Position numbers and translations under genes: made by a program. This document shows, in pieces, positions 1 to 33,269 of a DNA stretch of 33,269 nucleotides (its first letter is position 1; the number at the start of each line of letters is the position of its first letter). This DNA comes from Candidatus Kerfeldbacteria bacterium (lineage in GTDB: Bacteria > Patescibacteriota > Patescibacteriia > SBBC01 > JACPUP01). The stretch covers positions 1 to 33,269 of the forward strand of contig JACPUP010000050.1 of NCBI GenBank assembly GCA_016192205.1, given 5' to 3'. The notes under the pieces are model-generated. The model did not search any database. It was not told the origin of the DNA and was given only the letters and a program-made list of their open reading frames with translations.

Positions 1-134
1 GATGGCCCGGTCACGGCGATGAACTCGCCCGGCTTGATGCTCACACTCACGTCTTCGAGTGCCTGCACCGTTATGCCACCAAGGTGAAAATGACGGCTGG
101 CGTGTGAGAGTGCAATGAGCGGTTGCGCGACCAT
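1..134 (-). CDS. ABC transporter ATP-binding protein, N-terminal fragment (truncated by window edge)
   Basis: Minus-strand translation from ATG at 134: MVAQPLIALSHASRHFHLGGITVQALEDVSVSIKPGEFIAVTGPS..., a LolD/MacB-type ABC N-terminus running into Walker A. Confidence 0.85.
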   Translation of the reverse strand, partial: MVAQPLIALSHASRHFHLGGITVQALEDVSVSIKPGEFIAVTGP

Positions 135-138
135 GCGC

Positions 139-1656
139 TTAAAACAGGTGCCTGCCCCACTGGATGAGCGTCTGCGCGTCTTGCGAGCGCGTGGTGTTCG
201 ACGGGCTGAACAAGACAATGACGATGAACGTCTTGCCGCCGTCACCAACCGCCTCGAGTGCTACGCACCGGCCAGCCTCGTTGAGAAAACCGGTCTTGGC
301 GCCGTAGATCGGCTCGTCGTCGAGTACCCGGTTGTAGAGGTACAAGGGGTTCTTGATGGTTCGCACCTCGCGAGTGTCGAGCTTCGTGTAGGACACGGCC
401 CGTCGCGTCGTCGCATTGCGGATGATACGCTCGTCCATGGCGACATCGACCAGCTTGGCCAGGTCGCGAGCGGTCGAGACGTTGCCGACATCCAGACCGG
501 TCGGGTCAACGAACCGCGTATTCACCAGGCCCAGTCCGGCGGCTTTCTCGTTCATCGTGGCAACGAATTGGTCACGGGTGAGCCCAGTTGACCGCGCCAG
601 GGCCAGGGCGGCGTTGTTTGCCGAGCCGGTCAGCGTCGCATACAAGAGATCCCGGACGGTGACCCGCTCGCCTGGGCTCACAGCGAGGCGGACGCCGGGA
701 TCAGGCTGCGGGGTATCCTCGGTTTGCATCGTCACGACCGTCTGGAAGCTCGGCCGGTGCTCCAAGAAGACCAAGGCGGTCATGAGTTTAGTCAGGCTGG
801 CGATGGAGCGCTCCACCCCGCCCTTTTTCTCCCAGACCACGGCGTCGGTTTCCGGATTGTAGACGAGCGCAGTTCTGGCACTAACGGCCGGCGGTATTGC
901 GTCAACGGTTCCGAGTTCCGCATCCTTCGCTAACGGCTCCACCCGCACCCGGGCCAGCCCAGCGCTCGGCGACGCAACTTTCGTGAACGCGGTCAGAGAC
1001 AGATCAATGACTCGGCTATTCACGTAGGGGCCGCGCGAAACCACCTCAACGTTGACCGTCGCGCCGGTCTCGAGGTTCGTGACGCGCAGATGGCTGCCGA
1101 GAGGAAATTCGTTGTTGGCAGCACCGTAGGGGTACGCGCTCGACCGGTACCAACTCGCCAACCCTTCTTGCGAACGGTCATCCTCGGCTACGACGACCTG
1201 ACCGGAGGGCGAGAAGAGCTTGGCGCGGATGCGTTGGCTGTCCGGGCTGTCCCACGACGGAAGCTTTTTCCATCCCGCGCCAGTCCCGATGTACACGGCC
1301 CGCTTTTTGTTCGTCTGCGAATTGTACGCGATGCGCAGGTAGATCGGCTTGGTAATGGCTTCACGCTCCGCCTGCTGGATATCAAACACCCAAAAGTCAG
1401 ACACGGCCATGAGCCCGTCGGGTAAGGGAACGCTATCAATGCGGCCAGGCTGGATGACGAGCGTGAGCGGCCGGGTGAAGACGCCAGGGAAAATGCCGAA
1501 CGCAAAGTCCCGGCTCTCGGCGTTCAAAGTAAATCCCTGGGCGACGGCCTCCGGGCCCAAGTACACCTCCTGGCGCGCATCCGCTTGACCATGCGCCGGT
1601 TCGGTCAGTACACTGAACGCCGCAACGACTGCGACGGCCACGACGAACAGGCGCAA
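139..1656 (-). CDS. D-alanyl-D-alanine carboxypeptidase (S11/DacA-like) with N-terminal RlpA-like double-psi beta-barrel domain, secreted
   Basis: SxxK 'SIASLTKLMTAL', SxN 'SANNAAL', KTG 'YGAKTGFLNEAG'; upstream 'GLASWY...LGSHLRVTNLETGATVNVEVVSRGPYVNSRVIDLS' is RlpA/DPBB-like; signal peptide 'LRLFVVAVAVVAAFSVL'. The ORF track start (1851) reads through a tRNA; TTG at 1656 is a plausible start. Confidence 0.88.
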   Translation of the reverse strand: MRLFVVAVAVVAAFSVLTEPAHGQADARQEVYLGPEAVAQGFTLNAESRDFAFGIFPGVFTRPLTLVIQPGRIDSVPLPDGLMAVSDFWVFDIQQAEREAITKPIYLRIAYNSQTNKKRAVYIGTGAGWKKLPSWDSPDSQRIRAKLFSPSGQVVVAEDDRSQEGLASWYRSSAYPYGAANNEFPLGSHLRVTNLETGATVNVEVVSRGPYVNSRVIDLSLTAFTKVASPSAGLARVRVEPLAKDAELGTVDAIPPAVSARTALVYNPETDAVVWEKKGGVERSIASLTKLMTALVFLEHRPSFQTVVTMQTEDTPQPDPGVRLAVSPGERVTVRDLLYATLTGSANNAALALARSTGLTRDQFVATMNEKAAGLGLVNTRFVDPTGLDVGNVSTARDLAKLVDVAMDERIIRNATTRRAVSYTKLDTREVRTIKNPLYLYNRVLDDEPIYGAKTGFLNEAGRCVALEAVGDGGKTFIVIVLFSPSNTTRSQDAQTLIQWGRHLF

Positions 1657-1672
1657 CCCGGGCGGTCGCCGC

Positions 1673-1746
1673 GCGGGATTCGTACAGTGGTAGTACACTG
1701 GCTTCCCAAGCCAGAGAGGCGGGTTCGATTCCCGTATCCCGCTCCA
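1673..1746 (+). tRNA. tRNA-Gly(CCC), CCA encoded
   Basis: GCGGGAT...ATCCCGC acceptor stem, anticodon stem CTGGC/GCCAG with loop TTCCCAA, T-loop GGGTTCGATTCCC, 3' TCCA. Confidence 0.95.
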
Positions 1747-1847
1747 TCGGCGCAATCCATACAACCGAACCCGCTCGTCCGGTAGGCGGAGCGAGTCATT
1801 CGTGTTGATCATCGCTGGCCCTGGTCGAGGGACGCTTTTCGTTGTGC

Positions 1848-2609
1848 TCATGCCTGTTTCGCGATTGCCTGAACAAAGCCAATAATACGGTCTATGATTC
1901 GGTCTGCCTCTTTGGAGAGAAGCACATGGTGGATTCGCTCGTCAACCCAGAGGAGCGCTTTGTGGGTGCTGCCGGCGTGCTCGGAGAGGAAGTAGGCGGA
2001 GCTGGGGTGCACTTCATAATCCTTCTTCGCTTGGACGACGAAAAGCGGCACGCGCACGCCCTCCAGCTCGCGCTTGGTGTGCCGGTCGATGAAGCGGATG
2101 ACTTCAGCATACGCCCGCAACGGGATGCGAAGGTACGAACCAGCGGCGCGCTGGGCTGCCGGATCCTTGACCCATGATTTGCGATGGTACGGTTGAATCC
2201 GCGTGAGGATGGGCAACAGCGCGCGGTTCATCAAATCGTGGCGGGCACTCACGGGCGTGCCGAGCGTGACCACCCCGGCAATGGGCGGGCCCATGAGCGC
2301 CGCGTACAAGGCGAGGTTTCCGCCAAAGGAATCGCCGATAACAATGATGCGCTGCGTCTGTCGCCGCAGCCGATCAATACCCGCCCGGAGCGAGAGCACC
2401 CAGTCAGATGAGGTTTTCGTTGCCAGATCCTCTTCGCTCGTCCCGTGACCCGCCAACCAGATGGTGTGGACGGTCCAGCCTTGGGCTATCAATCGTGGAA
2501 TGAGTGGCGCAAAACTGGCGGGTGAACCGGAAAAACCATGCACCAAGAGAATGCCGGTATCGTCGCCGTGGTGCTGGAGTGGGGCTGGGGACTCGAGAGT
2601 TGACGCCAT
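1848..2609 (-). CDS. alpha/beta hydrolase (carboxylesterase / monoacylglycerol lipase-like)
   Basis: 'LLVHGFSGSPASFAPL', nucleophile elbow 'IGDSFGGN', late His 'IHHVLL'. Confidence 0.9.
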   Translation of the reverse strand: MASTLESPAPLQHHGDDTGILLVHGFSGSPASFAPLIPRLIAQGWTVHTIWLAGHGTSEEDLATKTSSDWVLSLRAGIDRLRRQTQRIIVIGDSFGGNLALYAALMGPPIAGVVTLGTPVSARHDLMNRALLPILTRIQPYHRKSWVKDPAAQRAAGSYLRIPLRAYAEVIRFIDRHTKRELEGVRVPLFVVQAKKDYEVHPSSAYFLSEHAGSTHKALLWVDERIHHVLLSKEADRIIDRIIGFVQAIAKQA

Positions 2610-2663
2610 CGGGAATCTCCCCTACGCTCCCTCCTGCCAGTGGTACACGAGCCTACGCTCCCT

Positions 2664-2739
2664 GCCGAAGTAGCTCAGCTGGTAGAGCAGTGCTTTCGTA
2701 AAGCAAAGGTCGTGGGTTCGAATCCCACCTTCGGCTCCA
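2664..2739 (+). tRNA. tRNA-Thr(CGT), CCA encoded
   Basis: GCCGAAG/CTTCGGC acceptor, D-arm GCTCAGCTGGTAGAGC, anticodon loop TTCGTAA, T-arm GTGGGTTCGAATCCCAC, 3' TCCA. Confidence 0.95.
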
Positions 2740-2753
2740 GGCTTTCGTCTCCT

Positions 2754-2806
2754 CCGGTCGGTTTCACCCTTCGGGTGACCGCCCGCAGGGCGGCGGATCC
2801 GACCGG
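2754..2806. repeat. Palindromic element that folds as a three-way junction
   Basis: Outer 8-bp stem CCGGTCGG (2754-2761)/CCGACCGG (2799-2806) encloses two perfect hairpins: TCACCC-TTC-GGGTGA (2764-2778) and CCGCCC-GCA-GGGCGG (2779-2793). Confidence 0.8.
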
Positions 2807-2835
2807 TGGCTTTGGCCCGCCTCACCCACGTCATC

Positions 2836-3879
2836 CTACGATCCTTGCCCGCGCACAACCACGCGGCTACTTTCCGGATCCCAGGCCAAGGCCGGGTGGT
2901 AGATGCTGACGCGTGCCGTTGCCAACTGTTCCGCAATCCAGGTGTCGATGGATTTCGCGCGAATCAGAATGTGGCGCGGGTGCAGGACGACAGAACCGTC
3001 CGCGTCAGGCGGAACGCTCTCCATGAGTTCAACGATGTGGTAGCCTTGGCTCGTGCGGACAAGACCGGACCGCTCGCCCGGTCCAAGCACTTTGGCCGCA
3101 TCGAATAATGCCTGATCGACGTCGCCCTCGCGGACGTAGCCGAGGTCGCCGCCCTGGAGTCGCGTCGAGGCATCATCGCTCAACTCGGCCGCCAAGGTAT
3201 CGAACGCTTCCGTACTCTCCTCCACGCGCCGCACGACATCGTTCGCTTTAGCCGTCAGATCAGGATTGATGTCATCATCGAACGCAATGTCGCGCTCCAG
3301 TCGGTCGCGGAGGACCGAGTAACGCACCACGAGCTGCTGGTACTGGTCAATCGTCAGGCCGAACTGTTCCTCGAGCTGCTGGGTTACCTGATTGAGATCC
3401 ACTCCCTCGACGACACGGTCGAACGCGTCGCTGATGGCCTGGCGCTCGGCGGTGATTGTTCGCCGCGCGGCCAGCTCCTCCAGGATGGCGTTGTGGACCA
3501 ACCGATCGAGTACGACCTGTCGGACTTGCGCGTCGGAGAGTTCCTCGGAGAAGAGCTCGGGTGCTTGGCTGCGCTGGTAGGCGATGAAGACGCGCAACGT
3601 TGCTTCGTCGCGCCGCAAGGCCTGCCCGCTAATGAACCGACTGTCGACTTTCGCCACGGGCAGCCGCAACGCATCGCCAACGCTGGCGACCAACGCCGGC
3701 GCACCTTTCCACCAGTAGAAACTCGCGATTTCGGCAATCAAGAACGCGAGGACGACGCTGCCAGCGAGCCACCACAGTCCGGCGCGAGGACTAGGCGACC
3801 GCTGTCGAGCCGGCGTGGGCGTTGGCGTTTCAGCGGGCGAAGCAGATGCGTGGAGTGTCGTGGTCTGGTGTGTCGTCAT
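2836..3879 (-). CDS. Membrane-anchored parvulin-type peptidyl-prolyl cis-trans isomerase (PpiC/SurA/PrsA-like)
   Basis: N-terminal TM; SurA-N-like region; parvulin core 'GGDLGYVREGDVDQALFDAAKVLGPGERSGLVRTSQGYHIVELME' and 'HPRHILI'. Confidence 0.88.
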   Translation of the reverse strand: MTTHQTTTLHASASPAETPTPTPARQRSPSPRAGLWWLAGSVVLAFLIAEIASFYWWKGAPALVASVGDALRLPVAKVDSRFISGQALRRDEATLRVFIAYQRSQAPELFSEELSDAQVRQVVLDRLVHNAILEELAARRTITAERQAISDAFDRVVEGVDLNQVTQQLEEQFGLTIDQYQQLVVRYSVLRDRLERDIAFDDDINPDLTAKANDVVRRVEESTEAFDTLAAELSDDASTRLQGGDLGYVREGDVDQALFDAAKVLGPGERSGLVRTSQGYHIVELMESVPPDADGSVVLHPRHILIRAKSIDTWIAEQLATARVSIYHPALAWDPESSRVVVRGQGS

Positions 3880-3885
3880 AGCGTT

Positions 3886-4290
3886 TTACGTCCCAAAGAA
3901 GTATTGCCACCACCGTTGGGGAAGTGGGTTCGAACCGTTGGCGGTGGAGGTGACCGCCGCGGCATCGTCTTCGCTCGCCGTGATTGCGTTGACGGTTGGC
4001 TGTTGGATGAGCAGCGCTCGCTCGCCCGGATGGGCCAAATTGAGCCGGGTCCGCGCTTCGCGCTCCTGGGCGGTGGCTGTTTGAAATTCAGCAATCAAGC
4101 GCTGGAGTTCGTCGCGTCGACTGGTCAGCGACGCCACCTCGGCCCGCAACGCAGCAATGTCATCGGCAACGGCCCGCCGGCGGAGGAGTTCCCGGCTCAC
4201 CCCAATGCTGAAGACGACAATGAGGAGCACGCCGACGAGCAAAACCCACTCGCCGCGCAAACGGTCCTGCCAGCCGGACGGGAAGCGCAT
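3886..4290 (-). CDS. FtsB/DivIC-like septum formation initiator
   Basis: Short protein: one TM (WVLLVGVLLIVVFSIGV), then coiled coil (LRAEVASLTSRRDELQRLIAEF). ATG at 4290 (MRFPSGWQDRL) preferred over the ORF-track start. Confidence 0.75.
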   Translation of the reverse strand: MRFPSGWQDRLRGEWVLLVGVLLIVVFSIGVSRELLRRRAVADDIAALRAEVASLTSRRDELQRLIAEFQTATAQEREARTRLNLAHPGERALLIQQPTVNAITASEDDAAAVTSTANGSNPLPQRWWQYFFGT

Positions 4291-4324
4291 AGCGCAGTGA
4301 GTATACTCGACCCGCTCGTTCGGT

Positions 4325-4900
4325 TCAACTCCGTTTCCGGTGCGGCTGCGATTCAATGCGCTTGAGGGCGGCCAGGATGCGCCCCGCCGCATCATCACCA
4401 GACGGGTCGGCGTGATCGCGCATCACCTGGAGAATCCGCTCCTGCACGCGCTGGGGTTCTCTCACCCCCGTCAGCTCGAGCCTAAGGTCGCTGCCGGCGG
4501 TCTGGATTTCCAGCCGGCCGATCTTGAACACGGTCGGCCAGAGTCCGCGAATGGAAAAACTCACGTCCTGGATTTTCCCGTAGGCCGCGGACGAGACTTC
4601 GGTCGTGAAGAAACCGTGTTGGTCAACATCAATAATTCGCTCATTCGTCAACACGAAGGCGTTGACCGACCACACGAACCAGGTGCGGAAGCCGTAGACG
4701 ACGCCGCTGACGATTGCCCCGATGAAGATGGCCACGCCCCAGGCGCCGAACCGGAACAACGGGATGAGGAGGAAGAACGGCACGAGGAACAACCCGACCG
4801 CCAGGGCGGCCCGGCCGAGTTCAACGATGGGCGCGCGCCGGATCACGGCCACGAGCGCTTCTCCCTCGCGCAGATTTTTGGTAAGCTTCTGTTCGAACAT
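4325..4900 (-). CDS. Bacterial PH (bPH/YdbS-like) domain membrane protein
   Basis: Two TM helices followed by 'AFVLTNERIIDVDQHGFFTTEVSSAAYGKIQDVSFSIRGLWPTVFKIGRLEIQTAG', a typical bPH domain. Confidence 0.85.
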   Translation of the reverse strand: MFEQKLTKNLREGEALVAVIRRAPIVELGRAALAVGLFLVPFFLLIPLFRFGAWGVAIFIGAIVSGVVYGFRTWFVWSVNAFVLTNERIIDVDQHGFFTTEVSSAAYGKIQDVSFSIRGLWPTVFKIGRLEIQTAGSDLRLELTGVREPQRVQERILQVMRDHADPSGDDAAGRILAALKRIESQPHRKRS

Positions 4901-5005
4901 ATGCAGCGTCGCACGATACGGATTGTCTGGATCGTTCTCTCGATTCTCATGATCGGGAGCATGATCCTGTTCACCCTCATCCCCTACTTTGGGAGCTTCG
5001 GCTAG
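4901..5005 (+). CDS. 34-aa single-TM membrane microprotein
   Basis: ATG 4901 to TAG 5003-5005: MQRRTIRIVWIVLSILMIGSMILFTLIPYFGSFG. Positive N-terminus plus one hydrophobic helix. Fills the gap between flanking minus-strand genes exactly. Confidence 0.65.
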   Translation: MQRRTIRIVWIVLSILMIGSMILFTLIPYFGSFG

Positions 5006-6795
5006 CCCTGGTCGGGTTTGAGCAGCGAGGTCACCACCTCGGCGGACAATTGGACGGACCCGCGTTGCCGCAAGCGCTTCTTGCCTGCCTTCTGTTTCTT
5101 CAACAGCTTCATTTTGCGGGTCACGTCGCCGCCGTAGAGCTTGGCCGTAACGTCCTTGCGGAGCGGCGCCACGCGGGCCGAAGCCAGGATATCGCTCCCG
5201 ACCGCGGCTTGGATGCGGATTTCGAACTGCTCCCGCGGGAGGACCGTGCTCAAGCGTTCAACCAACGTGCGGCCGCGACGCTGGGCTTCAGCCCGCGGAA
5301 CAATAACCGCCAGCGACTCTGCCGCATCGCCGTTGAGCAGGATGTCAAGCTTGGCGACGTCGGCCGGCCGGTACCCGCCCAGAGTCACCTCCAGACTCGC
5401 GTACCCAGCTGAGGCGCTCTTTATCCTATCATAGAAATCCACGAGAATCGACGCGAGCGGCACGGCCGCCGTGATGAGGAGCTGGTCGTCCGCGAAGTTT
5501 TCCGTGGATTCCACCAGGCCGCGCGCGTCGCGAAGAATCTGCAGCAGCTGACTCAAGGCTGACGGCGGCGTGAGGAGTTCGACCGACGCCCACGGCTCTT
5601 CCACGGCGACGAGCGTGTCACCGCTCGGAAACTCGCTCGGTGAATGGACGACGAGCTGGCGTTCCCCGCCTTTGGCCCGAACCGTCACCCGATAGGCAAC
5701 CGAGGGGAAGGAGAAGATGGGTTCGAGGCCGAACTCCCGCTCCAGGCGTTCGCGGACCACGTCCAGGTGCAGCAACCCCAGGAAGCCAGCCCGGAATCCC
5801 TGGCCCAGTGCGCGCGTGTGTTCCGGCTGGAAGGAGAGCGCGGCATCGTTGAGTTTGAGCTTTTCGAGTGCGCTCCGGAGCTGCGGAAAATCCTCACCCG
5901 AGCCCGGGAAGATGCCGGCGAACACAACGGGTTCGGACACGGCAAATGCGCTCAGGGGCGCTGCTCCCGGCGTTTCCGCAACCGTGTCGCCCACGCGAAC
6001 AGCTGCGAGATCTTTGAGTCCAGTCACGACATACCCAATGTCGCCGCTCCCCAACGTCGGCTGTGGTACCCGCTGGGGCGCAAAGGTCCCCACGTCGATC
6101 GCTGTACTCGTCGCCTGGCTGCCGAGGAACACGAGTGGGCTGCCCTTTCGGACGTGGCCGTCGACCACCCGCACGTACGCAACCACGCCCAGGTAGTCGT
6201 CATAGAGCGAATCAATCACCCGCGCGCGCAACGGCGCTTCGACGTTCACGGAAGGTGGGGGTATCTTCGCCACGACTGCTTCCAACACCTCGCGCACGCC
6301 CAGTCCGGTCTTGGCCGAACACCGCAGCACCACGTCGGGTTCAACGCCAATGAGGGCTGCGAATGAGAGGGCAACCGCATCGGTGTTCGCATTTGGCAAA
6401 TCGACCTTGTTCACGACCGGTACAATCGCCAGCCCGAGCGACTGCACGCGCCGGTAGTGGGCCATGGTCTGGGCCTGGATGCCTTGGGTGGCATCGACGA
6501 GCAAAATGACCCCTTCCACGGCAGCCAGCGACCGCGAGACCTCGTCAGTAAAATCCACGTGACCCGGCGTATCGATGAGGTGCAAGGTGTACCCACCGTA
6601 CTGGAGCCGGAGTGGATGGAGCTTGATGGTAATCCCCCGTTCCCGCTCCAGGTCCATGGAATCGAGGAACTGTTCTTTGAACTCACGTTTGGAAACCGCA
6701 CCGGCCAGCTCCAGGAAACGGTCGGCGAGCGTCGACTTCCCATGGTCGATGTGCGCGACAATGGAGAAATTGCGGATAAACGCAACCTCGGTCAT
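5002..6795 (-). CDS. lepA: Elongation factor 4 (LepA)
   Basis: 'NFSIVAHIDHGKSTLADRFLE', 'RERGITIK', 'DTPGHVDF', 'NKVDLP', LepA C-terminal 'GGDVTRKMKLLKKQKAGKKRLR'. ATG at 6795 gives 597 aa. Confidence 0.98.
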   Translation of the reverse strand: MTEVAFIRNFSIVAHIDHGKSTLADRFLELAGAVSKREFKEQFLDSMDLERERGITIKLHPLRLQYGGYTLHLIDTPGHVDFTDEVSRSLAAVEGVILLVDATQGIQAQTMAHYRRVQSLGLAIVPVVNKVDLPNANTDAVALSFAALIGVEPDVVLRCSAKTGLGVREVLEAVVAKIPPPSVNVEAPLRARVIDSLYDDYLGVVAYVRVVDGHVRKGSPLVFLGSQATSTAIDVGTFAPQRVPQPTLGSGDIGYVVTGLKDLAAVRVGDTVAETPGAAPLSAFAVSEPVVFAGIFPGSGEDFPQLRSALEKLKLNDAALSFQPEHTRALGQGFRAGFLGLLHLDVVRERLEREFGLEPIFSFPSVAYRVTVRAKGGERQLVVHSPSEFPSGDTLVAVEEPWASVELLTPPSALSQLLQILRDARGLVESTENFADDQLLITAAVPLASILVDFYDRIKSASAGYASLEVTLGGYRPADVAKLDILLNGDAAESLAVIVPRAEAQRRGRTLVERLSTVLPREQFEIRIQAAVGSDILASARVAPLRKDVTAKLYGGDVTRKMKLLKKQKAGKKRLRQRGSVQLSAEVVTSLLKPDQG

Positions 6796-8396
6796 GACCC
6801 TTCGACCCGGCGGCGTTCCGGCCGCAGCAGCCGCTTCAACCAGTTCCGCACCATGGTCGCTTCGTCTGGGGCAAACAAGAGGATGAGGCCTACGTACACG
6901 ATGATCCCGAGTATGCCGGCTACGCCCGCCTGGAGGAAGAGACCGATGCGCGTCGCCTGGTCCACACCGGCCACGAGGACACGCAACATGAGCCACACCA
7001 CGGCCGCCAGGCCAGCCGAGGCAAAGAGCACTCGGCTGGTCGAGCGCAACACATAGGCGTCATCAAGGTCGCCGACCCGGATGCGCAGGATTGCGTAGAG
7101 CAAGCTCATCTGTAAGAGGTTCGCGATGGAAAATGCAAAGGCAATGCCGAGCACGCCCCACAGGCGGCTGAACACAATCGCCAACGAGATGTTCACGACA
7201 ACGCTCACGACGCTCACCTTGACCGGCGTGAACGTATCCTGGAGCGCATAGAACGACCGCGCCAGCACCGGAATCAGGCTTTGGGCGAACAGCGAGAGCG
7301 CGAAAATGCCCAGCGCCTGGGCGGTGAGGATGGTATCCTCCCAATCGAACTGTCCGAACCCAAAAATGACCCGGACGATGTGCGCGCGCAGCAACAGCAG
7401 CAGCACCGAGATGGGAACGATGAGGAGCAGGATGCGGCGGACACTCCGCGAGAAGTGTTCGGCAAACTTCCGCGTGTCCTTCTCAATGAAGGCTTGGGAG
7501 AAGAGCGGAAACACCGAGATGGCCATAGACACTCCCACGACATTAATGGAAAATGTCTGCAAATCATTGGCGGCGGCCAGCACCGTCACGCTCCCGACCG
7601 CAAGCGTCGACGCAATGATGACACTGACGGTTTGTTCCACCTGCGACACGGCCAGTCCAAGCGTCCGTGGTGCCATGAGCTTCAGAATCTTCCGCACGCC
7701 CGTGTGACCGAAGAGCCCGCGGGGACGGAAGCGAAATCCAGCCCGAATCACCGCTGGGAGCTGGATCAGCAAATGGAGCGCCGCCCCGAGCACGACGCCC
7801 CAGGCCAATCCGGCGATGCCCAACACGGGCTCGAGGACGACGATGCCGAAGATGATTCCCACGTTGTAGAAGAGCGGTGCCAGCGAGTATGCGAGAAACC
7901 TTCGCAGCGCCGTCAGGATGCCGCTCAACACGTTCGAGAACGCGAAGAGGACGGTGGCGAGCAACATGATGCGCGTAAGCCCGACGGTCGCCGACTGTTT
8001 CGCAGCATCGAAGCCGGGGGCGATCAACGGCACCAGCTGCGGCGCGAACGCTGCCGCGACGGCGGCCAATCCCCCAATCGTCAGAACGAGTACCACCATG
8101 AGACCGCTGGCGAGCTGCCACGCGCCTGGTTGTTCATCCCCGTGGTTCCAATACTGGAGGAAGACGGGGATGAATGCAGCCGACAGAGCACCGAGGACGA
8201 GAATATTGAAGATGAGGTCCGGCACCTTGAACGCCGCCAGGTACACGTCCGTCGCGTCGCCGGCCCCAAACCGAGCCAGCAGCACGCTCGTCCGCACCAA
8301 CCCGACGACTTTGGATAAGACAAAACCGACGGCGATGATCAGCGCGCCGGCGGTCACACTCCGCAGTCTCGTCTGATGCAGTGAGGAGTCACCCAC
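6792..8396 (-). CDS. murJ: Lipid II flippase MurJ/MviN
   Basis: Multi-TM MATE/MviN signature 'FNILVLGALSAAFIPVF', 'PVLARSFYALQDTFTPVKVSVVSVVVNI'. GTG at 8396 (VGDSSLHQTRLRSVTAG) preferred. ATGA overlap with lepA. Confidence 0.93.
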   Translation of the reverse strand: MGDSSLHQTRLRSVTAGALIIAVGFVLSKVVGLVRTSVLLARFGAGDATDVYLAAFKVPDLIFNILVLGALSAAFIPVFLQYWNHGDEQPGAWQLASGLMVVLVLTIGGLAAVAAAFAPQLVPLIAPGFDAAKQSATVGLTRIMLLATVLFAFSNVLSGILTALRRFLAYSLAPLFYNVGIIFGIVVLEPVLGIAGLAWGVVLGAALHLLIQLPAVIRAGFRFRPRGLFGHTGVRKILKLMAPRTLGLAVSQVEQTVSVIIASTLAVGSVTVLAAANDLQTFSINVVGVSMAISVFPLFSQAFIEKDTRKFAEHFSRSVRRILLLIVPISVLLLLLRAHIVRVIFGFGQFDWEDTILTAQALGIFALSLFAQSLIPVLARSFYALQDTFTPVKVSVVSVVVNISLAIVFSRLWGVLGIAFAFSIANLLQMSLLYAILRIRVGDLDDAYVLRSTSRVLFASAGLAAVVWLMLRVLVAGVDQATRIGLFLQAGVAGILGIIVYVGLILLFAPDEATMVRNWLKRLLRPERRRVEGS

Positions 8397-8402
8397 GGAC
8401 GG

Positions 8403-8431
8403 ATAGTAGCAAACGGGGATGATGGCGACAA
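8403..8431 (-). promoter_or_regulatory. Putative murJ promoter: TTGTCG-17-TACTAT with TGC extension
   Basis: -35 at 8426-8431, -10 at 8403-8408, TGC upstream of -10; start GTG (8396) is 6 nt beyond the -10. Confidence 0.55.
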
Positions 8432-8590
8432 GCACTCGACCCCCCACGTGCTGCCGACGGACAACGCCCGTCAGGACGACGCAAGCGGAGCACGGAACGA
8501 ATGAACTGTCGGCGCCGGTCGCCCGAAAAACCAATCGCAAACCCCCTCGGTGGAGCTGTGAGGGCGAGGGTCATGGACTGGGTCACCGCG

Positions 8591-9205
8591 TCAGCCAGAC
8601 TGTTCGCCGACCGAGTTCGCGAGCGTCCGCCAACGCGACCCGCGCCGCTCGCCCCACACGTACACCGCGTACGCAAGCAGCGCGCCCCCGAGCAGATCAG
8701 CCGAGTAATGGGTCTTGGCGAGCAACGTGCCAACGCCGAATGCCAACGTCGCCGCGACAAACCACACGCGGAAACGAGCCGTTGGGAGCCACAACGTCAA
8801 AAGCACCATCAGTCCGAAATGGCCGCCGGGAAAAAACGCGTGCGCAGCATAGGGGTAGAGCGTGAAGCGATCGACCGGCAGGGCAGCTCCCAGTGGCGCG
8901 CCGATCGGTACGAGCAGCAAGAACGAGCCACGCAGAGCGTAATACAGGCCGATGAGCGCCAGGAACTTCGGCAGCTCGTGCCAGCGGCGGCGCAGCAACA
9001 CCGTGGCGAAGACGAGGATGAAGGCGAAGAACGCCAGTTCTCCCCACACGCCGAAATGAACCAACGGCAACCGGTCGACCAGCACATCGGGGACGCGCGG
9101 GAACACGCCGGCGGTGCGTTCGGCAATGGCCAGAGCGGCCATGTGCCATCCGACCCCAACGACCAGGAGGCCCGCTGGTGCTACGAGTGCACGGACGTTA
9201 ACCAC
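8591..9205 (-). CDS. PAP2-like phosphatase / sphingomyelin-synthase-like (PAP2_C) membrane protein
   Basis: 'HAFFPGGHFGLMVLL' and 'KTHYSADLLGGALLAY' match PAP2 C2/C3-like motifs. GTG at 9205 overlaps the previous stop. Confidence 0.75.
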   Translation of the reverse strand: MVNVRALVAPAGLLVVGVGWHMAALAIAERTAGVFPRVPDVLVDRLPLVHFGVWGELAFFAFILVFATVLLRRRWHELPKFLALIGLYYALRGSFLLLVPIGAPLGAALPVDRFTLYPYAAHAFFPGGHFGLMVLLTLWLPTARFRVWFVAATLAFGVGTLLAKTHYSADLLGGALLAYAVYVWGERRGSRWRTLANSVGEQSG

Positions 9206-9632
9206 TGTAGGTGCGGTCGACGAAAAATCGACAGTCGAACCATTGCTCACGATTCGCAAAAACTTCGTCGACATCTTGGTGCCGTAAATGGAAAATCGCC
9301 TTGGATTCCGTCCATTCCTCAAGCGTCAGATACTCGTTGGCCGTGTTGCCAAGCGTGCCAACCATGACACTGTCGTTCACGGGTTGCGGACGAATGTCGA
9401 CCCCACGGAGCGTGACCGTACGGGTCTCCGCATCGACAACGTAGTAGCGTCCCCCGCCCACGCGCACTTCGATCGCCTCCGGCGTTACGGAAATTGCATG
9501 AACAGTTTGCGGGCGGCAATCAGGGCTCAACGCCGTCTCGCGGTCGGACGCGATCCGTCGAACGACCACAACCACCAACCCCGTAATGCCGGCGAAGAGC
9601 ACCAGGACGAGAACGAAGAAAAAGCGCCGCAT
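9198..9632 (-). CDS. Hypothetical membrane-anchored protein
   Basis: MRRFFFVLVLVLFAGITGLVVVVV signal anchor. Preceded by GGAG about 8 nt upstream of ATG. Confidence 0.65.
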   Translation of the reverse strand: MRRFFFVLVLVLFAGITGLVVVVVRRIASDRETALSPDCRPQTVHAISVTPEAIEVRVGGGRYYVVDAETRTVTLRGVDIRPQPVNDSVMVGTLGNTANEYLTLEEWTESKAIFHLRHQDVDEVFANREQWFDCRFFVDRTYSG

Positions 9633-9763
9633 GCTACTCGGCTCCAGCCGGCCTTTTCATGGATTCTGTTCGAGCGGGGATCTCGGCCTGTGACGCTGAT
9701 TCGAGGATGGTGAAGAGTGGCCACGGTGCGAAGACGAGCATAGTGCTATGGATGATTTAATTA

Positions 9764-9772
9764 AGTATACCA
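9764..9772 (-). promoter_or_regulatory. Extended -10 promoter element TGG-TATACT
   Basis: Minus strand reads TGTGGTATACTTAATTAAAT at the only AT-rich stretch upstream of the 9632 gene. Confidence 0.5.
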
Positions 9773-9830
9773 CAACATCAGAGGGCAGTCGTCCAGCCGT
9801 CTGACGGAAACGTGCGGCGCAGAGCAGCAT

Positions 9831-9857
9831 GGGAGGCCGCCCCAGGGACGGCCACCC
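9831..9857. repeat. GC-rich imperfect hairpin downstream of the LiaF-like gene
   Basis: GGGAGGCCG (9831-9839) / CGGCCACCC (9849-9857) with further CCC/GGG pairing in the loop. No T-tract. Confidence 0.5.
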
Positions 9858-9882
9858 TACCGTCAAACACGTCGCGTGAGGA

Positions 9883-10557
9883 TCAGCTCTTCACCTCGAC
9901 CTCGCCCAAAAGCGACGTCCCCCGGATGCGGAGAGACTGCGTTGCTTGGGGATGCGGCTGCGTCCGGTCCTCCCAGCCGCCTCCGATGGCCGTTCCTTCG
10001 ACGGTCACGCGGACGTCGGTCCCGACGATGACCTCAATGCCACCCATGGCAGTGAACAGATTGAGCGTGGCCCCGTTGGCATAGGTGGTGCCACGCAGAT
10101 CGAGCCTGACGCCACCGAGGATGGCGGTCACGTTACCGCCCTGAAAGCCGACGGCCGAAATCCGCCGCTCGCTCCCGCGAAAAATAACGAACGCGCGGAA
10201 CGCACCACCCGCGAATTCCCCCGCGTGAAAGTGCGGCGCGCGGACGAGCAGCCAAGCACCAATGAGGATGATGCTGCTGGGCCATAGGACGGCGTAGAAC
10301 TGTCCGCCGACCAGGTCGAGCGTGCGCACGAGCAGGCCAAAGCCAATCAGGATCGTCACCAGCGGCCCGGCCACCGAGCGCGGCGTCAAGTACCAGCTGA
10401 ACAGTCCGGCGACGATGATGAGTGCCGGCCACCACCGGCTGAACGAATTCCAAAACGCCAGGAGGCCAATGGCGTCGAGGAGCGCGCCCAGCCCCACCAG
10501 AATGATGAGGGCGCCGAACGGACTCAACGGTGAACGCGATCGCCCATCCCTGGACAA
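9883..10557 (-). CDS. LiaF-like / cell-wall-active antibiotics response membrane protein
   Basis: Four TM N-terminus 'FWNSFSRWWPALIIVAGLF' plus C-terminal 'AILGGVRLDLRGTTYANGATLNLFTAMGGIEVIVGTDVRVTVEG'. TTG start with AAGGAGG upstream. Confidence 0.8.
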   Translation of the reverse strand: MSRDGRSRSPLSPFGALIILVGLGALLDAIGLLAFWNSFSRWWPALIIVAGLFSWYLTPRSVAGPLVTILIGFGLLVRTLDLVGGQFYAVLWPSSIILIGAWLLVRAPHFHAGEFAGGAFRAFVIFRGSERRISAVGFQGGNVTAILGGVRLDLRGTTYANGATLNLFTAMGGIEVIVGTDVRVTVEGTAIGGGWEDRTQPHPQATQSLRIRGTSLLGEVEVKS

Positions 10558-10560
10558 GGG

Positions 10561-10680
10561 TTAGTCCTCCTTGATGATGATGCGCCGGCTGTTCCCCTCC
10601 CGAACCAACGCCTTGACCTTTTCGACCGGGTCCTGACCGCTCACCGTGAACGCTTCGGTGTGCTGCCGTCCAGTGGGCAT
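10561..10680 (-). CDS. 39-aa DUF4342-like mini protein
   Basis: MPTGRQHTEAFTVSGQDPVEKVKALVREGNSRRIIIKED*. Resembles the N-terminal segment of DUF4342; preceded by AAGGAG SD. Confidence 0.65.
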   Translation of the reverse strand: MPTGRQHTEAFTVSGQDPVEKVKALVREGNSRRIIIKED

Positions 10681-10722
10681 AGGTGCTCCTTAAACTCTAC
10701 TCTACCGCAGATGCAGGTATCG

Positions 10723-11112
10723 TCAACGGGCGCGCCGTTGTCGCTCCCAGGCGCGTACATGCTGTTCCCCCATCCCAAGGTGGTGACCGACCTCGTGGAG
10801 GACCGTCGCGTGCACAATCGCGCGAATCTCCGCTGGACTGCCGCGGCCCAGCTCCTCAATGACGCCCTGGAAAATGGTAATTTTATCGGGCAGCACCGCC
10901 GAGTAATGCACTCCCCGCTGGGTCAATGGCACACCTTCATACAGGCCGAGCAGGACCGACCCGCGTCGGATCCGTCGGACGCCTGGTCCAGCTCGCCGCA
11001 CGTGGTCCTCCACGACGAACACGACGTTGCTCATCCGTTCTCGGATCGACTCCGGAATCGTGAGCAAGGCCTCACGAATGTAGCGTTCAAACAGTCGTCG
11101 CTCCACGGGCAC
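10723..11112 (-). CDS. Zincin-like metallopeptidase (HExxH, MMP/TTHA0227-like)
   Basis: 'ATVLHEVGHHLGMGE' motif. The real start may be GTG 11106 (see leaderless finding). Confidence 0.88.
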   Translation of the reverse strand: MPVERRLFERYIREALLTIPESIRERMSNVVFVVEDHVRRAGPGVRRIRRGSVLLGLYEGVPLTQRGVHYSAVLPDKITIFQGVIEELGRGSPAEIRAIVHATVLHEVGHHLGMGEQHVRAWERQRRAR

Positions 11113-11121
11113 AGTATACCA
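11113..11121 (-). promoter_or_regulatory. Extended -10 TGG-TATACT upstream of metallopeptidase
   Basis: TATACT (11118-11113), then GTGCCC, then GTG at 11106. Confidence 0.55.
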
Positions 11122-11189
11122 TTCGTCCTTGACAGCGAGGAGGAGCAGCGTAGGCTTGATTCGATCACCGCCAATCGGGAGGGAGGAGG

Positions 11190-11621
11190 ATGGTGATGTA
11201 TCGGACGATCCTCGTCATCGGAATGTTCGCGGCAGTCGCCTACCGGCTCTGCCGATCGAGGCAGCCAAGCCCAACCGCTCCAGCCCAGCGGACCGAACTC
11301 TGGTCGTCTGACGGAATGCGCCTTATCGCCGCCTGCGCTGATGGGACGGTGCTGGACGCGCGCGGGGCCGAGCTCGGAATCATTCGATTGCCCCAAGCCG
11401 AACGGAACCAACGAATTCTCGGCCGTGTCAGCGAGGATCGCATCCAGCACCTTCGACGAAACGCACTCGCAGCGTACATTCGAGGCCACTGCATTGTCTC
11501 GTCAGACGAGCGGCTCATCCTGTTCCGCTTCCGCGGAGATTCCCGCGTCGCGGGTGCCATGGCTCTGATCCTCCTGGCGACGTTCGAGGAGGCACTCGCG
11601 CTCTGTGTGCCGAACGACTAA
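11190..11621 (+). CDS. Hypothetical protein, N-terminal hydrophobic segment
   Basis: ORF MVMYRTILVIGMFAAVAYRLC... preceded by GGGAGGAGG; followed by a hairpin terminator. Confidence 0.6.
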   Translation: MVMYRTILVIGMFAAVAYRLCRSRQPSPTAPAQRTELWSSDGMRLIAACADGTVLDARGAELGIIRLPQAERNQRILGRVSEDRIQHLRRNALAAYIRGHCIVSSDERLILFRFRGDSRVAGAMALILLATFEEALALCVPND

Positions 11622-11622
11622 A

Positions 11623-11648
11623 AGACTCCGGACCGCTCGCCGGAGTCT
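11623..11648 (+). terminator. Terminator-like hairpin
   Basis: AGACTCCGG-ACCGCTCG-CCGGAGTCT, 9-bp perfect stem 2 nt after the stop, followed by a pyrimidine-rich CGTTCCTCTTC. Confidence 0.65.
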
Positions 11649-11836
11649 CGTTCCTCTTCGAAGACCCTGAACGGCTAGCGCCCGGTCTTCCATTGGCCCG
11701 CGACCGGCGTCACGGTTTCCGGGGGCGTTCGGGCCTCGCTGCAGGCTCGGTCGCTTTGGGCAACGAACTCCGGACCGCAGTGGTCTCCTCCGTTGGCGTG
11801 GTTGGCTGTTCCAGACGCGTGGCCAATGAATGGTGG

Positions 11837-14011
11837 CTATCGTTTGAAGAGTAACGCAAAGCGCTGGTCCGAGTCGACCACGGACGAAAACGAGACGACC
11901 CTTTCTTGGCTGGTCACCGGAACCGTAGCGAACCGCAGGTCCTGCCCGGACCAGGCCTGGACCTCAAACGGCAACGGTGCGGCCCCCGGCTGTTTCGCAA
12001 TGGTCAGCCGGTACTGGTCGCCGCTCGACTGACGGTCAATCCGCGCGCCGGACCGATAGCGGAACGTAACGGTTTGCACTTCACCCGGCTGGAGTTCGAT
12101 CCAGTTGCCGAAGGCGACGCGGCCAAATTCCTCGGTCTTCCGCGTGCCCGACAACTCATCCAGGACCGGCTGCTTCTCAATTTGAAGCAGATCCGCATCG
12201 AGTTCCGCATCATCCGGCGGTGGGAACAATGCGGTTGAGGGTAAGCGGTCAAACCCGCGCGACTCAAGGAGAACGCTCCCCGCTGGTAAATAGATTTTGA
12301 CGTACCCACGGTACCGTACGCCCGTCCAGCGATCACCAGGCGTCCCGGCGTGGCGAATGGTAAGCTGGAGGGTATTCTCCATGGTCTCGTCGACGATTTT
12401 CACATCGAGCGTCGCAGAACGTTCGAGCGCTCGACTGGTCTTCCCGCCGCCGAGGTTGGCTTCGACCACGGCCAAGAAATCTCCATCATCCGAGGGTAAC
12501 GCGCCGGTCCAGCCCAGCGTATGGAGGCTCGAGCGCTGTGCATCGTCGCGGAGCCAGAGCATGAGATCTTTCGTGCGGAAGCTCTCCTCGAGGGCGCTCA
12601 AGACCGCCACGAGATCGTCCGGCTCGACGCTCCCAAGGCGCTCGAGGACAGCGGGGATGAGGTCGATGACGAACTGCTTCGGTTGATTCGTGTGGATGTC
12701 ATAGGCGAGCTCCACCTGGTCCTGGGTCGTACGGACGAAGTTTTCTTCCGTCAGGACGACGCCGTACGCCGGCATCGGCAACGGGCCGGTTGCGGCCAAC
12801 ACCCGCTCAACCACTCGCGGTGTGAGTGCAACGAGCCCGTCAATGGCAAATCCCCTTGCTTGCTCATAAAACCACGTCACCTTCTCGGCCGAGGTGGGAA
12901 AGTGAGCGAACCAGTTGGCATCGTGGAGCGTCCAGATCGGGGCCACGGTACTCACTGGCTGCGGCGGCACGAGGTGTTTCGGAAAGTAATCGTTCACGGC
13001 AAAGGGCCCGCGACCAGGCGCGTCGAGGATTTTGAACCCGCCCTGGTCAAAGCGCACGAGCGCCAGGGAGCCCAAGAAACCTCCGCCGGGCCGAAGTTCC
13101 GTATCGTTTTCAAAAACGAACAGCAATTCCCGCGGCCGATCGCTGCCGAACAGGTGTTCGAGCAGCGGAATCATGACGGCGCTCCGTCCGAGCTGCGCGT
13201 GGACCATGGCGAGGTTATCCTGCAAGGCCGAGAAGGCGGCCCGATACTTCCGGGGCAGGTGATGCGGATTCACGTCGTCCAATTCCAGGAGGGCCTGCGC
13301 GACGAGATGGAGACTGGCCGCAACATCCGCCGAGCGCGAGAGAAAGGTTTTGGCAATCGGAAAACGCTCTCCGGGTTGGGTTGGTGTTTCGAGCAGTGCG
13401 ACCAGCGTCCGGGCAAACGTTTCACCGGCCGACGAGAGCTGGTGGCCCGCGGTGAGCAACCGCTGTCCATCCTGGACTTTCCCCCGCGTGAAGGGAGAAA
13501 CGTTGAGGAGCGTTTTAACCGCGCCTTGGGAGCCATCGAAAACGTGCTGGGCTTCGGCAAATTGTGCTTCCGCCTGAGCAAACCTGTCAGCCGCGTCGGC
13601 AAAACGATACTCCTGCAAGGCTCCGCCCGCTTCGGTAAACGTTGAGAGCGCGGCGGACGACGACCGCACGAGTTCATCCTCCCACGCGAGCAACGGTCGA
13701 ATGCCGCCGAACACGAGGACGGGGACGAGGAACAGTGCTGCCAGCGCCGCGAATGGGCTGATGCGTTTGAGGACCAGACGCGGCGGCAGCGACGGGGCGG
13801 ATGGACGCTTGGGTGGTGGTGGCAGCGGCGACTGCCGCGGTCGTGGTGCTGGTGCCGACCGACGCCGGAACCACAGCCAGGCTCGTTGCGTCCGGCGCGA
13901 CCTGGCCGCCCGGGCGTTGCGCTCGCCAGCCAGGCGACGCAAATCAACGACGTTCGTCAGCGGAACGTCATGGTGTTGCGCCCGGTTGTCCGCTCCCTTA
14001 GCGTGTTCCAT
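11837..14011 (-). CDS. DUF4012 domain-containing protein
   Basis: 'LFVFENDTELRPGGGFLGSLALVRFDQGGFKI' DUF4012 signature; cytosolic Pro/Arg-rich N-terminus, one TM. Confidence 0.9.
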   Translation of the reverse strand: MEHAKGADNRAQHHDVPLTNVVDLRRLAGERNARAARSRRTQRAWLWFRRRSAPAPRPRQSPLPPPPKRPSAPSLPPRLVLKRISPFAALAALFLVPVLVFGGIRPLLAWEDELVRSSSAALSTFTEAGGALQEYRFADAADRFAQAEAQFAEAQHVFDGSQGAVKTLLNVSPFTRGKVQDGQRLLTAGHQLSSAGETFARTLVALLETPTQPGERFPIAKTFLSRSADVAASLHLVAQALLELDDVNPHHLPRKYRAAFSALQDNLAMVHAQLGRSAVMIPLLEHLFGSDRPRELLFVFENDTELRPGGGFLGSLALVRFDQGGFKILDAPGRGPFAVNDYFPKHLVPPQPVSTVAPIWTLHDANWFAHFPTSAEKVTWFYEQARGFAIDGLVALTPRVVERVLAATGPLPMPAYGVVLTEENFVRTTQDQVELAYDIHTNQPKQFVIDLIPAVLERLGSVEPDDLVAVLSALEESFRTKDLMLWLRDDAQRSSLHTLGWTGALPSDDGDFLAVVEANLGGGKTSRALERSATLDVKIVDETMENTLQLTIRHAGTPGDRWTGVRYRGYVKIYLPAGSVLLESRGFDRLPSTALFPPPDDAELDADLLQIEKQPVLDELSGTRKTEEFGRVAFGNWIELQPGEVQTVTFRYRSGARIDRQSSGDQYRLTIAKQPGAAPLPFEVQAWSGQDLRFATVPVTSQERVVSFSSVVDSDQRFALLFKR

Positions 14012-15149
14012 TCGTCACCTCCACGACCGAACGATACACGGCGAGCGTCTCTGAAGCAAGCCGCCGCCAGCTGTACTTTTTCACCTGCACGAAACCCCGC
14101 GCGCGGAGTTCTGCCAACTGGCGCGGACTCGCCAGCGTTTCCACGATCACACGCGCCATGTCATCGGGTCGTTTCGGATCGAAGTAGACGGCCGCATCAC
14201 CGAACACTTCGGGCAAGCACGAGCTGCGCGAGGACGCCACGGGCAGACCACAGCGCATGGCCTCGAGCCCAGGAAGGCCAAACCCTTCGGACAGCGAGGG
14301 GAAGACGTACAGCCCGGCTCCTCGGTAGAACGCCCCCAAGTCAGCGTCGGGGACGAACCCGGGGAAGACCACCTCGCGGCCGGGTTCCAGGTCGAGCGAC
14401 GCGGCAAAGGCTTGGAGCCGTTGGCGGAAATAATCGTCCTTGCCGGCAACGACCAGCACGAGGCGCGGATTGGCAGCGCGGACCCGAACCCACGCCCGCA
14501 GGAGCATTTCCAAGTTCTTGTGCGGGTACGCGTTGCCCACGTACAACACGTACCCAGGCCGGAGGTGGTACTTGGCGACAACCGCCTGGTCGGCCTGCTC
14601 GCTCGCCGGGGGGACGATGGCAGACGCGCCCTCATACGTGACGGCCACGCGCCGCGGGGAGATCGGAAAATGGCGCAGCAAGTTCTGCTTCGAGTACTCG
14701 GAAATGGTGATGATGCGCGCGGCCCGCTCGATGGCGCGACGGATGACGACATGGTAGGCCTTGCGCTTCAACCAGTACTGGGTCCGGCTCAAGGTTGAGG
14801 CGCGTTCTGTCGGAAAATCGTGGAGGATGAGATCGTGGACGGTGACGACGAACGGCTGGGGACTGAACACGGAAACGTTGAAATGCGGGAAGTGCAGCAC
14901 GTCAGCCTGGGCCCGCCGGAGGACGGGTGGGAAACGCAGCTGTTCGGTCAGCGTGTACCAGCGGTAGGGAAAGAGCACCCGTGTGACCTGCGGATGGTTG
15001 GCATAGACGTGGTATCCCTCGGGCCGGAGAAAGAGCGTCAGGCGGACATTGGCATCGAGGGCCAGGAGGTTGTCGATGAGTTCGGCCGTGTAGCGGCCCA
15101 AGCCGCTGCTCGACGGACCGAAAAACCGGGCATCGATCCCAACGTGCAT
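13998..15149 (-). CDS. Glycosyltransferase family 4
   Basis: 'MHVGIDARFFGPSSSGLGRYTAELIDNLL', 'YVGNAYPHKNLEMLLRAW', 'FPSLSEGFGLPGLEAMRCGLPVASS'. Confidence 0.95.
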   Translation of the reverse strand: MHVGIDARFFGPSSSGLGRYTAELIDNLLALDANVRLTLFLRPEGYHVYANHPQVTRVLFPYRWYTLTEQLRFPPVLRRAQADVLHFPHFNVSVFSPQPFVVTVHDLILHDFPTERASTLSRTQYWLKRKAYHVVIRRAIERAARIITISEYSKQNLLRHFPISPRRVAVTYEGASAIVPPASEQADQAVVAKYHLRPGYVLYVGNAYPHKNLEMLLRAWVRVRAANPRLVLVVAGKDDYFRQRLQAFAASLDLEPGREVVFPGFVPDADLGAFYRGAGLYVFPSLSEGFGLPGLEAMRCGLPVASSRSSCLPEVFGDAAVYFDPKRPDDMARVIVETLASPRQLAELRARGFVQVKKYSWRRLASETLAVYRSVVEVTNGTR

Positions 15150-15158
15150 ACCAAAACG

Positions 15159-15776
15159 TCACGCCTCGGTCGGGAGCGCTCGGAGGTACGCCAGGACGGA
15201 TACGGTCGACAACGCCACGAGAAACCCGGCCAGCAGCCCAGCGAACGTGTAGAGTAGGAGGTTCGGCCGCGTCGCCACGATGAGGGGATTCGTCCCAACG
15301 ATTTCGAACAGCGCCGTTTCATCGGCGGTCTGGTTGAGTGCGGCTGCGCGTTCCTGCATGGTGGTGGTAACGGCTTCAGCCAATATCGCGGCGCGCTCTT
15401 CCGTTGACTCTGCGAACGTCACAATGATGTTCTGGGCTGCTTCCTTCTTCGTCGAGAAACGCCGCACCAAGCTGTTCAGCGACGAGACGTCAACCGAGAG
15501 TCCGGCGTTGTCGTAGACTTCGCGCAAGACCGATGGGGTGGAAAACCAGCTCACCACCGTCTGGGAGAAGAGGTCGGCCGCCTGGATGGCGTAGTACCCG
15601 TCGTACTCGTACTGGTCGGTCGGGCCTTGATTGATGCGATTGACGGCAAAGGAGATCGATGTCTCGTACCGCACTGGACGGCTCCAGGCAACGACGAGTG
15701 CGGCCACGCCCGCCAGCAGCGTGACCACAATGATGAATGGCGTTGGGCGACGGATGAGGGAGGAAGTGAGACTCAT
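15159..15776 (-). CDS. Wzz-like polysaccharide chain-length determinant / YveK-like protein
   Basis: Two terminal TM helices flanking a periplasmic domain; 'VVAWSRPVRYETSISFAVNRI'; located between EPS glycosyltransferases. Confidence 0.75.
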   Translation of the reverse strand: MSLTSSLIRRPTPFIIVVTLLAGVAALVVAWSRPVRYETSISFAVNRINQGPTDQYEYDGYYAIQAADLFSQTVVSWFSTPSVLREVYDNAGLSVDVSSLNSLVRRFSTKKEAAQNIIVTFAESTEERAAILAEAVTTTMQERAAALNQTADETALFEIVGTNPLIVATRPNLLLYTFAGLLAGFLVALSTVSVLAYLRALPTEA

Positions 15777-16882
15777 AGGTCATGGTCCTTTCGAAATGAT
15801 TCCCAGGTGGTGGAGACAAATGATTGGAAACGCTCTTGGAAGCGCTGCGTGTCGAAGCGCAACGCGTGCTCGCGAATGGCCGGCGGTGAAAACCGCTCGG
15901 GCTGGAAACGGATGATGGCATCAGCCAATGACTCCCAGGTTGGCTGGTGGAAGAACGTTCCGGTTACCCCTTCGATGACGGTCTCGAGCGCGCCACCACG
16001 ACCGTACGCGATGACCGGCCGTCCCGAGGCCATCGATTCGATGGCCGTGATTCCGAAGTCCTCTTCCTGCGGATTGATGAACCCGACCGCGCGCGCATAC
16101 AACGTGGCGCGGTCTTCCTCGCTCACTTTCCCGAGCAACTCGACGTTTTTCGCGGCCAGATTCTTGAGGAATGTGTACTCTGGCCCAACGCCGAATATTT
16201 TCAACGGGATCCCGAGCTTGTTGAACGCACGGATGGACAGATCGAACCGCTTATAGGGTACCAGCCGACCGCCCATAAGGTAATACGACTCCGGGTGACT
16301 CGCAATGGCGAAACGGCTCGTGTCCACCGGTGGGTAGATGACCGTGCTGTCACGGCGGTAGTACTTGGCAATCCGTCGCTGAACCGGCTTGGAATTGGCC
16401 ACGAACGTATCGACCCGATCAGCCGCCAGCCGATCCCATTGGCGAATCCGACTGAGAAACAGTGGCAGGATAGATTTGATCACGCGGTTGGTGGGAAATT
16501 CCTGCAGGTAGCTGTGCGTGTCCGACCACAGGTAACGGGTCGGAGTATGGCAGTAGCAGAGGTGGAGCGTATCCGGCCGCGTGATAACCCCCTTGGCGAA
16601 CGACGCGGTGGACGAGATGACGACGTCGTAGTCCATGACGTCGTAGCTCTCGACCGCGATGGGCATGAGCGACAAGAACCACTGGTACTTCCGCCGCCCC
16701 AGCGGCAGCGATTGGAGGAACGACGTCCGAATATCCTTGCCCCGGAAGGCGGGATTGGCATGGCGCTCGTCGTAGACCAACGTGAATGTGGGCGCGTCTG
16801 GATAGAGTTCCTGGAGCACGCGCAAGACGAGCTCGGCGCCCCCGTCCTGGGCCAGGTGATCGTGGACCAACGCGACGCGCAT
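15773..16882 (-). CDS. Glycosyltransferase family 4 (mannosyltransferase WbaZ-like)
   Basis: MRVALVHDHLAQDGGAELVLRVLQELYPDAPTFTLVYD... 'CYCHTPTRYLWSD', 'INPQEEDFGITAIESMASGRPVIAYGRGGALETV'. ATG at 16882. Confidence 0.92.
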   Translation of the reverse strand: MRVALVHDHLAQDGGAELVLRVLQELYPDAPTFTLVYDERHANPAFRGKDIRTSFLQSLPLGRRKYQWFLSLMPIAVESYDVMDYDVVISSTASFAKGVITRPDTLHLCYCHTPTRYLWSDTHSYLQEFPTNRVIKSILPLFLSRIRQWDRLAADRVDTFVANSKPVQRRIAKYYRRDSTVIYPPVDTSRFAIASHPESYYLMGGRLVPYKRFDLSIRAFNKLGIPLKIFGVGPEYTFLKNLAAKNVELLGKVSEEDRATLYARAVGFINPQEEDFGITAIESMASGRPVIAYGRGGALETVIEGVTGTFFHQPTWESLADAIIRFQPERFSPPAIREHALRFDTQRFQERFQSFVSTTWESFRKDHDL

Positions 16883-16883
16883 G

Positions 16884-18278
16884 CTAACTCGCCGACTTCG
16901 CCGCCAGCACCACCAACGGGGTGCGCAACAGAATCTGGAGGTCGATCCGCAGCGACCAATTCTCAATGTAGAAGGTGTCGAGCCGCACCTCCTCTTCGAA
17001 GGACAAATCCGACCGGCCGGAAATTTGTGCCATCCCGGTAATCCCTGGCTTGATTTCCAACAGCTTCAAGTGATGCTTCTCGTACTTGGCGACCTCTTCC
17101 GGTTCATGCGGCCGCGGACCAACGAGGGACATCTGACCCCGAATGACGTTCCAGAGCTGCGGCAACTCGTCGATGGAGAAGCGACGGATGAACCGGCCCA
17201 CGCGCGTGACACGCGGATCATTTTTTATTTTGAACAGCGGTCCGTCCCCGCGTTCATTCAGCGCAACGAGATTCTGCTTCAGCGCCTGCGCGTTCTTGAC
17301 CATCGACCGGAACTTGTAGACAACAAAGGGCTTCCCCTTCTCACCGATGCGCTGGAGCGAGAGGAAGACCGACCCTTCCGAGTCGAGCTTTACCGCGATC
17401 GCCGTCACGACGAACACGGGCGAGAGGATGGTGAGCAGCAGCGTCCCGAAGACCGCATCAAACACACGCTTGAGGATTCGTCCCCACCCATCAAGGGCCG
17501 TCCGGCGAATTTCCAAGATAGGTACACCGCCGATGGCGCTGATGTCAATGTTCGAGACTTGCGCGTCAAAAATGTCCGCCGCGTACTTGAAGATGATATG
17601 GTGTTGCGCGGCAAAATCCAGCAGGCGCTGCCGGTGCGCACGATCGAGCTGCGGGTCGGCAATCACGATCTCGTCGAAATGCAGCAGCGCGCGTTTCTCC
17701 GCGAGCGTGGCCAGGGCTGCATCCGAGGCATCATCGAGCCGCTGGACGACCTTGAACCCTAACAGTTTATTGGTCGCGAGGTAGCCGATGAGGTCCTCGG
17801 TGGTCTGATCGGAACCGACGACCACGATCTGGTGGACACCGATGCCTTTCCGGAAGAACGCATGCTGGATGGCCCGCACCACCAGGCGGCCGAACGAGAC
17901 GAAGAGCATCGCCAACACCCAGCCAGCTAGGATGATGAACCGCGAGGAGAACAGGTCACGGTTGAAAAACGTCAGCAGGACGATGAGGACGAATCCGGTT
18001 GAGCAGGCCAGGAAAATTTTAGCTATCTCGTCAACCGCCCGCCGTGTGGCGCGGAAAGCGTACAACCCTGACATGGCAAAGATGGCGATCCAGCCGACGA
18101 GCACGAGCACGATAATGCGGGCGAACTCACCGAACGGGAGTTCGTACAACACCGGACGGATATCGGTCAGCGCGGTGAAACGCAGGTAGTACGCAACGCT
18201 CGCTGCGGCGAGCAGCATGAGAATATCAACCGGAACGAGGAGGGCTGAAAACGCAAGCTCAGAACGTTTCATACGCAT
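16884..18278 (-). CDS. Undecaprenyl-phosphate sugar-1-phosphate transferase (WcaJ/WbaP-like)
   Basis: N-terminal TMs, CoA-binding-like domain, C-terminal sugar transferase 'KRVFDAVFGTLLLTILSPVF...VYKFRSMV...RFSIDELPQLWNVIRGQMSLVGPRPHEPEEV...KPGITGMAQISGRSDLSFEEEVRLDTFYIENWS'. Start 18278 or 18272. Confidence 0.95.
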   Translation of the reverse strand: MRMKRSELAFSALLVPVDILMLLAAASVAYYLRFTALTDIRPVLYELPFGEFARIIVLVLVGWIAIFAMSGLYAFRATRRAVDEIAKIFLACSTGFVLIVLLTFFNRDLFSSRFIILAGWVLAMLFVSFGRLVVRAIQHAFFRKGIGVHQIVVVGSDQTTEDLIGYLATNKLLGFKVVQRLDDASDAALATLAEKRALLHFDEIVIADPQLDRAHRQRLLDFAAQHHIIFKYAADIFDAQVSNIDISAIGGVPILEIRRTALDGWGRILKRVFDAVFGTLLLTILSPVFVVTAIAVKLDSEGSVFLSLQRIGEKGKPFVVYKFRSMVKNAQALKQNLVALNERGDGPLFKIKNDPRVTRVGRFIRRFSIDELPQLWNVIRGQMSLVGPRPHEPEEVAKYEKHHLKLLEIKPGITGMAQISGRSDLSFEEEVRLDTFYIENWSLRIDLQILLRTPLVVLAAKSAS

Positions 18279-18279
18279 G

Positions 18280-18299
18280 ACCCCGCATGGCAGCGGGGT
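18280..18299 (-). promoter_or_regulatory. 7-bp perfect hairpin between rnpB 3' end and sugar transferase start
   Basis: ACCCCGC-TGCCAT-GCGGGGT (minus strand), ending 1 nt from ATG 18278. Confidence 0.6.
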
Positions 18300-18312
18300 C
18301 TCTCTGGTCGAG

Positions 18313-18894
18313 GCTTGCCGGAGAAAGCCTGTAAGCCGAATTCTGTCCACCTCCGCCAAGGCTCCGGCGGACAAGTTCTTCGTTGAACGTGCCTGCCAGC
18401 CGAGGCCTCGGCGAAGGCTGGATGATCATCTCTCTGGTCCGGCCATTGCTGACCGGTTCTAGCGACCAACCCGTCCCGCCGGAAAGCGGGACCTACTTGG
18501 TCTTGCACCGGGTAGGGTTTGCCCCAGTCCGATTTCACAATCGGTCTGCGTGGGCTCTTACATCCACCTCCGTCCGGGTTGAGCCGGACTTTGGCGGACG
18601 AGTCGTCATCCGACTCCCCACGATTTCACCCTTGCCGTGTCCCGATAAGGAAGGACGTCAGGCGGTATGTTTCTGTTGCCAGCGCTGCCCGTCCTTACGA
18701 ACAGGCAGGCTGCGACCGAGCGCGGTTCGACTTTCCCTGGGCTTCGTTCAAGTTCAAAGATTCGCGCGAGCGCCTTTGACACTTCTACTCCCGGTCCCCG
18801 TTAGGGACTACCCATTTTCAAGGTGTTCGGACTTTCCTCTCCCCGCGACGCCGCAAAGCGAGCGGACAGCGATCATCCGGCTTTCTCCGGCAAC
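18313..18894 (-). ncRNA. rnpB: RNase P RNA (bacterial type A-like, expanded)
   Basis: Minus strand contains GAGGAAAGTCCGAACACC, AGGGTGAAA, GTAAGAGCCCACG, GGCAAACCC, GTGCAAGACCAAGTAGG, GGGTTGGTCGCT, AGATGATCATCC, ACAGAATTCGGCTTACAGGCT; perfect 15-bp P1 TTGCCGGAGAAAGCC/GGCTTTCTCCGGCAA. Confidence 0.97.
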
Positions 18895-18898
18895 CGAT

Positions 18899-18927
18899 AC
18901 TATACCCGACAATACCCGCACTGTCAA
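18899..18927 (-). promoter_or_regulatory. rnpB promoter TTGACA-17-TATAGT
   Basis: -35 18922-18927, spacer 17, -10 18899-18904; predicted start at about 18892 coincides with the 5' strand of P1. Confidence 0.85.
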
Positions 18928-18952
18928 TGCGGGGTTGGATCAAGGAATGCAC

Positions 18953-20203
18953 CTACGACAGAAATCGCACTGCGCCGGACCGCACGGCCTCGTCGGCGTA
19001 CAAGAACATCCCGGCTGACCAGGCCTGTTCGACGAACCCGCGCGGCTCGCCTGTTTGACCGTGGAACCATTCGTTGAACTCCCACTCCACCGTCTTGCCC
19101 CGGCGGTTGAGCTCGGCCAGCTGCGCCAGCTCGCGCTTCGCCTCCACCATCCGCCCCGCCTTGACGAGCGCGGCCACGTAGAACCCGCCAATGAACGGCC
19201 AGATGCCACCGTTGTGGTACTGGTGCGGCAAGTTGAGGTTGCCAAAACGGTAGTAATACCGCCAGTCCTTCTGGTTCGGATGGATGGGCGGATCAATGGC
19301 GCGGATGGGAAATGGTTTGGCCAGGCCGCGACGCTCGATGAACGCCAGAATGGCCTTCCCCTGGAGTGGTGAGGCCACGCCCGTCAAGATGGCGAGGAGG
19401 TTGCCGAGCGTATCGAACCACTCGCCAAAGTCCTTGAACGTCACGTACGGCAAATAGTACGATGCAGCGCGGAGGATGGTCTTTTTGGGCAGGATGAGCT
19501 TCCGGCCCAGGCGATCCTTCCCCGAGACGAACCGATTGAAGTAGCTCCGCTGGATAATGGCGGAGAGGTCTTGGTCTGGTGTGTACCACAGAAAATCGTT
19601 GACCTGCCGTTTGACACCGGTACTTAACGCCCGATAGCTCCGGGCGCGTGCTGCCTGGCCGAGTTGGCGCGCCCACCGGCTGGCTCGCGCCAGCGCAGCC
19701 GCGTACAGGACATTGAGCGTCAAAGCTTTATCGCGGACAGCGAACTGGTCTTCCCAGTCCGCGCCCTCGCGCATGTGAATAAGCCCGCTCTGGTCCACGT
19801 CCTGGTGGGCGTACCAGTCGAGCGTTTTCGTCACCGATGGCCAGAGCCGGCGCAGGAACGCTCGGTCGCGGTGTCGCTCGGCGACAGCCGTAATGCCGAT
19901 GACGTACCAGAGGCCGCTGTCCGCACCGGCAGTGTAATTCGGGCGCCGCGTCTCGACTGAAACGTTGTTCGGAATGAGGCCCAGGGGCGTCTGGAATGTG
20001 GCGAGCGCGGCAATGCTTGAACGGATAGCCGTCTGCAGTCGGGCGTCATCAACGAAGAGCGCGCCGAGTGCAGCAATCATGCTGTCACGTGCCCAAACTT
20101 GATAGTGCTCGGACGGTCGGGCCGACGCCTTGATGCCGAGAGGATGCGTGCAGTCGCGCAGGACGCGGGTGGCTTCAACGCGGGCTTGTGCGATGAGATT
20201 CAT
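18953..20203 (-). CDS. Glycogen-debranching / amylo-alpha-1,6-glucosidase-like (GDE_C / GH100-like) (alpha/alpha)6 hydrolase
   Basis: 'YQVWARDSMIAALGALF', 'GADSGLWYVIG', 'HQYHNGGIWPFIGGFYVAAL', 'EQAWSAGMFLYA'. ATG 20203 with AAGGAG SD. Confidence 0.82.
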   Translation of the reverse strand: MNLIAQARVEATRVLRDCTHPLGIKASARPSEHYQVWARDSMIAALGALFVDDARLQTAIRSSIAALATFQTPLGLIPNNVSVETRRPNYTAGADSGLWYVIGITAVAERHRDRAFLRRLWPSVTKTLDWYAHQDVDQSGLIHMREGADWEDQFAVRDKALTLNVLYAAALARASRWARQLGQAARARSYRALSTGVKRQVNDFLWYTPDQDLSAIIQRSYFNRFVSGKDRLGRKLILPKKTILRAASYYLPYVTFKDFGEWFDTLGNLLAILTGVASPLQGKAILAFIERRGLAKPFPIRAIDPPIHPNQKDWRYYYRFGNLNLPHQYHNGGIWPFIGGFYVAALVKAGRMVEAKRELAQLAELNRRGKTVEWEFNEWFHGQTGEPRGFVEQAWSAGMFLYADEAVRSGAVRFLS

Positions 20204-20261
20204 GCGACACTCCTTCGGGCGACCGGCCGGGCCGCCCGCACCATAGTCGAGAGCACCGCGC

Positions 20262-20675
20262 TCATGAACCTGCTGCCTCGTCAAGAGCTTCATTCACGAG
20301 CCGATCCGCAGCCGTGTTCTCCTCGCGGGGGACGTGGGTAAACGTCACGCGATCAAACTCCTGGCAGAGATTGTGGACCTTCACAAACCACACGCCGAGC
20401 TCCTGGTTCTTCATTTTGTACTGACGATTGAGCTGCTTCACCACGAGTTCCGAGTCGAGGAAACACGCAACCTGCGTCGCGCCGAGTCGCTTGGCCTCCT
20501 CTAATCCCATGAGCAGGGCTTGATACTCGGCCTGATTATTCGTCGCTTCGCCCAGGGAGCGCTTCAGGGCGGCGACCGTCTTCCCTCCCTCCCTGAGGAC
20601 AGCGCCCGCACCGGCCGGCCCAGGATTGCCGCGGGCGCCGCCGTCACTGTAGAGGGTCAGGTGTTTCGTCTTCAT
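20262..20675 (-). CDS. rnhA: Ribonuclease HI-like
   Basis: 'LTLYSDGGARGNPGPAGAGAVL', 'NNQAEYQALLMGLEEA', 'DSELVVKQLN', 'HVPREENTAADRLVNEALD'. Confidence 0.93.
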   Translation of the reverse strand: MKTKHLTLYSDGGARGNPGPAGAGAVLREGGKTVAALKRSLGEATNNQAEYQALLMGLEEAKRLGATQVACFLDSELVVKQLNRQYKMKNQELGVWFVKVHNLCQEFDRVTFTHVPREENTAADRLVNEALDEAAGS

Positions 20676-22401
20676 GCGAATGCCGGGCATCAATCATCTT
20701 CAGTTCAATTTCACGGTTGCCGTTCCACTCATGGACGCCAACCTCGTAGACGACGTCTATTGTATCACCGACCGTCAGCCGCTCGCCATGCTCGCCGAAC
20801 GTAAAGCCAATCATTTTCCGCACGATGTGGTCGCCGCCCGTGACCGCGAGCTTGAGGTGCTGCAAGTCGCCCCCGACGCGTTCAATGGCCGTCACGACGA
20901 CGCCACGGGCAAGGAAGCGTGGTTTCCGATTCCCCACGCCGTAGGGCTCGAGCACCTCCAACCGTTCGACGAGTTCCCAGGTGACATCTTCAATTGCCAG
21001 GACCGCATCGATGACGAGCGATGGTCGAGCATCAATCCCCTTCAGCCGACGGGCCACAACGCGCGACACCTGGCGCTCAAAGGCTGTTCGGCCCGCGCGC
21101 GATTTGAGTGTGAACCCGCAGGCTTGCTCATGGCCGCCGTACCGACTCAAGAGCGACCGGACTTCAGCCAGCGTTTCGATGATGTTCAGCGACTCGATCG
21201 AGCGGCCCGAGGCGACCGTCTCGCCATTGAGCGATCCAAAGACGAACGCCGGTTTGCCGTAGTGCTGGACGAGCTTCCCCGCCACCAAACCGAGGAGGCC
21301 CGGCGACCAGGCCGCATCACCGGCAAAGACTACCGGACCAGCTGGCTGCTCACCAATCTGCTGACGCGAGGCGTCGTAGACGAGCTTGGTCAGCTTCTGA
21401 CGCTCTGTATTCGTGCTCGTGAGGTCGTCGCTCAATGCCGCCGCTTCGGTTTCCTCCGTGCTCATGAGCAGCCGGAAGGCGGTTGAGGCATGATTGAGGC
21501 GGCCGGCCGAGTTGATCCGCGGGCCAATGACAAACGCAACGTCCTCGGCGGTCAGCCGTTCAACCTGCTTGCGCGCCGTGCGGATGAGCGCGTGGAGACC
21601 CAACCGTCGCGTTTTGCGTAGGACGGTCAACCCGTAGCTGACGAGCGTCCGGTTTTCGCCCAGGAGCGGCACCATGTCGGCAATGGTTGAGATCGTCACG
21701 AGGTCGAGGAGCCACTTCTCCCAGCCCTCGGGCAGCTCGCGCCCAAACGTCCGGCCATACGCCGTCTTCTGGAGGAGCGCCTGGACGACCTTGAACGCCA
21801 CGCCGGCTGCCGAGAGCCCTTGGAACGGGTAGGTTTCTCCGGTGAACCACGGGTTGATCAAGGCGTAGGGCTGGGGTCGTTCGGGCGGTTCGTGGTGATG
21901 GTCGGTCACGATGAGATCGAGGCCGAGCTCGGCGGCACGAGCAATTTCAACGACATTCGACGAACCACAGTCGACGGTCACAATGACTTTTGCGCCGCGC
22001 TTGGCTATTGCTTCAATGGCGTTGAGATGTAAACCGTATCCTTCGGTGTGGCGGTACGGGATGTAGACGTCCCAACGGGCACCGAGCGCCCGGAACGTTT
22101 CGGCCAGCGTCGCCGACGCGCAAACGCCATCGGCATCGTAATCGCCGTAGACGACAATGAGCTCTTTGCGCTCGACGGCAGCGATGAGTCGCTCGACCAC
22201 CCGCTCCATCTCACGGAACCGGAATGGATCATGGACATCCTGACTCCAGTCCGGGTGGAGAAATTCGTCCACGGCCGCTTGGGTCGTCAACCCGCGACGG
22301 ACCACCAGGCCGACGAGCACCGGATGGAGCTCGGGAAACTCGCGCGCGCTGTCCGGTGGCGCGGGCGGTGCCAGTTGCCATTGTCGATTCGTGAAACGCA
22401 T
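20644..22401 (-). CDS. recJ: Single-stranded-DNA-specific exonuclease RecJ
   Basis: 'VVYGDYDADGVCASATL', 'VTVDCGSSN', 'LIVTDHHHEP', 'GPRINSAGRLNHA', 'GGHEQACGFTLK'. Confidence 0.96.
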   Translation of the reverse strand: MRFTNRQWQLAPPAPPDSAREFPELHPVLVGLVVRRGLTTQAAVDEFLHPDWSQDVHDPFRFREMERVVERLIAAVERKELIVVYGDYDADGVCASATLAETFRALGARWDVYIPYRHTEGYGLHLNAIEAIAKRGAKVIVTVDCGSSNVVEIARAAELGLDLIVTDHHHEPPERPQPYALINPWFTGETYPFQGLSAAGVAFKVVQALLQKTAYGRTFGRELPEGWEKWLLDLVTISTIADMVPLLGENRTLVSYGLTVLRKTRRLGLHALIRTARKQVERLTAEDVAFVIGPRINSAGRLNHASTAFRLLMSTEETEAAALSDDLTSTNTERQKLTKLVYDASRQQIGEQPAGPVVFAGDAAWSPGLLGLVAGKLVQHYGKPAFVFGSLNGETVASGRSIESLNIIETLAEVRSLLSRYGGHEQACGFTLKSRAGRTAFERQVSRVVARRLKGIDARPSLVIDAVLAIEDVTWELVERLEVLEPYGVGNRKPRFLARGVVVTAIERVGGDLQHLKLAVTGGDHIVRKMIGFTFGEHGERLTVGDTIDVVYEVGVHEWNGNREIELKMIDARHSHEDETPDPLQ

Positions 22402-22404
22402 CGG

Positions 22405-23990
<1,586 letters not shown>

Positions 23991-24000
<10 letters not shown>

Positions 24001-25538
24001 AGTGAGGTTCCGGTCATGACGGCCGGCTTCGGGTGGCCAAGGAGCTCCAAGAGCGTCGGTGCGAGGTCGCCCAGGCGACCGCCAGATCGGAGTTCGTGCG
24101 GACGGCGCACGAGCGCACCCTGGGCAATCACCAATGGAACCGGGCTGTTGGTATGCTCGGTGTTGACGTCACCGTTGGGCTGGAGCATCTGTTCGGCATT
24201 GCCATGGTCGCCGGTGACCACGAGCGTCCCCTGCCGACCCAGAACCAGGTCGGCGATGACGCCGAGGTGCTGGTCAATGACCTCAATGCCCTGGACCGTG
24301 GCCAGGAAATTCCCCGTGTGGCCGAGCATGTCGGCATTCGCGTAGTTGGCGCTGACGAACTCGATACCGCGGTCAATCGCTCGAACGACCTCGCGCGTCA
24401 CCGACGCCGCGCTCATGGCCGGGGCAACGTCGTAGTGCGACACGTCAGGCGATGGCACGGCAATGCGCTCCTCGCCAGCCACTGGATGATCATACCCGCC
24501 GTTGAAGAAATACGTCATATGCGCGTACTTCTCGGTTTCGGCCACGTAGAGTTGCGAGAACCCCGTCAAGGCAACGGGCAACGAGTTCTTGACGTCCTCG
24601 CTCGGGAAGGCCGTCAACACCGGCCCCAGGTCAGGACCAAAATCCGTCATGGCGATGAACTTGAGCTGGCGCAACACGACCTTGCGCCGGAAGCTGCCCG
24701 GATTCCTCGCATTGAATTGCGGCTGGACGAACGCCTTGGAGAGCTGCCGGGCGCGGTCTGACCGCAGGTTAAAGAAGATGACGGCATCACGGTGACCGAT
24801 GCGGCCGGTTCTCTCATACCGCGCCAGCACCGTCGGCAACACGAACTCGTCCGTTTCCCCGCGGTCGTAGGCAGCCCGGACGGCACTGACCGCATCGGGC
24901 GCGACCTCCCCTTTTCCTCGTGTCAAGCAATCGTACGCACGCTCGGTGTACTTCCAGACCTTCTTCCGCTCCATTGCGTAATGCCGACCGATGATACTGG
25001 CGATTTTCACGTTCGGCGGCAACCCGCGGGAAATCTGCCGGATGAGGAGCAACCCGTGGCGCGGATTGGCGTCGCGGCCGTCGGTGAACAGGTGGAGGAA
25101 TACACGCGGCACATTCCGTTTGCGCACGAGTGTCAGGAGCGCCAGGAGGTGGTCGGGGTTGGCATGCGCGCTTTGGTGCGCCGACACGAGCCCCATGATG
25201 TGGAGCTTGGAACGCGCCTGTTCCGCGTGAACGATGGCCTCGTTCAAAGCCGGATTCTTGAAGAACGTCCCGTCATCGATCGCGCGCGAAATCCGGACGG
25301 CGTCCTGCAGCACCACCCGGCCACCGCCGATGTTCAGGTGCCCGGCTTCGGAATTGCCCACCTGATTGGCGGGTAAACCAACGGCCACGCCCGAGGCGGC
25401 CAGGAGCGTTGACGGGAACGACGTTTGCAGTCCGGCGAAATGCGGCGTGCGCGCGCTCGCAATGGCATTCCCCTTCGAACGGGGCGCCCACCCAAATCCA
25501 TCCAGAATCACCAGGACAATCGGTGCGGACTCACCCAT
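23991..25538 (-). CDS. gpmI: 2,3-bisphosphoglycerate-independent phosphoglycerate mutase (copy 1)
   Basis: 'IVLVILDGFGWAPRSKGNAIASARTP', catalytic Ser 'GNSEAGHLNIGGGRVVLQD', 'GDHGNAEQM'. ATG at 25538. Confidence 0.95.
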
Positions 25539-26772
25539 GGAGCTCCTCGGCAATGGCCACGAGCCGGTCGTACTTGGCCACGCGCTCGGGCGCATATGGA
25601 CCACCGGCTTTCAAGTACGTCACGCCCAAGGCAACGGCGAAGTCAGCAATGAAGGAGTCGAGGGTCTCGCCCGACCGGTTGGACATGACGGTCGACGCCT
25701 GGTGCTCGTCCGCGAGCTCGCGCGCTTGCACGGTCTCGGTGACCGTGCCGATTTGGTTTGGCTTGAGCAGGACGCCAATCCGGAGCTCGCGGCTGAACGC
25801 CTCACGGATGCGCGTCGGGTTGGTCGTGAGAAAATCATCGCCAATGACCGCCACCGAGCCCGACAGCAGATGGGAAGCGATGCCCCACCCATCCCAATCA
25901 TCTTGGTTCAGCGGGTCCTCGACGAGCTTCAAGGGGAACCGGCTGATCCACGACTGGTAGATGCGACAGAGCTGCTCGGCGTTCAGCGTCGTCCCCTCGG
26001 GTGAGAGGTGGTACAGGTTGTCGTGCGGCCCATAAAACTCCGAGGCGGCAGCGTCAATGCCAAGCGACGCGGCTATCTGCGTTCGGCCGATGGCTTCTTC
26101 GATCACCGCGAACACCTCCTCGTGGCTCCGGAGGGGAGCGGTGTAGGTCCCCTCCATCCCCGATTGGACGCGCAACCCGCGCTCTTGGAGGACCGTCCCG
26201 AGCGTATCGAAGGCACGCCGCACCTCATCCATCTGCTGGCGCGTGGAGTCGGCCTGGGGGATGATGTGGAATTCCTGAACGGACAGCGCCGTGTCGGCGT
26301 GGCGTCCGCCTTCGAAGACGTTGACCAGCGGACGAGGCAATCCGGTCGGAAGCTTTCGGCCGTACACGTGCGCCAAATAGGCGTAGAGCGGCTGGCCAAC
26401 CGACTGCGACAGCGCGCGCGAGAGCGCCAGCGACACGGACAGGAGAGCGTTCGCGCCCAACCGGTGTTTGTTCGGCGTCCCGTCCAATGCCACGAGTTGC
26501 GCGTCAATGGTTGGCAGGTCGGCTGGTTGCCCTTTGAGCGCTGCGGCGAGTTCACCATTCACGTTAGCCATGGCGCGCGTGACGCCCTTCCCCCCTGCGA
26601 CCGCGGGATCGCCGTCGCGTAATTCCAAGGCTTCGTATCGCCCGGTGGACGTGCCGGAGGGCACGGACGCGCTGGCGTGGGTGCCGTCGGACAGCACAAC
26701 GCTCGTTTCAAGGGTGGGCACGCCGCGGGAATCGGGAATGGTCTCGGCAGTGAGACGTTGAATCGAGTGCAT
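25531..26772 (-). CDS. eno: Enolase
   Basis: 'AETIPDSRGVPTLETSVVLSDG', 'VPSGTSTGRYEALELRDGD', 'KHRLGANALLSVSLALSRA', 'LLKPNQIGTVTET'. ATG at 26772. Confidence 0.97.
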   Translation of the reverse strand: MHSIQRLTAETIPDSRGVPTLETSVVLSDGTHASASVPSGTSTGRYEALELRDGDPAVAGGKGVTRAMANVNGELAAALKGQPADLPTIDAQLVALDGTPNKHRLGANALLSVSLALSRALSQSVGQPLYAYLAHVYGRKLPTGLPRPLVNVFEGGRHADTALSVQEFHIIPQADSTRQQMDEVRRAFDTLGTVLQERGLRVQSGMEGTYTAPLRSHEEVFAVIEEAIGRTQIAASLGIDAAASEFYGPHDNLYHLSPEGTTLNAEQLCRIYQSWISRFPLKLVEDPLNQDDWDGWGIASHLLSGSVAVIGDDFLTTNPTRIREAFSRELRIGVLLKPNQIGTVTETVQARELADEHQASTVMSNRSGETLDSFIADFAVALGVTYLKAGGPYAPERVAKYDRLVAIAEELHG

Positions 26773-26776
26773 AGCG

Positions 26777-27946
26777 TTAGCGTTGCAAAGCGCGCAGGGC
26801 CGGGAGCGTCCGTCGCTCGAGGAACTCGAGCATGGCGCCGCCGCCCGTCGAGACGAAGGAAAAACGCCTGATGAGCCTCGCCGCGCGAACAGCTTGGATG
26901 GTCTCGCCGCCACCGAGGATGGAGTGGCAGCGTGTTGCGGCAATGGCTCGGGCAATGGCTCGGGTGCCGCGGCTGTACGTCGGCTGTTCGATGAGCCCCA
27001 TGGGACCGTTCCAGATGACGGTGCCTGCGCTCCGGATGACGGCACCGTAGAGCTCAAGCGTGTCAGGTCCAATGTCGTAAATGAACTCGCGTGCGCCGAC
27101 CGAGCCCGCAGCCCGACGGTGCGAGGCAGCGCCGCGGCGCGGGGATGCAGCAGCAATGACATCAATGGGGATTTTGAGTTTTGGATTCTCGATTGGGATG
27201 GACCGCACGATACGGCCCAGGTTCGGCTCGACGAAAGAGCGACCGATTTGGATCCCCTTCTCGCGCAGCACGGCATTGGCCAACGCGCCACCGAGCAACA
27301 GGTAATCCACGTGGCGGAGGAGCGTTGTGATCAGCCTGATTTTCGTGGAAATTTTCGCACCGCCGATGATGGTCACGAGCGGTCGTTTCGGCTTGTGCAA
27401 CGCCTGTTCCAGCGTCGCAACCTCCTCTTCCAAGAGTCGGCCAGCCGCGCTCGGCAGGTACCGCGTAATGGCAACCATGGAGGCGTGCCGGCGATGCGCG
27501 TTCTCGAACGCGTCATCAACGTAGACGTCGCCGAGCGCAGCCAGTTGCCGCGCAAAGTGCGCGTCATTCCGTTCCTCTTCCGGTGCGAACCGAAGATTCT
27601 CGAGCATCGCTACCTGGCCAGGTTTCAGCTGGGCGACAGCGCGCGCCACCGCCGGTCCCATCAGGCTCGGGAGGAACCGCACGGGCCGGCGCAACCGCCG
27701 GCCGAGCGCGGTGGCAATCCCGCGAACCGAGAGCGCTCGCGACGGCCGGCCCTGGGGACGACCGCGATGGGTCATCACGACCAGGCTGGCCCGCTGTTGG
27801 AGCAGCGCCTGCAGCGTGGGCAGACCACGCTCAAGACGCCAGTCGTCTTGCACGTGGCCGCGGGCATTCGTCGGAACGTTGAACCCCGCCCGCACCAACA
27901 CGCGTTTTCCGCGCACGTTGAGGCTGCGGAACGATCGCAGTTTCAT
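26777..27946 (-). CDS. pgk: Phosphoglycerate kinase
   Basis: 'GKRVLVRAGFNVP', 'VMTHRGRPQG', 'LENLRFAPEEERND', 'VTIIGGAKISTKI', 'WNGPMG', 'STGGGAMLEFLE'. Confidence 0.97.
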   Translation of the reverse strand: MKLRSFRSLNVRGKRVLVRAGFNVPTNARGHVQDDWRLERGLPTLQALLQQRASLVVMTHRGRPQGRPSRALSVRGIATALGRRLRRPVRFLPSLMGPAVARAVAQLKPGQVAMLENLRFAPEEERNDAHFARQLAALGDVYVDDAFENAHRRHASMVAITRYLPSAAGRLLEEEVATLEQALHKPKRPLVTIIGGAKISTKIRLITTLLRHVDYLLLGGALANAVLREKGIQIGRSFVEPNLGRIVRSIPIENPKLKIPIDVIAAASPRRGAASHRRAAGSVGAREFIYDIGPDTLELYGAVIRSAGTVIWNGPMGLIEQPTYSRGTRAIARAIAATRCHSILGGGETIQAVRAARLIRRFSFVSTGGGAMLEFLERRTLPALRALQR

Positions 27947-27952
27947 ACACGA

Positions 27953-27961
27953 AGTGTAGCA
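27953..27961 (-). promoter_or_regulatory. Extended -10 TGC-TACACT upstream of pgk
   Basis: TACACT (27958-27953), then 6 nt TCGTGT, then ATG 27946. Confidence 0.55.
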
Positions 27962-27998
27962 AAAACACGGTCGGGATAACAGCGCTGGTACGGGCTGT

Positions 27999-28820
27999 CT
28001 AGGGCCGCGGGGTCAGACGCTGCACTTCCAGGAGGAGAGACTCGGCGGCACGGCGTCGGAGGCCGAATTGGATGAGGTCATTCAGCGACCGCGAAGTCAC
28101 ATCAACGGCTGACAGCACACCCGCATTCATGAGGACGTTCAGCTCCTGACGGCTGACGGATCCCAAAACCGTCACCGGGTACAGGCCTTGGGATTCAATC
28201 CAGTGTTCCAGCCCCCGTTGGTACGGCGTGCGCCAGGCGACGACGTTCAGCGAAACGCACTGGGCATAGCGCTCGGCTTCGGAGGTCACCCGCGTATTGG
28301 TCACGAGCCAGCCCAGGGTGTAGCCACTGCTCCCCTTGCGCAAATCCTCGAATCGGGCCTGGGTGTAGAGCGCGACCTTCACATCCGAGCGCGCACCGGA
28401 CCGATTGTGAAACTTGCACTCGACCATGACGCGCTGTCCGTCACGCTCGGCCGTGACATCCACCTCGTGTCCAACGCACGCTCCGAAAACCACCTGTCCG
28501 ACGCGCGTTCGATAGCCCTGGGCCTCGAACAAGCGCGCCACGAACTGTTCGAAGACGTAGCCGGCCGGACCGAGCGCCATGATGGCGCGCTTCAATGAGT
28601 AGCGAGCCGCGATCTCCGGCTGGTGTCTCGCCAGGTGCTGGCGGGCAGTCTCATAGATGACATCGGTGCGCACGCCCGGACGCACGCGACGCCGGATCGC
28701 AGCGGCCGTTTCTTTGACGAGCGCGGCCGATGCGCCAGCGCGATACAACGAGCGCTGGGCCTTCTCCTCGTCAAACGCCTCTTGCTGACCAGATGCTTTG
28801 ATGATGTATGGGGGTGCCAT
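27999..28820 (-). CDS. ATP-cone domain fused to Mrr-like restriction endonuclease (PD-(D/E)xK)
   Basis: N-terminal 'YIIKASGQQEAFDEEKAQRSLYRAGAS...VIYETARQHLARHQPEIAARYSLKRAIMALGPAGYVFE' (ATP-cone) followed by 'FEAQGYRTRVGQVVFGACVGHEVDVTAERDGQRVMVECKFHN' (D..ECK nuclease core). Confidence 0.85.
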   Translation of the reverse strand: MAPPYIIKASGQQEAFDEEKAQRSLYRAGASAALVKETAAAIRRRVRPGVRTDVIYETARQHLARHQPEIAARYSLKRAIMALGPAGYVFEQFVARLFEAQGYRTRVGQVVFGACVGHEVDVTAERDGQRVMVECKFHNRSGARSDVKVALYTQARFEDLRKGSSGYTLGWLVTNTRVTSEAERYAQCVSLNVVAWRTPYQRGLEHWIESQGLYPVTVLGSVSRQELNVLMNAGVLSAVDVTSRSLNDLIQFGLRRRAAESLLLEVQRLTPRP

Positions 28821-28828
28821 ACGGATCC

Positions 28829-28837
28829 ACGATACCA
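28829..28837 (-). promoter_or_regulatory. Extended -10 TGG-TATCGT upstream of ATP-cone nuclease
   Basis: TATCGT (28834-28829), 8 nt, ATG 28820. Confidence 0.45.
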
Positions 28838-28888
28838 TAGGACACGAACGGACTCACGACCACTGACCGCGCGATTTTCAGCGGTCGG

Positions 28889-29806
28889 CTAGAGCATGAA
28901 GCGCCGCTGCCGAACCGCCTCGATCCACACAAAGATGCGCCGCAGCACAAACCACGCCGGCCACTTGGCAAAGAAGACGAGCCAGTTGCGCTGCCCGTGA
29001 CGCCAGAAGCGAATCGCCAGCAGCGGAACCAGCACTGGGCTCACAGCGATGAGGAGGTAGTCGAGCGGCTGGACGAACCGTCCAAACCACACCCGCCGGC
29101 CGAACGCGTTGACGGTCCGCGGGTACCGAACGACCAGCGGGACGAAGACGGCGACGTTCTTGGCTGATGCGAGCAGCGATCGCGCTGTCCACTGGGTGGC
29201 CTGGTGGTACACCCGAGCGTCAGGCTGTCGCGCATAGGCAACCCCGCGCGCCAGCGCCCGCATGCCCAACTCGGTGTCCTCATTGTTGAACCGATCAAAA
29301 TCCTCGTTGAATCCACCCAGCGCTTCAAAGGTGGATTTTCGGTACGCAAGATTCCCGGCGCTGGGCCATTGGGCCCAGAGGTTTTGCACGACGCGCTCGG
29401 GAAACCGCCCACGATGGTCATCACGCACGTACTGCGTCTCACCAATGACGAAACCAACGTTGGGGTCGGTGAAGGGTTCTCCCAGGCGCGAGAGCCACAG
29501 CCGGTCAGCCGTGCAATCGTCATCAATGAACGCGACGAGACCATGCGCGGCCTGGCGAACGCCAAGGTTGCGCGCGCGTGACTTCCCCAGCCGTGTCTCG
29601 CTCCGTATCACCCGCACGCGACGGTCAAACAGCCCGGCCACGAGCGCGGCGACAGCGTATGACGAGGCGTCGTCCACAACAATGACCTCGAAGGGTTCGT
29701 ACGCTAACCGCGTCAGTGACCGCAGACAGTGCGCAAGTTCGGCGCGCCGGTTGCGCGTCGGCACGATGATGGAGACCCCGATCGATATGTTAGCTATGTG
29801 ACTCAC
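28889..29806 (-). CDS. Glycosyltransferase family 2
   Basis: 'GVSIIVPTRNRRAELAHCLRSL', 'FEVIVVDDASS', 'AFIDDDCTADRLWL', 'NNEDTELGMRA'. Confidence 0.95.
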   Translation of the reverse strand: MSHIANISIGVSIIVPTRNRRAELAHCLRSLTRLAYEPFEVIVVDDASSYAVAALVAGLFDRRVRVIRSETRLGKSRARNLGVRQAAHGLVAFIDDDCTADRLWLSRLGEPFTDPNVGFVIGETQYVRDDHRGRFPERVVQNLWAQWPSAGNLAYRKSTFEALGGFNEDFDRFNNEDTELGMRALARGVAYARQPDARVYHQATQWTARSLLASAKNVAVFVPLVVRYPRTVNAFGRRVWFGRFVQPLDYLLIAVSPVLVPLLAIRFWRHGQRNWLVFFAKWPAWFVLRRIFVWIEAVRQRRFML

Positions 29807-29812
29807 CGCTTC

Positions 29813-29821
29813 AACGTAGCA
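29813..29821 (-). promoter_or_regulatory. Extended -10 TGC-TACGTT upstream of GT2
   Basis: TACGTT (29818-29813), 6 nt GAAGCG, GTG 29806. Confidence 0.5.
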
Positions 29822-29847
29822 GAAATGAGCTTATCCACAAACGATGC

Positions 29848-29876
29848 TTGACACCAGCGGAAAGCTTGAATACTCT
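29848..29876 (+). promoter_or_regulatory. padR promoter TTGACA-17-TACTCT
   Basis: -35 29848-29853, spacer 17 nt, -10 29871-29876. Confidence 0.6.
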
Positions 29877-29878
29877 CA

Positions 29879-29899
29879 ATATATCGCATAACGATATAT
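29879..29899 (+). promoter_or_regulatory. Perfect inverted repeat, putative PadR operator
   Basis: ATATATCG-CATAA-CGATATAT; right arm overlaps the ATG (29898-29900) of the PadR gene. Confidence 0.7.
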
Positions 29900-30221
29900 G
29901 AACCGCGAATTGCTGAAGGGCCACTCCGAACTCATTATCCTGGCCGCCTTGGCCCAACGGCCGATGCACGGATATTCGCTGTCAGAGCACATCAAAAGCC
30001 AGGTTCCGGAAACGTTCAAATTCGGCGTGGGGATGATCTATCCGCTGCTCCATCGCCTCGAACAGAAAAACCTCATTCGCGGCGTTTGGCAAGGGCCCGG
30101 CGGTATGCGACGCCGTGTTTACTCGCTGACCGCACGGGGAAAGAAAGCGCTCGCGGCCAAGCGCGACGAATGGCAAACGTTCCAGTCGATGATGACCAAC
30201 GTCGCAATACCAACCCGATGA
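29898..30221 (+). CDS. PadR family transcriptional regulator
   Basis: 'ELIILAALAQRPMHGYSLSEHI...GVGMIYPLLHRLEQKNLIRG...RRVYSLTARGKKAL'. Confidence 0.95.
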   Translation: MNRELLKGHSELIILAALAQRPMHGYSLSEHIKSQVPETFKFGVGMIYPLLHRLEQKNLIRGVWQGPGGMRRRVYSLTARGKKALAAKRDEWQTFQSMMTNVAIPTR

Positions 30222-31144
30222 CCGCTCGAACGTACATCGCCGCTTTCCTGCGTCATTTGCGCGTCGGCGGACAACGTCGAACGGAGATCATTGAAGAAAT
30301 ACAAACCCACCTCAAGGAACTCGGCACAACCGTCTCGCTCCTCGAGAAATTCGGAAACCCGCGACGTTTGGCACAAGCGTATAACCGCGTTCACCTGGGC
30401 TGGCTTTACAGCGCCGGTCGCTTGTATGGAATGCTGGCGCTTGTCCTGCTCGTACTTCCACTCGCTCTCTTGAAACTTTTCGATCGGTATGGCTTCGATG
30501 CTGCGGGAAACTTCAACGAAGCAGTCATCCAAACTGTGCCCTACTTTTGGCTACAGCTTGCCAGGGGCGTTACTTTTCTCCTGCCATTTGTTTTCACCGC
30601 TGCGGCTGCGCACGTGCTCATACGAATGAATGATTTCTCAGGCACGCTCCTGCGACTCATCGGAGCCGGTGCAACCTTCAACATCCTTTCTACGTTCATC
30701 AATTTCTACTTTTCCCTTCACCCAATCGATACTGTCGTTGGCTCCCTTTCGCTGAGTTTTGGCGTGACAGGCATTCTCCTCGTCATTCATCTCATCATTG
30801 CTTTCCTCGTGATGACCCTAACGGCACCGTGGACGCCAGCAAGCCATTCGTACCTTCAACAAAGGATGGGCTGGTCCGTAGCCCTGACCATCGCGACGGC
30901 TATCGTTTCACTACTCTTCAGTTCCTTTGCGATTGGGATGCTCGATCCGTACGACGGGTCGCTCCTCGAGTGGCTCCCGCCAAATGGGAGTCCAATGAGG
31001 ATGTACGCAAACCTCATCAATGGGCCGGCTGGCCTCCTGCCTGCCGGCGTGCTCCTGTTTCTCCTCGGTCGTAACCTTTTTCGTCAGTACCGTACGTACC
31101 GACTGCTCGTCGGTGACGAATCGGTGGAGGAACTGAAGGGCTAG
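30218..31144 (+). CDS. HAAS/DUF1700-like multi-TM membrane protein, PadR partner
   Basis: MTARTYIAAFLRHLRVGGQRRTEIIEEIQTHLKEL...LLEKFGNPRRLAQAYNR then several TMs; ATGA overlap with padR. Confidence 0.75.
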   Translation: MTARTYIAAFLRHLRVGGQRRTEIIEEIQTHLKELGTTVSLLEKFGNPRRLAQAYNRVHLGWLYSAGRLYGMLALVLLVLPLALLKLFDRYGFDAAGNFNEAVIQTVPYFWLQLARGVTFLLPFVFTAAAAHVLIRMNDFSGTLLRLIGAGATFNILSTFINFYFSLHPIDTVVGSLSLSFGVTGILLVIHLIIAFLVMTLTAPWTPASHSYLQQRMGWSVALTIATAIVSLLFSSFAIGMLDPYDGSLLEWLPPNGSPMRMYANLINGPAGLLPAGVLLFLLGRNLFRQYRTYRLLVGDESVEELKG

Positions 31145-31380
31145 TGCACCCGATCCCGCGGCGGGAACGGGTCGTGCCCAAAACTGTCCTTGTTGCGGAT
31201 GCGGCCGTGCCGGTCGTGGATGACCAACTCGACGCGGTCCCGTCGCGCCAACGCTCGGGCCCGACGATCAGCCGCGGCCTGGGTACGGTGCGTCGAGACT
31301 GGCCGGCTGGCCCCCTCGCGCCGCACCTCCCAGCCGCCGTGCGGATTCGGCGCAACGTGGATATTCGGTTGGCGCGCCAT
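31141..31380 (-). CDS. DUF2188 domain-containing protein
   Basis: 'NIHVAPNPHGGWEVRREGASRPVSTHRTQAAADRRARALARRDRVELVIHDRHGRIRNKDSFGHDPFPP' is the DUF2188 signature. Confidence 0.88.
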   Translation of the reverse strand: MARQPNIHVAPNPHGGWEVRREGASRPVSTHRTQAAADRRARALARRDRVELVIHDRHGRIRNKDSFGHDPFPPRDRVH

Positions 31381-31388
31381 ACGCCACG

Positions 31389-31397
31389 AGCATAGCA
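31389..31397 (-). promoter_or_regulatory. Extended -10 TGC-TATGCT upstream of DUF2188 gene
   Basis: TATGCT (31394-31389), 8 nt, ATG 31380. Confidence 0.45.
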
Positions 31398-31400
31398 CAT

Positions 31401-31814
31401 CTACCCCAGGAGCGCTTGCAACCGCTCGGGCAAATCACGAGGGTTCAAAGCCGACTTCACCCAGTAGTCTTCGGCGCCGAGCTCGCGTGCCCGCGCCCGG
31501 TGCTCGTCGGAATCGAGGTTCGAAAGCACCACCACCCGCAGTTTATGCCCGGCTCGGGCGCGCTTCCGCAGGACCTGCACCTCGCGGAGAATGTTGAAGC
31601 CGACCGGATTGTGGAATGGCTCCGGCACGTCCGGCGTCTTCAAACTGGGGATCAGAAGGTCGAGCAAAATGAGCTCGGGCAGTTTCCGGCGGATGATGCC
31701 GAGCGCCTCTTGTTCTTCAGCTGCGGACAGCAGCTCATACGAACACTGCTTCAGCACTGTCAGGTAGAGCGAGCGGATGAGCGGTTCGTCTTCGACGAGG
31801 AGAATGGTGGCCAT
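31401..31814 (-). CDS. Response regulator receiver protein
   Basis: 'ILLVEDEPLIRSLYLTVL', phospho-Asp 'ELILLDLLIP', 'VVVLSNLDSDEHRARARELGAEDYWVKS'. Confidence 0.93.
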   Translation of the reverse strand: MATILLVEDEPLIRSLYLTVLKQCSYELLSAAEEQEALGIIRRKLPELILLDLLIPSLKTPDVPEPFHNPVGFNILREVQVLRKRARAGHKLRVVVLSNLDSDEHRARARELGAEDYWVKSALNPRDLPERLQALLG

Positions 31815-31816
31815 AG

Positions 31817-33269
31817 TTACCCCAGTGGGAGAGCGAAGCTGAAGGTTGAGCCTTTCCCTTGGCCCTCGGATTCTACCCAGATCCGACCGCGGTGACCCTC
31901 CATAATCCGCTTGGCAATAAAGAGTCCCAAGCCCGAGCCATCCGGGTAGATCCGCGCAATGCCTGACCCGCGCACGAACTTGTTGAACAATTCTGGCGCC
32001 TGATCTTTCGGGATGCCAACGCCCGTGTCCTTGATGGAAACGACGAGTTCTCCCGGTCCGACCTCGGTGTGGACAGTGACACCGCCTTCGTTCGTGTACT
32101 TGATGGCATTGTCGAGCAAGTTCAGGATGACGTCTTGAATCTTGTCCTGATCGGCCATCACCTTGGGCGACGGTTTCCTCGGCCTCTCGAACGTCAACGT
32201 GAGGTGCTTGTCTGCCGCGAGCTTTTCGACCTCGTGCATCTGCTTTTCGATGAGGGGCAACAGGTCAATCGGCTGCGGGCTGATGTCGAACTTCCCGGCC
32301 TCGATCTTGGAAACGTTCAGGAATAGGTTGATGAGCCGGATCATCCGCTGGCTCTCGAACAGGAGATTCCGCAGGATGCGCGAGTGCTCAATTTTCATCG
32401 CCCCGAAGTCGCCAGCGGTGAGCATGGACAGATAGCCCATGATCCCGGTCATCGGGGTCCGGAGCTGGTGGCTGGCGATCGAGACGAACTCGCTCTTGGC
32501 CTGGTCGAGCAGCTGGAGGTGGCGGTTGGCGTCCTCAAGCTCCAGGTTGGCGTGTTTGACCTGCTCGAAGAGCTGGAGGTTGCGAGACACCACCCCGAGC
32601 TGGTCGGCCAGGGACTGCATGGTTTCGAGCTCGCGTTCGGTGATTTCCTCCTGCGGTTTCTTGAGACCGATCTCGATCGCGCCGATGACTTTCTCCTCGG
32701 AGACGATAGGCATGACCACGATGGTCTTGACGCCGACCAGTTTCTGGATGGCGCGAGCCAAGGCACTGGGCAGCGGCGGCGAGACGACTTCGGCGAAGTT
32801 CTCGCTGAAGCGCGCCTCGCCGGTCCGGATAACCTCGTGGGCGAGGTTTTTGTCCTTGAGGTTTTCGAGGTTCGTCGCGTAGTCAGTGAACGGTTTCGGG
32901 AGGAGCTTGAGCGCCTTGTTCGTCAGCGGGGTGTTCGTGATTGCCCGGGCGCGGACGGTTTTCCCGTCCTCGTCAACGAACACGAGCACCGCGCCGACGT
33001 AGCCAAGGCGCTTGGCCACCGAGTCGGCGATGTTCTGGACGACCTTGTTGAAGTCGAGGGTGCGCGTCACGTCCCGCGTGATGGTCTGGAGGGTCAGGAG
33101 CGAGACATTCCGCTCCTTCAACTCGGCCGTCGCCTCTTCCACCCGCTTCTTCAACCGCTCGCCGAAGGCCCGGACCTCTTCATAGAGGTTCGCCTTTTGA
33201 ATGGCTGACCCGATCTGCGGGCCCAAGACCTCGATGAGCTGCAAGTCGTCGTTGCCGAACGACTCGCCC
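31817..33269 (-). CDS. Sensor histidine kinase with GAF domain (5' end beyond window)
   Basis: GAF 'ALVFVDEDGKTVRARAITNTPL', HisKA 'FVSIASHQLRTPMTGIMGYLSML', HATPase 'NLLDNAIKYTNEG', 'DTGVGIPKD', 'GSGLGLFIAKRIMEGH'. Frame stays open to 33269. Confidence 0.95.
   Translation of the reverse strand, partial: GESFGNDDLQLIEVLGPQIGSAIQKANLYEEVRAFGERLKKRVEEATAELKERNVSLLTLQTITRDVTRTLDFNKVVQNIADSVAKRLGYVGAVLVFVDEDGKTVRARAITNTPLTNKALKLLPKPFTDYATNLENLKDKNLAHEVIRTGEARFSENFAEVVSPPLPSALARAIQKLVGVKTIVVMPIVSEEKVIGAIEIGLKKPQEEITERELETMQSLADQLGVVSRNLQLFEQVKHANLELEDANRHLQLLDQAKSEFVSIASHQLRTPMTGIMGYLSMLTAGDFGAMKIEHSRILRNLLFESQRMIRLINLFLNVSKIEAGKFDISPQPIDLLPLIEKQMHEVEKLAADKHLTLTFERPRKPSPKVMADQDKIQDVILNLLDNAIKYTNEGGVTVHTEVGPGELVVSIKDTGVGIPKDQAPELFNKFVRGSGIARIYPDGSGLGLFIAKRIMEGHRGRIWVESEGQGKGSTFSFALPLG

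Follow-up and report, generated by a model that had tools for sequence, protein, structure and literature searches.

The stretch of DNA analysed in this study (the window; 33,269 nt) is contig 47 of an 880-kb MAG consisting of 69 contigs (G000). Its minus strand carries rnpB, the gene of a class A RNase P RNA of 573 nt (18316..18888), the ribozyme responsible for trimming tRNAs. The Rfam model RF00010 matched this region (18888..18316) over its complete length (positions 1-367 of 367) with 163.7 bits (E 2.9e-51), against a curated cut-off of 100 bits for membership of the family. The RF00010 search detected no other rnpB in the whole genome, and the gene of the RnpA protein (PF00825, 1.2e-24) is located elsewhere, on contig C63. 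Judged by its sequence, 18316..18888 qualifies as a true RNase P RNA of class A, with predicted ribozyme activity. The original prediction had described an RNase P RNA of approximately 580 nt with type A core landmarks; the measured 573 nt, compared with 367 model positions, and the complete match obtained in the Infernal-type check with RF00010 agree with this description.

The relatives used for comparison belong to class ABY1 of Patescibacteria (Falkowbacteria, Kerfeldbacteria, Uhrbacteria and Buchananbacteria). The rnpB of the window is among the longest in this class (360 to 615 nt among the full-model matches listed). At E <= 0.001, RF00010 gave no match in six genomes (G001, G007, G014, G020, G044 and G053), yet several of these are listed as 90-100% complete; divergence or extension of their rnpB may have kept it from passing the stricter filters. 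Directly downstream of rnpB, and also on the minus strand, lies a sugar transferase gene (16884..18278; Pfam PF02397 and PF13727), which adjoined rnpB in 27 of the 29 rnpB loci of relatives examined by tblastn. As far as these matches indicate, the two genes form a stable neighbourhood across the class. Similar GC-rich hairpins of the type ACCCCGC...GCGGGGT were observed on either side of rnpB (18280-18301 and 18916-18937).

Compared with RF00010, this RNA shares the full-length match and the core landmarks of class A, and differs in its extended P9/10, P13 and P19. The excess over the model (approximately 206 nt) is distributed among several sites of the RF00010 alignment: (i) P9/10, with 102 nt for 13 model positions, (ii) P13, with 61 nt for 6 model positions, and (iii) P19, with 58 nt inserted relative to the model. 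P3 and P11/12 gain little, and P16/17 is shortened. The region of P9/P10 includes an extra hairpin, GCCTGCCTGTTCGTAAGGACGGGCAGC (18684..18710, minus strand; cmscan and fold), which is missing from the alignment in relatives of the same order. In the original prediction the oversize had been attributed to an extra block near the 3' end of the gene, between the 3' strand of P2 (AUGAUCAUC) and ACAGAAUUCGG. Such a block is indeed present, its 58 nt being read as an insertion by the model, and it corresponds to helix P19, but it accounts for less than one-third of the additional nucleotides (approximately 58 of 206).

In helix P19 one 30-nt unit is present twice, in inverted orientation, with a 16-nt centre between the copies. 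The unit comprises a variable 6-bp stem, a 14-base core (TYCGCYAARGCTTC), the complementary stem and a tail, CAAG or CAGG. The distal (3') arm, TCCACC-TCCGCCAAGGCTCC-GGCGGA-CAAG, lies at 18346..18375 on the plus strand, and the proximal (5') arm, CCAGCC-TTCGCCGAGGCCTC-GGCTGG-CAGG, at 18392..18421 on the minus strand. The centre (18376..18391, minus strand), delimited by the fold and by alignment with genomes G009 and G005, forms the tip of the hairpin. The best fold of the whole block is one long hairpin with -48.2 kcal/mol (z = -5.1 relative to 200 shuffles), while the separate hairpins of the arms reach only -12.5 and -13.9. The two palindromes noticed earlier were thus both recovered, and each is able to form its own hairpin, but in the predicted RNA fold they preferentially pair with each other. 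The peptide PAFAEASAGR, previously read from the block, is likewise encoded there, in one frame of the 30 nt CCAGCCTTCGCCGAGGCCTCGGCTGGCAGG of the proximal arm.

The extension of P13 (18563..18616, minus strand; cmscan and fold) contains a hairpin that shares TCCACCTCCG...GGCGGACRAG with a P19 arm, and a further hairpin, GAGTCGTCATCCGACTC (fold z = -3.1). Since these parts are common to both helices, the P13 extension may be a third, altered copy of the unit; arms common to P13 and P19 appeared as such a pair in 21 of 5000 shuffles.

The unit is not confined to rnpB. A 26-mer of the block has a copy with 24/26 identities on contig 53 of the same genome (0 expected from the shuffled window), and Pfam analysis placed this copy inside uvrB. 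Comparison of TTC|TCCGCCTCCGCCAAGGCTTCGGCGGACCAG|CCC with TTC|CCC revealed an insertion of exactly 30 nt without target duplication, which adds SASAKASADQ in frame at DYF|PDDWLLF. In the 29 relatives whose UvrB was inspected, the sequence is DYF|PKDFLLF or similar, without the SASAKASADQ insert, although the UvrB of G019 has a different insert at this position. In four genomes (G020, G031, G037 and G054) the UvrB matches break at approximately residues 430-455 inside one open frame, which suggests more in-frame inserts at one site. A second copy outside rnpB, on contig 24, lies beside a tRNA-like sequence, again with a neighbouring inverted unit.

Similarly, the GW|P site of valyl-tRNA synthetase carries an exact 10-residue insert in G031 and G007 and is empty in G051. 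The valyl-tRNA synthetase of the genome under study (G000:C33:2990-5860) was matched in two pieces (query 25-446 and 448-864) within a 984-aa frame, with approximately 117 extra residues between them. Further in-frame copies were found in genes for a UvrD-like helicase, MurB, PheT, a P-type ATPase, a methyltransferase, a queuosine-synthesis protein, UvrC and the delta subunit of DNA polymerase III; among the copies in protein genes, exact 30-nt boundaries were established for the uvrB and valS inserts only. The 30-nt unit is therefore a dispersed element, with exact insertions in rnpB, between genes and within protein genes. Peptides encoded by copies elsewhere (SAFAKASADK, PAYAKASAGK, PAFANATAGK) match PAFAEASAGR, whose likeness to dispersed palindromes of CPR genomes had been pointed out in the original prediction.

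The distribution of the element was analysed with R1, a covariance model built from 7 copies, none of them from rnpB; the HMM by which these seeds were found had taken in rnpB arms from G000, G009 and G031. In the stems of these 7 copies 97.6% of cells were paired, and 9 cells had changed on both sides. None of 500 shuffles reached such a value, and sliding the partner by 1-3 columns reduced pairing to 33-55%. The stems thus differ in sequence yet stay paired, so that the palindrome is preserved as a property of the element. R1 produced 353 matches in 47 of 57 ABY1 genomes (E <= 1) and, at E <= 0.01, detected the element in 52 genomes out of a sample of 116 from across the phylum, with up to 36 copies per genome. 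In the genome under study there were eight matches at E <= 10, the four best being contig 24, uvrB and the two rnpB arms (distal arm 38.4 bits, E 4.6e-5; proximal arm 27.2 bits, E 0.013), i.e. two confident copies outside rnpB. Other copies of the block, which the prediction had proposed to look for in the genome and its relatives, thus exist in uvrB, on contig 24 and across the class. BLAST of the whole rnpB against stretches of the respective genomes yielded 0 to 3 matches per genome at >=32 bits, several of them AT-rich or trivial, which indicates that strict identity is too blunt a measure for such diverged units.

P19 (from J18 to P4') varies from 16 to 144 nt among the relatives, and its sequence differs. 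An outcome that had been named in advance as contrary to the insertion, i.e. a helix constant in all relatives and no further copies of the block, did not occur in either part. In G009, which belongs to another family of the same order, P19 aligns over its whole length and contains both units, while in G005, a member of the same family as G009, the centre is similar but the arms differ. The homologous P19 of G009 implies that the insertion is not recent: it either preceded the parting of these lineages or occurred repeatedly. It also bears on the idea that the arrangement arose by incorrect assembly or binning. Although the genome is a MAG of 69 contigs, the presence of the same helix in an independent genome and the conserved neighbourhood of rnpB and the sugar transferase gene make an artefact of this kind extremely unlikely. 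Between G000 and G009, CCAGCC/GGCTGG is replaced by CCAACC/GGTTGG, one two-sided change that preserves the unit's own hairpin. The long hairpin shows no double compensatory change between the two genomes, and 7 of its 31 pairs are broken, mostly near the tip.

Whether rnpB is a recurrent site for the element was examined by scanning 97 loci, each consisting of rnpB and its surroundings (405 kb in total, with rnpB making up approximately 12% of bases), with R1. Seventeen of the 18 hits fell inside rnpB, as did every one of the 11 hits that reached 25 bits, and 357 kb of flanks contained none of the latter. According to helix labels assigned from approximate motif anchors, the hits of at least 25 bits were located in P19 of G000, G009 and G031, as inverted pairs, and in P12 (L018, L176), P9/10 (L045) and P3 (L048) of other loci. 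Weaker hits included an inverted pair in P19 of G042 (L040) and a copy in P12 of L023. The hits in G000, G009 and G031 are not independent evidence, because their rnpB arms entered the HMM used to find the seeds; at >=25 bits, 5 hits in 4 rnpBs (L018, L045, L048 and L176) are independent of the choice of seeds. A separate scan, combining a position weight matrix with stem pairing, yielded 8 hits from 47.9 kb of rnpB; reversed rnpB and the 357 kb of flanks had none. Samples of the genomes contained 7 hits in 1.6 Mb, so that hits are approximately 38 times denser in rnpB. The 30-nt element is over-represented in rnpB relative to both flanks and genome.

These results have a bearing on three other explanations. 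P19 might simply have drifted in length, as a native, non-essential helix growing by slippage with no dispersed element involved. The variability of this helix is known: a published RNase P RNA alignment does not align it, for want of sequence conservation (PMC4264200); many relatives, moreover, have short P19s devoid of element-like sequence. Slippage in one helix, however, does not account for the same 30-nt unit with an exact boundary in uvrB, its recurrence in P3, P12 and P9/10 of other rnpBs, or the failure of reversed rnpB to yield hits, and we regard drift as distinctly improbable.

Somewhat less improbable, though still unlikely, is that the core GAAGCYUUAGCGAAG is a functional RNase P motif that arose convergently in several helices, the genomic copies being separate or derived. 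This would fit the singleton rnpB copies (L048, L018 and L023, and the weaker L008 and L029), all of which have the same orientation on the RNA strand. Both orientations are nevertheless present in P19, the unit occupies different helices and is lacking from the rnpB of most relatives, and the same unit is scattered in protein genes and intergenic DNA. Finally, rnpB could be the source, its peripheral hairpins having been copied out to other loci; the near confinement of the family in the genome under study to rnpB and a few other places is compatible with such a direction, but many genomes harbour 10 to 36 copies, while most ABY1 rnpBs lack the unit, and copying outwards consequently seems very improbable.

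We therefore favour, with a probability of roughly 80%, a class A RNase P RNA in which two copies of a 30-bp palindrome dispersed in Patescibacteria, inverted relative to each other, make up P19. This is essentially the colonisation of a peripheral rnpB helix by a dispersed CPR palindrome that had been envisaged at the outset, and the copies elsewhere and the variable P19 support it. Copies of the element would land in many places, and most of those that break essential genes would be lost. The RNA probably tolerates inserts at the solvent-facing ends of P3, P9/10, P12, P13 or P19, and rnpB would keep such copies because the effect of a self-complementary insert is just a longer helix, with the catalytic core untouched. 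The inverted pair would then be transcribed, and the mature RNA would still contain it as a long P19 rod.

A TnpA/RAYT-like enzyme acting in trans on the hairpin is a possible mobiliser. Y1 transposase genes were present in 35 of 57 genomes, and their number correlated with the copy number of the element (Spearman 0.37, p = 0.004, uncorrected for kinship), a pointer to the mobiliser that is suggestive only. In the genome under study no Y1 transposase or RAYT was detectable, and with two confident copies outside rnpB there is thus no sign of current mobility there.

Palindromes of other families (CTGAGCGARCGAAGYGAGTCGAAG; CCTTCGACAA..CTCAGG) make up P19 in the relatives L010, L016, L029 and L048. 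The pattern of a second P19 family, CTGAGCGARCGAAGYGAGTCGAAGG, had 22 occurrences among the 57 genomes and none in the controls; it was rejected as proof, being derived from two of those P19s, and no other copy occurs in the two genomes concerned. A wider reading, in which palindromic elements preferentially and repeatedly settle in the RNase P RNA across Patescibacteria and replace each other in P19, P12, P9/10 and P3, so that selfish DNA supplies part of the ribozyme architecture and may have been co-opted, is put forward tentatively, as a possibility about which we have more doubt than confidence.

Bacteria differ widely in the peripheral helices of their RNase P RNA. The source of new helices is rarely visible; here one can be named, namely a 30-bp palindrome which, being self-complementary, turns into a helix on landing. 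Families of palindromes within protein-coding sequence are best known from Rickettsia; the analysis records one in a phylum with reduced genomes and supplies a covariance model and exact boundaries by which the element can be counted. Within an incomplete coverage of the literature, no paper was found on the RNase P RNA of Patescibacteria or on REP in Patescibacteria, and the papers found on CPR palindromic repeats mainly concerned CRISPR.

The designation of the element as REP-like, made in the original prediction, suits its form. Like REP sequences and BIMEs, it consists of short hairpin units, occurs in inverted pairs and has a conserved short flank (CAAG/CAGG), and its palindromic hairpin is conserved, as the covariation shows, in up to 36 copies per genome, though in few copies in this one. 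In two respects the designation does not hold: many copies lie inside ORFs instead of being confined to extragenic DNA, and this genome lacks a detectable RAYT/Y1 transposase. A precedent for repeats in rnpB is provided by the STRR repeats of cyanobacteria (Vioque 1997, as cited in PMC2858038). The two cases share the lodging of a repeat family in RNase P RNA; those of cyanobacteria are short tandem repeats, whereas here an inverted pair of a palindrome is present, with exact 30-nt insertions elsewhere. By analogy, the element works more like the Rickettsia palindromic elements (RPE; Ogata et al. 2000), which, as outlined in PMC10969869, are approximately 150 bp long and inserted in frame in protein genes, than like a strict REP. 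Both are dispersed and tolerated palindromes, located in frame and without stops in protein genes (here uvrB, valS and others). The present insertions differ in being exactly 30 nt long and in belonging to another phylum, and the likeness drawn here concerns the mode of insertion.
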